53,833 nucleotides of DNA from Candidatus Methanoperedens sp. (GTDB lineage Archaea; Halobacteriota; Methanosarcinia; Methanosarcinales; Methanoperedenaceae): positions 1 through 53,833 of the forward strand of contig JAPMTS010000009.1 of NCBI GenBank assembly GCA_026552955.1. The letters run 5' to 3'. Below the pieces are notes generated by a model. It worked only from the letters and a program-made list of their open reading frames with translations, was not told the DNA's origin and did not search any database. Shown here in pieces: positions 1 through 53,833 of the stretch (the stretch's first letter is position 1; the number at the start of each line of letters is the position of its first letter). The position numbers and the translations under genes are program-made.

Positions 1-105
1 TGAAACTTTTGATGTTGCTGCCATATAATCTCATTTACATATAGGCATTAATATTATAAAAAGTTTAGGAATACACTATACTTCTCAATACGTTACAGAT
101 AGGTC

Positions 106-690
106 ATGGGGATAAAAGAAAAAATCAAAGAGATAAAGGAAAGTGATAATTTTTGGGCAGGGCTTTTGCGGGATTTCATATTCATGCTAATGGTCTTTAC
201 GATTTTTTCCTCGGTTTCATACATTGCACTGGGACGCTTTTCGCCAATGGTAGCTGTGGAAAGCGTAAGCATGGTACCTCATCTGAAGGTCGGGGATATA
301 ATTTTTATTGAAAGTGCAAACCGAACTGAAATAATAACTTATGGGGAAGGCATGAAAACAGGATATTCATCTTTTGAATATTACGGAAATGTTATTTTAT
401 ACAAGAGAAAAGGAAGTGAAGAGCTGCCACCTGTTATTCATCGTGCCATGTATTACGTGGATAAAGGCGATCCTATGTGGCCTGGAGGACCCGAGGCTCC
501 CTTTGCAGGTTATATTACAAAAGGAGATAATAACAAGACAAATGCATTATATGACCAGCAGGGAAGTATAAGTTACCTGCAGCCTGTCAAGAAAGAATGG
601 GTGATCGGAGTTGCCAGGTTCAGGCCCATACCTCTGTTAGGATGCGTATCTCTCATTGTGAAAGGAAATTTTGCATGTTTTAATACCTAG
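106..690 (+). CDS. Signal peptidase I, archaeal S26B type (copy 1)
   Basis: Membrane-bound endopeptidase that removes signal peptides from secreted proteins. The 194-residue protein has an N-terminal membrane segment at about residues 22-43, then the serine box ESVSMVPH with the nucleophile at Ser55, a VIHRAM box with His112 and a KGDNN box with Asp141. This Ser-His-Asp set fits archaeal and ER-type enzymes rather than the bacterial Ser-Lys dyad. The residue before the catalytic Ser is Val instead of the usual Gly, unlike the second copy. It lies 67 bp upstream of a close paralogue in the same direction, so this is a tandem duplication. Function is inferred from the conserved boxes. Confidence 0.9.
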   Translation: MGIKEKIKEIKESDNFWAGLLRDFIFMLMVFTIFSSVSYIALGRFSPMVAVESVSMVPHLKVGDIIFIESANRTEIITYGEGMKTGYSSFEYYGNVILYKRKGSEELPPVIHRAMYYVDKGDPMWPGGPEAPFAGYITKGDNNKTNALYDQQGSISYLQPVKKEWVIGVARFRPIPLLGCVSLIVKGNFACFNT

Positions 691-757
691 ATGTTTATAG
701 TTTTGTGTTTATAAGGACAAGTTTTAATATATTAGCTGATATTATCTCATTCTGTTT

Positions 758-1339
758 ATGGGTCTAAAAAACATAGTAAAATTTTATAAAGAAAGCGATA
801 GTTTCTGGGCGGGACTTTTGCGGGATTTTCTTTTTGTACTGGTCGTAGTAATTATTTTTGCCTCGTTTTCAAAGATCGCATTGGGATTGTATACACCAAT
901 GGTAGCTGTGGAAAGTGGAAGTATGATCCCTCACATTCAGATAGGTGATATCATATTTATTGAAAGTGCCCAGCGAGCCGAAATAATCACACAGGAAGCA
1001 GGAAAAAAAATGGATTATTCATCTTTTAGCGAATATGGCGATGTCATATTATTCAAACCGCAAGGAAAAGAAGGAGCTACACCAATTATTCATCGCGCCA
1101 TGCATTATGTCGAAAAAGGAAATCCCATGTGGACAAATGGACCTCCTGCTCCGTATGCAGGCTACATTACGAAAGGTGATAACAGTAAAACTAATGCTGC
1201 ATATGACCAGCAGGGAAGTATAAGTTACCTGCAGCCTGTCAAGAAAGAATGGGTGATCGGAAAAGCAATATTTACCAGGATACCGGTTCTTGGATGTATT
1301 TCCCTTATTCCACGAGGAAATCTTGCATGCTTCAAGTGA
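758..1339 (+). CDS. Signal peptidase I, archaeal S26B type (copy 2)
   Basis: Paralogue of the preceding gene with the same architecture: one N-terminal transmembrane segment, canonical ESGSMIPH serine box (Ser55), IIHRAM histidine box and KGDNS aspartate box, 193 residues. The last third (GSISYLQPVKKEWVIG) is identical to copy 1 also at DNA level, suggesting recent duplication or gene conversion, while the N-terminal half has diverged. It has its own short upstream region with an AT-rich stretch. The pair ends convergently against the orc1 gene on the opposite strand, 16 bp away. Confidence 0.92.
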   Translation: MGLKNIVKFYKESDSFWAGLLRDFLFVLVVVIIFASFSKIALGLYTPMVAVESGSMIPHIQIGDIIFIESAQRAEIITQEAGKKMDYSSFSEYGDVILFKPQGKEGATPIIHRAMHYVEKGNPMWTNGPPAPYAGYITKGDNSKTNAAYDQQGSISYLQPVKKEWVIGKAIFTRIPVLGCISLIPRGNLACFK

Positions 1340-1355
1340 ACTGCGAAATAAAATT

Positions 1356-2597
1356 TCAGGCGTATAATTTTGTCTGGTTCGGCGGCCTGAAATCTTCCAG
1401 CGGTTTTAACCTGTAATCCTCAAATAGAACTCTTTTTGTGCTTTCGGAAGGGACGCTCAAAGAGATTTCCTTTGTTCTTCCATATCTTCCTTTACTAACA
1501 ACAGTTGCATTCAGGATTCCCATCATATCAAGCTCGGAAATGAGATCTGTAACCCTTCGCTGTGTCAGGATCTCAATTCCTATCAGTCTGCACATCTGTT
1601 TATAAATATTATAAGCTTCACCTGTCGTGAGATTACTTTCACCATTATATCCAAGAAGAACAACACTCAATAATACAAGTTTAGATTGGCTTGGTAATGT
1701 CCTTACTACTTCCACTATCCTGTCAATCTCGATCTTCTCCTGAGCTTGCTTAACGTGTGCCTCAAGGACTTTACTCGATTTTATTCGTTCTGCAATTTCT
1801 CCGGAAACGCGTAAAAGATCCAGTGCCCGCCTTGCATCACCATGTTCCTGTGCTGCGTAAGCCGCACAAAGAGGGATTACCGTCTCTTCCAGTACTTCGG
1901 GTTTGAAAGCCATCTGTGCTCTCTGGTTAAGAATATCCCTTATCTGGTTGGCATCGTACGGAGGGAAAATTATCTCTTCTTCCCCGAGTGAACTTTTTAC
2001 TCTCGGATCCAGGAATTCTGTAAATTTCAGATCATTTGTTACTCCAATAAGACTGACTTTAGCTTTCTTCAGGTCAGAATTTATTCTGGTAAGATTGTAA
2101 AGCACATCATCTCCTTTGCATACAAGTTTATCCACTTCGTCCAGTATTATTATCGCTATGCGTTTATCCGAGTCAAGAGCACTCTTCAGTTCTGTATAAA
2201 CCTGGTCAGTTGGCCAGCCGGTCATGGGAATGTCCTTCTCAAAATGCCGTGCGATTGATGCAAGCAAACGATATTGAGTATCCACAACTTCGCAGTTGAT
2301 ATATACCACAATGCATGGAACACTATGCATTTCACTCGTTTTTTCAAGTTCTTTCCCTACATGTTTAGCTACAGCAGTCTTTCCGGTACCGGTCTTTCCA
2401 TATATTAAGATATTAGAAGGGGTTTCGCCTCTTAATGCTGAAACTAATATCGTTGCCAATCCTTTTACCTGCTCGTCCCTGTGGGGCAGGTAATCAGGTG
2501 TATATGTCGACCTTAGTACCTCTCTATTTTCGAAAATACTTTCACGCATCAACATGTCTTCGAAAATGCCATTTATTGATGACGTTTTTGTCTCCAT
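1356..2597 (-). CDS. cdc6: Orc1/Cdc6 replication initiator
   Basis: AAA+ origin-binding ATPase of 413 residues that recognises ORB elements and loads the MCM helicase. Seen: Walker A GKTGTGKTAV, Walker B IIILDEVDK, a sensor-1 region around VSLIGVTND, a sensor-2 helix with GDARRALDLL, and a C-terminal winged-helix domain (about 310-400) that contacts DNA. The gene starts next to an AT-rich intergenic region with several ORB-like inverted repeats, the usual archaeal arrangement of initiator gene beside its origin. Full length for the family. Transcription runs away from the origin. Confidence 0.95.
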   Translation of the reverse strand: METKTSSINGIFEDMLMRESIFENREVLRSTYTPDYLPHRDEQVKGLATILVSALRGETPSNILIYGKTGTGKTAVAKHVGKELEKTSEMHSVPCIVVYINCEVVDTQYRLLASIARHFEKDIPMTGWPTDQVYTELKSALDSDKRIAIIILDEVDKLVCKGDDVLYNLTRINSDLKKAKVSLIGVTNDLKFTEFLDPRVKSSLGEEEIIFPPYDANQIRDILNQRAQMAFKPEVLEETVIPLCAAYAAQEHGDARRALDLLRVSGEIAERIKSSKVLEAHVKQAQEKIEIDRIVEVVRTLPSQSKLVLLSVVLLGYNGESNLTTGEAYNIYKQMCRLIGIEILTQRRVTDLISELDMMGILNATVVSKGRYGRTKEISLSVPSESTKRVLFEDYRLKPLEDFRPPNQTKLYA

Positions 2598-2599
2598 CC

Positions 2600-3100
2600 T
2601 TCAGCCTCCTAGAATACTCCAATGGAAGGATAGGGCTTAATACTTATGGTTAATACCCCTCTGTTTCGATTGGACTTGATGATCCAGAGCAACAAAAACT
2701 GAAAGAAAAGATGCCTCCATATATCGATTTGTTCAGGATATCAATGCTTCTGTTCAAGAGGTAAACATGTTATTCTTCTCTTACACCCCATCATTTCCAA
2801 TGGAAAACAGCACAACCTACCCCATTATTTCGTGTGGAGATTTTTTAAAAAACGATTTCATTCTTTTTTTTAAAAAATTTTTTGAAAAACCGATGTGACT
2901 TAGTTACTAACTAACTATATATAAATATTTCTGTTTTAGTTTATTATAAAAAAGAAGTTTAAAAATAAAAAAATTAATCAAAAATTTTTTTAAAATGATC
3001 AATAAAAAATTACAGACAAGAAAAAATTGCCGAAAAAGTAAAAACGAACGCAATCTTAAAAACAAAAATTTCCAGTGGAAACAATAGGGTAGGTTAACAC
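2600..3100. other. Predicted replication origin (oriC) with ORB elements and AT-rich unwinding region
   Basis: About 500 bp without a gene between orc1/cdc6 and a UPF0147 gene. ORB-like elements share a CCCC-N3-TTTC-CANTGGA core: forward copies at 2655-2673 (diverged), 2786-2810 (CCCCATCATTTCCAATGGA) and 2820-2843 (diverged), and inverted copies at 2618-2635 (CTCCAATGGAAGGATAGGG) and 3069-3089 (TTTCCAGTGGAAACAATAGG). Between the inward-facing copies, about 2840-3020 is extremely AT-rich with long A and T runs, fitting a duplex unwinding element. ORB consensus and location beside orc1 are established knowledge; origin function here is inference. Confidence 0.82.
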
Positions 3101-3127
3101 AAAAAATATCTCAAGAAAAATTATGGA

Positions 3128-3409
3128 TCATCGATCAACCGGGATAGATTCCAATTTGCTGGATAATCCCCATATCAATGTTCTCGTATGAATCGGGATG
3201 TTCGGGTCATTACCCATATCATCAAGATTAGAAATCACCATAGCCGCTCTTTTTGACAACGACTGTTTTTCATTTGATAGGACATTTTTCATGCTATCTG
3301 CTGAACGTCTAATATTTCTTGGAACCGAATCATCACCGATGATTCTTTCCAGAACTTCAGTACACTGTTTTATGACTTCACTAGGATTTTCCGACACAGT
3401 TATCACCAC
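3128..3409 (-). CDS. UPF0147 family protein
   Basis: Small acidic helical protein of 93 residues found in most archaea; no biochemical role is established that I know of. The sequence shows the family pattern DDSVPRNIRR...A followed by a conserved SLSKRAAMVISNLDDM segment and NDPNIPIHTRTLIW. It sits on the far side of the predicted origin from orc1 and is divergent from the zinc-ribbon gene that follows, with only a ~65-bp shared promoter region. Confidence 0.85.
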   Translation of the reverse strand: MVITVSENPSEVIKQCTEVLERIIGDDSVPRNIRRSADSMKNVLSNEKQSLSKRAAMVISNLDDMGNDPNIPIHTRTLIWGLSSKLESIPVDR

Positions 3410-3474
3410 GAGGTATAAATATGAAACAAAAACTGTAATTAAGATTATTGCTTGAAAAGACTTTCGGTGATATT

Positions 3475-3873
3475 ATGGTCGAAAAAGATCCAGATGATAA
3501 AATCCAGAAAATAACAAAACTCCTTGAAAAAGGAGGAACAATGCTTGCAACTCATCATGAGTGCGGAGCTCCAATGTTTCGGTATCAGGGAAAGGTTGCG
3601 TGTCCAGTATGTGATTTCCAGGAAAAAAAGGAAATAATTGAGGAAACAGGTAAGACAGAGAAACAACAGTCAGGACAGAAAAAAACAGACCAAAACAGAC
3701 CTGCAGGAATAGAATCCCAATCATTCGATACACCAGCGATCAATAATATGATCCTGAATAAAGTCAGGGAGCTGGCAGTAAGTCTTGAAACCGAAACTGA
3801 CCTTGGAAGAATCAAAGATAAAATGGAATGTATTGAGCAGGGAATAAAGATTTTAAAACTTCTGAAGGATTAA
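3475..3873 (+). CDS. Sjogren/scleroderma autoantigen-1 (p27) family zinc-ribbon protein
   Basis: 132-residue archaeal member of the autoantigen p27 family. An N-terminal zinc ribbon is visible (HHECGAPMFRYQGKVACPVCD, two Cys knuckles), then a charged, Gln/Lys-rich linker, then a C-terminal helix. The ATG at 3475 is preferred over an upstream TTG at 3448 because GGTGAT lies four bases upstream of it as a Shine-Dalgarno match. The stop overlaps the 3' end of the converging methyltransferase gene by four bases. Function is unknown; metal binding is inferred from the cysteines. Confidence 0.82.
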   Translation: MVEKDPDDKIQKITKLLEKGGTMLATHHECGAPMFRYQGKVACPVCDFQEKKEIIEETGKTEKQQSGQKKTDQNRPAGIESQSFDTPAINNMILNKVRELAVSLETETDLGRIKDKMECIEQGIKILKLLKD

Positions 3874-5390
3874 CCTGCAAGATTAACAATTGTATTTCTG
3901 GTAATCAAAAGATTTATTGAAGATTGTTCTTTGTTCTCACGGACAAGGGTGCCATATATCCCGACTATATCCCCATACATAGCATCAATGAGCACCCTGT
4001 TGTTTTCAGTCAGATGGTATGCGGGCATTACCGCATAGCAAGGAATTGAAGTTGTCCCATCGCAGATCTTGAACACAAACGTTTTTTCATCCCCAAGGTT
4101 TCCTGACATGACCGATGCGTTAACATTTATGTGTTTCTTGATATGTTTTTTCAGATTTGAAAGAGCCATAAATTTTCCCTTTACCCTATAAGCATGTTTA
4201 GCAAGCCCATCTTTTCTCATTATTACATAGGAAAATTTCATATCCGTATTTAAGTATCTGTAAGACTCCGTTGTATCTGCGATCTTTTCCATGAAACCAG
4301 GCGCCTTTATGTTCCCAGACTCCTGGAAACTCCAGCAATTGACGCCACTGCAGACTTTTCCCCAGATAAATGAGCATGGACTATAGACATTGAATCCTTT
4401 GTTGATAAGTGCATGCTGGGTTATCCTGAGGGCCTTTGAGTTATCAAGGTCAGCCGGCTCGATGATCAGGAGTGTTGGATTCTTGCTTAATGAAGCAATT
4501 CTTTCCACGACAACAGCGCGTTCATGCGGTGGCGCCTTTAACTCAGCCAGGACATTTGAGAAAATTATAAGATCGGCATTCTTTGGAACAGATGCAGTTT
4601 CTAAAAATGAATGGACAGGTTCATCAATGGTGATATTTGAAATGTCCCCCGTATGGAAATTGGAAGTAAGTTCTTTATAGCATTCTATATTTTGGGATTC
4701 ATGCTCGATCGAACCCATCCTGATATTCATCTTAACATCCATCTTATTCCTGGAATAGATATCCTTCAGTTTCCTGAAGAAATCAAGTGTTCCAAGTGTT
4801 ATCGTCCCGGGACCCGAACCAACATCTATGATGCTCATTTTGTTCATCAGCAATCCAGCCCTGAATAATCCAAGCAGGAGGTACTGGTACTGGCAGAAAT
4901 ACACGGGGAAATGGTAGAGGAGGTAGGATATTATCCTGATCTTAGGATACTTTGTCCCTCCTTTTCCTGTCCAGTATTCCTCTTTCTGCTTAACGATATT
5001 TTCGTGTATCAGTGCTGCTGTTTCGCCTTTGTGCCAGTTCTTCCCGCAGGATTTTTCTATGTAGGTTTCGATCAATTTTTCAATGTGAAGAGGCAATCCC
5101 GGATTCTTAAACTGCGCCTCAAGTTCCCTGACTACAGCTTCATCAGCAGGCAGAGGACTCTTTATAAGTTTAGTGCATGTATAGCCGGCGCCGCAAAAGA
5201 GGTCAAGGTCAAAAAAATGCGGTTTCAGGATAGTGTAGAGCTCTTTTTCATCATATTTCCTGCTCAGGTACTGGTTCATCTCAGGGAGTGAGAACTCAGG
5301 GCGCGAGGAGGCGAGGTATTTGGCGAGGGAGAGGATTTCGGAGTTGAACCCTCTCCCACGGCTAAATCCGGGAGATTCCTCTACGCTCAT
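3870..5390 (-). CDS. Rsm22-like SAM-dependent methyltransferase with transposon-derived N-terminus
   Basis: 506 residues resembling the Rsm22/METTL17 family, which assists small ribosomal subunit maturation. A Rossmann methyltransferase core begins near residue 190 with the SAM motif IIDVGSGPGTITLG; Cys residues in PCSFIWGKVC and GVNCW recall the Fe-S/zinc cysteines of the family; the last ~100 residues look like an OB-fold. The start ATG overlaps the tnpB stop (ATGA). Codons 1-16 (MSVEESPGFSRGRGFN) are encoded by the IS605 right-end hairpin and its terminal GGTTCAA; native protein seems to start after that, at SEILSLAKYL. The insertion therefore replaced the original start and N-terminus. 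Whether the product is active is unknown. Confidence 0.8.
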   Translation of the reverse strand: MSVEESPGFSRGRGFNSEILSLAKYLASSRPEFSLPEMNQYLSRKYDEKELYTILKPHFFDLDLFCGAGYTCTKLIKSPLPADEAVVRELEAQFKNPGLPLHIEKLIETYIEKSCGKNWHKGETAALIHENIVKQKEEYWTGKGGTKYPKIRIISYLLYHFPVYFCQYQYLLLGLFRAGLLMNKMSIIDVGSGPGTITLGTLDFFRKLKDIYSRNKMDVKMNIRMGSIEHESQNIECYKELTSNFHTGDISNITIDEPVHSFLETASVPKNADLIIFSNVLAELKAPPHERAVVVERIASLSKNPTLLIIEPADLDNSKALRITQHALINKGFNVYSPCSFIWGKVCSGVNCWSFQESGNIKAPGFMEKIADTTESYRYLNTDMKFSYVIMRKDGLAKHAYRVKGKFMALSNLKKHIKKHINVNASVMSGNLGDEKTFVFKICDGTTSIPCYAVMPAYHLTENNRVLIDAMYGDIVGIYGTLVRENKEQSSINLLITRNTIVNLAG

Positions 5391-6898
5391 ATAAGCTCTC
5401 TATGGCTCTCATCCGGGAGGATTACAGCATCCATAGCCTCACTTATAATTCGTACAGGATTAACGAGCGAACCGCTCTGGCTCTCAATTCCCTTGAATCC
5501 AAAGCTGGCAGGAGAAACCTTGCCTATCGCAGTTTGTTTCGCCCTTGAAATCGCTTCGCTAAGGATAGATTCCATACCTTGCCAGAGGTCTTTCGCTCCG
5601 GGAAAATCAAGGGCGCTTGTTTCTTTATCCACACATTTTGCCAGAAATGCAGAATACAAGTCCCTCTGCATCCTGATACTATAACAGATATGCCATCGCT
5701 TGCTGAGGGTTTTCTTAACAGCCTGTTCGCAGATATGGCATGTTTGGGATAGTTTCGTTGTCTGTGTAGGAAATTCAAATAAGTAGCCACCAGCATTTTC
5801 AGCTTTTATTTTGAGGCTATTCATGAACATGAAAGGGGCACGCATATTAATTGACCTGCCGTATCGCTTTTGCCAGCCTTTATAAGATACGTTTTCAGTC
5901 TGGATTCGTGTGCCCATTGCTATTATTTCGTTTATGTCTTTTCCGTGAAGGGATTTTCGATGTGCAGCTAAGATTCTATCGGTTTCGGCTAAGTCTTGGC
6001 TTACTGTTTTATACCGATTTGATGTTTTAAACTTCTTCCCCTTCTTAACTGTTCCGTTTTTATTATAATTATCAGGATTGGTTGCCCTTAGTGATCTATC
6101 AAGTTTTCGTTGTAGCTTTCGTTTCTTTTTCTGATCAGGCATTAACTCACTGCAAAACTGTTTCAACATAGCTTTTGTATCTGCAACCATTGCTATTGTA
6201 CCTGTCCCTACATCAAGCCCGATCTCTTCTGCCCCGATCTTGTTTTTCGGGTTCTGGAATGGTGTTCCTTCAAGAATTAATTGAAGATAGAATCTGTTCT
6301 TGCCATTGATCTTTCTTCGGACTATTCTGCAATACTTGAGTTTATGATTTAAGCCATATGTGATTAAATCGTTATCCGGGTCGATGATGCATGGTATTTC
6401 AAGACCAGACCAATAGAGGGCATTGTTCTTGAATATTAATCCGGTTTCGTTGTTTTTTCCTTCCAGAGAATCCATCTGGTTTTTTCCTTTGAATCTTACA
6501 TTCTTTGCCATTCCAAATGCTTTTTTCTGGACGGCTTTGAAGGCTCTTGTTGCTAATTTCTGAGCGATATGAGCGTGAATGTGTTCTTCCATCCAGCTAT
6601 TCCTTATTCCAGTTGCATAATGTTGAATATCGTAATCGGTGAACCCTTCTTTCTTATTGAGTTCATTGAACGCTTTTGTTCGTTCTGGATTCTGTTTACC
6701 GTTAATGGTTTTCGGGAGTTTCTGGATTTCCTGATACTCTTTTGATTGCTGGATAAGTCCAAGTCGCTCCAAGGCTTCCCCTAAACTTGCATGATACAAC
6801 TGCCTTCCTGTATCCAGACGTATAAGTATAGTAGCTTCGTCAGACGATGTGGTTTTTAAAGGCAGTTCTGTTATGAACGATGGAGTTTTTGATTTCAT
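5387..6898 (-). CDS. tnpB: TnpB, RNA-guided nuclease of IS200/IS605 element
   Basis: 503-residue TnpB (OrfB). RuvC-like catalytic acids are visible: Asp229 in IGLDVGTG, Glu335 in IQTENVSYK, and Asp413 in QRDLYSAF. The zinc-finger insert has Cys387, Cys390 (CHIC) and Cys405 but the expected fourth cysteine of the C-x-C or CxxC partner is Ser or Ile in HICYSIRM. All three nuclease residues being intact suggests the protein may still cut DNA, though the missing zinc ligand could weaken it. It overlaps tnpA (ATGA) upstream and the Rsm22-like gene (ATGA) downstream, so it is placed to be translated together with the host gene. Confidence 0.93.
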   Translation of the reverse strand: MKSKTPSFITELPLKTTSSDEATILIRLDTGRQLYHASLGEALERLGLIQQSKEYQEIQKLPKTINGKQNPERTKAFNELNKKEGFTDYDIQHYATGIRNSWMEEHIHAHIAQKLATRAFKAVQKKAFGMAKNVRFKGKNQMDSLEGKNNETGLIFKNNALYWSGLEIPCIIDPDNDLITYGLNHKLKYCRIVRRKINGKNRFYLQLILEGTPFQNPKNKIGAEEIGLDVGTGTIAMVADTKAMLKQFCSELMPDQKKKRKLQRKLDRSLRATNPDNYNKNGTVKKGKKFKTSNRYKTVSQDLAETDRILAAHRKSLHGKDINEIIAMGTRIQTENVSYKGWQKRYGRSINMRAPFMFMNSLKIKAENAGGYLFEFPTQTTKLSQTCHICEQAVKKTLSKRWHICYSIRMQRDLYSAFLAKCVDKETSALDFPGAKDLWQGMESILSEAISRAKQTAIGKVSPASFGFKGIESQSGSLVNPVRIISEAMDAVILPDESHRELI

Positions 6899-7235
6899 TG
6901 AGTATTCTGTTCCTGAATATATTTCTTGATCGTATCACTGCTAACATCGGTTGATACAAAATAAGAATGATTCCATAGAGAGGGAAGTCTTTGATAAGAT
7001 TATGGATTAATATGTTCAGATGGGATGATACAAACAAATGCAAGTGGTCTGGCATGATCTCAAGCGCTAAGATTTCTATGTTCTTCTCTTTTGCTACCTC
7101 ATTTATGATCTGATCAAATCGTATTTTGATGTCCCCTACTAATACTTTCTTCCTTCGTTTCGGACACCAGATAAGATGGTAGTTTATAAGAAATACCTTG
7201 TTTCTTGAATGTTTATATTGGATATATAGAATTAT
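6895..7235 (-). pseudogene. tnpA: tnpA, IS200/IS605 Y1 transposase, frameshifted and internally deleted
   Basis: The open frame from 7235 reads FLINYHLIWCPKRRKKVL and then EIMPDHLHLFVSSH, which are the N-terminal and HUH-motif segments of TnpA (the His pair is in the DHLHL motif). The C-terminal part, LWNHSYFVST and TIKKYIQEQ with the catalytic Tyr, is present but in another frame, reached only after a frameshift near 7000. Roughly 15-20 residues between the two blocks are missing. No convincing start codon exists. The TGA at 6895-6897 overlaps the tnpB ATG. Element cannot supply its own intact transposase. Confidence 0.85.
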
Positions 7236-7549
7236 TCATGACCGGAGGGAAGTTCATTATAAATTCGTTCGGGATCGTCGTATTTTTGTATCAATGATTC
7301 CATTTCTTTTTTACTTAATATCTCATACCCACAACAAGAACAGGATAAATAAGAACTTATCATCTCGTCGTCCGATTGTCTTTTAATCATCTCTTCATAA
7401 TCATGTTTTGATTTTCCAAGCGATTTGGATAATTCGGTGCTACGGGCATAATGCCTTTGTCTTAAATATTCGGCGTACTCTGATTTTTTCGTTTTTATCA
7501 CCTGAAATACAATAATGTTGTTGTTATGTGTATAATTATCTACTACCAT
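7232..7549 (-). CDS. Hypothetical protein with CxCC zinc-knuckle, inside IS element
   Basis: 105 residues, not recognised. The middle is a charged helical stretch (about residues 20-60) and the C-terminal part holds SCSCCGYEIL followed by KKEMESLIQKYDDPERIYNEL, suggesting half of a metal-binding knuckle. It lies between the left-end hairpin and the tnpA remnant and its stop overlaps the open frame of tnpA, so it is either a passenger gene of the element or a host gene caught by it. Coding status is plausible from length and lack of repeats, not proven. Confidence 0.45.
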   Translation of the reverse strand: MVVDNYTHNNNIIVFQVIKTKKSEYAEYLRQRHYARSTELSKSLGKSKHDYEEMIKRQSDDEMISSYLSCSCCGYEILSKKEMESLIQKYDDPERIYNELPSGHE

Positions 7550-7691
7550 AAAATGATGTAGTCGCTGATACTAAGGGGTTCGCTATCCCCACGGCTGAAG
7601 CCAGGGGCTTGCGCTCACCCCTTAATCCCACGATTTGTCATGATCGAATCAAACCGCAGATGAACGCGGATGAACGCAGATGGAATGAATT

Positions 7692-7767
7692 AGAACACGG
7701 ATGACGCTAATGACGTGGATGCGCACGGATCCGTGAAAATCAGCGCAATCCGCGTCATCCGTGTTCT
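7692..7767. repeat. Long perfect inverted repeat (16-bp arms)
   Basis: AGAACACGGATGACGC at 7692-7707 is exactly complementary to GCGTCATCCGTGTTCT at 7752-7767, with a 44-bp loop that itself contains CACGGATCCGTG. The flank 7651-7681 carries GCAGATGAACGCGGATGAA-type short direct repeats. Such CGGATGA/CAGATGAA spacers recur between genes in Methanosarcinales-like genomes; here it fills the gap between the IS left end and a decayed toxin-antitoxin locus. Gap 7550-7966 otherwise shows no gene. Confidence 0.75.
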
Positions 7768-7897
7768 GGTGATCATTTAAGAAACCAGCCTTTGAGCAAT
7801 CAAAATTTAAAAATTTCATATGGTTTCAATGTATGCGGCAAAATACATATAATTCTTGTTGGCTGAATTTTGAAAATCATCAGAAAAGTATTTTTAG

Positions 7898-7966
7898 CCG
7901 CCCCTTGACTGGGGAGTAAAAACCGATGCCAGCAAAATTAACGAATATATTTACACCGAGGATTAA
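7898..7966 (+). pseudogene. C-terminal stub of an antitoxin
   Basis: An in-frame tail of about 22 codons reads DWGVKTDASKINEYIYTED and stops with TAA one base before the PIN-domain gene. Antitoxins paired with PIN toxins commonly end with a similar D-G-K-D-x-KIDEYLY tail, and the position fits. An in-frame TAG at 7895 cuts it off upstream and no start codon or DNA-binding domain remains, so only the toxin-binding tail survives. Identification rests on tail pattern and context. Confidence 0.55.
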
Positions 7967-8371
7967 CTGTCCGTATTCATTGATACGGGAGCATTCCTGG
8001 CATACAGGAATAAAAAAGACGAATTTCACGAAGTCGCAGACAGGTTATTCAGGGAAGCGCTAAAAGGAAAATTCGGGCAGCTGTACACCTCTGATTATAT
8101 TTATGATGAGGCTCTGACTCTTGCCATCAACAGGACAAAAAACATATCTGTGGCAATGGATATCTCTGAAGTGATCCTATCACCAAGGATCAAAATGGTT
8201 TTCGTGGATGCAAGGATTCTGGAAAGGTCTATAAGAACATTCAAGAAGTATTCCGGCAGGAACCTGAGTTTTACGGATGCTGTATCGATGGAGATCATGA
8301 ATGAATTCGGGATAACGAAATATTTTGGTTTTGATGCTCATTTTGAGGGGGTTGTGGAAAAGATTTTATAA
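7967..8371 (+). CDS. PIN-domain ribonuclease (VapC-like toxin), non-canonical start
   Basis: The frame after the antitoxin stub encodes a complete PIN domain of about 134 residues: SVFIDTGAFLA with the first Asp, SDYIYDEALT with the conserved acidic residue, FTDAVSMEIM and FGFDAHF near the end. All four expected acidic positions are visible. However, the only in-frame codon at the N-terminus with initiator resemblance is CTG at 7967 (next usable one is GTG at 8150, inside the domain and therefore wrong). The original ATG may have mutated, which together with the missing antitoxin suggests a decaying toxin-antitoxin pair. Confidence 0.6.
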   Translation: MSVFIDTGAFLAYRNKKDEFHEVADRLFREALKGKFGQLYTSDYIYDEALTLAINRTKNISVAMDISEVILSPRIKMVFVDARILERSIRTFKKYSGRNLSFTDAVSMEIMNEFGITKYFGFDAHFEGVVEKIL

Positions 8372-8518
8372 AATATGATTACATTTTATATATTTAATTT
8401 ATTCAAACATCAAACCGGCTGCTTGAAATATAACTCTGTCATAATATCATCAATGTCTTCAGGCCCATATCATGTAATTACCTGCTGTTTTTCTTCCTTC
8501 ACGCTTAAACTCCTGCAC

Positions 8519-8737
8519 TCAAGCCGTCGCAGCTTCCCTGACTCGATTTACCTGGGTGTCAAGACTCTTGATAATATTCTGAATGCTGTCAACCGCGCTC
8601 TCCTCAAAATATACTTCGTTGCATTGCGAACATATCCACGCTGGAACATCATCGATCAGTAAATGATAGCCTGATCTATTCAATGTGTATGTTGTTTTTC
8701 CTTTTTTCATTTCTCCGCTGCAAAAGTGACATTCCAT
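8519..8737 (-). CDS. YgiT-type zinc-finger protein (MqsA N-domain-like antitoxin part)
   Basis: 72 residues starting MECHFCSGEM with a partner knuckle WICSQCNEVYFEE; two CxxC pairs form the YgiT-type zinc finger. Such proteins are encoded next to DUF4258 or MqsR-like toxins. The four bases before the ATG include the stop of a truncated DUF4258 remnant, so the partner toxin is lost. The C-terminal part (about 45-72) is an amphipathic helix. Full length for the short form of the family; the usual C-terminal HTH is absent, as in many archaeal versions. Confidence 0.8.
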   Translation of the reverse strand: MECHFCSGEMKKGKTTYTLNRSGYHLLIDDVPAWICSQCNEVYFEESAVDSIQNIIKSLDTQVNRVREAATA

Positions 8738-8738
8738 T

Positions 8739-8846
8739 TCATTTCCTCCTGCTTCTTAGATTTTCCTCCCACTTATCAATTGTGGGAACATAGGCTGTAA
8801 TTATTACCAGATACTCATCGACATTCAGACATAAAAATAACTCTCC
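8739..8846 (-). pseudogene. DUF4258-like toxin, C-terminal remnant
   Basis: 35 codons ending VIITAYVPTIDKWEENLRSR match the characteristic C-terminal end of DUF4258 proteins (hydrophobic strand then ITAY-P-x-x-x-KW). A TAA at 8847-8849 lies immediately upstream and there is no start codon. It stops one base before the YgiT-type zinc-finger gene, the normal toxin-antitoxin order. Most of the toxin has been deleted, probably at the junction with the phosphatase gene. Confidence 0.6.
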
Positions 8847-8853
8847 TTAACTT

Positions 8854-9528
8854 TCACTTAATCTCCCCTCTCCTCTTCAACTCCCCCAATACTTCCTCCA
8901 CACCCGCCCCATGTTCTCCCCTGGTCACCATCCCTGCTACTTTTTTCAACTCTGGATGCGCATTCCCCACAGCCACGCCCAATCCGGCTGCTTTTATCAT
9001 CTCGATATCATTGGGCGAATCCCCGATCGCAACAAAATCCCGCACATCGAGCCCCATCATCTTTGCGATTCGTTTTAATCCCGTCCCCTTATTGATCTTC
9101 TTGCTTTTGATGTGTATCGCGAATCCCGTATCCACGATATCAACAGGCGCATCCTTACCCAGCAGGTTCATGGCCTCTTTTGTATCAAAATTCCGGCGCA
9201 GTCCTATCTCAGTAATCCTTGCTTCAGGGTCAAGTCGCTCAAGGGAGAAATGTTCTTTCAATATCTCCAGGGCATCCATGCACTCTTTCATGTGTGAGGT
9301 ATCAGATTCAACTTTCCCGCACTCCACAACCCCGCCGTTCTCTGCTATAACCATTGCGCCCGTTCCCAGCAGCTTTGCCACCGCCCGCGCAACACAGAGC
9401 ACGTTGCCTGTGGCGATAACTACAGGAACCTGGAGGCTGCGTAATGCCGTAACGGCTTTACAATCGATACGCCTATCGCTATAGGTAATAGTCCCATCAA
9501 TATCGATTGCGACAGCTTTGAATGTCAT
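8854..9528 (-). CDS. Phosphoglycolate phosphatase, archaeal HAD type
   Basis: 224-residue HAD-superfamily phosphatase that dephosphorylates 2-phosphoglycolate. HAD motif I is AIDIDGTIT (nucleophile Asp9, acid/base Asp11), motif II lies in VVIATGN, a Lys of motif III lies in KINKGTGLKRI, and motif IV is AIGDSPNDIEM. The C2-type cap between motifs II and III has the size seen in Thermoplasma TA0175-like enzymes, which fits the archaeal family. Length is normal. It is separated from the DUF4258 remnant by only a few bases on its 3' side. Confidence 0.88.
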   Translation of the reverse strand: MTFKAVAIDIDGTITYSDRRIDCKAVTALRSLQVPVVIATGNVLCVARAVAKLLGTGAMVIAENGGVVECGKVESDTSHMKECMDALEILKEHFSLERLDPEARITEIGLRRNFDTKEAMNLLGKDAPVDIVDTGFAIHIKSKKINKGTGLKRIAKMMGLDVRDFVAIGDSPNDIEMIKAAGLGVAVGNAHPELKKVAGMVTRGEHGAGVEEVLGELKRRGEIK

Positions 9529-9583
9529 AATATGTTAAAAATCATTGGAGAATCTGTTTCGGCCTAACCTCTTTTTTGGGATT

Positions 9584-9778
9584 TTAACTTTTTGTCATTT
9601 CAAATAAAATGGTATTATAAACCGTATCAATATCAGTCATCAGGCCCCATTCTAATCCTTTCTTAGCGATATCCAATTCTTCTTCTGTCAAATATCTACC
9701 AATTTTTTGCAGCGCTTCATACTGCAAAGTTTCTTTTGAAATATAAAATAATAAATCATCCTTGCAAATTGTTTCCAT
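9584..9778 (-). CDS. Small hypothetical protein, acidic-helical
   Basis: 64 residues, not recognised. The sequence is predicted helical, with a YLTEEELDIAKKGLEWGL segment in the centre. A 27-codon frame (9756-9839) overlaps its start and may be translated ahead of it. It stands alone between the phosphatase and radA. Size and leucine/acid pattern resemble small antitoxin-like proteins, but nothing specific supports that. Confidence 0.45.
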   Translation of the reverse strand: METICKDDLLFYISKETLQYEALQKIGRYLTEEELDIAKKGLEWGLMTDIDTVYNTILFEMTKS

Positions 9779-9839
9779 ATTCTACAAACCATCCATCCAT
9801 CCACTTTTTGATCTCTTCATAAGGCATATCAGAAGGCAT
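9756..9839 (-). CDS. Possible 27-residue peptide overlapping the next small gene
   Basis: ATG at 9839 opens a frame reading MPSDMPYEEIKKWMDGWFVE and ending with TGA at 9756. It overlaps the start of the 64-residue gene by 23 bases in another frame. It has no clear Shine-Dalgarno match. It could be a coupled small protein or the 5' remnant of a longer gene; evidence is only its open frame and position. Confidence 0.25.
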   Translation of the reverse strand: MPSDMPYEEIKKWMDGWFVEYGNNLQG

Positions 9840-9946
9840 TAAAATCCTTAACTTTATTTGATATTTATAACAGCGAACTGGAACGAATCAGGAGTTCGTG
9901 TCAATTAGCTGTTAATTTTTGTTTATTGTATTGATATATTACCTGC

Positions 9947-10924
9947 CTAATCCTTAAGCCCTTCCGTTGTGACCGAGAATATCGCCTCACCTTCAGGAAG
10001 ATTGGGAGAATCCACAAGCCTTGCAATTCTCTTCTCGCCTTTGGATTTTCGAAGATACAGCCTGAATGTAGCTGTATGTCCCACAATATGCCCGCCTATG
10101 GGTTTTGTAGGGTCCCCGAAGAAGGCGTCAGGTTTTGACATCACCTGGTTGGTAACGATAATGGCCGCATTATAAAGACCTGCGAATTTCATCAGGTCAT
10201 GCATGTGCTTATTGAGCTTCTGCTGCCTGTCTGCCAGCGTTCCGCGCCCCACATATTCCGCCCTGAAATGAGCTGTCAAGGAATCTACTATCAGGAGGCG
10301 CACCGGACGGTCGGTATCTTTCAATTTTAAGGCAAGATCATTCGCAGTGTCCACCAGCAGTATCTGGTGGTTTGAATTATAGGCTTTTGCAACATGGATG
10401 TTTTTCAGGAACTCCTCAGGGTCATATTCCTTCCCTTTTTTCGCGGATAATCCCATCACCATCTGGGTGATCCTTTCAGGCCTGAAAGTATTCTCCGTAT
10501 CTATAATTATTACCGACCCTTCAAGTCCCCCTTCTTCCTTTGGGAGCTGCACATTCACTGCCATCTGATGCCCAACCTGGGTCTTTCCCGATCCGAACTC
10601 GCCGTAGAACTCCGTTATCGCCTGGGACTCAACCCCTCCGCCCATGAGGTCGTCAAAGGCCTTTGTGCCAAAGCTGAGCTTTCCCACAAGTTTCCTGCGT
10701 TCAAGCACGATGTCACCGGTTTCAAATCCCCCAACGTCTGCTGCCTGGCGTGCCGCATTAATGATCTTCTGTGCGGTTGATTCCCCGATTTCCGCGATGC
10801 TTGCCAGTTCAGATGAGGATGATACGGCTATGGCCTCTATCGAGCCAAAACCTGATTCTTTCAATTTCTCTGCAGTTGCCGGACCTACGCCCGGTAAATC
10901 TTCCAGACCTTTTCTTTCGACCAT
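9947..10924 (-). CDS. radA: RadA recombinase
   Basis: Archaeal RecA/Rad51 family strand-exchange protein of 325 residues. N-terminal helix-hairpin-helix domain ([12 protein letters not shown]), polymerisation motif region around residue 80, Walker [10 protein letters not shown] near residue 110, Walker [16 protein letters not shown], and the L2 region [10 protein letters not shown]. Length is normal. GGAG lies eight bases upstream of the ATG. The upstream region 10925-11165 carries two GTGCAC hexamers around an AT-rich stretch and an ORB-like element. rpa follows upstream on the same strand, so recombination and ssDNA-binding genes are neighbours. Confidence 0.96.
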
Positions 10925-10935
10925 GTTGTTATCTC

Positions 10936-10967
10936 CAGTGCACGTTTTATTTATTATGGTGCACAGT
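10936..10967. promoter_or_regulatory. Paired GTGCAC palindromes in the radA promoter region
   Basis: AGTGCACG and GGTGCACA (each with the GTGCAC palindrome) lie about 21 bp apart, two DNA turns, flanking TTTATTTATTATG immediately upstream of radA. On the minus strand the AT stretch could hold a TATA-like box. The geometry fits a dimeric repressor or activator site. Purely a sequence observation. Confidence 0.3.
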
Positions 10968-11128
10968 TGTACTTTATCTTGGTGAGTGTAAAGATAAACC
11001 TTATGAGAGCGGGGTGAAACTAATCATGAACCTGTTGGTTAATAGATACAGTATGAAAAATTTCGTTTTTTCATAGGAAGTAATATTTATGATGTATTGA
11101 TCGCACATTTTCAACTATGATAATGAAA

Positions 11129-11153
11129 CCCCATCATTTCCACTGGAGAACAG
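11129..11153 (+). other. ORB-like element between rpa and radA
   Basis: CCCCATCATTTCCACTGGAG followed by AACAG nearly repeats the origin element at 2786-2810 (CCCCATCATTTCCAATGGAA). It lies 13 bp past the rpa stop and about 200 bp upstream of radA, 8 kb from the origin. It could bind Orc1/Cdc6 as an outlying site or link radA expression to replication. The match is visible directly; binding is inference. Confidence 0.6.
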
Positions 11154-11165
11154 CATCATACAAAC

Positions 11166-12290
11166 TCATTTTCGAATAACCTGAATGCTTGTCCTTGCCC
11201 CTGCACTCAGTTCCACTTCCTCATTCCTTCCTGATTTTGCAAAAGCGTCCACAATGCATATTTCGCTTCCGATCTCTATTTCATTGACAAGCTCTGCGTG
11301 TTCAGCCCAGAGCGCCACTTTTATGCGCCCCGTGTCATCTGAAATATAAATATTCGATACCCTGTTTTTTGTGCCGTCAGGCCTGTCGAATTCCCGTATC
11401 TCATCGATTCCGGAAACATGCCCTGCCACACTGTAAGCAGAGTTGATACCGATATCTGCTATTGGTGTGAGCGGTTCCTTATAAGTAACAACCGCACTGC
11501 TTTTTGCAATACCCCCGCCGGAACCAAGCTGCAGTTCCGTGGAGTTGCTGAATGTATTTTCTCTGGCATAGGCATTCATGATCTCCACGATATCTCCGAC
11601 ATTGACACCGGGGGATTCGGCTTTTGAGTCCCATAACGTAACCCGGATTTTTCCTGTGTCATCCCCTATCGTAATATTTGCGACTTTACCCGTCTTTCCA
11701 TCTTTTCGTGCGAATGTGCGCACATTTCCAATGTTAAGTACTTTGCCAAGAACATTTAGATCGCTCATCCCCGCTTTGATCTCAATGATCTTATGGGGTT
11801 TAAAATTCACCGGGACTTCTTTTTCCACAGCCTCAACATTGCCGCCCCTTCCCACATTCACTTCGAGTCCGCGCTGCCCCTGTTTGATGAAACCTTTCAC
11901 TTTTAGGGCCTGTCCCATTTTTATTTCCCCGATCTTCACCAGGTCAGCTGCCTCGTCCCATAATGCAGCCTTGATGGAGCCCGTTTCATCTGCAAGGTTC
12001 AGATTTGCGACCCGGCCCATAGTATCATTATCGCGTGAGAACTCCTTGATATCTCCAACGGATATCACTTTTGCAACAAAAATAACATTTCCCTTATCGG
12101 CAGTCAGATCCTTGATTTTTAGGGTCTCATTCATTCCCAGTTCGCTTGCGACAAGCATAGCGGCAGTCTTTGGATCGCAAAGACCATTCATTTCCATGAA
12201 TTTCGTCTCGACTTTTGACCTGAATTCATCAGGGGAAAGCTTACCTTCAAGTCTATTATAAACCGCTTCAATCTCTTCGAAATTCACCAT
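11166..12290 (-). CDS. Replication protein A-like single-stranded DNA-binding protein (three OB folds)
   Basis: 374 residues with three consecutive OB-fold units, each marked by a repeated pattern: F-x-R-x-D-x-x-x-G-R/K-V-x-N followed by DDTG-x-I-x-x-x-LWD/LWA (about residues 85-120, 190-225 and 295-330). It binds ssDNA during replication and repair. No zinc finger is visible, as in the Methanosarcinales RPA1-type proteins. The N-terminal ~60 residues form a helical domain. It sits upstream of radA on the same strand and downstream of psmA, with 240 bp between rpa and radA. Confidence 0.9.
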   Translation of the reverse strand: MVNFEEIEAVYNRLEGKLSPDEFRSKVETKFMEMNGLCDPKTAAMLVASELGMNETLKIKDLTADKGNVIFVAKVISVGDIKEFSRDNDTMGRVANLNLADETGSIKAALWDEAADLVKIGEIKMGQALKVKGFIKQGQRGLEVNVGRGGNVEAVEKEVPVNFKPHKIIEIKAGMSDLNVLGKVLNIGNVRTFARKDGKTGKVANITIGDDTGKIRVTLWDSKAESPGVNVGDIVEIMNAYARENTFSNSTELQLGSGGGIAKSSAVVTYKEPLTPIADIGINSAYSVAGHVSGIDEIREFDRPDGTKNRVSNIYISDDTGRIKVALWAEHAELVNEIEIGSEICIVDAFAKSGRNEEVELSAGARTSIQVIRK

Positions 12291-12333
12291 GCTATTCTAA
12301 AAGGATAATTCGGATAAAAAACTTATGGTCAGG

Positions 12334-13077
12334 CTATTTCTTCTTTCCCTTCTCAACTTTTGGGATACGTGACACGTATTTTTTCACTTCCGAAGGAATC
12401 AGCTTTCTGAATTTTCTCGTTGAGAGTTCGATTATCCCAATTTCAATAGTTAATTCATTCAGGGAGCTTTCAGTTACGTTCGCAAGCGTTTCAAGTCCGA
12501 GATTAATTGCTTTATCCAGATCGATATCCTCAGTATATTTTTTCTCCAGGAATTCCATTATTTCAGATCTTCCTGAACCAATTCCTGTGGCTTTATATTC
12601 AAGCAATGCTCCGCTGGGGTCTGTTTCGAAAATGCGCATTTCATCCCCTTCGATACCTGCGATAAGAAGAGATGTCCCGAATGGTCTTACTCCGCCTGAT
12701 TGGGTGTAGGACTGCTTGAAATCACATATCTCTTTAGCAAGGGTCTCAATACCAATAGGCTCACTGTAAGTGGTCTTGTTGAGCTGGGCCTGTACACGGG
12801 CAAAGTCTACAAGAACGCGCGCATCCGCTACCAATCCCGATGTTGCCACACCGATATGATCATCAATCTGGAAAATTTTCTCTATAGATTCCATCTCCAC
12901 AAGTCTTGTAGTGGAGCGCTTATCTACCAATAAGACTGCGCCATTTTTTGCTTTAATTCCCAATGCTGTTGTTCCTCTTTTCACAGCTTCCCGTGCATAT
13001 TCTACCTGGAACAGCCTCCCATCAGGGCTGAATACGGTTATTGCACTATCATATCCTGTTTGTGGTGACTGCATCAT
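12334..13077 (-). CDS. psmA: 20S proteasome alpha subunit
   Basis: 247-residue alpha-type subunit forming the outer rings of the archaeal proteasome. The N-terminal gate and alpha signature is visible ([20 protein letters not shown]), then [10 protein letters not shown] and the [10 protein letters not shown] strand. There is no N-terminal propeptide or catalytic Thr, as expected for alpha rather than beta subunits. The C-terminus is Lys-rich. The beta subunit gene is not in this window. Downstream rpa follows after 43 bp, so cotranscription is possible. Confidence 0.95.
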
Positions 13078-13146
13078 AATGTCTCCTGGTTTTTATGTTT
13101 GAAGGTCGCAGAGTATATATCAATTTCTATTCTTTAACAAAAACCC

Positions 13147-14820
13147 TCAATATTCTCTTGGTTTGGGCGCAAACATCTTAAGATTTACCGATTTATAATC
13201 AATTCGTGCACCGTCCGGTGCAAAAGTAATTAGCGTGTGTTTTAACCAATTGGTATCATCCCTTACCGGGTAATCTATACGAAAATGAGAACCACGGCTT
13301 TCATTGCGGGCTTTTGCTCCTGTACATATCGCCTGTGCAACATCCAGCATTCCCTCAAGCTCGATCGCGTTTACTAGTTCCTGGTTGAAAATAGTTCCCT
13401 TATTTCGGACATATACATTCCCGTAACGTATTTTAAGTTCTGTGATCTTTTCAAGAGCGATTGTTAAATCCTCCTCTTTCCGGAATATCCCCGCTTTTTC
13501 ATCAAGAATTGTTTTGAGCTCATCTCGTATCTTGAAGAATTCCTCCCCAGCTTTTCGTTCTAATAATCCTGATATCTTTTTCTTTTCTTCCTCTATTGCT
13601 CTGTCAATCGATTCAGTATCACCGAACAAACTTGAATTTGCGAATTTCTCCGCATTTTCTCCTGATATCTTCCCGAAAACAAGAGTTTCAAGGAGGGAGT
13701 TCCCTCCAAGCCTGTTGGCTCCATGGACACTGATACAGGAACATTCCCCGCATGCATAGAATCCCGAAATCGATGTTTCGCAGTTCTTATTTGAAGCGAT
13801 GCCCCCCATGGAATAATGCTGCCCTGGCCGGACCGGAATTGGTTTTTCAACCGGGTCGATATTTGCAAAATCAATAGCTATTTGCCTGATTCCCGGCAAA
13901 CGCTCCTGGATCTTTTCCGCCCCAAGATGCCTGAGTTCAAGGTGAACATATCCACCCTCAAATCCCCTGCCTTCATTTATCTCGGTCTGGATGGCGCGTG
14001 CCACGATGTCTCTTGGAGCAAGGTCAAGCTGGTGCGGTGAATACCGTTGCATGAACCTTTCTCCATCTTTATTCACAAGATATCCTCCTTCCCCGCGCGC
14101 TCCTTCCGTGATGAGAATATTTGTACTGTAAAGGGTTGTAGGATGGAACTGGACAAATTCCATATCCTCAAGGGAAGCACCCGCCCGATATGCGACAGCA
14201 CAGCCAGACCCGGTATTAATTACTGAATTAGTGGAATGCCTGTATATCCTGCCATAACCTCCTGTGGCAAATATCACAGCTTTTGCCTGGAAACCCTCCA
14301 CATTCCCGTTCGACATATTATATCCTGTGACCCCACCACATCTTCTTTTATCAACCACAAGCCGGGTTATGAGCCATTCATTATAAAATTTGACATCCTT
14401 CCTGAGTGCCTGTTCATACATGGTATGCAGCAAATGGTGGCCTGTCCTGTCCTGTGCATACACAGTTCGAGGGAAACCCGCACCCCCGAAGGGGCGCTGT
14501 GCTATCCTGCCGTCTTCTGTCCTTGAAAAAAGCGTTCCCCAGTTTTCCATCTCTATGACCCGTACGGGGGCTTCCTTGCAAAGTACTTCCACAGCATCCT
14601 GGTCTGCAAGATAATCACTCCCCTTGACAGTGTCAAAAGCATGGTCTTCCCAATTGTCATTACTTCCAAGAACAGCGTTAATCCCACCCTGTGCGGCAAT
14701 AGAATGCGAGCGCAGGGGATGGACTTTTGAAATAACGGCCACATCAGCGGATCTTACGGATAACGCAGCGCGCAATCCTGCAAGACCACCCCCAACTATG
14801 ATAATGTCATGCCTGAACAT
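13147..14820 (-). CDS. Succinate dehydrogenase / fumarate reductase flavoprotein subunit
   Basis: 557-residue FAD subunit interconverting succinate and fumarate. Dinucleotide-binding motif [14 protein letters not shown] at the N-terminus, then [10 protein letters not shown] with the His that carries covalent FAD, then QFHPTTL and the catalytic-arginine region [12 protein letters not shown], HxxR-type [13 protein letters not shown] and the C-terminal helical domain. Length fits SdhA/FrdA and also TfrA of thiol:fumarate reductase. No iron-sulfur or membrane-anchor gene is adjacent, so which of these complexes it joins cannot be decided here. It fits a branched or partial TCA cycle with the sucCD and isocitrate dehydrogenase genes further on. 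Confidence 0.88.
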
Positions 14821-14922
14821 AAATATGACAAAGGTCTACAACGACAAATAAATATTGTTTTTGAAATGAGCTGGCAAACGCTTATGTATACGTTATAATA
14901 AATTGTAACTTAAGTGAGAATC

Positions 14923-15228
14923 ATGAGAACAATATCAATCCGGCTGCCAGAGCAATATGTGCAGGAGATAGAAGAAGCTTGCAAACAGGAAGTTCTAGAT
15001 AAAGGTACGATGCTGCGCAAACTTATCGGGGATGCGCTTCGGGAATATCACATAAGAAGGGCCTTTGATATGTATGCGCAGGGGAAAATCTCACTCTGGA
15101 AAGCTGCAAGGATGGCAGGTTTAACATATAGGGGAGCACTTGAAGAGTTGAAAAAGAAAAACATGCCTTTCAGATATGAAAAAGATGACCTAGCAGCAGA
15201 TATTAAATGGGCAATAAACGAGAAATGA
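14923..15228 (+). CDS. UPF0175 / ribbon-helix-helix antitoxin
   Basis: 101 residues beginning MRTISIRLPEQYVQEIEEAC, a ribbon-helix-helix-like DNA-binding start, followed by the UPF0175 pattern A-x-x-MYAQGKISLWKAARMAGL and a C-terminal toxin-neutralising tail. ATG 14923 is preferred over GTG 14914 because GTGAG then stands as the ribosome-binding site. The stop overlaps the ATG of the PIN-domain toxin (ATGA), so the two are translationally coupled. Antitoxin and autorepressor role is inferred from this arrangement. Confidence 0.85.
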   Translation: MRTISIRLPEQYVQEIEEACKQEVLDKGTMLRKLIGDALREYHIRRAFDMYAQGKISLWKAARMAGLTYRGALEELKKKNMPFRYEKDDLAADIKWAINEK

Positions 15229-15725
15229 TCGTCAGCAATTCAGGTCCATTAATTCATCTTGCGAAAGCAGGAAGGATAAACCTTCTTAGAGAATTGTTCG
15301 GGAAAGTGATGATCCCCTATGAGGTAAAGCTTGAGGTCATTGACCGGGGAAAAACTGAAGGAATGGCAGATGCTTTCTTGATAGAAAATGAAGTTGAAAA
15401 TGGCTGGATAGTGGTCGATAATGGCAAAAGCTCCAGGTTGGAAGAGTTAGCCAGCAGCGCAGGGATAGATATCGGAGAGTCAGCGGCGATTATGCTGGCA
15501 AAAAATATGAAATGCGCTGTACTTATTGATGACCTTGCAGCGCGGAGGTTCGCTTTCGGACTGGGGCTTCAGGTTGTGGGTTCTATCGGTGTGCTGATAA
15601 GGTGTGCGAAAGAAAAGAAAATATCGAAATATGAGGCGCAAGAGGCACTGGAAAAGCTTGGAAGAGTTATGTGGCTCAGTATTGATGTTTATGAGGATGC
15701 AAGGAAGATTATTGAGAAGATTTGA
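15225..15725 (+). CDS. DUF3368 PIN-domain ribonuclease toxin
   Basis: 166 residues starting MIVSNSGPLIHLAKAG, where the family replaces the first PIN Asp with the SNSGPLI pattern plus later acidic residues; GIDIGESAAIMLAK supplies the central Glu and CAVLIDDLAARRFA the Asp pair. ATG 15225 is chosen because it overlaps the antitoxin stop; ATG 15207 lies inside the antitoxin. RNA cleavage is known for PIN domains; the target is unknown. The pair looks intact, unlike the two decayed loci near 8-9 kb. Confidence 0.85.
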   Translation: MIVSNSGPLIHLAKAGRINLLRELFGKVMIPYEVKLEVIDRGKTEGMADAFLIENEVENGWIVVDNGKSSRLEELASSAGIDIGESAAIMLAKNMKCAVLIDDLAARRFAFGLGLQVVGSIGVLIRCAKEKKISKYEAQEALEKLGRVMWLSIDVYEDARKIIEKI

Positions 15726-15758
15726 TATCACCAACTACCCCCATTCTTACTGAACCAA

Positions 15759-15792
15759 GAATCTCCCGGCTTTAGCCGTGAAGAGTGGTCAA
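15759..15792 (+). repeat. Orphan IS605 right-end tip (omega-RNA 3' hairpin signature)
   Basis: GAATCTCCCGGCTTTAGCCG followed by TGAAGAGTGGTCAA matches the tip of the full element at 5344-5378 (GAATCTCCCGG, TTTAGCCG, then TTCAA). Arms CCCGGCT and AGCCGTG form the hairpin. There is no tnpB or tnpA nearby and the PIN gene ends only 33 bp upstream, so only the terminal tip remains. It ends just before the tRNA-Thr gene. Confidence 0.65.
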
Positions 15793-15803
15793 TAGTCATA
15801 TAA

Positions 15804-15875
15804 AGCCCCGGGAGGGATTTGAACCCTCGACCTCGTCCTTACCAAGGACGCGCTATACCCCTAAGCCACCGAGGC
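15804..15875 (-). tRNA. tRNA-Thr (GGT)
   Basis: 72-nt cloverleaf on the minus strand. Acceptor GCCTCGG pairs with CCGGGGC (one G-U), anticodon stem CGTCC/GGACG encloses loop TTGGTAA with anticodon GGT, and the T arm is GAGGG-TTCAAAT-CCCTC. CCA is not encoded. No intron. A tRNA-Arg lies 32 bp upstream on the same strand, probably cotranscribed. Confidence 0.95.
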
Positions 15876-15907
15876 GCTATTTATTATTGCAAGGATATAT
15901 TTTTAAG

Positions 15908-15982
15908 CGGGCCCGGAGGGATTCGAACCCTCGACATCCGGGTTAGAAGCCCGGCGCTATATCCAAGCTAAGCCACGAGCCC
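15908..15982 (-). tRNA. tRNA-Arg (TCT)
   Basis: 75-nt cloverleaf on the minus strand. Acceptor GGGCTCG pairs with CGGGCCC (one U-G), anticodon stem CCGGG/CCCGG with loop CTTCTAA gives anticodon TCT, T arm GAGGG-TTCGAAT-CCCTC. No intron, CCA not encoded. It precedes tRNA-Thr in the direction of transcription. Confidence 0.95.
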
Positions 15983-16028
15983 AGCGCGAAACTCCAAGAT
16001 GTTTTGTTTATTTAAAAAGCTTTGTGCA

Positions 16029-17066
16029 TCAAATATTGTAATCTTTCTTGATGGTTTCTATCTCGGGCAACAATATATAATCCAGTGATGTCCCTTTAGC
16101 TTTCTTTACCTGCATTGTTTCAATAAGCTGCGAATAGCTTCCGCCAGCAAGACCATTTGCAATGATCGCAGCACCCTGGGCGGCTTCCTTAACGGTCTTT
16201 GTCCCAAAACCTTCCAGCCTTCTTACATTAGCAATGCGGTGTTTCATTTCATCAAAAATACCCTCAACTCTTGATATCCTGCCTGAGACAAGTATTTCCC
16301 AGGGATCAACAGATGACGTAAGCTGGAGTATATCTTTGATTGCACCCTCAATATAGGCATTCAAAGCATCTTTATTTTGCATTAATCCTTCAGGGCTTCT
16401 TGCGAGTTTCTCAACCCCTCCTTTAAATACAAGCTCTTTATTGAAACTCCCCAAAAGATAGGCAAGCTCTGAATCCATTCCCCCCAATGATAGAAAACCT
16501 ATATTTCCGGTACTGCCACCGATGCCATCCACAATCTTCCCTTTTTGTACAGCAATGGCGGCAGTATATCCGAATCCCATTTCCAGCAAAATAAATGAGG
16601 TTTCGTTGTATCCTATTTTATATCTTAAAGCCTGGTCACGTATTCCAAGAGCGGCACAACATAGTTTATCCGCCGTACCCATGTCGATCCTATTCAATTT
16701 CCTGTAGGAAGGTACTGTAGGAAGATGGATTACTCCAGGAATAAAAAATACAGGCAGGTTACTATCTTGCATCTGCTTTATGGATGCACGAAGTCCAAGG
16801 AGACTCTTCTTGTCCCCCTTTTTGATAAGCGACATAAGAAATAATTCCCTTTCCCCAATATCTTTGATATTTGTGACCGGAATACCAAAACCCGACGGTC
16901 CTACAACAAGGTCAGCCCCTGTTTCGATTATGATACTTGAAAGCAGTGCAGGTTCTTTGTTTATGTCCTTTGTGGATATTGATACATCAAGAATTATTTT
17001 TTCATCATCAAGACCGCAAAGATCAAAACTTTTTGTTCCCGGGTCTATACCGATTACTCTTACCAT
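16029..17066 (-). CDS. DUF1464 family protein (ASKHA-fold, kinase-like)
   Basis: 345 residues with an ASKHA-type phosphate-binding start, VIGIDPGTKSFDLCGL, and a second glycine-rich motif GFGYTAAIAVQKGKIVDGIGG. DUF1464 proteins are archaeal and have been suggested to resemble acetate/butyrate kinases, but I know of no established activity. Length is normal. It is divergent in role from its neighbours: tRNA genes downstream and a 58-residue zinc-knuckle protein gene 33 bp upstream on the same strand, which could form an operon with it. Confidence 0.8.
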   Translation of the reverse strand: MVRVIGIDPGTKSFDLCGLDDEKIILDVSISTKDINKEPALLSSIIIETGADLVVGPSGFGIPVTNIKDIGERELFLMSLIKKGDKKSLLGLRASIKQMQDSNLPVFFIPGVIHLPTVPSYRKLNRIDMGTADKLCCAALGIRDQALRYKIGYNETSFILLEMGFGYTAAIAVQKGKIVDGIGGSTGNIGFLSLGGMDSELAYLLGSFNKELVFKGGVEKLARSPEGLMQNKDALNAYIEGAIKDILQLTSSVDPWEILVSGRISRVEGIFDEMKHRIANVRRLEGFGTKTVKEAAQGAAIIANGLAGGSYSQLIETMQVKKAKGTSLDYILLPEIETIKKDYNI

Positions 17067-17098
17067 ATCCCCAAGTTATCATACTATCTCATTAATGT

Positions 17099-17275
17099 TT
17101 ATGTTTTTGCTGGCCTGCGCTCAATAACTTTTACCCAGTGGCCTGTACTGACCTCGGCAATTATCGGGGTATTTGGCGCAAGCTCGTCATAACATATGGT
17201 CTCAAGCGGATGATCCTCACCACCGCATATCGGACATTTTTCAGAATATGTTTTTCTTTTCCCAAAAGTTGACAT
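17099..17275 (-). CDS. Small zinc-knuckle protein (58 aa)
   Basis: 58 residues: MSTFGKRKTYSEKCPICGGE, then a region with ICYDEL and a C-terminal GHWVKVIERRPAKT. CPIC, a downstream Cys and His residues could bind one zinc ion. A purine-rich stretch precedes the ATG on the minus strand (GGGAGGTTTCT), a good Shine-Dalgarno match. It lies upstream of the DUF1464 gene in the same direction. Conserved-looking but not a family I can name. Confidence 0.7.
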   Translation of the reverse strand: MSTFGKRKTYSEKCPICGGEDHPLETICYDELAPNTPIIAEVSTGHWVKVIERRPAKT

Positions 17276-17384
17276 AGAAACCTCCCAATGATTATATTTC
17301 TGGCCTGATGAGCCTTAAGAGTATTGGTTGATCTGGCATAGTTTTTTATTATCTCTCGTTATTATGGATTTAGAATAAGGGATT

Positions 17385-18638
17385 ATGATGCAGGCAGAAA
17401 TATACGACAGAGTTGGCGTGGAAACAAAAGGCGTTAAGTATGAGGGAACATTAATGCCTTCACAGACGGACAGGATAGTCTTAAAATTAAAAAATGGTTA
17501 TAATATCGGGATAGAAAAGGAATCAGCGCATATAACCCTGCTTGATAAGAAAGAAGAAACCTCCACCCATACCGGGCCGGTCAGCACTGGAAAAAAGAAA
17601 AATGAAAAGCTTCCCAACATTTCAATACTTTCAACCGGCGGCACAATTGCAAGCAAGATAGATTATCGCACAGGAGCTGTGAATTCGCAATTCTCGGCAG
17701 ATGATGTTCTTCGCGCGATCCCCGAACTTGAAGAAATAGCAAATTACAAATGCCGGATGATCTACAGCATTCTGAGTGAAAATATGCGCCCATCATACTG
17801 GATAGAGCTGGCACAGGCAGTATATGAGGAAATAAAAAATGGCGCTGATGGCATCATAATTACTCACGGCACAGATACAATGATGTATACTGCTGCAGCA
17901 CTTTCTTTTATGATCGAGACGCCAGTCCCCATCGTGCTTGTGGGTTCCCAGCGAAGCGCGGACAGGCCAAGCAGTGATAATGCCATGAACGCGATATGCG
18001 CAGCTAAAGTTGCCGCCAGTGATATAGCTGAAGTCTGTGTTGTGATGCATGGCTCAACAAGTGATGATTTTTGTTCTATCCACAGGGGAACAAAAGTTAG
18101 GAAGATGCATACATCGCAGCGCGATGCTTTCCAGTCGATAAACGCAAGGCCAATAGGGTATGTTGAATATCCGTCCGGAGCTATCAAAATAGGAGCCTCA
18201 TATGTAAAAAGGGGGGAAAGAAAACTCGCGATTCATGAAAAGCTTGAATCCAAATGCGCCCTGATAAAATATGTCACAGGTGCAAGTAGTGAATCTCTTC
18301 TCTTCCATTCGGTTTCTGGATATAAGGGTATTGTGATAGAAGGTACAGGTCTGGGTCATGTTTCTACCGAGTGGGTCCCTCTTATAAGAACAGTCACAAA
18401 TGCAGGTATCCCGGTGGTTGTGACTTCACAATGCATAAACGGGAGGGTATGCGATCGTGTTTATGATACCGGCAGGGATATGTTAAAAGCAGGTACGATC
18501 GAAAGTGAAGATATGCTGTCTGAGGTAGCTCTCGTAAAATTAATGTGGGTGTTGGGGCAGACCCAAAACATTGAAGATGCAAAAGTCATGATGCATACTA
18601 ATATCGCTGGCGAGCTCACTCGCAGTACTCGTTCATGA
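17385..18638 (+). CDS. gatD: Glutamyl-tRNA(Gln) amidotransferase subunit D
   Basis: 417-residue asparaginase-like subunit of the archaeal GatDE complex, which releases ammonia from an amide donor for conversion of Glu-tRNA(Gln) to Gln-tRNA(Gln). N-terminal barrel domain (residues 1-80), then the type I asparaginase fold with [19 protein letters not shown] (catalytic Thr) and [17 protein letters not shown] (Thr-Asp pair). AAGGGA lies upstream; the ATG doublet at 17385/17388 leaves a one-codon ambiguity. gatE, often next to gatD, is not here: the following 800 bp hold the hairpin array and then moaC on the other strand. Confidence 0.95.
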
Positions 18639-18713
18639 TGAGTATGATTATAATTATTTTAATTATAGAATATATAGGTAAATATTAAATAGTATAAGAA
18701 CATTATACAGTTT

Positions 18714-18786
18714 GCTGTAGGACCGGGCGCCTAATGCCTTTAGTACCCTCAGTCTCCTTCGACCCATCGTTTTTATTAGGCGCCTG
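18714..18786 (+). ncRNA. Predicted small RNA, hairpin unit 1
   Basis: Stem arms GGCGCCTAAT (18726-18735) and ATTAGGCGCC (18775-18784) are perfect; outer G-U and C-G pairs extend the stem to 12 bp. The 39-nt loop, GCCTTTAGTACCCTCAGTCT onward, is conserved in all copies. A TATA-like ATTAAATAG lies 21 bp upstream, placing a start site near 18714 by usual archaeal spacing. The upstream spacer here differs from those of the other copies while the box distance is kept. No Shine-Dalgarno or convincing reading frame. Confidence 0.55.
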
Positions 18787-18927
18787 TAACTACACCATTT
18801 TTCCAAAAACAAATTTATTATGGATTTGTAATTATTCACTTCAGAACATTTATGATGATGAGCATAATTATTCACATGAAAGAATATATCAGTTAATATT
18901 AAATACTTTCAAATCATCATTAATATG

Positions 18928-19000
18928 GCTGTAGGATCGGGCGCCTAATGCCTTTAGTACCCTCAGTCTCCTTCGACCCATCGTTTTTATTAGGCGCCTG
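18928..19000 (+). ncRNA. Predicted small RNA, hairpin unit 2
   Basis: Same core as unit 1 with arms at 18940-18949 and 18989-18998 and an identical loop. One substitution just outside the stem (GGATCGGG versus GGACCGGG) and one in the 3' flank (TGTATCTACACC). The TATA-like ATTAAATAC is 21 bp upstream. Transcription is predicted, not shown. Confidence 0.55.
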
Positions 19001-19141
19001 TATCTACACCTTTTCCAAAAACAAATTTATTATGGATTTGCTTATTGATTCACTTCAGAACAATCATCATAATGAGCATAATTATTCACATGAAAGAATA
19101 TATCAGTTAATATTAAATACTTTCAAATCATCATTAATATT

Positions 19142-19214
19142 GCTGTAGGATCGGGCGCCTAATGCCTTTAGTACCCTCAGTCTCCTTCGACCCATCGTTT
19201 TTATTAGGCGCCTG
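19142..19214 (+). ncRNA. Predicted small RNA, hairpin unit 3
   Basis: Arms at 19154-19163 and 19203-19212, loop identical to units 1 and 2, TATA-like ATTAAATAC 21 bp upstream. The 3' spacer differs from unit 1 at a few positions (for example TACGCTTTTTTC in place of TACACCATTTTT). Confidence 0.55.
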
Positions 19215-19353
19215 TAACTACGCTTTTTTCAAAAACAAATTTATTATGGATTTGTAATTATTCACTTCAGAACAATCATCATAATGAGTATAATTATTCA
19301 CATGAAAGAATATATCAGTTAATATTAAATACTTTCAAATCATCATCAATATT

Positions 19354-19427
19354 GCTGTAGGATCAGGCGCCTAATGCCTTTAGTACCCCTCAGTCTCCTT
19401 CGACCCATCGTTTTTATTAGGCGCCTG
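19354..19427 (+). ncRNA. Predicted small RNA, hairpin unit 4 (last, without spacer)
   Basis: Arms at 19366-19375 and 19416-19425. The loop has one extra C (TACCCCTCAG), and the base at the outer pair is A instead of G, turning the G-U pair of the other copies into A-U. That substitution keeps pairing and favours an RNA-level structure. The copy ends at CTGCACAGC and abuts the moaC stop codon at 19436, so it may also form the 3' region of the converging moaC transcript. Confidence 0.55.
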
Positions 19428-19435
19428 CACAGCAT

Positions 19436-19900
19436 CTATTCATCTTTCATCTTTTCAATTACAAAGATATTTTTGATCATTGTAGACGGATAGTTCCCAG
19501 TTTTGTCCTTTTCAACTGATTTTACCATGTCCCATATTACCAGGAGAGCTACGCTTACCCCATGAAGAGCTTCCATTTCAACACCGGTTTTTCCAACGGA
19601 TTTTACTTCAACAATCACTTTCACATTTTCCACGCCGAGTTCGAATTGGACATCAATACCTGTTAATGATATCTGATGACACATCGGAATCACGCAAGAA
19701 GTGTTCTTTATGGCCAGTACAGAAGCTATTCGCGCCGTTTCAAGCACCGATCCCTTTTCAATTTCCTTATTCCTGATAGCATCAATTGTCTGGGGCTTTA
19801 GCTGTATCTCACCGGTGGCTTTTGCGCGTCTTACTACATCATTTTTTCCACTTATATCCACCATCTTAGCCCTTCCGTCCTCGATATGTGAAAATTTCAT
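19436..19900 (-). CDS. moaC: Cyclic pyranopterin monophosphate synthase MoaC
   Basis: 154 residues; second step of molybdenum/tungsten cofactor synthesis, converting the MoaA product into cPMP. Conserved blocks: MVDISGKNDVVRRA, VIPMCHQISLTGID, and TGVEMEALHGVSVALL with the catalytic region, then a Lys-rich end. Length is normal. It overlaps the nnr gene stop upstream by four bases (ATGA-type coupling). Mo/W cofactor fits formylmethanofuran dehydrogenase and other oxidoreductases of such archaea. Confidence 0.95.
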   Translation of the reverse strand: MKFSHIEDGRAKMVDISGKNDVVRRAKATGEIQLKPQTIDAIRNKEIEKGSVLETARIASVLAIKNTSCVIPMCHQISLTGIDVQFELGVENVKVIVEVKSVGKTGVEMEALHGVSVALLVIWDMVKSVEKDKTGNYPSTMIKNIFVIEKMKDE

Positions 19901-21354
19901 TGTTTCATCACCATGGGAATGCAGTCAATGATATCAGTCGCAAGAAGGCCATATCCAAATTCTGCAAATGCAAGGTCACCGGCAGCGCCATTAATAAATG
20001 CCCCGCAAGCAGCGGCTTCAAGAGGTGATTTACATCCTGCAAACAGCGCCCCTGTCAGACCCGCCAGGACATCACCGGTTCCTCCTACGGTCATACCTGA
20101 ATTGCCTGTCCGGTTGGCCCTGACCTCAGAGCCATCGGATATAAGGTCAATTACGCCTTTCAATAATACCGTGACTTCATTTTTTTGTGCAAAATCATTA
20201 ATGAACCTGACCCTTTCTTTTTGTTCCGCCGGTACATCACGACCTGATACCCTTTTCATCTCAGCGGCATGAGGAGTGATTATAATATTCTTATTAAAAA
20301 GTGGGACAAAGCTTGATGATAGGGCATCTGCATCAATAATTGCTTTCTTGCATAATGGAATTATCTTTTTAATGGCCAAAAGTGTTTCTTCTGCATTCCC
20401 AAGACCCATGCCCATCACGACGACATCGTGTTTTTCAATAAGCCTGACAAGAATTGGTACATCATCTTCCATAAGTATATCTCCGTGAAGTTTTTTTACG
20501 ATGAGATTGGGCGAAAAAGATGCGATAATATCAGAAACACTTTTTGGCGCAGCAACCGTAACGATATCGGTACCAGCCCGAAGAGCCCCCAGGGCTGCAA
20601 GTGCCGGGGCTCCTGAATATGGTCCGCCCCCTATGATGAGAACTCTTCCGGCATCGCCTTTATGGCTTATCGCTGGTCTTTTTATAAAAGGCTGGATATC
20701 ACCCGGCCCAGCATAAAATTCTGCTTCAGCAGGTATACCTATATCAACCACACTGACTTCACCGGTGTATTTATGGGCGTTTTCAGGAAGCAAACCTACT
20801 TTCATTTTATGAAAAGTAAGCGTCAGTCCTGCATGTACTGCTTTTTCAAAATCTCCTCCATCCGGGTCAAGACCGGACGGTACATCCACTGAAATCACAA
20901 AAGCACCGGAGTCATTTATAAGATCTATAAATGTGGATTCTGGATCATGGATTTTCCCGCGAACGCCTGTTCCAAATATCCCGTCAATTATCACCCTGGC
21001 CTTTTCCAATATGGAATGGTCGAAATCTGTTAAATTCACTATTTCGATCAGCCGGATGGAAGTCTTTTCAAGAGCATTCCAGTTATGCAGCGCCTGGGGT
21101 GTTTTTATCTCTTCCTTTTTCCCAAGGAGGATCACAGTGACATCATATTCACCCAGGTGTCGCGCTGCTACGAAAGCATCACCCCCATTATTGCCTCTTC
21201 CTGCTATGATCACAACACTGCCGGAACGTATTCTTTCTTTCACAGCGCGGGCAAGGGCAGCACCGGCATTTTCCATGAGCTGGAGACGTTTTATCCCGAG
21301 GTATTCACAATTTGCATCGATGGCTGCCATCCGGGATGAAGTAATTGCTTGCAT
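19897..21354 (-). CDS. nnr: Bifunctional NAD(P)H-hydrate repair enzyme (epimerase + dehydratase)
   Basis: 485 residues repairing hydrated NAD(P)H. The N-terminal YjeF/NnrE epimerase domain (about 1-210) has LMENAGAALA, IIAGRGNNGGDAFVAARHL and VSVDVPSGLDPDGG; the C-terminal NnrD ADP/ATP-dependent dehydratase domain has KGDAGRVLIIGGGPYSGAPALA and NSGMTVGGTGDVLAGLTGAL. ATG 21354 (MQAITSSRM) is chosen over an upstream codon at 21486, because the longer form adds 44 non-homologous residues overlapping the divergent gene. moaC is coupled downstream. Confidence 0.92.
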   Translation of the reverse strand: MQAITSSRMAAIDANCEYLGIKRLQLMENAGAALARAVKERIRSGSVVIIAGRGNNGGDAFVAARHLGEYDVTVILLGKKEEIKTPQALHNWNALEKTSIRLIEIVNLTDFDHSILEKARVIIDGIFGTGVRGKIHDPESTFIDLINDSGAFVISVDVPSGLDPDGGDFEKAVHAGLTLTFHKMKVGLLPENAHKYTGEVSVVDIGIPAEAEFYAGPGDIQPFIKRPAISHKGDAGRVLIIGGGPYSGAPALAALGALRAGTDIVTVAAPKSVSDIIASFSPNLIVKKLHGDILMEDDVPILVRLIEKHDVVVMGMGLGNAEETLLAIKKIIPLCKKAIIDADALSSSFVPLFNKNIIITPHAAEMKRVSGRDVPAEQKERVRFINDFAQKNEVTVLLKGVIDLISDGSEVRANRTGNSGMTVGGTGDVLAGLTGALFAGCKSPLEAAACGAFINGAAGDLAFAEFGYGLLATDIIDCIPMVMKQ

Positions 21355-21465
21355 ATAGTGATAATCAGCACATGAACACTTATATTTTAGTAATATGTTC
21401 AGGGGATATAGTGAAATAAGATATGATATATTCAAGAGCATCAAATGATCCAGAGGCCTCAACAA

Positions 21466-21957
21466 ATGGAAATAAAACAATCTCACCTTAAACGTGTCCA
21501 GACAATCGCTGATTACCAGTTCGGGCGTGGAGCGGGCGAAATCCTGTTCTGCGATAATGTTGTATTCCAGTTATCCACAACTAAAAGGATTCGGCAGATA
21601 CTCCTTGATAACGAGCGCATAGCAACGATCAGGGCAAAGGACGGCATGCTGACGCTTAGCATCAAGGGAGCAAGAAAGCTTCATGAATTCATAAAATATC
21701 CGGGACAGAGAGTCACGGTGAACAGTGATGCAGCGCCATTTGTGGCAAAAGGAAAAACAGCATTTTCGCGTCATATTGCCACTGTGGATCCGGAAATACG
21801 AGCGGGACAGGAGGTTCTTGTGGTGGATGAAAATGACCGCCTGCTTGCAACGGGAAAAACAATGCTATCCGCTCTTGAAATGCAGGTATTCAAGAAAGGT
21901 ATAGCGGTAGATGTAAGAAGCGGAATAGAAACAAAAGATAAGCCGGATAGCGATTGA
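21466..21957 (+). CDS. PUA-domain protein (archaeosine transglycosylase-like)
   Basis: 163 residues related to the C-terminal part of archaeal tRNA-guanine transglycosylase/ArcS-type proteins. The N-terminal part (ADYQFGRGAGEILF) matches the pre-PUA domain and the last ~80 residues (GQRVTVNSDAAPFVAKGKTAFSRH... GQEVLVVDENDRLLATGKTML) form a PUA RNA-binding domain. It lacks a catalytic domain. ATG 21466 is favoured by AGAGG nine bases upstream; ATG 21445 is possible. It is divergent from nnr. An RNA-binding role in tRNA modification is inferred. Confidence 0.82.
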   Translation: MEIKQSHLKRVQTIADYQFGRGAGEILFCDNVVFQLSTTKRIRQILLDNERIATIRAKDGMLTLSIKGARKLHEFIKYPGQRVTVNSDAAPFVAKGKTAFSRHIATVDPEIRAGQEVLVVDENDRLLATGKTMLSALEMQVFKKGIAVDVRSGIETKDKPDSD

Positions 21958-22053
21958 ACACGTTCTTTTTAGCCCCAGAATATTACTGAGAGTTATCTAT
22001 AAGCATCGAAAATATTATATATGGTAATGTTGTAGTATGCTCAGGTGAAGTTA

Positions 22054-23322
22054 ATGAGCCACGTCATCGGATTAAAATGCAGGGAATGCGGAGCCCAGTA
22101 CCCTGCTGTCATCCAGAATACATGTTATGAGTGCTTCGGGCCTCTTGAAGTCAATTACGATTGGGATTATATTTCGGATCATATCAGCAAAGAGAAGATT
22201 GCAGCAGGTCCAAAATCCATCTGGAGATATGCTGACCTCCTGCCGCTTGAGTCGGACAAACGCATTGACCTGGGGGCTGGTTTCAATAAACTTCATCATG
22301 CACAGCGCCTTGGCGCAGCATTGGGGCTTGAAGAGCTCTATATTCTTGATGAATCCGTGAATCCTACAAATTCATTCAAGGACAGGGTAACGTCGGTTGC
22401 AATTTCAAAAGCTATCGAATTTGATGTAAAAGCCGTGGGATGTGCAAGCACAGGCAACCTTGCGGCAGCAGTTGGCGCTCATGCGGCAAAAGCCGGACTT
22501 CCGGCGTATATTTTCATACCTTCGACTATCGAGCTGGGAAAGATCGTGCAGATGCTCATCTACGGTCCTAATGTCATCGCTGTGGAAGGTACATACGATG
22601 ATGCCAACCGTCTTGCAAGCGAAGTTGCAGATTCCCATCCGGATTGGGCTTTTGTGAACATCAATATCCGCCCATATTATACGGAAGGTTCAAAGACGCT
22701 GGCCTACGAAACAGCTGAACAGCTAAAATGGCAGGTTCCTGATCACATAGTGGCACCCATGGCAAGTGGAGCCTTGCTTTGCGCAATATCGCGCGGATTC
22801 AAGGAACTTGAACGCGTCGGACTTGTTGATAACTCAAAAGTAAAAATATCGGGATCACAGCCTCTTAACTGTTCTCCCATATCCTGTGCAGTCCAGAAGA
22901 ACAGCGAAGTCATTCCTGTCAGAAATTTTGAGACCGTAGCTCACAGTCTGGCAATAGGCAATCCTGCAGACGGCTACTATGCAAAAAGGACAATCCTTGA
23001 TTCGGGCGGTTATGCGGCATCTCCCACCGATACGGAGATCATAGAAGCGATACATCTTCTTGCAAGAACAGAGGGCATATTCACAGAACCCGCCGGCGGA
23101 ACAACAGTGGCCGGGCTTAAGAAGCTTGTTGAAAGCGGACATATCAAGCATGATGAAAGGGTGGTTGTTTATGTGACCGGAAACGGTCTTAAAGCGCAGG
23201 ACACCATGCTAAAGTCATTACAGCGCCCGCCAGTGATAAAACCAATGATCAGCGAGTTTGAGCGCCTTACTGCGCCCGGTCTTGACATCCTTGGACAAAA
23301 AGCAGATCCTGTGCATTCATAA
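22054..23322 (+). CDS. thrC: Threonine synthase
   Basis: 422 residues, PLP enzyme converting O-phosphohomoserine to threonine. An N-terminal zinc-ribbon-like segment (LKCRECGAQYPA... CYECFGPLEV) precedes the PLP fold; the PLP-binding lysine is in NPTNSFKDR, and the phosphate-binding loop is GCASTGNLAAAVGAHAA. ATG 22054 is chosen as AGGTGA lies five bases upstream; the in-frame GTG at 22045 lies within that site. A ThiS/MoaD-like small protein gene follows after 11 bp, implying cotranscription. Confidence 0.92.
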   Translation: MSHVIGLKCRECGAQYPAVIQNTCYECFGPLEVNYDWDYISDHISKEKIAAGPKSIWRYADLLPLESDKRIDLGAGFNKLHHAQRLGAALGLEELYILDESVNPTNSFKDRVTSVAISKAIEFDVKAVGCASTGNLAAAVGAHAAKAGLPAYIFIPSTIELGKIVQMLIYGPNVIAVEGTYDDANRLASEVADSHPDWAFVNINIRPYYTEGSKTLAYETAEQLKWQVPDHIVAPMASGALLCAISRGFKELERVGLVDNSKVKISGSQPLNCSPISCAVQKNSEVIPVRNFETVAHSLAIGNPADGYYAKRTILDSGGYAASPTDTEIIEAIHLLARTEGIFTEPAGGTTVAGLKKLVESGHIKHDERVVVYVTGNGLKAQDTMLKSLQRPPVIKPMISEFERLTAPGLDILGQKADPVHS

Positions 23323-23333
23323 AGGTGATTTAA

Positions 23334-23609
23334 ATGGTAAAAATAAGATTCTCTTCAGCATTAAGCAATGTAACACACGCACGCGAAACGACACTTGAAT
23401 TAGGGGATACGACCGTAAAAACAGTTCTTGAGAAGCTTGTCCAGCAGTTCGGTCCTGATTTTGAGAAGCGCATACTTGACAAGGGCGAAGTACGAAGATT
23501 TGTGAACTTGTATGTGAACGGCGAGGACATAAGACATTTGAGTGGTCTTGACAGCCCTATTAAGGATGCAGATGAGATATCAATTCTTCCTGCTGTCAGC
23601 GGTGGGTAG
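23334..23609 (+). CDS. MoaD/ThiS-family small archaeal modifier-like protein
   Basis: 91 residues with a beta-grasp pattern and a C-terminal diglycine (ILPAVSGG), the requirement for adenylation and either thiocarboxylate formation (MoaD role) or isopeptide conjugation (SAMP role). Sequence start MVKIRFSSALSNVT fits MoaD. Located 11 bp after threonine synthase and before hisI, away from moaC, so the choice between sulfur carrier and protein modifier is open. AAGGTGATTTAA precedes the ATG. Confidence 0.85.
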   Translation: MVKIRFSSALSNVTHARETTLELGDTTVKTVLEKLVQQFGPDFEKRILDKGEVRRFVNLYVNGEDIRHLSGLDSPIKDADEISILPAVSGG

Positions 23610-23637
23610 GATTTTTCATTTCTTTTTCTGAAGGTTC

Positions 23638-24003
23638 ATGGATATCAAGGATTTAACATTTGAAGATGGACTGGTCACGGCGATTGCCCAGGATCACAAG
23701 ACAGGCGAAGTTCTCATGGTCGCATTCATGGATAAGGAAGCCCTGAAAAAGACCATCGAGACAAAAAGAGGTTATTACTGGAGCAGGTCAAGGCGTAAAC
23801 TCTGGAAAAAGGGGGAAAGCTCAGGACATGAGCAGATCGTTCACGACATATTGATAGACTGCGATGCAGATGCAGTACTGCTTAAGATCGAGCAGATAGG
23901 AGGGGCATGCCATACCGGATACAGGTCGTGTTTTTACAGGACTATAGAGGGTGAAGTCATCGGTGAGAAGCTATTCGAGCCTGATGATGTGTATAAGAAG
24001 TGA
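23638..24003 (+). CDS. hisI: Phosphoribosyl-AMP cyclohydrolase
   Basis: 121 residues, third step of histidine synthesis. Conserved blocks: [32 protein letters not shown], the metal-binding [10 protein letters not shown] and the zinc-binding [14 protein letters not shown]. Monofunctional (no HisE fusion), as usual in archaea. It follows the MoaD-like gene by 28 bp in the same direction. Confidence 0.95.
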
Positions 24004-24062
24004 AAGTTGCGATCTTATTCATATCAAATGTTTCTCTAAGAGGCTATCTTATAATACATCCA

Positions 24063-24100
24063 TTGACACCTCTCCACGACTGAAGTCGTGAGCTTTCTTC
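24063..24100 (-). repeat. Orphan IS605-like right-end tip
   Basis: On the minus strand GAAAGCTCACGACTTCAGTC then GTGGAGAGGTGTCAA, with arms CACGACT/AGTCGTG. The layout (GAA, hairpin with a TTCAG or TTTAG loop, GAGG, terminal TCAA) matches the tip of the full IS element and the tip at 15759. No transposase gene is nearby. It lies between hisI and the DJ-1-like gene. Confidence 0.55.
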
Positions 24101-24131
24101 ACCCTCCATTTCTGTAATATATCTTGATTAT

Positions 24132-24641
24132 TTATAGAGATTTCTGGATTTTCTTAACAAGCTCTCTTCCGAATGCATACAAGTCACGCGGATGCCTTGA
24201 AGTTATAAGATTTCCGTTGACAACAACTTCCTTATCTTCATACCGGACACCTGCACATTTCAGGTCGTCCCTGATACCTATGTAACAGGTCGCTTTCCTT
24301 CCTTCCATCACACCTGCTGAAACAAGCGTTTGGACACCATGACATATCGCTCCCACAGGTTTATTCTCCCTGAAAAAATAACGTGCAATATCAAGAGCCT
24401 TTTCATCAAGCCTGACCTTTTCAGGCGCCTTTCCACCTGGAAGGATCAACATGTCAAATTCTTCAGGGTCCACTTCGTTAAATGTCATATCTACACCAAT
24501 CGAATAGCCATATTCTCCTGTGATTATTCCTTTTTTCATTGATGCGACCATTATAATGACGCCTTCTTCTTTTAACCTGTTAAACGGATAGAAAAGTTCC
24601 TGGTCTTCAAAATTATCTGCGCTTAATATGAGTGCCTTCAA
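24132..24641 (-). CDS. DJ-1/PfpI superfamily protein
   Basis: 169 residues with the class I glutamine amidotransferase-like fold. The nucleophile elbow is GAICHGVQTLV (Cys100-His101); the acidic partner is in an early Glu (FEDQELFYP), and LPGGKAPEKVR gives the oxyanion loop. Family members act as proteases, deglycases or stress chaperones, so precise activity is uncertain. PfpI-type length. The usual G-P after HG is V here. Confidence 0.85.
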   Translation of the reverse strand: MKALILSADNFEDQELFYPFNRLKEEGVIIMVASMKKGIITGEYGYSIGVDMTFNEVDPEEFDMLILPGGKAPEKVRLDEKALDIARYFFRENKPVGAICHGVQTLVSAGVMEGRKATCYIGIRDDLKCAGVRYEDKEVVVNGNLITSRHPRDLYAFGRELVKKIQKSL

Positions 24642-24714
24642 TACAATTCCTCCCTTAACATGATTTTAGTTCCCTGTGATATTAAATCTTGGGATTGTTA
24701 ACAAAGAAAAATAA

Positions 24715-24789
24715 TGGGATAGCGCGGATTTGAACCGCGGTCTAAGCGTCCCAAACGCTCAAGGATGGACCAGGCTACCCTACTATCCC
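24715..24789 (-). tRNA. tRNA-Pro (TGG)
   Basis: 75-nt cloverleaf: acceptor GGGATAG/CTATCCC, anticodon stem GAGCG/CGCTT with loop TTTGGGA (anticodon TGG), T arm CGCGG-TTCAAAT-CCGCG. Discriminator A, CCA not encoded, no intron. The following ~240 bp (24790-25032) show no gene. Confidence 0.94.
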
Positions 24790-25032
24790 ATGGGGCGTCT
24801 CAATAACAGCCTTATAAGATAAAAACCTTGCTGAAACCCAAACCTTAACCTTTGAAAAAAAACTCCATGAAATCAGTGTTCCATCACATTATAACATGGG
24901 GGAGAGAATATCATCGGACTGGGCGAACTCCTGTACGTCCAGGTCGAAAGTTTGAGCGGAAAAAATTAACTGGGAGTCAGAAATTGAGGTTCCATAAGTA
25001 TGTCAAAAGAATCTGGGCTTAACTTAATGCCA

Positions 25033-25905
25033 TTACACCTTGTAGGGTGGTAGTTTCACATGGCGCACGATTTCCGAAGGGCTTTTTGCCACAGTGATCC
25101 CCGCTTTTTCAAAAGCCTGTATTTTTTCAAGTGCTGTCCCAACACCCATTGATATGATAGCGCCCGCATGACCCATGGTTTTTCCGGGCGGCGCAGAAAC
25201 ACCCACGATATAACTGATGACAGGTTTGCTCATCTGCTTTATGAATTCAATGGAGTCCTCTTCCACGGTTCCCCCGATTTCTCCAACTAATACTACAGCA
25301 TGTGTTTCGGGGTCCTCTTCAAACAATTCCAGTACATCCACAAATGATGTTCCATTCACCGGGTCACCGCCGATACCAACGGAAGTTGACTGCCCGATGC
25401 CATTTTTTGAAAGCGTATCAACTATTTCATACGTCAGGGTCCCGCTTCGAGACACTACCCCGATATTACCTGGCCTGTGTATGGGATTTGGCATTATCCC
25501 GATCTTTGAAGCGCCAGGTGTTGTAATGCCGGGACAATTGGGTCCCAGAAGCCTTGAGGATGACGTTTTTAGGTATGCCCATACGCGCATCATATCATGC
25601 ACCGGGATCCCTTCTGTAATGCATACTATCAATTCGATCCCGTTATCTATGGCTTCAAATATCCCATCGGCTGCAAATTGCGGCGGGACAAAAATAACAG
25701 ATGCGTCCACATCTGTTTCTCCCAAAGCTTCTTTAACAGAATCAAAAACAGGCTTCTTGTGGACCTCGGAGCCTCCTTTTCCGGGAGTTACGCCTCCCAC
25801 TATATTAGTTCCAAAATCGATCATCTGTTCTGTCTGAAGTGATCCCTCATGTCCGGTAATACCCTGCACAAGCACACGGGTATCTTTATTGATTAGAATT
25901 CCCAA
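25033..25905 (-). CDS. sucD: Succinyl-CoA synthetase alpha subunit (ADP-forming)
   Basis: 290 residues; phosphohistidine-carrying subunit making succinate, ATP and CoA from succinyl-CoA. CoA-binding Rossmann domain ([17 protein letters not shown]), then [13 protein letters not shown] and the active-site His in [12 protein letters not shown]. The start overlaps the sucC end by 20 bases, so the two are cotranscribed and coupled. Length normal. Confidence 0.95.
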
Positions 25906-26992
25906 GTTCTACAACTCCTTTAGCTGCCTCTTCGGTAGATGCTGCCAGGCGTATCCCATGTTTTTCAAGCATTGCTCTTCCTTCTGTTTCATTTGTTCCC
26001 GAAAGCCTGATAACAAGTGGAATTTTCAATTCAGGCAAAATATCTATAATTCCCCGCGCAGCCTCATCACATTTTGTGAGACCTCCGAAAATATTTATGA
26101 TTATTGATTTGACATTCTTGCCGGATGAGACAATTTCCAGCGCTTTTTTTACCTGCTCTTCATTTGCTCCTGCACGAACGTCCATGAAATTAGCTGGCGT
26201 CCCTCCATAATATTTGACCATATCGAGTGTTGCCATTGCAAGACCTGCACCATTTACTATACATCCGATATCGCCATCCAGGCCAACATAGCTCATACCG
26301 TTCTTCCTGGCGATCTCCTCAAGAGAACCGTTTTCCTCTTCCGGGAAATCCTGCCTGGATAAGGCGTTGTCGTCAATTACCATTTTTGCATCGAGTGCAA
26401 TGATCCCGTCTTTGGTCTGTGCCAGTGGATTTATCTCAACAAGCTGGCAGTCATTGTCGATAAACACACGATACAGTTTTTTAATAATATCAATAAGTTC
26501 AGGGATATTGTTCCTGTCCAGTGATTTTGCAAGCATCCTTGCCTGGTATTCATGGATTCCTGCAAGCGGATGGATATGTACCGTTGTTATCTTTTCAGGT
26601 GAATTCTTTGCAATATCTTCGATATCGATTCCTCCTTGAGGGCTTGCCATTATGACAGGACATTTTGCTTTCCTGTCGATGGTGATACCCAGGTACATCT
26701 CTTTTAGAGGTTCCCTGTATTCTTCTATCAGCACTTTTTTCACAGGAAATCCTTTTATCGACATCCCAAGTATGCGCCTGGCACTGTTATTTGCTTCCAA
26801 TGGACCTGAGGCCCTGGCGATCCCCCCGGCTTTTCCCCTCCCACCTGTGTGTACCTGGGCTTTTATGACCACATCTTTCATTTTCTGTGCGGCTTCCCCT
26901 GCGCCATATATATCGGAAACAAGGCTGCTTTTGGGGATCGGGATATCATATTTTAAAAATATCTCTTTTGCTTCATATTCATAGAGTTTCAT
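25886..26992 (-). CDS. sucC: Succinyl-CoA synthetase beta subunit (ADP-forming)
   Basis: 368 residues starting [20 protein letters not shown], an ATP-grasp subunit that binds nucleotide and succinate. Seen: [49 protein letters not shown] and the C-terminal [20 protein letters not shown]. The ATG at 26992 is preferred because GGGG lies nine bases upstream; an ATG at 26998 lies two codons earlier. Operon with sucD. Confidence 0.95.
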
Positions 26993-27182
26993 GAGCATCC
27001 CCTGGAATACATAAGGTATTATCTGTAACCCTCTTGTTTAAAAGTGTTTGGAATCAATTTGCAAGACTTCAATTTGCACGATTTTTTATTATTTTTAATA
27101 AAATATAAAAACAATCTAATTTGTAGAGTTCTTGCTCCTTCCTATAAGTTATTAATAATACCTGCTTCTTAATAAGGTGGGA

Positions 27183-28148
27183 ATGCTAAAAGAGGAAATC
27201 TGGATCGAGAAATACCGTCCCAAGAGACTTGAGGATGTAGTGGGGCAGGTCGAAATTATCAAGCGGCTCAAATCCTATATACAGTCAAGGAACCTTCCAC
27301 ATCTTCTTTTCTCCGGACCTCCGGGGGTTGGAAAAACAGCCTCGGCAATTTGCGTAGCCAGGGAGCTTTTCGGTGAGAACTGGCAAAACAATTTCACTGA
27401 GCTGAATGCAAGTGATGAACGCGGTATTGATGTAGTGAGGACAAAGATAAAGAACTTTGCAAGAACTGCCCCCCTTGGCGAAGCGGAATTCAAGATAATA
27501 TTTCTTGATGAGGCTGATGCTCTTACTTCCGATGCCCAGTCGGCACTCAGGAGAACAATGGAAAAATACACAAGTTCCTGCCGCTTTATCCTGTCATGTA
27601 ACTATTCTTCCAAAATAATCGAACCGATACAATCGCGATGCGCTGTCTACAGGTTCAAACCCATATCAAGCGCTGCGGTTGAGGAAAGGGTGAAGCATAT
27701 CGCCAAGATAGAAGGACTTAATTTGACAGATGACGGACTGGAAGCTATTCGATACGTGGCGGCAGGCGACATGCGCCGTGCCATTAATGCCCTGCAGGCA
27801 GCTGCACTGCTTGATAGGACCGTTGATCTCGATGCAATTTATAAGACCACTGCTACCGCTAAACCCGAAGAAGTGGTGGAATTGATTAAACTTGCACTTG
27901 ATGGACATTTCATGAAAGCCCGCGGACAGCTTGATTATTTATTGATCGAACAGGGGCTTTCGGGTGAGGATATAATTGGGCAGATCTATCGCGCCATGTT
28001 TGATATGCAAATCCCTGATAAACTGAAAGTCGATTTGATCGATCGAATAGGTGAGATTGATTTCAGAATGGCTGAGGGAGCTAACGAACGCATCCAGCTT
28101 GAAGCATTGATCGCACACTTTATCCTTTGCGGGGTGAACAAGAAATGA
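27183..28148 (+). CDS. rfcS: Replication factor C small subunit
   Basis: 321-residue AAA+ subunit of the clamp loader that places PCNA on primed DNA. RFC boxes: WIEKYRPKRLEDVVGQ, Walker A LLFSGPPGVGKTASA, Walker B IIFLDEADALTSDAQ, SRC motif IQSRCAVYRF and a C-terminal oligomerisation domain. ATG 27183 is preferred over the GTG at 27177 because AAGGTGG lies just upstream. The stop overlaps the next gene ATG (ATGA). An AT-rich promoter area precedes it and sucC is divergent. Confidence 0.95.
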   Translation: MLKEEIWIEKYRPKRLEDVVGQVEIIKRLKSYIQSRNLPHLLFSGPPGVGKTASAICVARELFGENWQNNFTELNASDERGIDVVRTKIKNFARTAPLGEAEFKIIFLDEADALTSDAQSALRRTMEKYTSSCRFILSCNYSSKIIEPIQSRCAVYRFKPISSAAVEERVKHIAKIEGLNLTDDGLEAIRYVAAGDMRRAINALQAAALLDRTVDLDAIYKTTATAKPEEVVELIKLALDGHFMKARGQLDYLLIEQGLSGEDIIGQIYRAMFDMQIPDKLKVDLIDRIGEIDFRMAEGANERIQLEALIAHFILCGVNKK

Positions 28149-28657
28149 CACTCGAAGCTTTTCTTCTGGATATATTCAGTTCAATACCCCCATGGATTGC
28201 CATCATAATAATGGCGGCAATTCCGATTGTGGAATTGCGGCTTGCTATACCATTAGCGATCTTGAATCCCCCCTATGGCTTCGGGATGGACCCGGTTTGG
28301 GCATTTTCCCTTTCTGTAATTGGCAATATGCTGCCGGTAATTCCTCTTCTTCTATATCTTGAGCCGGTGTCAAACTTTCTGCGCAGGTGGAAAACATGGG
28401 ACAGGTTTTTTGACTGGCTTTTCACAAGAACACATCGTAAGCACAGCGAAAGCTTTGAAAAATACGGGTCGATCGGGTTGGCGATATTTGTAGGCATACC
28501 TTTACCTGCGACGGGGGCATGGACAGGCTGTGCAGCAGCATTTGTTTTTGGATTCAAGTTCAAGAATGCTCTTCTTGCAATATTTGCAGGTGTATTAATA
28601 GCCGGGGTAGTAATGACCCTTTTAACAGTCGGAATAAATATATTTAATGGTATATAG
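28145..28657 (+). CDS. COG2426-type small multidrug-export-like membrane protein
   Basis: 170 residues with about four membrane segments: IPPWIAIIIMAAIPIVELRL near the N-terminus, VWAFSLSVIGNMLPVIPLLL, then GIPLPATGAWTGCAAAFVFG and ALLAIFAGVLIAGVVMTLL. The proline-rich PLPATGAW motif is characteristic of the PF06695 family. ATG 28145 overlaps the rfcS stop and has GGGGTGA seven bases upstream. Export function is only a family guess. Confidence 0.82.
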   Translation: MTLEAFLLDIFSSIPPWIAIIIMAAIPIVELRLAIPLAILNPPYGFGMDPVWAFSLSVIGNMLPVIPLLLYLEPVSNFLRRWKTWDRFFDWLFTRTHRKHSESFEKYGSIGLAIFVGIPLPATGAWTGCAAAFVFGFKFKNALLAIFAGVLIAGVVMTLLTVGINIFNGI

Positions 28658-28719
28658 TTTGTTCAAAACGTTTATCCTTTTATAAGACAAATATAGGATG
28701 CTATTGAGAGAGATCATCC

Positions 28720-29229
28720 ATGGGAAAAAGAATTAGAATTATTAATGAACCTTCGGATATTGTTCCGCTTTTACGCGCGTTTGGTATAGAATCCCATAAG
28801 AAGGTATTTGAAAGCCTTCAAACTGGCTGGAAAACCGATGAAGACATCGAAAAGGAAGTTGGTTTCAATCCGACCGAAAGTCTGGGCATTCTGAAAAAAA
28901 GCGGATTTGTTGAGAGTAAATGGAGAATGCCCCAGCCGGGAAAAAAGCCTGAAAAGGAATACCATTCATCTTATTCAAGAGTGCAGGTCAATTTTGAATG
29001 CTCAGTTGAGGATTTGAGTGATATGATAATGGTCACCTTCAAGACTGATAATGAATTAAGGAACTATCTTGACCTGATAGAAAAGGAAGTAAAAGCAGGG
29101 AATCAGTCCATGAACGGCCTCCAGAGAGTCATTGATAAGAGCATTATGTATATACGAGCAGTAGCAAGACGTTCGCCAATCCTCACAGTGAAAGGGCAGA
29201 GGATTGAAATCTTCGGGGATACCGAATGA
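28720..29229 (+). CDS. Winged-helix transcriptional regulator, ArsR-like archaeal type
   Basis: 169 residues. The N-terminal part (about 15-75) has a winged-helix pattern: LLRAFGIESHKKVFESLQTG, a turn and GILKKSGFVESKWRMPQPGK with a wing. The C-terminal part contains an amphipathic helical region (LDLIEKEVKAGNQSMNGLQR). Its stop overlaps the next regulator gene by four bases, so both are coupled. Target genes unknown. Family assignment by pattern only. Confidence 0.72.
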   Translation: MGKRIRIINEPSDIVPLLRAFGIESHKKVFESLQTGWKTDEDIEKEVGFNPTESLGILKKSGFVESKWRMPQPGKKPEKEYHSSYSRVQVNFECSVEDLSDMIMVTFKTDNELRNYLDLIEKEVKAGNQSMNGLQRVIDKSIMYIRAVARRSPILTVKGQRIEIFGDTE

Positions 29230-30023
29230 TACTGCGGAGTAAAAAAGAAATAACCAAATTCCAGATATTAGTTGAAATCGCGGGACACCAGCCCGATGTA
29301 ATGCAAAAGGAAATCGCAAGCAGAATAGGCATAACCCCGCAGGCGGTTTCAGAATATATCAAAGATCTTGTCAGGGAAGGTTTCTTATATTCAGACGGGC
29401 GGGTTCGTTATCGGGTCACAAAGAGTGGTGTTGAATGGGTTCTTGAAAGGGCGATAGAGTTAAAAAAATATGCTCATTTTGTCATGGAGGATATCGTGAG
29501 CCATGTTTCTGTGGCTACTGCTATCGCCAGGGGAAATTTTTCCAGGGGAGATGCGGTCTCATTGATGATGGAAAATGGTCTTTTATACGCGGGGAAAGAT
29601 GGTTTTGTCACCGGGATTACGATTTCGGATGCAGATGAAGGAGAAGATGTGGGAGTTACTGATTTAAAAGGGATGATAGGTTTTCCACCGGTCAATATAA
29701 CTATCTGCAAAGTTCCCCGGATTGAAAAAGGAGGCTCAAGAAGCGTGGATTATGAAATGCTAAAGGAACGATCACTTAACAAGCCGTATATCGCAGCAAT
29801 AGGGGTTGAAGCTCTTGTATCCCTGCGTAAAATAAGCATCCAGCCCAACATTCTTTTCGGAGCAAAAGAATCGGTGGTTGAAGCTGCTTTTCATGGCCTG
29901 TCCTCACTTGTTGTTTCAGTGGATGAGGAAGTTCCAGGCCTGCTTAACAGGCTTGAGTCCGAAGGGTTGAACTATGAAGTAATAGATCTGGGAACCCATA
30001 ATTCGCACATTATTTCATCATAA
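29226..30023 (+). CDS. Archaeal transcriptional regulator with MarR-like N-domain and ligand-like C-domain
   Basis: 265 residues. Residues 10-70 form a winged HTH (MQKEIASRIGITPQAVSEYI, recognition helix ending EYIKDLV) and residues 120-265 form an alpha/beta domain of a type seen in conserved archaeal regulators of unknown ligand. Coupled by ATGA overlap to the previous regulator gene. Possibly a two-part regulatory pair, since both are wHTH proteins expressed together. Confidence 0.75.
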   Translation: MILRSKKEITKFQILVEIAGHQPDVMQKEIASRIGITPQAVSEYIKDLVREGFLYSDGRVRYRVTKSGVEWVLERAIELKKYAHFVMEDIVSHVSVATAIARGNFSRGDAVSLMMENGLLYAGKDGFVTGITISDADEGEDVGVTDLKGMIGFPPVNITICKVPRIEKGGSRSVDYEMLKERSLNKPYIAAIGVEALVSLRKISIQPNILFGAKESVVEAAFHGLSSLVVSVDEEVPGLLNRLESEGLNYEVIDLGTHNSHIISS

Positions 30024-30070
30024 TTAGATTTTTTTTCTTCCAATCCATAACTTTCACGACCACGTCATTT

Positions 30071-30136
30071 GACAGGATGAACAGGATTTACAGGATAACT
30101 TTTCAATCCAATCCTGTTGATCCTGAAAATCCTGTC
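30071..30136. repeat. Inverted array of CAGGAT motifs
   Basis: Left arm GACAGGATGAACAGGATTTA CAGGAT (30071-30096) holds three CAGGAT units nine bases apart and the right arm (30111-30136) holds three complementary ATCCTG units. The ATCCTG blocks pair while the 2-3 base spacers between them do not. This type of CAGGAT spacer is common between genes in many genomes. The 270-bp gap 30024-30295 otherwise shows nothing. Confidence 0.7.
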
Positions 30137-30295
30137 TGAATGAATGCAATTTTCTTAACAAATCCAGATAGTAACTTTTCCAGGCTTCATATTTCATAGT
30201 TAAATCATATATTTATCTTATCAAGTGTGAACTATGGGTGGGAATATCCGGAACCTGAGATATTTCCCGGATTTCGGACATTATTTCAGATTTTT

Positions 30296-31312
30296 TTAAG
30301 ATATTTTTCGGATTATTTCATCAACCATTTTACTTGATTTTGCATTCCCTCCAAGGTCATAGGTCAGGAATTTGCCTTCGGAAATAACCTTTTCCGTTGC
30401 CTCAAAGATCGCTTTCGAGTTATTTTTCTCACCGAGATAATCGAGAAGCCATGCCCCTGCAAGTACTGTTGCCACAGGATTTACTTTATCAAGCCCCGCA
30501 TATTTTGGCGCTGAGCCGTGTGCCGGCTCAAACATCGCATAGTTGTCACCGATATTTGCCGAATAAATGAGCCCGATGCTTCCTACAAGAGCTGAACACT
30601 CCTCGCTCAGAATATCCATGAAAAGGTTGGTTGAAAGCAGGACTTTCTGGTTGAATATCTGGGGATTCTTGATGAGCTGCTGGGCTATGTTATCTATATG
30701 ATATTCTTCAAGCTCGATTCCCGGATAATTCTTTGAGACCTTTTCTGTTTCCTCAAGGAACGTGCCGCACGTCTGTTTCAGGATATTACTCTTATGAATT
30801 GCCACCACGCTCTTCCAGCCTCTTCGTACGGCTTCTTCAAAAGCGTATTTTGCCACATTCCGGCATGCAGGGCGGGTAATCTTTCGAATTGCGATAAAGA
30901 CATCGTCTGTTATCTGGACTTCCTTTCCGAAATACAGGCCTTCCGTACCCTCCCTTACGCAGACAAAATCCACATCACCAAGAGGTTTCTGTGTGTTTGG
31001 GAAGGATTTGATGGGCCTGACATTGGCATACAGGTTGAACTTCTGGCGAATCGACACGGCTACGCTCCTTGGTGAGCCTGCGCCTCCAGGCGTTGTGGTG
31101 GGGCCTTTAAAACCTGCATCAGTACTGCCCAGAATATCCCATGTTGTCTGGGGGATCAGGGAATCCCCACCATTTTCTTTCCACCACTGCTCTCCGCCTT
31201 CGCACAATATGAACTCAACTTTTGTACCGGCTGCTGTTGCTACCCTGAGCATGCTGTTTACAAGTTCAGGTCCTACGCCGTCGCCTTTTATGACTGCTGT
31301 CTTTTTACTCAT
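30296..31312 (-). CDS. icd: Isocitrate dehydrogenase (probably NADP-dependent)
   Basis: 338-residue beta-decarboxylating dehydrogenase. IGDGVGPE-like start KGDGVGPELV, substrate loop GSPRSVAVSIRQKFNLYANVRP, Tyr/Lys catalysis region VAIHKSNILK and cofactor loop EPAHGSAPKYAGLDKVNP. The Lys-Tyr in APKYAG is the pattern of NADP enzymes (NAD forms have Asp-Ile). The closest alternative is isopropylmalate dehydrogenase. ATG 31312 is preferred (AAGGGA three bases before AACATG); ATG 31324 is in the upstream stop overlap. The gene is coupled to a terpenoid-cyclase-like gene upstream. Confidence 0.85.
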   Translation of the reverse strand: MSKKTAVIKGDGVGPELVNSMLRVATAAGTKVEFILCEGGEQWWKENGGDSLIPQTTWDILGSTDAGFKGPTTTPGGAGSPRSVAVSIRQKFNLYANVRPIKSFPNTQKPLGDVDFVCVREGTEGLYFGKEVQITDDVFIAIRKITRPACRNVAKYAFEEAVRRGWKSVVAIHKSNILKQTCGTFLEETEKVSKNYPGIELEEYHIDNIAQQLIKNPQIFNQKVLLSTNLFMDILSEECSALVGSIGLIYSANIGDNYAMFEPAHGSAPKYAGLDKVNPVATVLAGAWLLDYLGEKNNSKAIFEATEKVISEGKFLTYDLGGNAKSSKMVDEIIRKIS

Positions 31313-31320
31313 GTTTCCCT

Positions 31321-32088
31321 TCATTCATCCGAAATGCTATTAAGTTTATCCAGGTACATTTTTAATGAGATCAATGACAGTGTGGTCGAGATTATATCTT
31401 TCCAGCTGCCGTTTTCCTGCTGTTTTCCAAGCAGCCATTTAATGGATGGCGCGATATCCTTCTCCTCCACACCTGCAAGGATCAAAGCCTGGATAACAAG
31501 GTTGCTTGTTGCGATATAGGTCCAGCCTGAATCTTCTCTTTTTGAAAGCAGCCAGCTTGCCCGTTCTTTTATAAAAGCACCATATTTTTCCCTGTCCTGC
31601 TTGATAAGGGCTGTGATAATCAGCGATGTTGTACCTGCATGCTCCCATTTTGGCCCGTAATTGCGAATCAGCCACTCACATCCGGGTATGTTCTTAATTC
31701 TACGATCACCCAGGGCCATGAGGGCATACGAAGTGTCAATCTCATTGTTGTTCCAGTTATCGCCGCACTGCTGTTCCAGTATCCAGCGTATTATTTCAAC
31801 TTGTATCTTTCCGTATCCTAAAAGAGCGATGCATGCTCTTGCTGTGTCATTGATGGGTGTCTGGGTTTCCCAGTATCCGTCTATTTTCATTGATATCAAT
31901 TTCTCGATGAGAATTGATGCGGGTTCATCCCACAAAGAGAGCGCCTGGATGGAGCGGGAGATATCCTTGACGGTTTGCGGTTCTTGTTCTTGTAACCAGG
32001 CCAGTCCGCGCGATGCTGCAAGTCGTATAACATCAGCTTCTTGGGCTGTTAAATGTCCGGTATTTGATCTAAGTGTCTGTGGTTCCAT
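31321..32088 (-). CDS. Prenyltransferase/squalene-cyclase-like alpha/alpha-toroid repeat protein
   Basis: 255 residues built of repeated helical pairs with motifs such as GYWETQTPINDTARACIALL, NEIDTSYALMALGDR, AGTTSLIITALI and GKQQENGSWKDIISTTLSLI. These match the PF00432-like repeats of an alpha-alpha toroid. Catalytic Asp-rich and zinc motifs of true enzymes are not evident, so it may bind rather than cyclise prenyl chains. It precedes isocitrate dehydrogenase with a four-base overlap to the alternative start. Substrate unknown. Confidence 0.7.
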   Translation of the reverse strand: MEPQTLRSNTGHLTAQEADVIRLAASRGLAWLQEQEPQTVKDISRSIQALSLWDEPASILIEKLISMKIDGYWETQTPINDTARACIALLGYGKIQVEIIRWILEQQCGDNWNNNEIDTSYALMALGDRRIKNIPGCEWLIRNYGPKWEHAGTTSLIITALIKQDREKYGAFIKERASWLLSKREDSGWTYIATSNLVIQALILAGVEEKDIAPSIKWLLGKQQENGSWKDIISTTLSLISLKMYLDKLNSISDE

Positions 32089-32307
32089 TTTTTCAGAATC
32101 CTTTCAATATCCTTTTGATTTCATTCTTAAAAAACCAATGCTTATTGATGCCATAGTGTCTCATTATCTTATGCGTATCCTTGATCATTTGATAGTTACT
32201 CTAGCTCAATATATCCGAAAATTTCTATTAAAATGTTATTTTTTATTCACATCAATAACACCCAAATACCATAATTGTTAATATCACATCCCTGCATTCA
32301 GATATAT

Positions 32308-32865
32308 GTGGCTCAATCAGTATTCAGAAAATTGGAAGGTGTCAATGAACTCCATACCGGTGACCAGCAAACACTTTTGTTGATCCTGAAAAAAGAACTT
32401 AAAGCCTATAGTGTTTTTGACCTGATGAAAATTCAGGCTCACCTGGAGAAAAACTTCAGGGATTTGCCGCCTGAATATAAACAAAAATTAAAGCAAAAGT
32501 TATCAGAACATCTGTTTGTCAATTTCAAAAGCATTCTTCATAATGATAACTTCCACGACAGTCAACTGGATATGGAACTATACAGAGAATTTCTTGAATG
32601 GTTCAAATCCAGGCTGGATGATGATATGCCAGGGATGATGGTTCTGTATTATCTTTGCGCCCTGTATAATATTTTTATTACAAAGACACCACTACATCCT
32701 GAAGGAACACCATTTCCAGGGGGATTCTTTGTGGAAAAAGTTGAGGATAGGTATTATTGCCCTGTAAAGGATAATCAAAAAGATAATGAGGAGGCTATCT
32801 GCAAGTATTGTATAGCCAGACAGACGGACATGGATACCTTTAATAGTAATCGCATGAATTATTAG
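32308..32865 (+). CDS. DUF2115 (UPF0305) family protein
   Basis: 185 residues if started at GTG 32308 (TTG 32275 would add eleven). Characteristic end: HPEGTPFPGGF followed by YYCPVKDNQKDNEEAICKYC and IARQ, with conserved Cys residues that may bind metal. The middle is helical. Known mainly from methanogenic archaea; function unknown. The tRNA-Trp gene follows after 10 bp on the same strand. Confidence 0.8.
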   Translation: MAQSVFRKLEGVNELHTGDQQTLLLILKKELKAYSVFDLMKIQAHLEKNFRDLPPEYKQKLKQKLSEHLFVNFKSILHNDNFHDSQLDMELYREFLEWFKSRLDDDMPGMMVLYYLCALYNIFITKTPLHPEGTPFPGGFFVEKVEDRYYCPVKDNQKDNEEAICKYCIARQTDMDTFNSNRMNY

Positions 32866-32875
32866 CGACCCACAA

Positions 32876-33090
32876 GGGGCTGTGGCCTAGTCCGGCATGG
32901 CGACGGGCTCCAGCGGAAAACCGGAGTGATCCGGGTGTGATGATGAGTAACGGTCTGCCGAGTGAACCGGACGCGGTAAGCTATGAGGAACCGTTGGAGC
33001 ACTGAACGTGCTGCTCAAAGATTAAATTGCCTAAATCCTGGCATTTTCGGAGAGACCCGTCGATCGTGAGTTCAAATCTCACCAGCCCCA
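32876..33090 (+). tRNA. tRNA-Trp (CCA) with a 141-nt intron
   Basis: Exon 1 is 32876-32913 and exon 2 is 33055-33090. Acceptor GGGGCTG/CAGCCCC, discriminator A, anticodon stem ACGGG/CCCGT, anticodon loop CTCCAGA after splicing (anticodon CCA at 32910-32912). The bulge-helix-bulge is clear: CTCC of exon 1 pairs with GGAG of the intron, three-base bulges AGC and AGA lie on either side, and GGAAA/TTTTC closes the intron stem. Splicing falls at the canonical position between bases 37 and 38. Confidence 0.95.
32914..33054 (+). ncRNA. Box C/D guide RNA inside the tRNA-Trp intron (self-modifying)
   Basis: Box C ATGATGA 32940-32946, D' CCGA 32958-32961, C' ATGAGGA 32983-32989, D CTGA 33002-33005. 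The D guide TTGGAGC pairs with GCTCCAG of the tRNA with its fifth base upstream of D opposite C34. The D' guide GGTCTG pairs with CAGACC of the spliced tRNA with the fifth base opposite C39. This matches the known halophile/methanogen tRNA-Trp system (2'-O-methylation at 34 and 39), where the base at 39 is U; here it is C. Pairing was done by hand. Confidence 0.9.
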
Positions 33091-33174
33091 CATTATTTAC
33101 TATCCCAGTCTGGACTAATCTCTTACATTACTTTGGCATATCTTCATGATTCGCCTGGAAATTCTTGACCAAAG

Positions 33175-33260
33175 AGTTCGTTCAGTTTGTTAAAGTCCGT
33201 TGTTTATTTTGGGCAACATGAAGTAATATATACAACGAACTAAACGAACTGTTACGAACT
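33175..33260. promoter_or_regulatory. Six-iteron dyad flanking a TATA-like box
   Basis: Three AGTTCGT-type sites at 33175-33181, 33184-33190 (AGTTTGT) and 33194-33200 (AGTCCGT) are followed by three inverted ACGAACT sites at 33235-33241, 33244-33250 and 33254-33260. Spacing is 9-10 bp, so all sites face the same side of the helix. Between them AAGTAATATATAC (33221-33233) looks like an archaeal TATA box. This is upstream of the surface-protein gene at 33405. The pattern is direct; a cooperative repressor controlling that promoter is inference. Confidence 0.65.
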
Positions 33261-33404
33261 CCGGTTAACAGGAAGATTGGATGACTCTATGGCTAAAGGG
33301 AAGCCTTGAAGGAAATAACTATATATTGACCTTTATCACTATATATAAATAAAATATCGGAGGGATAAGATATTCGAAGATACGATGAGGATAAAAATAC
33401 GAAC

Positions 33405-34517
33405 ATGTTTATTCTAATTGCATTGATCACAGGCTTGATCGCAGGATTTGCATCTGACAGGTATATAACCGGTTGGCTGGAATCTTCGCAATTGCATATT
33501 ATTGGAATTCCCACTCTAGTAGGAGTGGGGAATGCTACAAATGTCACGTTCATAACTTTTAGTAATGGTGGACCTGAAAGCAACACAAGCGTTACCCTTG
33601 ACGGAGCAGTATCGGGATTAACTGACACGAACGGGATGTTGACTCTGATGGTCAATGCTACAACAGGTGGGAGCATCAATATCAGCGCCGCAAAAGAAGA
33701 CTACAGGAATGCAACGTCATATATTACAGCGATTCCCGGGCTTGTAATCAGTTCCGTACCTGCATCCCTTCCATCAAATACCGCTACCTTTGTGACTTTT
33801 TCCGTTACTAGCCTTGGAAAACCTGTTGGGGATGTATTAGTGAACCTGTCCGGAGCGGGAATTTCACTTGACGGTATCACAAACACCAACGGGGAAATTG
33901 TTATGCAGGTAAATCCACCTAAAACAGGCACAATTTACGCAGCTGCCCGGAAAAAGGATTATACCGAAGGTTCAACCAAGATAACATCTACAAGCCAGGA
34001 GACATTGAATATTTCATCGAGTCAGAGCACAGTAACGGTAAATGTTCCGATATATATCACCTTTACAGTTACAGCGAGTGGATCAACAGTCAGGGATGCC
34101 CTTGTAAACTTAGAGGGCGCAGCCACAGGTAGCGGAATCACTAACCAGAACGGCCAGGTAATATTACTTGTAAATCCAATAAGTGCAGGCGGAATTACTG
34201 CTACTGCGACAAAGAATGGTTTTTCCATGGGAACTATGAATCTTGGCGCATCAGGCCAGCAATCGCTGGGTGTTAGTGCAAATCCATCCAACCTGAGCAA
34301 TGGAGAGAACAGTTATGTTACTTTTACTGTCAAAAGCAGAGGTTATGCGGTAAGCGGAGCAACCGTCAGTGTTTCAGGCGGGGGTATCAGTACTGACGGC
34401 GTGACAAATTCTGCAGGACAGGTAACACTGGAGCTGAATGCACAGGATTATGGAACGATCAGGGTGACGGCCAGGAAAACCGGATTTTTTGACGGGCTAA
34501 CTACAATAGAGCATTGA
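33405..34517 (+). CDS. Surface protein with four Ig-like (Big_1-type) repeats
   Basis: 370 residues. An N-terminal hydrophobic segment FILIALITGLIAGFA acts as anchor, followed by four repeated units of about 80 residues, each with T-G-x-x-T-N-x-N-G-x-x-x-x-x-V-N near the centre (SGLTDTNGMLTLMVN, GITNTNGEIVMQVN, GITNQNGQVILLVN, GVTNSAGQVTLELN). Rich in Asn, Ser and Thr with N-glycosylation sequons such as NATN and NISA. Likely outward-facing beta-sandwich rod on the cell surface. Its upstream region holds the six-iteron dyad. DUF169 gene follows immediately. Confidence 0.8.
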   Translation: MFILIALITGLIAGFASDRYITGWLESSQLHIIGIPTLVGVGNATNVTFITFSNGGPESNTSVTLDGAVSGLTDTNGMLTLMVNATTGGSINISAAKEDYRNATSYITAIPGLVISSVPASLPSNTATFVTFSVTSLGKPVGDVLVNLSGAGISLDGITNTNGEIVMQVNPPKTGTIYAAARKKDYTEGSTKITSTSQETLNISSSQSTVTVNVPIYITFTVTASGSTVRDALVNLEGAATGSGITNQNGQVILLVNPISAGGITATATKNGFSMGTMNLGASGQQSLGVSANPSNLSNGENSYVTFTVKSRGYAVSGATVSVSGGGISTDGVTNSAGQVTLELNAQDYGTIRVTARKTGFFDGLTTIEH

Positions 34518-34519
34518 TC

Positions 34520-35128
34520 ATGCTTGATAACATCGCGGGATTAATGGAAAAAGGAAAGCCGGTAAGCATCCTTTTTTGCAATGATCCAGGTACGGAATCA
34601 TCCCTCCTGTATTGTGAATTGACCCAAAAGGCAAGGTATGGTGACTCGTTCATCATTACGAAACAGGGATGCAGGGTATGCGAATATGTTTTTGGCTATA
34701 CGGAAAACACCCCGGAAGAATATTACTACAATTCTGGCAGATACAGGAACCGTGAGGCAACATCCATTGCCGTATCTTCCCTGGAGAGGCTAAAAAGAAA
34801 AGAGAGCTCGATAAAAATATCTCCTTATTCGGGTGAGAAATTTGATATATTGATACTGTACCTGAAACCCGAAAAAGCCATGAGGATAATCCAGGCCTAT
34901 GCATATCAGGAGGGTAAACCTGCCCAGATCAAGACGGGGGGTGTAGCATCGGTTTGCAGTGATTGCACAGCATACCCCCTGCATGAAAAATTGGGTTTCT
35001 CTCTTGGATGTAAGGGTTCAAGAAAGCACAGCTTATATGGAGATGATGAGGTTATTGTGGGAATTCCATATAAATTAGCAAAAGATATCGAGGAAGCGCT
35101 TAACAAGATCCCGGAAACTCTTTCATGA
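34520..35128 (+). CDS. DUF169 family protein
   Basis: 202 residues with the DUF169 pattern of scattered cysteines: CNDPG near the start, KQGCRVCEYVFGY, VCSDCTAYPLHE and GFSLGCKGSRKH, ending GIPYKLAKDIEEAL. The cysteines suggest metal or cofactor binding. Function not established. It begins next to the surface-protein stop; a TTG at 34514 overlapping that stop is an alternative start. Confidence 0.82.
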   Translation: MLDNIAGLMEKGKPVSILFCNDPGTESSLLYCELTQKARYGDSFIITKQGCRVCEYVFGYTENTPEEYYYNSGRYRNREATSIAVSSLERLKRKESSIKISPYSGEKFDILILYLKPEKAMRIIQAYAYQEGKPAQIKTGGVASVCSDCTAYPLHEKLGFSLGCKGSRKHSLYGDDEVIVGIPYKLAKDIEEALNKIPETLS

Positions 35129-35129
35129 A

Positions 35130-35468
35130 CTATTCAATTTCCAGACCATGAACCCATTCTGAAAGAGGCATACAATTTTCTGGAATACATTCCAGAGAAC
35201 AACCTGTGCATCGTGAGAATCCATCTTTCGATAGTAATAACTTGAAATTCTTGGCTTTTTCTTCCTTTTTCTTAACTGATGTGATAAGGAAGGTTTTGGT
35301 ACCTTTTGAAGAATTCTGTTCTCTTGTAATCAATCCGTCCTTTTCCAGTTTAGCTACGATCCTCGAACATTTACTGCTATCTATTTTTGCCGTTTTCCAG
35401 AGTTCATTTTGGAGAATCCCGTTTTTCTTGGATTTAATCAACTTCAGGATTTTTTCCTCAATATCCAT
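35130..35468 (-). CDS. Winged-helix regulator with C-terminal cysteine cluster
   Basis: 112 residues. Residues 1-65 form a MarR-like winged helix (ILQNELWKTAKIDSSKCSRI, EKDGLITREQNSSKGTKTFL). The last 35 residues carry FSRCTGCSLECIPENCMPLSE, four cysteines spaced C-x2-C-x3-C-x5-C that could ligate Fe-S or zinc, so it may sense oxygen or redox. It lies 9 bp after an LSm gene, as the downstream member of an LSm-regulator pair. Confidence 0.75.
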   Translation of the reverse strand: MDIEEKILKLIKSKKNGILQNELWKTAKIDSSKCSRIVAKLEKDGLITREQNSSKGTKTFLITSVKKKEEKAKNFKLLLSKDGFSRCTGCSLECIPENCMPLSEWVHGLEIE

Positions 35469-35477
35469 TTTTTTCCC

Positions 35478-35702
35478 CTACTGCTTTATTGGGCTTAGCA
35501 TGATAATATTATTGCCTCTCAAGATTACTGAACCCAGGGAACGCGATTTTACACCATCTGCAATTTCATATGTGTCCTTAAGATGCAGATTCAGATACTC
35601 ATCTGCGCTTTCAAGCTTGCCTTCAAGAGTATGTTTGTCTCCTTTCATCTCAACCTGTACAACTGAACCTATTAATGTTTGAACCTTTTTAGTCGGGAAC
35701 AA
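35478..35702 (-). CDS. Sm-like (LSm) RNA-binding protein
   Basis: 74 residues. Sm1 motif region VVQVEMKGDKHTLEGKLESADEYLNLHLKD and Sm2 region SLGSVILRGNNIIML, forming the strongly bent five-stranded sheet that assembles into a ring. Archaeal LSm proteins bind U-rich RNA. A paired regulator gene follows downstream. It could bind the hairpin RNAs predicted at 18.7-19.4 kb, though this is only a possibility. Confidence 0.92.
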   Translation of the reverse strand: MFPTKKVQTLIGSVVQVEMKGDKHTLEGKLESADEYLNLHLKDTYEIADGVKSRSLGSVILRGNNIIMLSPIKQ

Positions 35703-35751
35703 GATATTTGCCTCTGTTTTCTTTATAACTCTTCATTTATCGTTTAGTACT

Positions 35752-36450
35752 TCAATTTTTGCATTGCCCTATTATATCAATGGGTCGATTGAGAATTGTT
35801 ATTCCTTCAAGATCACCCAAAATTTTCACATTCTTTGAATCAACATCACGGACTTTTATCTTTGTTACTCCTCCCCTGATAGCGCCATAACTGCATAATT
35901 TTACGCATATTCCGCATCCATTGCATCTTAAAAGATCAATCTGGTCGGTGATGGCCTTATTCGGGCAATCTCTCATTGGGGGACAAAGTTCGCATTTCAT
36001 ACAAATTTCCCTCTCAATGAAGAAGGGCATTTTTGATTCGATATGTCCTTCGATATCAACGGGAACAATATAAACAGGAACATTGCCTTTTACTGCCTGG
36101 GCCACAGCATTGGTGACAAGAGTGTCTGCTATTCCGTACGCCAGTTTGGCGACGGTATTTGAAGTTGCGGGGGTGACGACCAGTGCATCGTATTTATTCA
36201 ACAGGAATCTTCCTGCTTTCGGAAAGCTTGAACCCTGTTCCCGTTCATAAAAGCACTCTTCAAGGTAACTGCCGCTTGAAATATCAGAAAGATCCTTCTG
36301 TAATCCATACATTCTTATTACTTCTTCTGCGGCGCGCGATACGAACGATGTGACTTTCAATTCTTTGTTTTTTTCTCGAAGCTCCTTTATGACCTCAAAG
36401 CTTTCGCGCAAAAAATGCCCGGCGCCGGTAATACACCATGCAACTCTCAT
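35752..36450 (-). CDS. DmrX-like archaeoflavoprotein with 4Fe-4S ferredoxin domain
   Basis: 232 residues. A flavoprotein (DfpA/UbiX-like) domain at 1-150 with [20 protein letters not shown] and [20 protein letters not shown], then ferredoxin-type cysteines [17 protein letters not shown] and [11 protein letters not shown]. Resembles dihydromethanopterin reductase (acceptor) DmrX of Methanosarcina, which makes tetrahydromethanopterin; related AfpA proteins have other roles. Start overlaps the purC stop, so both are coupled. Methanopterin use supports a methane-metabolising host. Confidence 0.82.
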
Positions 36451-37169
36451 GTTAGTTCGAATATTTCAGGGACAATTCTTCTTGCCACTTCCCGATATGC
36501 GGCCACAAGATCGCCTTTATCGAACCTGAACACATCTTTATCAAGCGATTCTCCCGTTGCCTTATCCCAAAACCTGCATGTATCGCAGGATATCTCATCT
36601 GCAAGTACGATTGTACCCTTTCTTCGCCCGAACTCAAGCTTGAAATCCGGGAGTAAGATATTTTTTGCATCAAGATAATCCACCAATATTGAGTTTATCA
36701 AAAGTGCAAGTTTTCGTATTTCCAAAAGCTCAGGTCTTGTTGCAAGTCCCAGCGCAAGTGCGATATCATCGTTGATCATAGGATCGCCGTGCTCATCGCT
36801 CTTATAATCGAAAACCAAAATCGGAGGATTAATTTTTTGTCCGGTCTTGAATGGATATTTCTTGACAAGTGAACCTGCCGCAATATTTCTTACAATGACT
36901 TCGATCTTAATGATCTCCACAGCATCCACAATCATCTCGGTATCGGACATCATGCTGTCATAATGGGTTTTAATACCTTTATCCTCAAGGAGTGTCAGGA
37001 GTTTAGCAGCTATCTGCGCATTATAATATCCCTTTTTTGGCGCTTCACTTTTTTTTTTTCCGTCAAACGCCGTAAGGCTGTCCCTGAATTCCATTATCAG
37101 CTTTTCAGGATCATCTGTCTTAAAAACCGTCTTTGCCTTACCCGAATAGAGTTCCGAGAGCTTGATCAT
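36447..37169 (-). CDS. purC: SAICAR synthetase
   Basis: 240 residues; ATP-dependent addition of aspartate to CAIR in purine synthesis. [61 protein letters not shown] and [22 protein letters not shown] follow the family order. Length normal. The gene ends in an ATGA-type overlap with the dmrX-like gene. A run of nine T at 37047-37055 (poly-A in the coding strand) is a place where sequencing errors could alter the frame, but the frame is intact. Confidence 0.95.
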
Positions 37170-37707
37170 GAATTTCCTACTGTATCTTTTCAGATATAAA
37201 GGAAACGCTTTTAATCCTATTGTTTTCTGAGAAAATCAAATTAACTTGATATATCAGTTTTCTTATTTGATTGGTCTCTCAACCATATTCAAAGACTGGT
37301 TTCAATCTATGTTAATTTTTAATATAACGCTTCTTCAGATGGCGAAAAATGATAATTTTCTTTTAAACTCATAACCCTGCGCCTGACCTGGCAATAGAAA
37401 TTATGTCCTTGAAGAAATCCAAAGCCTTCGAGCATCCTCCTGATGTTTCGTCACTACTCCCGACCGAGGTCGGAGGCATCCCGCTGATGCTCGATGATTT
37501 TTCATTTCGGTCGTTTTGCTGGAATTTTAGTCATTCTATTCAGGCGCAAGGATGCAATTTAAAAGAGCTCGCAAGAGGAACTCTTTGTATTGAAATAAGT
37601 TTAAGGACAAATAAAATTTACCTCCTTGCTGTTGGAAGGTATAATAGCCTCTTCCGATTAACTTTGGCGTTTTGCGAAGCAAAATCGAAGAGTTCGAGCG
37701 GCGAGTG
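37170..37707. other. Intergenic accessory stretch, no supported gene
   Basis: No convincing gene. A nested hairpin lies at 37428-37494. From about 37659 a motif AACTTTGGCGTTTTGCGAAG recurs at about 38060 as GAACTTTGGCGTTTTCCGAA, so the pair flanks the membrane-protein gene. Base composition is mixed and a 112-codon frame at 37403 has no recognisable features and runs through the hairpin. Confidence 0.5.
37428..37494. repeat. Nested double hairpin
   Basis: Outer arms TCGAGCATC (37428-37436) and GATGCTCGA (37486-37494) are exactly complementary; within the loop CCGACC-GA-GGTCGG (37460-37473) forms a second perfect hairpin. The structure could be an RNA element, an operator or a cruciform. It lies in a gene-free stretch after purC. 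Confidence 0.6.
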
Positions 37708-37992
37708 TTATTTTCTTGCTATTAAGGAAAAAGCTACATAAGAAATAACGAAGGGTACAATAAATAGGATAGTGTATTCGGTAATTAAGTAAAATAAAGA
37801 AACATTATTGTAACAACTATGATGAAATAATGAATAGTCCACTAGTCCTTGAGGCTCATTTGTGGAGCAGGCAACCGCCAGACATGTACTTGTTCCAAAG
37901 ATAACAAGTAAAAATGCTACCCATATTATTGTAATTACTAAGCTTATGATCACTTTAAATTTTGTCGGTAAAAGCGATTTGTTCCAATCCAT
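37708..37992 (-). CDS. Small membrane protein of unknown function
   Basis: 94 residues with two or three hydrophobic segments: FKVIISLVITIIWVAFLLVIF at the N-terminus and EYTILFIVPFVISYVAFSLI at the C-terminus, separated by a short loop with STNEPQGLVDYS and several cysteines. Not recognised. A related short DNA motif lies on each side, so the gene may sit within a small mobile or duplicated block. Confidence 0.5.
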   Translation of the reverse strand: MDWNKSLLPTKFKVIISLVITIIWVAFLLVIFGTSTCLAVACSTNEPQGLVDYSLFHHSCYNNVSLFYLITEYTILFIVPFVISYVAFSLIARK

Positions 37993-38119
37993 GTATTCTA
38001 TATGTTTTTTGTGGTGTATATATAATTTAGTAAATTTTAACTAGTCGCCAGAATTTCGTTGAACTTTGGCGTTTTCCGAAGTGCGACCGAAAGAGTTGCG
38101 GGACTTTTGGGTTTTAGGT

Positions 38120-38737
38120 CTAACGAGCACACATTGTCCGTTCCACAGTACCATCATTTAACACTCTGAATCTATCATCACCAAAGTGTACGTTTATATC
38201 ATACGGATAATGTTTGATCTCATAATTTCCTTTATATTTTTCTGTAAGATCAAACGATGAAAATGCATTCTCTATTACTTTATGTGCTTTATCCTCGGTA
38301 TCAACGGGCAACAATGTCGGATCAGTTTCTTTATAATTCATTTTAAAACTACATTTTCTCATGTTCCCAATTTTGCGACCACACATAGTCCATTCCACGA
38401 TACCATTATCTAATACCTTGAATTCTACACTAACATCTCCAGGTATTATTATATTATATGGCGGTCCTGGATTTTTTTGTTTTTCATATGATACTATCTC
38501 ATAATTTTCATATTGATCCGTAAGATTAACCGATAAAAATGTATTTTCTATTACTTTGCGTGCTTTATCATCTGTATAAACAGGCAGTAGTGCCTTATCA
38601 GCCTCCTTGTAAACTATTGTAGTGTAACATCTCGTAAGATTTCCGTTTCCATGTTCTAAAGCTAGGATTACTATCATCAATAATCCTGCAATAAGCAGAG
38701 TGGTGCTAATTATTAAAATCAAAAATTTTCTTTTCAT
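38120..38737 (-). CDS. Membrane-anchored protein with internal duplication
   Basis: 205 residues. An N-terminal anchor LILIISTTLLIAGLLMIVIL is followed by two related units: KEADKALLPVYTDDKARKVI in the first half and KETDPTLLPVDTEDKAHKVI in the second, each with an ENxFxSxxLTxxYxxNYEI stretch and a C-terminal R-CG/CAR motif (WTMCGR and RTMCAR). Cysteines at equivalent positions may pair. No known family recognised; likely a small outward-facing protein. Confidence 0.6.
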   Translation of the reverse strand: MKRKFLILIISTTLLIAGLLMIVILALEHGNGNLTRCYTTIVYKEADKALLPVYTDDKARKVIENTFLSVNLTDQYENYEIVSYEKQKNPGPPYNIIIPGDVSVEFKVLDNGIVEWTMCGRKIGNMRKCSFKMNYKETDPTLLPVDTEDKAHKVIENAFSSFDLTEKYKGNYEIKHYPYDINVHFGDDRFRVLNDGTVERTMCAR

Positions 38738-39421
38738 ACTTGTTCTTTTGTTTGCCTGCTTAATAAATTAGATAAAATAATTCATTTATCAATTTCTTTA
38801 TATTTAAATCATAGGGCTAAACGGGTTTTTTAAGTAAATCTGCCGAGAAGGGAGATACGAATAAACTAATTATCTGTTGGTTCTCCGATATAGATATCAT
38901 TCGCGCCTGAGTTTATTCGTGAAAAAAGTTGTTCTGCAATCCTATCGCCAATACGAGCATGAGAACGAGTACGAAGGGCAGTCACTACCACGCTTTGAAA
39001 AGCGTGGCATCAACGGGAGGATGCTCATATTTTATGAATTATTGGATGGATTGATAGTTTTTCCTTTTTTTGCGGCGCCATAACTGGATTAGAAATCGGA
39101 GGGAAACCAATAAAACACCTGTTGAAGACGATGAGGAGCAAAACTATTTAGAGCAAGATGATATGGAGTAAAGGAAAAAAAGATGTTTATGAAAAGTATC
39201 TATTAAATGAACTTGCTAAATCACTACAACGGTATTGTAACCGCTTCCCTCTTTTCTTATCTTTAGCTTCTGGTTATTTGATTTAATGCGCTATAAACGG
39301 TTTTTTTACATTAATAATCATTGTAATAATCTTAAAACATTCCGATAGATTTATGTATTACATCATTATGTTAATGTATATGATGGGATATCAAAAACCC
39401 ATCAAAAAAGGAGAATTAAAA
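38738..39421. other. Gene-poor stretch with a hairpin and a possible 42-codon frame
   Basis: About 680 bp. CCACGCTTT-GA-AAAGCGTGG forms a perfect 9-bp hairpin near 38988-39007, similar in style to IS605 tips but without their terminal sequence. A 42-codon frame at 39158-39286 (MIWSKGKKDVYEKYLLNELA start) is open but has no clear ribosome site. A 68-codon frame at 38877 looks random. The 39300-39420 part is AT-rich and likely the promoter of the secreted cytochrome-like gene. Confidence 0.4.
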
Positions 39422-40048
39422 ATGGATAGGAAATACATAACATTAGGGTTACTGCTAGTATTAGTTGTCGCCCTTGTTGGAGTGCCGGAAGCCCTTGCAA
39501 GAAGCGGTTATCTGAGCGATTTCAACGCAAAGTACGGTACTGCGAACACAAAGCTTGACACATGCGATACCTGCCATGTGCCTGGAGGTAAGACAATGAA
39601 TCCGTATGGCGCGGATATGGAATCCCAATTGCTTGCAGGGAAATCCGTTGATCAGGCACTCATTAATATTGAGCCACTGGATTCAGACGGCGACACCTAC
39701 AGCAATATAAATGAGATCAATGCACGCACTTTCCCTGGTGATGGATCAGATTATCCAGCGTCGACTCCTACACCAACGCCAACTCCGACGCCGACCCCAA
39801 CACCCGGACCGGCTGCTACTGTGACTTTTAAAGTCACTGAAACAGATGGTTTAACTGCAATTTCGGGTGCAACTGTTACAATGGACGGGATTAAAAAGAA
39901 GACTGACGCAACTGGAACTGCTGTGTTTACCAACGTAGCTCTCGGAAGCCACAGCTATAAGGTAAGCAAGACAGGATACAAGGCAGCCGCTGGAACAGTA
40001 AGTGTGGCTGGCGACACGACAGTGCCAGTAAAATTACAGAAGAGATAG
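39422..40048 (+). CDS. Secreted c-type-cytochrome-like protein with single CxxCH, PT linker and regulatory-like C-domain
   Basis: 208 residues. A signal peptide (hydrophobic LGLLLVLVVALVGVPEALA) then CDTCHVPGG (Cys48, Cys51, His52) as one heme c site, a calcium-binding-like DSDGDTYSNINEI segment, a (TP)n linker of about 16 residues, and a C-terminal carboxypeptidase-regulatory-like sandwich (SGATVTMDGIKKKTDATGTA). Start chosen at ATG 39422 with AAAGGAG upstream; an upstream ATG at 39353 would put 23 extra residues before the signal peptide. Likely exported electron carrier or heme-tethered surface protein. Heme attachment is inferred from the motif only. Confidence 0.75.
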   Translation: MDRKYITLGLLLVLVVALVGVPEALARSGYLSDFNAKYGTANTKLDTCDTCHVPGGKTMNPYGADMESQLLAGKSVDQALINIEPLDSDGDTYSNINEINARTFPGDGSDYPASTPTPTPTPTPTPTPGPAATVTFKVTETDGLTAISGATVTMDGIKKKTDATGTAVFTNVALGSHSYKVSKTGYKAAAGTVSVAGDTTVPVKLQKR

Positions 40049-40330
40049 GGGCTTAACCCCTTCTTTTTTATTTTTAGCTCTTTTAACTTTCAGAGCTTAG
40101 CTATTTTCTTGGCAGATTATTAATATAAGGTCAACAATATGCATAATGATATATCAATAAATGCCAAACTACGCATCTTCGATTTTTTAAATGCGCTGTT
40201 CTCCAAGCGGGCTGTCCTTCTGTTTCTTGTGGGGCGCCGAATTTTTCGGTTTCATAAGGTTAATCAGGATTCTTATCGCATTTCGAGAGCATGAAATACG
40301 CCCATCACATTCAGTCACTAAACCCCGGAC

Positions 40331-40661
40331 TTAAGTACGAGGCCTGTAGCAGTCGGTTTTTGCATTGTGTTTATCTTGTGTTTGGATGTATTTCTCTACA
40401 ACTTCCCATCCATTCCCAACAGATCCATGATAGCAGCTTGGCGCCCACAAATGCTCATCACAAAACTCCTTGAGATGTGGAAATTCTTTCCTCAATATCC
40501 AATTCTTTGCATGTCTTGCAAAGGATACCTTCAGTTATCAATGCTACTTCGCCAATCAATATCTTTCCCCGGTATTTTGGGGCAAAGACCATGTGATCTG
40601 TTAGCAATGACACAGTATGCCTGTCGTGGCGAAGTTCTTTCCGGTTTGTCCGTTGATCCAT
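40331..40661 (-). pseudogene. IS200-type transposase (tnpA) remnant, frameshifted
   Basis: Reads TVSLLTDHMVFAPKYRGKIL near the start, the TnpA N-terminal pattern, and later, in another frame, HLWAPSCYHGSVG and VVEKYIQTQDK, the C-terminal part with the catalytic Tyr. About 30-40 residues between, including the HUH motif, are absent. Flanking DNA 40049-40330 and 40662-40944 carries no clear gene. Unrelated in sequence to the element at 5.3-7.6 kb, so this is a second insertion. Confidence 0.75.
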
Positions 40662-40944
40662 GGTTCATGCGATAACTTCTTTGCTTTTAAGTATGTGGTG
40701 AGAGCGATGTGAAAGTATTACTATCTTGGACCTGGAAATATCTGTTTGCAAGGGCTATTGATGCTGATATTCTGAATTTTTATAACCAAAATTTCCTAAA
40801 TTCCCAGGCACTATGATGTTTAGTTTTTCAACAACTTCTTTCTGTTCCCGACCTTTTCTTTCAGGATCAAGAATAATATGGGCATACCCCTCTTTTCCAA
40901 AAAGATCTGCAATGCGCAAAGTTCAAACGAGAAAAAAATAAAAA

Positions 40945-41017
40945 CGTCCGGGCCGGGATTTGAACCCGGGTCGGAGACTCGACAGGCCTCCATGATAGGC
41001 CGCTACACTATCCGGAC
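40945..41017 (-). tRNA. tRNA-Asp (GTC)
   Basis: 73-nt cloverleaf: acceptor GTCCGGA pairs with CCCGGAC, anticodon stem GAGGC/GTCTC encloses loop CTGTCGA with anticodon GTC, T arm CCGGG-TTCAAAT-CCCGG. Discriminator G, CCA not encoded, no intron. It stands alone between an IS200 remnant and the PHA operon. Confidence 0.93.
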
Positions 41018-41098
41018 TTTGGGGGGATTTTCCTTTATGGCTTCGATGCATTTAAGCCTTTTGATAAAGAATCAATACTGCGCCATAATGGGACCGGA

Positions 41099-41950
41099 TC
41101 AAATGTAGAGTCCGCCGTTTATGTCTATGACCTGCCCTGTCATATATTCCCCATCTTCTGAGACCAGGTATGCCACAGCTCCTGCCACCTCGGATGGCTT
41201 TCCGAGTCTTCCCAGCGGTATCTGGGCAAGTATCTTATCCATAATTTCTTTTGGAACGGATCTTAACATTTCTGTTTCAATAAATCCCGGGGCAACAGCA
41301 TTTACCGTTATACCCTTGCCTGCAAATTCTTTTGCCAGCGTTTGCGATAGGGCAATTAATCCTGCCTTTGAGGCTGCATAGTTTGCCTGTCCGCGGTTAC
41401 CCATTCTCCCGATAACTGAGGATATATTAACGATCCTGCCGTATTTTCTCTCCAGCATACCCTCTATGACCGCTTTGGTACAGTGGAATGCACCATCCAG
41501 GTTCACCGATAATACTTCCGTCCACATCTGGTGAGTCATTTTTACAAAAGATTTATCCCTGACTATTCCCGCATTATTGACCAGGATATCTATTTTGCCA
41601 AACTGGTTTACAACCTCGTCTCGCATTTTGTTTACCTGCTCAAAATCATTGACGTTCGCCTGGCATATGATGGAATGATTGCCCATAGAATCAATCAGAT
41701 CCGATACTTCTCTTGCATGCTCCTTTGTTTCCATAAGGTTTATCATCGTTGATAATTTCTCAAATTCATCTACCATGCCGATCTGGTCTATCAGTTTTGA
41801 CAACTTCTCAGCTTGCTCTTTTGTAGACTGATAATTAATTGCAACATCTGCGCCATCTTCCGCCAGGCGCAATGCAATCGCCTGGCCTATTCCCCTTGAC
41901 CCTCCGGTAACAAGGGCGACTTTACCTTTCAACCTTTCTTTTTTTCCCAT
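41099..41950 (-). CDS. SDR reductase, acetoacetyl-CoA/3-oxoacyl reductase type (PhaB/FabG-like), with internal insertion
   Basis: 283 residues. NADPH motif VTGGSRGIGQAIA, NNAG, catalytic Ser in NISSVIG, YAASKAG and C-terminal substrate loop. It reduces acetoacetyl-CoA to 3-hydroxybutyryl-CoA in PHA synthesis by context. After residue 42 there is an extra ~40-residue stretch with two related segments, TKEQAEKLSKLIDQIG and TKEHAREVSDLIDSMG, absent from the paralogue at 42895. AGAGGT lies seven bases upstream of the ATG. Last gene of the PHA operon. Confidence 0.85.
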   Translation of the reverse strand: MGKKERLKGKVALVTGGSRGIGQAIALRLAEDGADVAINYQSTKEQAEKLSKLIDQIGMVDEFEKLSTMINLMETKEHAREVSDLIDSMGNHSIICQANVNDFEQVNKMRDEVVNQFGKIDILVNNAGIVRDKSFVKMTHQMWTEVLSVNLDGAFHCTKAVIEGMLERKYGRIVNISSVIGRMGNRGQANYAASKAGLIALSQTLAKEFAGKGITVNAVAPGFIETEMLRSVPKEIMDKILAQIPLGRLGKPSEVAGAVAYLVSEDGEYMTGQVIDINGGLYI

Positions 41951-41955
41951 GGTAT

Positions 41956-42873
41956 CTACCTCTTTACTACCATTGCGTTTCTTGTTGCACAGACCGGACC
42001 CAGACCCATTAACTCAGGAGAAACCCCGCATAACCCATAGCTCAGGATGGTCGCAAGAGGAGTAAGTCCTGAGTCTTTTGCCTTTTCTTCAGACATAAGA
42101 AGAACACATGCTGCCCCATCATTAATTCCTGAAGCGTTGCCTGCAGTTACCGTCCCGTCTTTTTTAAATGCGGGTTTTAGTTTTGCAAGTATCTCTTTTG
42201 TTGTGCCAAACCTTGGGAACTCATCCGTATCAAAAAGAACAGGCTCGCCTTTAGGCCGGGGAATTCCCACAGGAACGATCTCATCCCTGAACCTGCCTGC
42301 CTTGATCGCAGCTTCTGCCTTATTCTGGCTTGTTGCCGAGAATTCATCCTGTTCTTCCCGTGTTATCAAGTATTTTTCTGCTACGTTCTCAGCGGTGACG
42401 CCCATATGGTAATTGTTGAAAATATCCCACAGTCCATCATGTATCATCAAATCCACAACTTCATCGTTTCCCATCTTTGCTCCCCAGCGGTTTTTTTTCA
42501 ATGCGTACGGGGCACCTGACATGGACTCCATGCCTCCTGCAAGTACAACATCAGCATCTCCCAGCATTATGGATTGTGCCGCCAGGACAACCGATTTTAA
42601 GCCTGAGCCGCAGACTTTGTTCACGCAATAGGAGGGCACCTCTTTTGGAATCCCCGCCCAGATTGCGGATTGTCTTGCCACATTCTGGCCGTGACCTGCG
42701 CCAAGGACATTTCCCTTGACGACTTCTTTAACTTCTCTATTTTCAACATTTACCCTTTTCAGGGCATCTTTCAGTACCACAGAGCCAAGTTGTCCGGGAC
42801 TGAGATCTTTCAGACTTCCCCCGAACTTCCCAACTGCAGTTCTTGTTGCAGAAACAATAACTACATTATTCAT
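41956..42873 (-). CDS. Acetyl-CoA acetyltransferase, C-terminally truncated (PhaA-like)
   Basis: 305 residues, whereas thiolases are about 390. Nucleophilic Cys88 is in [11 protein letters not shown] and the N-terminal thiolase domain is complete. The protein stops right after [15 protein letters not shown], with VVKR then TAG, so the second half with the NEAFA, GHPIGASG (catalytic His) and second Cys motifs is missing. Downstream the SDR gene starts six bases after the stop with an intact ribosome site, so this is a clean deletion. Activity is therefore unlikely without a partner. In the cluster it should supply acetoacetyl-CoA for PHA. Confidence 0.85.
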
Positions 42874-42894
42874 TCTTTCACCAATATATAACTA

Positions 42895-43632
42895 TTAAAT
42901 TATTAACCCACCATCCACACTAAGCACAGCTCCATTTACAAAATTCGCATCATCAGAAGCAAGATATAAATATGCATTCGCAATGTCTTTTGGTTCACCG
43001 AGCCTGCGCAAAGGAGTCTTCTCTTTCATCATTTCAAGGATCTTTTCAGGTACATTTGAGGTCATAGGAGTCGCAATAAATCCTGGCGCAACTGCATTGA
43101 CCCTTATGCCTTTTTTTCCGAGTTCCTTTGCCAGGGTTTTTGTCATTCCAATGAGGCCGGCTTTGGTGGCAGCGTAATTGACCTGTCCCACATTGCCATT
43201 TAATCCTACGATCGAAGAAGTATTGATGATTACTCCCTTACCCTGATTCATCATGACTTCAACAACAGCCTGGGAGCAGTTAAAGACTCCTTTAAGATTC
43301 ACATCTATAACCTTATCCCATTGTTCCTCAGTCATTTTTGATAAAAATGCATCCTGAACAATGCCTGCATTATTTATCAAAATGTCTATTCTTCCATATT
43401 TTTCAAGAGTGATTTTAGCTACCTGTTTTGCCTGTTCCCTGTTGGATACATCCAATTTAATGAAAAATCCCTCACCATTCTCCCTGATCTGTGCTGCTGT
43501 CTCTTCGCCAGCTGTTTCATTCATATCGGCGACAACGACTTTTGCTCCTTCTTTTGCGAACAACAGCGCAGTTTCTTTTCCAATACCGCTTCCCGCTCCT
43601 GTAATAATTGCAACTTTATTTTCAAGTCTCAT
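42895..43632 (-). CDS. SDR reductase, acetoacetyl-CoA/3-oxoacyl reductase type (second copy)
   Basis: 245 residues, standard FabG/PhaB length. VAIITGAGSGIGKETALLFA, NNAGIVQDAFL, NTSSIVGLNG with catalytic Ser, NYAATKAG (Tyr, Lys) and the C-terminal substrate loop. Start overlaps the phaC stop (ATGA). Very likely reduces acetoacetyl-CoA to 3-hydroxybutyryl-CoA for the synthase. Unlike its paralogue at 41099 it has no insertion. Confidence 0.88.
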   Translation of the reverse strand: MRLENKVAIITGAGSGIGKETALLFAKEGAKVVVADMNETAGEETAAQIRENGEGFFIKLDVSNREQAKQVAKITLEKYGRIDILINNAGIVQDAFLSKMTEEQWDKVIDVNLKGVFNCSQAVVEVMMNQGKGVIINTSSIVGLNGNVGQVNYAATKAGLIGMTKTLAKELGKKGIRVNAVAPGFIATPMTSNVPEKILEMMKEKTPLRRLGEPKDIANAYLYLASDDANFVNGAVLSVDGGLII

Positions 43633-44813
43633 TTCTTGTTCACTCTTGCTCTTCTAATCGTTTTTATTTGTTCATTCATAATTTCCTTAGCTGATTTAGT
43701 TTTCTCTTCGTTACCTGATCCGATCTTTCCGTTTCCATTCTGGAGAGATCTGGGCTTCAACCAGGCTGCGATCTTAGGACAGACTTCCTTCTGGGATTTT
43801 GAGCCCACAAATATTCCTATATGGCCGGTCGGAAAGACAAGGGTCTCCCTGTCAGAACTGGATACCGCATCGGACAATGGTTTACTTGCATCGGTAGGAA
43901 CGAGGTGGTCAAATTCTGCCATAACATTAAGCAAAGGCATGGTTATATTTTTCAAATTGATCTTCTTACCATTTAGCATTAATTCATTTTTAATAAGAAG
44001 ATTCTTCTGGTAGCAGTCTTTCATGAACTGCCTGAAAGTTTCTCCAGCCTGGTCAGGACTGTCAAATATCCATTTTTCCATCCTGAGAAAATTCTTGACA
44101 TAATCTTCATTTCTAACCTGACAGGCTGTATCCTCCGGTTTGCACTCGATCCGGTCGAACATGCCTACATACTTATCGATCATCAGCCTGAATGGGTCAA
44201 GCATCAAGAACGCTGAATTCAGGAAATCTCCGGGCACTATTCCATAATAGTCCACGATCTTGTCTATATCTAAGCTTTTTGCCCAACTATTAAGAATTCC
44301 TTTATCGGTGTCGAAGTCCACAGGAGCCACCAGAGTCACCAGGTTTTTTACTTTTTCAGGGTGTAATGCCGCATACATAACAGAAAAAGTCCCACCCTGA
44401 CATACTCCCAGGAGTGTTATCTTATCCAATCCGGACCGCGCAGTGATCGTATCCACAGCATTGTTAATATAACCGTTCACATAATCATCGAGGGTGAGGT
44501 ACATATCCACACCTGAAGGATATCCCCAATCAATGACATATACATCAAAACCTTCATCAAGGAGCTTTTTTATTACGCTCTTATCCGGTTGCAGATCCAG
44601 AATGTAGTACCTGTTCACAAGTGCGTAGACTATGAGTATTGGAACCGGATGAGTTTTTTCCACGGTTGGAATATAATGGATGAGTTTCATCTTATCTTCG
44701 TGAAATATCATCTCCGAAGGCGTTGTTCCAACCGAAAAATCAGGGGGTTTGAGGAATAGTTCCATCCCATGTTTGAATTTCTCAAAATCGTCTATTAACA
44801 TAAGTCCGTTCAT
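43629..44813 (-). CDS. phaC: Class III poly(3-hydroxyalkanoate) synthase PhaC subunit
   Basis: 394-residue alpha/beta hydrolase that polymerises hydroxyacyl-CoA. Catalytic triad: Cys138 in the lipase-like box LLGVCQGGTFS, Asp302 in AEFDHLVPTDAS and His331 in PTGHIGIFVG. The short N-terminal region and presence of neighbouring phaE genes define class III. C-terminal extension of about 40 residues is Lys/Asn-rich. It lies in a leftward-reading operon with phaE upstream (9 bp gap) and the SDR genes downstream. Confidence 0.95.
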   Translation of the reverse strand: MNGLMLIDDFEKFKHGMELFLKPPDFSVGTTPSEMIFHEDKMKLIHYIPTVEKTHPVPILIVYALVNRYYILDLQPDKSVIKKLLDEGFDVYVIDWGYPSGVDMYLTLDDYVNGYINNAVDTITARSGLDKITLLGVCQGGTFSVMYAALHPEKVKNLVTLVAPVDFDTDKGILNSWAKSLDIDKIVDYYGIVPGDFLNSAFLMLDPFRLMIDKYVGMFDRIECKPEDTACQVRNEDYVKNFLRMEKWIFDSPDQAGETFRQFMKDCYQKNLLIKNELMLNGKKINLKNITMPLLNVMAEFDHLVPTDASKPLSDAVSSSDRETLVFPTGHIGIFVGSKSQKEVCPKIAAWLKPRSLQNGNGKIGSGNEEKTKSAKEIMNEQIKTIRRARVNKK

Positions 44814-44822
44814 GGCAAAACC

Positions 44823-45395
44823 CTATTTTTTCTCTTCTAGAGCTTTGATCTGGCCGGTCAGTTCCTTCATTGTTTTCTTGAGAGAATACAACTCTTTATT
44901 TATCTCATCGATCTGTGTCTTTGTAGGAAGATTCATTGGTTTGAGATAATTCTCTTCAAGCATTTCCCTGTTGTATTCTTGAAAATCCATTAAGGTGGAA
45001 TTTAATTTCCCCATGTCCGATGCACAATTGCCAGATTTCGAAAAGTCCTTGAAGGTCTCGCTATACGTATCGATCCAGATATTATAAAATTCTTTATATC
45101 TCTCAGGGCTGATCTCACCTTTCATATCTTTGGCGGTCTTTTCCTTCACTTTGCGCATTGCTTCCATGAAGACGCCCTGAAAATGGGAATTGGTATCCAT
45201 CCCTGCTGTATAAAGGTTAACAAACGTAGAGAAACCCTTCATCATTTTTTCGGATTTCTCACGTGCTGGACCCACAGCAGGCATATCGACGAGCCTGCCT
45301 GTGGTGGCTGTATATGTCTTTAGCCACTGGTCATAAAATTCCCGGGCGGATTCAAAGCTGGATTTTTCTATGCATGACCCGTCGCTTTCACTCAT
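44823..45395 (-). CDS. phaE: PHA synthase subunit PhaE
   Basis: 190 residues, helical. Contains the PhaE-type pattern KEFYNIWIDTYSETFKDFSK and ends with a coiled coil (DEINKELYSLKKTMKELTGQ). PhaE pairs with PhaC to make the active class III synthase. The start overlaps the stop of the long PhaE-like gene upstream (ATGA). Short relative to bacterial PhaE proteins of about 350 residues. Confidence 0.82.
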   Translation of the reverse strand: MSESDGSCIEKSSFESAREFYDQWLKTYTATTGRLVDMPAVGPAREKSEKMMKGFSTFVNLYTAGMDTNSHFQGVFMEAMRKVKEKTAKDMKGEISPERYKEFYNIWIDTYSETFKDFSKSGNCASDMGKLNSTLMDFQEYNREMLEENYLKPMNLPTKTQIDEINKELYSLKKTMKELTGQIKALEEKK

Positions 45396-46507
45396 GTTGT
45401 ATACTTTCCCGGATATGCTGGACTAACACCTGGTTTTACCCACATATTGGATGTGCTGGAAAATGTATCTGCGTATATCTTTGCAGCATTCTTCACAGGC
45501 TCCATTATTTCCTTAAACGGGCTGAATGTTGGTGTGTTCTCAAAGAAGTTATCAAATGCCTTTCCATACATTTTTGCCCAGAGATTGTAAAAATCATTAT
45601 ATGCCTCTGGTTTTGCGGTGTGTCCTGATAGTTCCACAGCTTTCTGTGACAGTTTTCCAAGGGTTCCCATCCAGGACTTATAAAGGTCAAGATTAACGTT
45701 TGCGCTTCGCTCAAATTGCTCCAATACTTCCTTTGAGGGCCTCATGGACTGGACATCGAACAACCTGCCATAGATTTCCTGATACGTATTCATCCATAAG
45801 GTATGAAATTCCTTATAGGCTTCAGGGCTTATATTCCCCCGGGAGATTTCTGCTGATTTCATAGATAGCTTCATCATGGAGTCAGCATACGGTACGTATA
45901 GTTTTGTGTATGAATCTTTCCAAATTTTGGATATCTGCTCAAATGCATCCGAATATATATCCGGTGTGCCTGTGATGTTCTCAAAGATCTCCTTCATATT
46001 CTTTTGCAATGGCAGTGTAAGGAGCTCGTTCAGCATTTTTCCATACGAGTTGATCCACATATCATAAACTTCTTTATATTTTGCAGGATCTGCTTCACCC
46101 TGGAGTACTTCGCGGGTCGCCCTGGAATTCCCATCCAATTCGGCAATCCATGAACTGTAAATCTTATTCGATTCCTCTGCGCTGACCAGGAGTTTCTCAA
46201 AGGTTTCCTTATTGGATTCCAGGGTCGGGATTTTATAACATTTTCCGAAACTGTTCTGGGAGGTTTTCAACCATTCGCCATAAAATTCCTTATATGTTTC
46301 TGGTGCTGCACCTTTTGATAGTTCAAACGCCTTGCTGAAAAGCGTTTCTGTTGATTCGAACCAGGGCTTGTATAGTTTTAAATATGAATCTTCCCACATT
46401 TTTGAAACTGCTGTGTAGCTGTCTTCGCATGTCTTGAAACTATTCTTGTTTTCTTTGTTGATATCCTCTGTGTGGATATCTTTTCTTTCTTCTGATTTCT
46501 TAACCAT
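45392..46507 (-). CDS. Long PhaE-like protein with repeated YKEFYxxW units
   Basis: 371 residues, almost entirely helical. The same unit recurs at least three to four times: YKEFYGEWLKTSQNSFGKC, YKEVYDMWINSYGKMLNELL, YKEFHTLWMNTYQEIYGRLF and YNDFYNLWAKMYGKAFDNFF, with a K-E-x-x-E segment 20-30 residues later in each. The PhaE of the next gene has one to two such units. It may be a multi-PhaE scaffold or phasin-like granule protein. Located before phaE and phaC with four-base overlap. Confidence 0.78.
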   Translation of the reverse strand: MVKKSEERKDIHTEDINKENKNSFKTCEDSYTAVSKMWEDSYLKLYKPWFESTETLFSKAFELSKGAAPETYKEFYGEWLKTSQNSFGKCYKIPTLESNKETFEKLLVSAEESNKIYSSWIAELDGNSRATREVLQGEADPAKYKEVYDMWINSYGKMLNELLTLPLQKNMKEIFENITGTPDIYSDAFEQISKIWKDSYTKLYVPYADSMMKLSMKSAEISRGNISPEAYKEFHTLWMNTYQEIYGRLFDVQSMRPSKEVLEQFERSANVNLDLYKSWMGTLGKLSQKAVELSGHTAKPEAYNDFYNLWAKMYGKAFDNFFENTPTFSPFKEIMEPVKNAAKIYADTFSSTSNMWVKPGVSPAYPGKYTT

Positions 46508-46599
46508 ATGTATTCACTTCTTTTATTTTATTGATTTATTTCATTTATTGATCTAATGTATACTCTTTAGATATCTCGAATTCAGCCCTGATCAGGGCA

Positions 46600-46929
46600 T
46601 CATTTTCGTTCTTTGCATGAATGCCATTCTTCTAACATTTTGTCGGTGTTTAGCAGGTATCTCGTTCTTTCCAGGTTTATCTCCTCAGCCATCTTATGTG
46701 AAGACCAATTACGAATGAGTACTTTCCTGGAGAGGGATGTCATGGAAACAGGAACAGATCCCATTATTTTCTTAATATCAACAAGTGTCTCTTCATATGA
46801 CATATCAAATTTGACATTGGAATAGATATTATTTCCATTTCCACCATCAACTGTAATAGCGGCAAACTGTCCTTCATGATCAATGTGCCGAACGATACCT
46901 TCCGGTAAATTTATTTCTTTCAATTCCAT
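46600..46929 (-). CDS. Hypothetical protein at the head of the PHA operon
   Basis: 109 residues, not recognised: MELKEINLPEGIVRHIDHEG start, ITVDGGNGNNIYSNVKFDMS centre, basic C-terminal helix (KMAEEINLERTRYLLNTDKM). It lies 92 bp upstream of the long phaE-like gene in the same direction, so it is probably the first gene of the operon. A regulator or granule-associated role is possible but there is no motif for either. Confidence 0.55.
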   Translation of the reverse strand: MELKEINLPEGIVRHIDHEGQFAAITVDGGNGNNIYSNVKFDMSYEETLVDIKKIMGSVPVSMTSLSRKVLIRNWSSHKMAEEINLERTRYLLNTDKMLEEWHSCKERK

Positions 46930-47395
46930 TTATTTCACCTTTTAATTAATCTCCAGTAATTCAAGGATATTACTCTTGAACCCAGCCATTTGATGCCAGG
47001 TTTTCATTACAACCCCGCAAATTTACTCTCTGGAATTGTTCTAATGGTTATCCCCATAGATATAGTTATACATTCATATATATTTTTTTTTAATATTAAT
47101 AAATGTATTTATGATTAATCATTGAAGTAACAAACAAATCCGGGAAAAAAAGTACAGATTTTCACACCTCAACATCGGATCTATGCAACATCCATGATCG
47201 CAAAGCCCTGGAGGTTTGAAAAGGATTCAAGCCCGGGAGGGACGAATCCCATAGTTAGTCCGTCCACGGTTTTACCCGTGTTTGGTGTTTCTATATCATT
47301 CTAAACTTACGAGATTACCACGTAGATTTAGATAATGATTACCCGGTTTACTCTCCATGTTATATGTTAACATTAATAGCATTTAAGAATTTTGG
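46930..47395. other. PHA-operon upstream region, no gene
   Basis: About 465 bp. AT-rich tracts at 47040-47120 (runs of T and A) are candidate promoter regions for the PHA operon on the minus strand. A GTCCACGGTTTTACCCGTG hairpin lies near 47258-47276. Its CACGG and CCGTG arms recall IS605 tips but no terminal TCAA follows. Nothing else recognised. Confidence 0.4.
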
Positions 47396-47548
47396 TTACA
47401 AAGGTTTTCGCCCCTGGATTATTCTAACCAGTACAACAATAATAGCAATGACCAGCAATATATGGATTAAGTTTCCAGCCAAACCGAGTAAAAATCCTAA
47501 TAGCCACAGTATTACCAGAATCACAACTATTGTCCAAATCAAGCCCAT
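47396..47548 (-). CDS. Lmo0937-family small membrane protein (50 aa)
   Basis: 50 residues: MGLIWTIVVILVILWLLGFL, then GLAGNLIHILLVIAIIVVLV and RIIQGRKPL. Two membrane segments with the family tail R-I-I-x-G-R-x-P-L. GGAGG precedes the ATG. Homologous to the genes at 53036 and 53756. Function unknown; such proteins are often found with CsbD and other envelope stress genes. Its reverse-strand frame is spurious. Confidence 0.85.
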   Translation of the reverse strand: MGLIWTIVVILVILWLLGFLLGLAGNLIHILLVIAIIVVLVRIIQGRKPL

Positions 47549-47690
47549 AAATCTAACCTCCTCATTCATGATATATGTGCTAAATGCTAATAATATTTTT
47601 GCTTGTTTTTAGCAATGCTACGTAATATCATAATGCCAGATGCAGGTTTTGCTATCTTATTTATATTCGGAGAATAATCTTACATGCACT

Positions 47691-47921
47691 ATGATACCTG
47701 GAAGTAAGCAATCTGAGGATATGAAAGCTCGCAAAGATGAGACAAAACCTCCTTTTAGACCGGATTTAGAATCAGAAAAGAAAGTACACTGTGGACATTG
47801 TGGTGAAACATATAAGGAAAAAGAAATTAAGTGGGATGCAGTACGGGAGAGGTGGGTTTGCAAAAACCATCCAAAGTGCGATGGCTCAGTGTTGCGTTTA
47901 GATATTCATCAAGTTGATTAG
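47691..47921 (+). CDS. Small zinc-ribbon protein
   Basis: 76 residues from ATG 47691 (MIPGSKQSEDM). After a Lys/Asp-rich start it has VHCGHCGETYKEKEIKWDAV and VCKNHPKCDGSVLRL, a C-x2-C ... C-x2-H-x2-C zinc ribbon. It precedes the CsbD gene region and starts the stress island on the plus strand. Function unknown. Confidence 0.65.
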   Translation: MIPGSKQSEDMKARKDETKPPFRPDLESEKKVHCGHCGETYKEKEIKWDAVRERWVCKNHPKCDGSVLRLDIHQVD

Positions 47922-48071
47922 TTTCAACAAGCCAATGGGAAAAAACGCTATCAAGTAGTCGGAAGGTCAGTTTTTTTAAAAGACAAAACATCTTCTTCAA
48001 GTACCCCCTAAAAATCCATTATAGTATTGTCTATAAATTTGTGAATATATACGAAAATCGTAAAAAAATGT

Positions 48072-48090
48072 TTGAGGCCACAGGCCTCAA
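48072..48090. terminator. Hairpin after csbD gene
   Basis: TTGAGGCC-ACA-GGCCTCAA gives a perfect 8-bp stem about 30 bp past the CsbD stop. On the minus strand the transcript continues into CAAACATTTTTTTAC, so a U-rich stretch follows the stem, consistent with a terminator. It could equally be a plain hairpin repeat. Confidence 0.5.
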
Positions 48091-48120
48091 GAGAGTGCAA
48101 GCGCATGAAGCGCCGCCCTC

Positions 48121-48300
48121 CTACTTCCCAAAGACCTTTTTGATCTGGCCGACTTTTTCTTGAACTTTGCCTTCTATCTTTTCACCTTTTCCTTCCATTT
48201 CAAGGTCGGTATTCTTGCTGAGTTTCCCCGCAATTTCCTTAACTCCACCCTTCATTTTGTGGATATTGCCTTCTACCTTGTCCTGCGTACTGCTTTTCAT
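48121..48300 (-). CDS. CsbD-like small stress protein (59 aa)
   Basis: 59 residues with the CsbD pattern: KVEGNIHKMKGGVKEIAGKL, then NTDLEMEGKGEKIEGKVQEK. Lys/Glu-rich and helical. CsbD is induced by general stress in bacteria; its biochemical role is unknown. Its presence with DUF883, AI-2E and Lmo0937 genes supports a stress island. Confidence 0.85.
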   Translation of the reverse strand: MKSSTQDKVEGNIHKMKGGVKEIAGKLSKNTDLEMEGKGEKIEGKVQEKVGQIKKVFGK

Positions 48301-48492
48301 AGTCTTCCTCCGTTTATATTATGTCGTTTTTCAATCTTGCAGCGAAATCACAGCTATGGCTTCATTAAGCCGAATAATTCATAGAATTATCGGTATTACC
48401 TGCTGTTAAGCCCGCCACTCGATATTGTCTATTATGAACAGATACTATTAAAGGATATGTATGTTTCTTTTTCCACTGCGCACAATCTCATT

Positions 48493-49596
48493 TTATTCAA
48501 ATCTTTCCCTGAAAGTTTCAAAATAGGTTATGAGCATAGGCAGAAGTATCGGGCCTAAAAACAAACCTATGACCCCGAACAAATTCACTCCTCCTATGAT
48601 TCCTGCAATAACAATTAATGGGTGTACATCAGCTTTTGCCTCTAATATTTTTACCCTTAAGATATTGTCTAATGTGCTAATGATCAGCACCCCATACACG
48701 AATAGCCCTATGCCATTTGCTATTGTAGTGTAATCCTGCGCAAGGTAGCCGCTTAAGATCAGATATAATGAAGCAGGCATCCATATAATTACAGTCCCCA
48801 CCGCTGGAACCAGGGCAAAAAATGCTGTCATGACCCCCCAAAAAATTGGAAGCGAAACACCAAAAATATAGAATCCGATTATCGCCACAACTCCCTGGGC
48901 CATTGCAGCCAATAATTGTCCAAAAACTACGGCATAGGTAACCTTTTCAAATTGATCCATAAGAGTCTGGATTGTTTTTTTTCTAATTGGAAGCCATCCA
49001 ACTATCCTTTCTTTTATTTGCTCCCCATCCTTGAAAAGAAAATAAGATATAAACAATATAAAACCCCCATTGAGAATTGCCAGAGGTATTTCAATAAGGT
49101 ACCTTGTTACTATCGCCTGCAATTGTGGTAATAGTTTCTGCAATTGCATGTCGAAACCTATCTTTGACAGACTTTCCGCACTAAAATTTTCTATATTGTT
49201 TATCAGGGAACAAATTTTCGAATCGGCACTTGTGCATCCGAAACCGAATACAGCTCCTTTTGCAATGTTGCTTGACAACGAATTATAAAATTCAAAGCTC
49301 TGCTGGGAGACTTGAATTACTATATAAGAAAACGGGAGGGAAAAAACAATGACAATGACCAATATTGTTACAATAATTGAAAGGAATTGATTGGAGATCT
49401 TCGTTCTTACTTTTTTATAGAGAGGATAGAACATGTAGGTTATAAGAATGCTGCTCAAAAATATGGTTATCATCGGCTCAATAATTTTAAAAAACAAGAA
49501 AAGAGCGAGCAAGAATATGACAAAGGGCACAATTTTTTCATATTCATTATTCAAGATGCTTTCTTTTTCATAATCCATTTCTTGTTCAATCTCCAT
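48493..49596 (-). CDS. AI-2E/PerM-family transporter
   Basis: 367 residues with about eight membrane segments. Starts with EKIVPFVIFLLALFLFF, has the conserved segment LFGQLLAAMAQGVVAIIGFYIFG and the C-terminal GGVNLFGVIGLFLGPILLPML. The family exports or antiports small molecules in different organisms, so substrate is unknown. The second half of the protein with the PIFWG and WMPAS motifs fits the family. Start on an ATG; the first ~15 residues are acidic. Confidence 0.88.
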   Translation of the reverse strand: MEIEQEMDYEKESILNNEYEKIVPFVIFLLALFLFFKIIEPMITIFLSSILITYMFYPLYKKVRTKISNQFLSIIVTILVIVIVFSLPFSYIVIQVSQQSFEFYNSLSSNIAKGAVFGFGCTSADSKICSLINNIENFSAESLSKIGFDMQLQKLLPQLQAIVTRYLIEIPLAILNGGFILFISYFLFKDGEQIKERIVGWLPIRKKTIQTLMDQFEKVTYAVVFGQLLAAMAQGVVAIIGFYIFGVSLPIFWGVMTAFFALVPAVGTVIIWMPASLYLILSGYLAQDYTTIANGIGLFVYGVLIISTLDNILRVKILEAKADVHPLIVIAGIIGGVNLFGVIGLFLGPILLPMLITYFETFRERFE

Positions 49597-49662
49597 TTTC
49601 CATATATCGACGGCAATAGGGAAAGTTCCACAGTCCCATTCTGTTTTGCTCCGTAGCTCATG

Positions 49663-49863
49663 CTATCGTTTATATATAAGTGTCCCGGTGAGAATTCCAA
49701 GTAAACCTACCAGTACAAATCCCAGGCTTCGCATAGCGAACATCGCATCAATGGCGGATGCAATCCCCCAGAGGATCAAGAAAAATCCGGTAGCTGCGAT
49801 CGAGATCGCAACCCCGGTAATAAATAATTTTTTTCTGAATGAATCTATGATACTTTGCAGCAC
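49663..49863 (-). CDS. Holin-like small membrane protein, truncated paralogue
   Basis: 66 residues with two membrane segments (FITGVAISIAATGFFLILWG and LGFVLVGLLGILTGTLIY), nearly identical over residues 10-66 to the protein at 50253, but lacking its N-terminal ~30-residue helix. A GTG start is used. It is preceded by a DUF883-like remnant on the same strand, so it is the second half of a duplicated module. Possible function in membrane stress; holin-like by topology only. Confidence 0.6.
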   Translation of the reverse strand: MLQSIIDSFRKKLFITGVAISIAATGFFLILWGIASAIDAMFAMRSLGFVLVGLLGILTGTLIYKR

Positions 49864-49930
49864 TGGCTTTTTCCCCTGCCCATCACGAAACCAACGATCA
49901 CTCCGCCGACGAATGCTCCTGCCTTATCTA
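49846..49930 (-). pseudogene. DUF883-like C-terminal remnant
   Basis: The frame reads KAGAFVGGVIVGFVMGRGKS, matching AGAFVGGVIMGYIMGRGKN of the intact gene at 50540, but the original stop TAG has become CAG and the frame runs through QCCKVS to a new stop. It joins the GTG start of the truncated holin-like gene just as the intact pair does. Only about 20 codons of the DUF883-like gene remain; the rest is missing upstream, next to the 90-residue membrane gene. Confidence 0.65.
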
Positions 49931-50200
49931 TTTTCTCTCCAACATATCCCCTATGTATGTGCCTATAATGAATAGTACTGCAAGGATAATAACTTCAATA
50001 AATACTGCAGTTCCAGCTAAACCACCAAGCAGTAGAATTCCTCCGCCTCCGATCAATCCCAATACTACCATAATAGCACCCAGGATTATTCCAATAATCA
50101 CTCCTTTTTTCAATAATGCAAAGCGGTCTTCCTTGCCTGATCTCATGTAGCCATAAATAATTCCGATTATGATTATCAATATTTCCAGTGTATATGCCAT
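49928..50200 (-). CDS. Small membrane protein, glycine-rich
   Basis: 90 residues with three hydrophobic segments: TLEILIIIIGIIYGYM, GIILGAIMVVLGLIGGGGIL and VFIEVIILAVLFIIGTYIGD, ending in charged residues. A GGAGG Shine-Dalgarno precedes the ATG. Not recognised. It sits between the two copies of the DUF883/holin-like module, and its 3' end touches the DUF883 remnant. Confidence 0.55.
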   Translation of the reverse strand: MAYTLEILIIIIGIIYGYMRSGKEDRFALLKKGVIIGIILGAIMVVLGLIGGGGILLLGGLAGTAVFIEVIILAVLFIIGTYIGDMLERK

Positions 50201-50252
50201 ATTATCCTCCTAATTTTAAATTTCAATATATTTCTGTTTCAGAATGCCAGCT

Positions 50253-50540
50253 CTATTTCTTATAAACAAGCACCCCGGTCAGTACTGCAAGTAAACCTAC
50301 CAGTACGAATCCCAGGCCCCACATAGCGAACATAGTGTCAATGGCGGATGCGATTCCCCAGAGGGTTAAGAAAAATCCGGTGCCAGCGATCGAGATCGCA
50401 ACCCCGGTAATAAACAATTCTTTTCTGAATTTCTCCACACCTTCTTCTATGGAATTGCCAATCCCGCCTTGTACTTCACTAATACCCTGAATTATCGATT
50501 TTGAAAGGCCGCTAAGAAAATCCATTATACTTTGGTGCAC
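50253..50540 (-). CDS. Holin-like membrane protein (full-length paralogue)
   Basis: 95 residues: an N-terminal amphipathic helix (SGLSKSIIQGISEVQGGIGN), then two membrane segments (FITGVAISIAGTGFFLTLWG and LGFVLVGLLAVLTGVLVY). Resembles phage holin superfamily III/actin-associated DUF1469-like topology. It starts on GTG 50540 overlapping the DUF883-like stop (or ATG 50525). Forms a two-gene operon with DUF883-like. Confidence 0.62.
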   Translation of the reverse strand: MHQSIMDFLSGLSKSIIQGISEVQGGIGNSIEEGVEKFRKELFITGVAISIAGTGFFLTLWGIASAIDTMFAMWGLGFVLVGLLAVLTGVLVYKK

Positions 50541-50761
50541 TAGTTTTTTCCCCTTCCCATTATATAACCCATTATCACTCCACCGACGAATGCCCCTGCC
50601 ATATAAGCAAGAGGATTTTCGCTTATCTTCCCTTCTGCATATTCTTGTTTCTCACCAAGTGTCTTTTCAATTGATTTAGTTAGTTCTTCAATCTTGTTAT
50701 CTATTTTGACGCTCAGGTCATTGAGCGTTTTATTTATCTGCTTTGTTTCTTCTTCTTCCAT
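50540..50761 (-). CDS. DUF883/ElaB-YqjD-like protein
   Basis: 73 residues: an amphipathic helix with Lys/Glu (SVKIDNKIEELTKSIEKTLG) and a C-terminal membrane segment AYMAGAFVGGVIMGYIMGRG. This matches ElaB/YqjD-type proteins that sit on the inner membrane and, in bacteria, bind ribosomes in stationary phase. Start is ATG with AGGT upstream. The C-terminal GRGKN stop overlaps the next gene. Likely bacterial-type stress factor. Confidence 0.7.
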   Translation of the reverse strand: MEEEETKQINKTLNDLSVKIDNKIEELTKSIEKTLGEKQEYAEGKISENPLAYMAGAFVGGVIMGYIMGRGKN

Positions 50762-50835
50762 AAAGTAACCTCCACAATGTAATTTATGTAAGTAGGTATA
50801 TATATATACCTACTTTTCAGTCCTGCTTTGCGACC

Positions 50836-51546
50836 TCAGCGAGGGGCCCTCTCACGCTCCAGGGCTGTGATGCGTTTCTCCAGGCTGGCAAGTTGCGGCT
50901 CCAGTGCAGTGACACGCGGCTCCAGCGAGGTGGTAGCACCGGAGCGCGTGCCCTCAAGCGAGGCTAAGCGCCTTTCCTGCGCCGCGTCACGAGCTGCTTG
51001 CAGTTCCTCCTCGTGGATCTTGAGGACGCTGATAGTGTCCCGCAGCGTCAAGAAAAGGTACACAGATGCGGCAGTCAGGATGAGTATGGAAGCTCCGATC
51101 ACGAAAAAAGCCTCACGCGGGGAGAAAATGCCGGCGCTTTGGGTGCCATAATAGCCCATCAAGAATACCACGATCAGGCCCGCGAGGACCAGCCCACCCA
51201 GCAACGAGTAGGGATAGCTGATGTCTTTCACTTTGATTCCCTGCCGGATATCTTTCTTTTCTTGCTCGGTATCTTTGTATATGTTCAGTTTACTATTTTC
51301 AGTCTTCACAATGAATTCATCAGTTCTAACCTTGTTGATTGTTAAGGTTACCTTGGTATTTTCATTGTTAAGTTTTAGCGAAAGAGAGTTCTTTTCAGTC
51401 GCTACTTTTATCTCATTGTTATCGATTTTTTCAATTTTTGCGGTTCTTACCCAATCGACACCATAGTTCTGTTCCAGATACTCCATGAGTTTTCCATTCT
51501 CTTTTCCCGGAACGTTGTCCCAGCTAAATAAATACATATATTCCAC
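50836..51546 (-). CDS. Two-domain membrane protein with soluble N-domain and coiled-coil C-terminus
   Basis: 236 residues. Residues 1-95 form a beta-rich domain (YMYLFSWDNVPGKENGKLME start, with repeated KxEKIDNNEIKV-type strands), residues 115-175 two membrane segments (LGGLVLAGLIVVFLMGYYG and FFVIGASILILTAASVYLF), and the rest a coiled coil with a repeated SLE-R-ALE pattern (TTSLEPRVTALEPQLASLEK). Not recognised as a known family. The C-terminal 50 residues are GC-rich compared with the rest, suggesting fusion or recombination. Confidence 0.6.
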   Translation of the reverse strand: MEYMYLFSWDNVPGKENGKLMEYLEQNYGVDWVRTAKIEKIDNNEIKVATEKNSLSLKLNNENTKVTLTINKVRTDEFIVKTENSKLNIYKDTEQEKKDIRQGIKVKDISYPYSLLGGLVLAGLIVVFLMGYYGTQSAGIFSPREAFFVIGASILILTAASVYLFLTLRDTISVLKIHEEELQAARDAAQERRLASLEGTRSGATTSLEPRVTALEPQLASLEKRITALERERAPR

Positions 51547-51688
51547 TCCTTGCTTAATAGCAATTAATTACAGATAACAATCATTTCCAATAACACAACG
51601 ATATATTAGAAAACAATTGTAACCCATTTATTAAAAGATGCATTATCACATATAAATCTATTGGATACCAAAGCATACGTGTGTTAAC

Positions 51689-51730
51689 TGGTGGTTATCG
51701 AGAATTTTTAGTAGGCGTTGGTAACCACCA
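51689..51730. promoter_or_regulatory. Inverted repeat TGGTGGTTA/TAACCACCA
   Basis: TGGTGGTTA at 51689-51697 is exactly complementary to TAACCACCA at 51722-51730, with a 24-bp loop. It lies in the gap 51547-51879 between divergent genes. It may be an operator for the LEA-like gene or for the gene at 50836. The gap otherwise holds AT-rich promoter-like sequence; no gene is seen. Confidence 0.5.
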
Positions 51731-51879
51731 AAAATTGATCAGGAAAAGTATTTATCATATTAATAGTATAGTATTATTGGGTAACGGGTTAGAGAATGTA
51801 TCAAGAGTACATGTAAATGGTGCAATGATTCATTTCTTTCTCCTGCGATAAATGCCTAAATAAAATAAGGAGATACAAT

Positions 51880-52017
51880 ATGGTAGATATAACAAAGGAA
51901 GCAGAAGCAAAAGCAAAGGAAGCAGCGGCAAAAGCAAAGGAAGCAGCAGGGAAAGCTAAGGAAGAAGGAGCAAGTAAGGCAAAAAAAGCAAGTGAAGAAA
52001 TAACAGAAAAAATTTAA
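51880..52017 (+). CDS. LEA-like Lys/Ala-rich small protein (45 aa)
   Basis: 45 residues: MVDITKEAEAKAKEAAAKAK then EAAGKAKEEGASKAKKASEE and ITEKI. Alternating AK/AE units form an amphipathic, highly charged helix lacking cysteine and aromatics, as in late-embryogenesis-abundant type and similar protectants. AAGGAG lies seven bases before the ATG. The reverse-strand frame is spurious. Likely a stress protectant; a family match is inferred from composition. Confidence 0.7.
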   Translation: MVDITKEAEAKAKEAAAKAKEAAGKAKEEGASKAKKASEEITEKI

Positions 52018-52025
52018 ATTAGAGT

Positions 52026-52052
52026 GAGAGAAACGCATCCTGCGTTATCTCT
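52026..52052 (+). terminator. Hairpin after the LEA-like gene
   Basis: AACGCA-TCC-TGCGTT with outer GAGA/TCTC pairs (GAGAGAAACGCATCC then TGCGTTATCTC), followed by TTT. It lies about 10 bp past the stop of the LEA-like gene and fits an intrinsic terminator. Confidence 0.5.
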
Positions 52053-52130
52053 TTCCGGGAGTGTAAACTTTTTTGCTGATAACCTTGCTTGGTGTTTCTG
52101 TTGAATAATTGCACAGATCCCCGCTCAGCA

Positions 52131-52652
52131 TCATTCCAATTCCATTATTTCGTGCACAATTCCTTTTTCAATCGCTTCTTCGGCAGTTATAACTATCCAG
52201 TCTTTTGAAAGCAAACGCTCAATTTCAGCATCAGATAATCTTGTTTCTTTTTTGTAAAGTGTTTTAACTTTAGTATTACCTGTCCTGAAAAACGTAGTTT
52301 TTTCTTCCAAATCATATTCGGACATTTCTCCATCGAAAGGATAAGTCATTCGATGCACTAAAAAAGTCGTATTCTCAAAACATATCCTTTTAGAGCCAGC
52401 AAGTAAAACTGTAACAGCCGAAGATGCTACGGTTGAAAGCCCGACAGTGGTTAAGGATATTTTATTGAATTTTATCCACTGATAGAAAGCCAAAGAAGCA
52501 TTAACACTGCCTCCAATGCTGTCTATAAGAATTGTAACGTCTTTTGTCTTATTCTCTTTTATACCTGTTTCTATCGCTTTAATTATTTCGGCAAGCTTGG
52601 AAGAATCTATAGCTCCTATCCAGTTTATTTTTGTTCCATCTGTTTCTTTCAT
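52131..52652 (-). CDS. ClpP-type serine protease
   Basis: 173 residues of ClpP/crotonase-fold protease. Catalytic Ser77 is in TVASSAVTVL, His100 in FLVHRMTYP and Asp151 in SKDWIVITAEEA; GGSVNASLAFY is the oxyanion-strand region. ATG 52652 has AAGGAG upstream; the longer frame from 52709 adds 19 residues with no ribosome site. Classical ClpP is bacterial; here no ClpX is adjacent, so it could be a ClpP-like peptidase working alone. Probably acquired with the stress island. Confidence 0.85.
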   Translation of the reverse strand: MKETDGTKINWIGAIDSSKLAEIIKAIETGIKENKTKDVTILIDSIGGSVNASLAFYQWIKFNKISLTTVGLSTVASSAVTVLLAGSKRICFENTTFLVHRMTYPFDGEMSEYDLEEKTTFFRTGNTKVKTLYKKETRLSDAEIERLLSKDWIVITAEEAIEKGIVHEIMELE

Positions 52653-52755
52653 ATTTATCTCCTTTTTTCCCCATAAACAAATCAACCTCAAATTGATTAA
52701 CTTGTACATTCGCCTATAAAATAGTATTTGTAATCATTATTATAGTTAACAAAAC

Positions 52756-53013
52756 ATGGTACGATCATCGCAAAAGAAAATGGCGAAACAACAAGAAAAA
52801 GGCATGTTTGCCGGAGGCAATGCAGTTAATGGTTCATCAACCGTTATCAGCGCATTGGACGCAGGCAAAATAGCGGCGCAGGCGATAGATGAGTACCTGA
52901 AAGTGAAATGGTCATATTACCAGGATTTGCGCCCAATTTCCGGATTTGAGAATGTCATTCTGGCTTCAGAGCCAAAAGCAAACGAAAAGATTATTAACAT
53001 TGGTTTCAAATAA
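52756..53013 (+). pseudogene. C-terminal fragment of GltD-like/FAD-dependent oxidoreductase
   Basis: 85 codons. The part FAGGNAVNGSSTVISALDAG KIAAQAIDEYL matches the C-terminal end of NAD(P)-binding small-subunit-type oxidoreductases (glutamate synthase GltD, sulfide dehydrogenase alpha), where it binds the nucleotide. The usual ~400 residues before it are missing. It begins with an ATG but the Rossmann domains are absent, so a functional enzyme is unlikely. Flanked by the ClpP-like and the Lmo0937-like genes. Confidence 0.55.
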
Positions 53014-53035
53014 TATCTATAAGGAGGTTAGAAAA

Positions 53036-53185
53036 ATGGATTTAATAACAACATTAGTAGTGATTCTGTTGATCCTGTGGTTATTGGGATCGCTCGGTTC
53101 AGTTGGTGGCTTAATTCATATATTGCTGGTCATTGCCATCATCCTGATACTGCTCAGAATCATTGAAGGGCGCAGACCGTTATAG
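53036..53185 (+). CDS. Lmo0937-family small membrane protein (49 aa)
   Basis: 49 residues: MDLITTLVVILLILWLLGSL, then GSVGGLIHILLVIAIILILL and RIIEGRRPL. Same two-helix topology and tail as the gene at 47396 and the partial copy at 53756. Strong AAGGAGGT Shine-Dalgarno upstream. Function unknown, found with stress genes. Confidence 0.85.
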   Translation: MDLITTLVVILLILWLLGSLGSVGGLIHILLVIAIILILLRIIEGRRPL

Positions 53186-53288
53186 CAGACTCGACCTGAG
53201 GGAAAGATTGAATAAGGGCATGTTGCCATCATTCACTTTCTACTCTTTTTTTAATTTTTGGAATTACCGCTTCATTTTCGATGGAGCA

Positions 53289-53700
53289 TCATATCTTGAA
53301 TCGAAGCAAGCCACCAACGCCGCCCAACTCGTGCAATATTGGATTATCATCAACGAACTATATTTTTGTGTCTGTCCGTTCAGCAAAATCGATTATCTCT
53401 TCTATCACATCGACCTGCGACACTTTACCGCTGCAGTTTGGACATTTATCATTTATACCGGAATCAAAAAGCAACCTCTGGAAACGCGCCTGCGACATCC
53501 CGCCTTTTTTTATGCTTATTCATGATATCTTTGGCGATCTTGTTTATATCCTCAATCCTGCCAGAGGAAACCACATATATTCTTGCCCGATGATTGTCCA
53601 GGATGACCAGTCCGAGTGTTTCATAGTCTTCTATCAATTTTACAATTGGTCGTATATACGGCGATGTATTCATGACCATCAGTTCTTCAACTGGCATCCC
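53289..53700 (-). pseudogene. eRF1/Vms1-like protein, broken
   Basis: Frame from about 53700 reads MPVEELMVMNTSPYIRPIVKL and LGLVILDNHRARIYVV, a pattern of the eRF1 domain-2 region. Then a frameshift is needed at KHKK (KGGMSQARFQRL) to continue the RFQR motif, a cysteine pair CPNCSGK follows, then an in-frame TAG before FVDDNPILHELGGVGGLLRF, the C-terminal eRF1-like end. The N-terminal domain is missing and the middle is shortened. A decayed release-factor paralogue. Confidence 0.65.
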
Positions 53701-53755
53701 CAATTTGTACGCTTTAAAAAAAAAAGAATTATAGATATATAAACTTTGTTTGCGA

Positions 53756-53833
53756 TTATAACGGTCTACGCCCTTCGATGATTCTGAGCAGAACCAATAT
53801 GATAGCAATGACCAATAATATGTGGATTAAGCT
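53756..53833 (-). CDS. Lmo0937-family small membrane protein, partial at window edge
   Basis: The last 26 codons (SLIHILLVIAIILVLLRIIE GRRPL, then TAA) match the gene at 53036. The start lies outside the window. Third member of this family within 6.5 kb. Reading direction is opposite to that of the 53036 copy. Confidence 0.75.
   Translation of the reverse strand, partial: SLIHILLVIAIILVLLRIIEGRRPL

Follow-up and report, generated by a model that had tools for sequence, protein, structure and literature searches.

Methanoperedens archaea are hosts of Borgs, and their oxidation of methane is nitrate- and metal-dependent. What, in a genome of this genus, is the nature of four hairpins that stand one after another between gatD and moaC? 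A preliminary description of the 53,833-nt stretch analyzed here (the window) took them to be independently transcribed structured RNAs. The gatD-moaC interval holds four hairpin units of about 90 nt, 212-214 bp apart; a separate repeat search of the window found four units of 212 nt with spacings of 214, 214 and 212. The cores start where that description placed them (Table 1). From 5' to 3', each unit consists of an AT-rich box, a TATA box (TATTAAATA) and a core that starts with GCTGTAG and forms a long stem with a large loop. The ATTAAATA-G/C element reported 21 bp upstream of every core is present in all copies, and in every window copy the TATA box begins 31 bp 5' of the core start. Copies 1-3 have the described GGCGCCTAAT/ATTAGGCGCC arms around a 39-nt loop, but the loop of copy 4 has 40 nt, with one extra C. 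The change of a stem G-U pair to A-U in copy 4 is real. The statement that no T-run follows the hairpins, however, does not hold for copies 1-3, where 4-6 Ts stand a few bases past the outer stem; copy 4 has scattered Ts only, followed by the 3' end of moaC. That outer stem (GTAG/CTAC) and the AT-rich box had both been overlooked. In copy 4 the outer stem is re-formed as GCTGT/ACAGC, since the end of moaC takes the place of the usual 3' flank. Elsewhere in the window, an open reading frame at 5387-6898 (minus strand) resembles, by reading only, an IS605-type TnpB transposase-associated protein.

Table 1. Positions of the hairpin RNA copies, their promoter elements and the flanking genes in the window
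Feature	Position	Strand	Remarks
gatD	17385..18638	+	Left neighbor of the RNA locus, conserved; Pfam GatD_N and asparaginase domains
Copy 1 upstream AT box (ATGAGTATGATTATAATTATT)	18638..18658	+	24 bp 5' of TATA box
Copy 1 TATA box (TATTAAATA)	18683..18691	+	31 bp 5' of core start
RNA copy 1	18714..18802	+	Outer and inner stem
Copy 1 inner stem	18725-18735/18775-18785		
Copy 1 loop	18736-18774		39 nt
Copy 1 T-run	18798-18802		TTTTT
Copy 2 upstream AT box	18852..18872	+	
Copy 2 TATA box	18897..18905	+	
RNA copy 2	18928..19014	+	
Copy 2 loop	18950-18988		
Copy 2 T-run	19011-19014		TTTT
Copy 3 upstream AT box	19066..19086	+	
Copy 3 TATA box	19111..19119	+	
RNA copy 3	19142..19229	+	
Copy 3 loop	19164-19202		
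Copy 3 T-run	19224-19229		TTTTTT
Copy 4 upstream AT box	19278..19298	+	
Copy 4 TATA box	19323..19331	+	
RNA copy 4	19354..19433	+	Last of the array; without clear T-run
Copy 4 loop	19376-19415		40 nt
moaC	19436..19900	-	Right neighbor of the RNA array, conserved; convergent with the array

A DNA search of 60 relatives found homologues of the hairpin in 30, all of them Methanoperedenaceae (28 of the same genus and two of a second genus). The family is represented by 34 genomes, and the four without a homologue are 63-74% complete. A covariance model made from 35 copies was run on 238 genomes of the class and matched exactly these 30, with no relative in other families of the order, and in a 393-genome sample of the phylum it matched family members only. 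When 84,980 species were scanned for the exact 24-nt loop core, 31 stretches were returned, whose titles name Methanoperedens, Methanoperedenaceae or otherwise unnamed archaea; several belong, as contigs, to the same family genomes. The described genomes of M. nitroreducens ANME-2d and BLZ2 carry the gene; no homologue was found in plasmid and phage records, and a near-match in one genome (G007:C27) was rejected as a copy, being without a hairpin. The preliminary description had allowed for the core being a palindromic MITE, dispersed among random flanking sequences. Instead, the main copies lie between gatD and moaC in every genome with readable flanks. Most genomes have a single copy and none has more than a handful. 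Clusters of two to four copies characterize one group of the genus (G000, which is the window's genome, G002, G003 and G017-G021); two copies also occur in one genome of the second genus.

The hairpins have the properties of a structured RNA gene. The folding energy of the plus strand was below that of all 200 dinucleotide shuffles for each of the four copies (z -3.8 to -4.3), while the reverse strand gave a less clear result in the two copies tested (z -2.4 and -3.1), in agreement with the orientation of the promoters. The preliminary description had proposed a covariance comparison among homologues, and in 32 distinct sequences 11 of the 18 pairs of the main stem showed compensatory changes on both sides. 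Overall, 93.9% of stem cells are paired, as against 24-41% for slid partners. The stem covariation score was 0.280 versus 0.172 +/- 0.010 for shuffles (0 of 500 as high), in a test whose structure was fixed from one single-copy genome, itself among the sequences, and whose shuffles ignore relatedness. Covariation of the stem is what is expected of a structured noncoding RNA gene. The 39-nt loop (CGCCUUUAGUACCCUCAGUCUCCUUCGACCCAUCGUUUU) is nearly invariant, with few columns varying at all in the family alignment. Within it a small GUC/GAC hairpin presents UCCUUC, and the predicted folds leave UCUCCUUC unpaired, and likewise most of ACCCUCA and of CCCAUC. As previously noted, no reading frame is preserved, the start codon and stops not being conserved on either strand. 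A small protein was rejected for the sense frame, where the start varies (ATG, ACG, TCG, AAG, ATA) and the downstream stops differ, and for the antisense frame, where the ATG is lost in some copies. Searches of the window against Rfam 15 returned only tRNAs at the gathering threshold and no family for the array; at relaxed thresholds, the best array matches were far below the family cut-offs. Compensatory stem changes, constant promoter geometry and the lack of an Rfam family all favor the original proposal of structured RNAs without a known family. Comparison of the homologues shows constraint at four levels: the pairing of the stem, the sequence of the loop, the geometry of the promoter and the position of the gene.

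The promoter region is equally regular. The TATA-to-loop distance is 55-57 nt in nearly all chromosomal main-type copies, and T4-T6 occurs soon 3' of the stem in most copies, though the run is weaker where a copy is the last of an array and in a number of single copies; a promoter of its own at a near-constant distance and a terminator are both features of a noncoding RNA gene. Of 40 main-type copies, nearly all have a 21-bp AT box (consensus ATGATgATgATcATAATTATT, also written ATGATGATGATCATAATTATT) 24 bp 5' of the TATA box and three have it at 27 bp, and a palindrome-constrained motif search of this box gave aATaATgATaATcATtATt. Half of the box combined with a TATA box at the set spacing was sought in 30 genomes; the search returned mostly promoters of the RNA, with no match for the reversed pattern, and the arrangement is therefore nearly private to the hairpin RNA. 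The AT box by itself had 36 matches elsewhere in the window's genome versus three for the reversed pattern, a weak control in AT-rich DNA; a wider AT-box regulon in this genome is possible. These matches stand 5' of mixed, mostly non-iron genes on contigs C3, C10, C26, C28 and others (L194-L223); one lies between cheC-like and cheD-like genes and another before a PAS-sensor-like gene. The 21-bp interval of copy 1 had been called unrelated to that of the other copies but equal in length. Its length is indeed constant, but the interval is not random: it belongs to an inherited promoter class that stands 5' of the first copy in other array-bearing genomes too. Since these genomes have this class in common, the duplication probably predates those species. 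Many copies have another short palindrome, which lies across the presumed start of transcription (e.g. CATGATTAATAATG at L009 and CATTATTAATAATG at L033). This palindrome between the TATA box and the core is a possible repressor site.

Copies also occur away from the main locus. The window's genome has a fifth on contig 28, between genes for phenylalanyl-tRNA synthetase and adenylosuccinate synthetase, and further stray copies were found in G018 and G004; stray copies carry their own promoter. One in G004 (L096, contig C112, about 694-779, minus strand) lies directly 5' of a 136-codon open reading frame that resembles a winged-helix regulator. The hairpin there is followed at once by GGAG and ATG, without a T-run, as if it had been turned into a 5' leader of that frame. 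G017, G020 and G021 (L093, L092 and L091) have in common a second locus, at which the loop is divergent. This paralogue reads UCUCUUUC in the loop, with ACCC changed to AGCC, UCCUUC to UCUUUC and GACCC to GAAAC and the rest kept; the anti-SD-like stretch is lost, and the paralogue is perhaps a sibling RNA with another specificity. Finally, the IMG/VR contig IMGVR_UViG_3300037264_009246 (L090) has a copy at about 2000-2110 (minus strand) with its own TATA box, in which the loop is identical and the stem is largely different in sequence yet still paired. The contig, which also has MCM, RFC-like and weak integrase matches, is probably an archaeal mobile element, and from its hairpin RNA copy alone we infer that it belongs to a Methanoperedens element.

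The constancy of the 39-nt loop on a stem that still pairs points to a dedicated regulatory RNA. Judging from the sequence comparisons, the hairpins are probably regulated small RNAs of a new archaeal family, present in multiple copies and acting in trans, with the loop as the recognition part and pairing at ribosome-binding sites as the likeliest mechanism. We infer independent transcription, common regulation and action in trans through the loop. Transcription of every copy, driven by an archaeal TATA promoter of that copy alone, would begin near GCTGTAG and stop about 90 nt further on, at the poly-T. An AT-rich, palindrome-like operator would stand at a near-fixed distance 5' of the TATA box in each promoter, and since such an operator-like box is found at every promoter, all copies are probably controlled by a single regulator. 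The long stem would serve as a scaffold, its pairing kept and its sequence free. The near-invariant loop with the GUC/GAC mini-hairpin would be the active part, and its C/U-rich stretches (ACCCUC, UCUCCUUC, GACCC) may pair with several mRNAs at or near their ribosome-binding sites. A higher copy number would then mean a higher RNA dose.

Clustered multicopy sibling small RNAs are known from bacteria. Our literature search found no archaeal example, and nothing relevant on small or noncoding RNAs of Methanoperedens. We assign the layout to this known kind and regard the RNA family itself, in archaea, as new. In Listeria monocytogenes, LhrC1-5 are encoded by lhrC1-4 at one locus and lhrC5 at another, with a promoter for each copy; the response element of lhrC5 has been mapped around -72 to -75 of the start, and the RNAs bind mRNA through unpaired CU-rich (UCCC) stretches, by which the Shine-Dalgarno sequence is blocked (PMC4132741). 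In the window's genome the Methanoperedens RNA likewise has four clustered copies and one elsewhere, near-identical copies with promoters of their own, a box at about -76 to -56 and a C/U-rich loop. However, its sequence is unrelated, and its fold is a single long stem around one large, invariant loop, whereas bacterial LhrC has two stem loops with a repeated UCCC motif; on this ground, and with no Rfam match, membership in the LhrC family proper was rejected. RNAs of the CsrB/RsmX type repeat a GGA motif, in contrast to the one long non-repetitive loop found here. Such protein-titrating RNAs are multicopy and regulated (PMC4132741). NmsRA and NmsRB of Neisseria are tandem, structurally near-identical sibling RNAs with predicted anti-SD motifs (PMC5362039), but they are bacterial, number two copies and have another structure. 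Methanosarcina mazei sRNA154, sRNA41 and sRNA162 are, like the Methanoperedens RNA, intergenic and archaeal, and they act in trans; sRNA154 has an anti-RBS sequence in loop 2 and sRNA41 masks RBSs, but these RNAs are not described as tandem multicopy (PMC5867862; PMC3510493).

How the loop might act is less clear than that it is conserved. Its exposed C/U-rich stretches fit antisense pairing at ribosome-binding sites, and the constancy of one long loop fits protein binding. A search of 30 genomes for a recurring site with long loop complementarity (three overlapping loop windows, up to 3 mismatches, rRNA included where assembled) found none besides the RNA genes and chance-level singles, by a method that is blind to short seed pairing. 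A small repeated near-match to the loop complement (ACGACGATGGGTCAAAGG) was seen in the window's genome only. In a comparison of start and internal regions of 69 genes, the whole loop did no better than shuffled loops (29 of 60 shuffles were as good), and UCUCCUUC alone showed a slight preference for start regions. The loss of the anti-SD-like stretch in the second-locus paralogue also speaks against pairing at ribosome-binding sites. We tentatively take loop-to-mRNA pairing at ribosome-binding sites as the likeliest mechanism, with less than even confidence, and place it slightly ahead of protein binding because of the precedents of LhrC, NmsR, sRNA154 and sRNA41. That the invariant loop is instead a protein-binding site, by which the RNA would sequester or scaffold an RNA-binding protein or join an RNP without pairing to mRNA, seems somewhat unlikely. 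It would agree with 39 nt constant across the family around a conserved mini-hairpin, GUC(UCCUUC)GAC, with the missing long target, and with the multicopy arrangement typical of titrating RNAs; however, the loop is without the repeated short motif of CsrB/RsmX and without a candidate protein, and the target searches would have passed over short seeds. Rather doubtful is a dedicated RNP, in which the loop would bind a Methanoperedens-specific RNA-binding protein or a ribosome-associated factor, dosed by the tandem copies, with the extrachromosomal element keeping the loop and rebuilding the stem to tap the same factor.

The remaining explanations fit the data less well. An iron-sparing RNA under a Fur/DtxR-type repressor, analogous to RyhB, PrrF or FsrA, was suggested by aATaATgATaATcATtATt, which resembles the textbook bacterial Fur box, and by the Fur-box-like AATGATAATCATTAT between the TATA box and the RNA start in the mobile copy. 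However, the window's genome gave no Fur family match, and the DtxR-FeoB regions of 12 relatives, a 16.6-bit site in a single genome included, offered no convincing box. The data therefore do not support iron control. In addition, a 25.4-bit site (L193) proved to be the hairpin RNA's own promoter, and the varied genes behind the other box matches also speak against this unlikely reading. It is quite improbable that the element acts as DNA, i.e. as a palindromic MITE- or REP-like mobile element, an attachment site or a protein-binding palindrome. Although the structure is palindromic, stray copies lie at unrelated places and the copy on the probable mobile element is about 700 bp from an integrase-like gene, the many dispersed copies with random flanks typical of MITE or REP elements were not found: copies are few and the main ones occupy one syntenic place across the family. 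Moreover, the TATA box and its spacing are conserved, stray copies have a promoter of their own, a T-run follows the hairpin, and the most conserved part is the single-stranded loop rather than the palindrome. Least credible of all is a cis role for the hairpins, whether as terminators, as leaders or as a small ORF belonging to gatD or moaC, and we would give it very little weight. Their position between these convergent genes, with copy 4 ending a few bp from the moaC stop, would suit that role, but each hairpin has its own promoter, copies exist away from both genes, and the variable starts and stops described above do not suit a small ORF.

For Methanoperedens, the hairpin RNA family offers a concrete entry point, namely a short RNA with predicted ends. 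Its fixed loop may be used as bait, and the promoter box may serve as a handle on the regulator. To judge by the copy found on a probable mobile element, this loop seems worth stealing.
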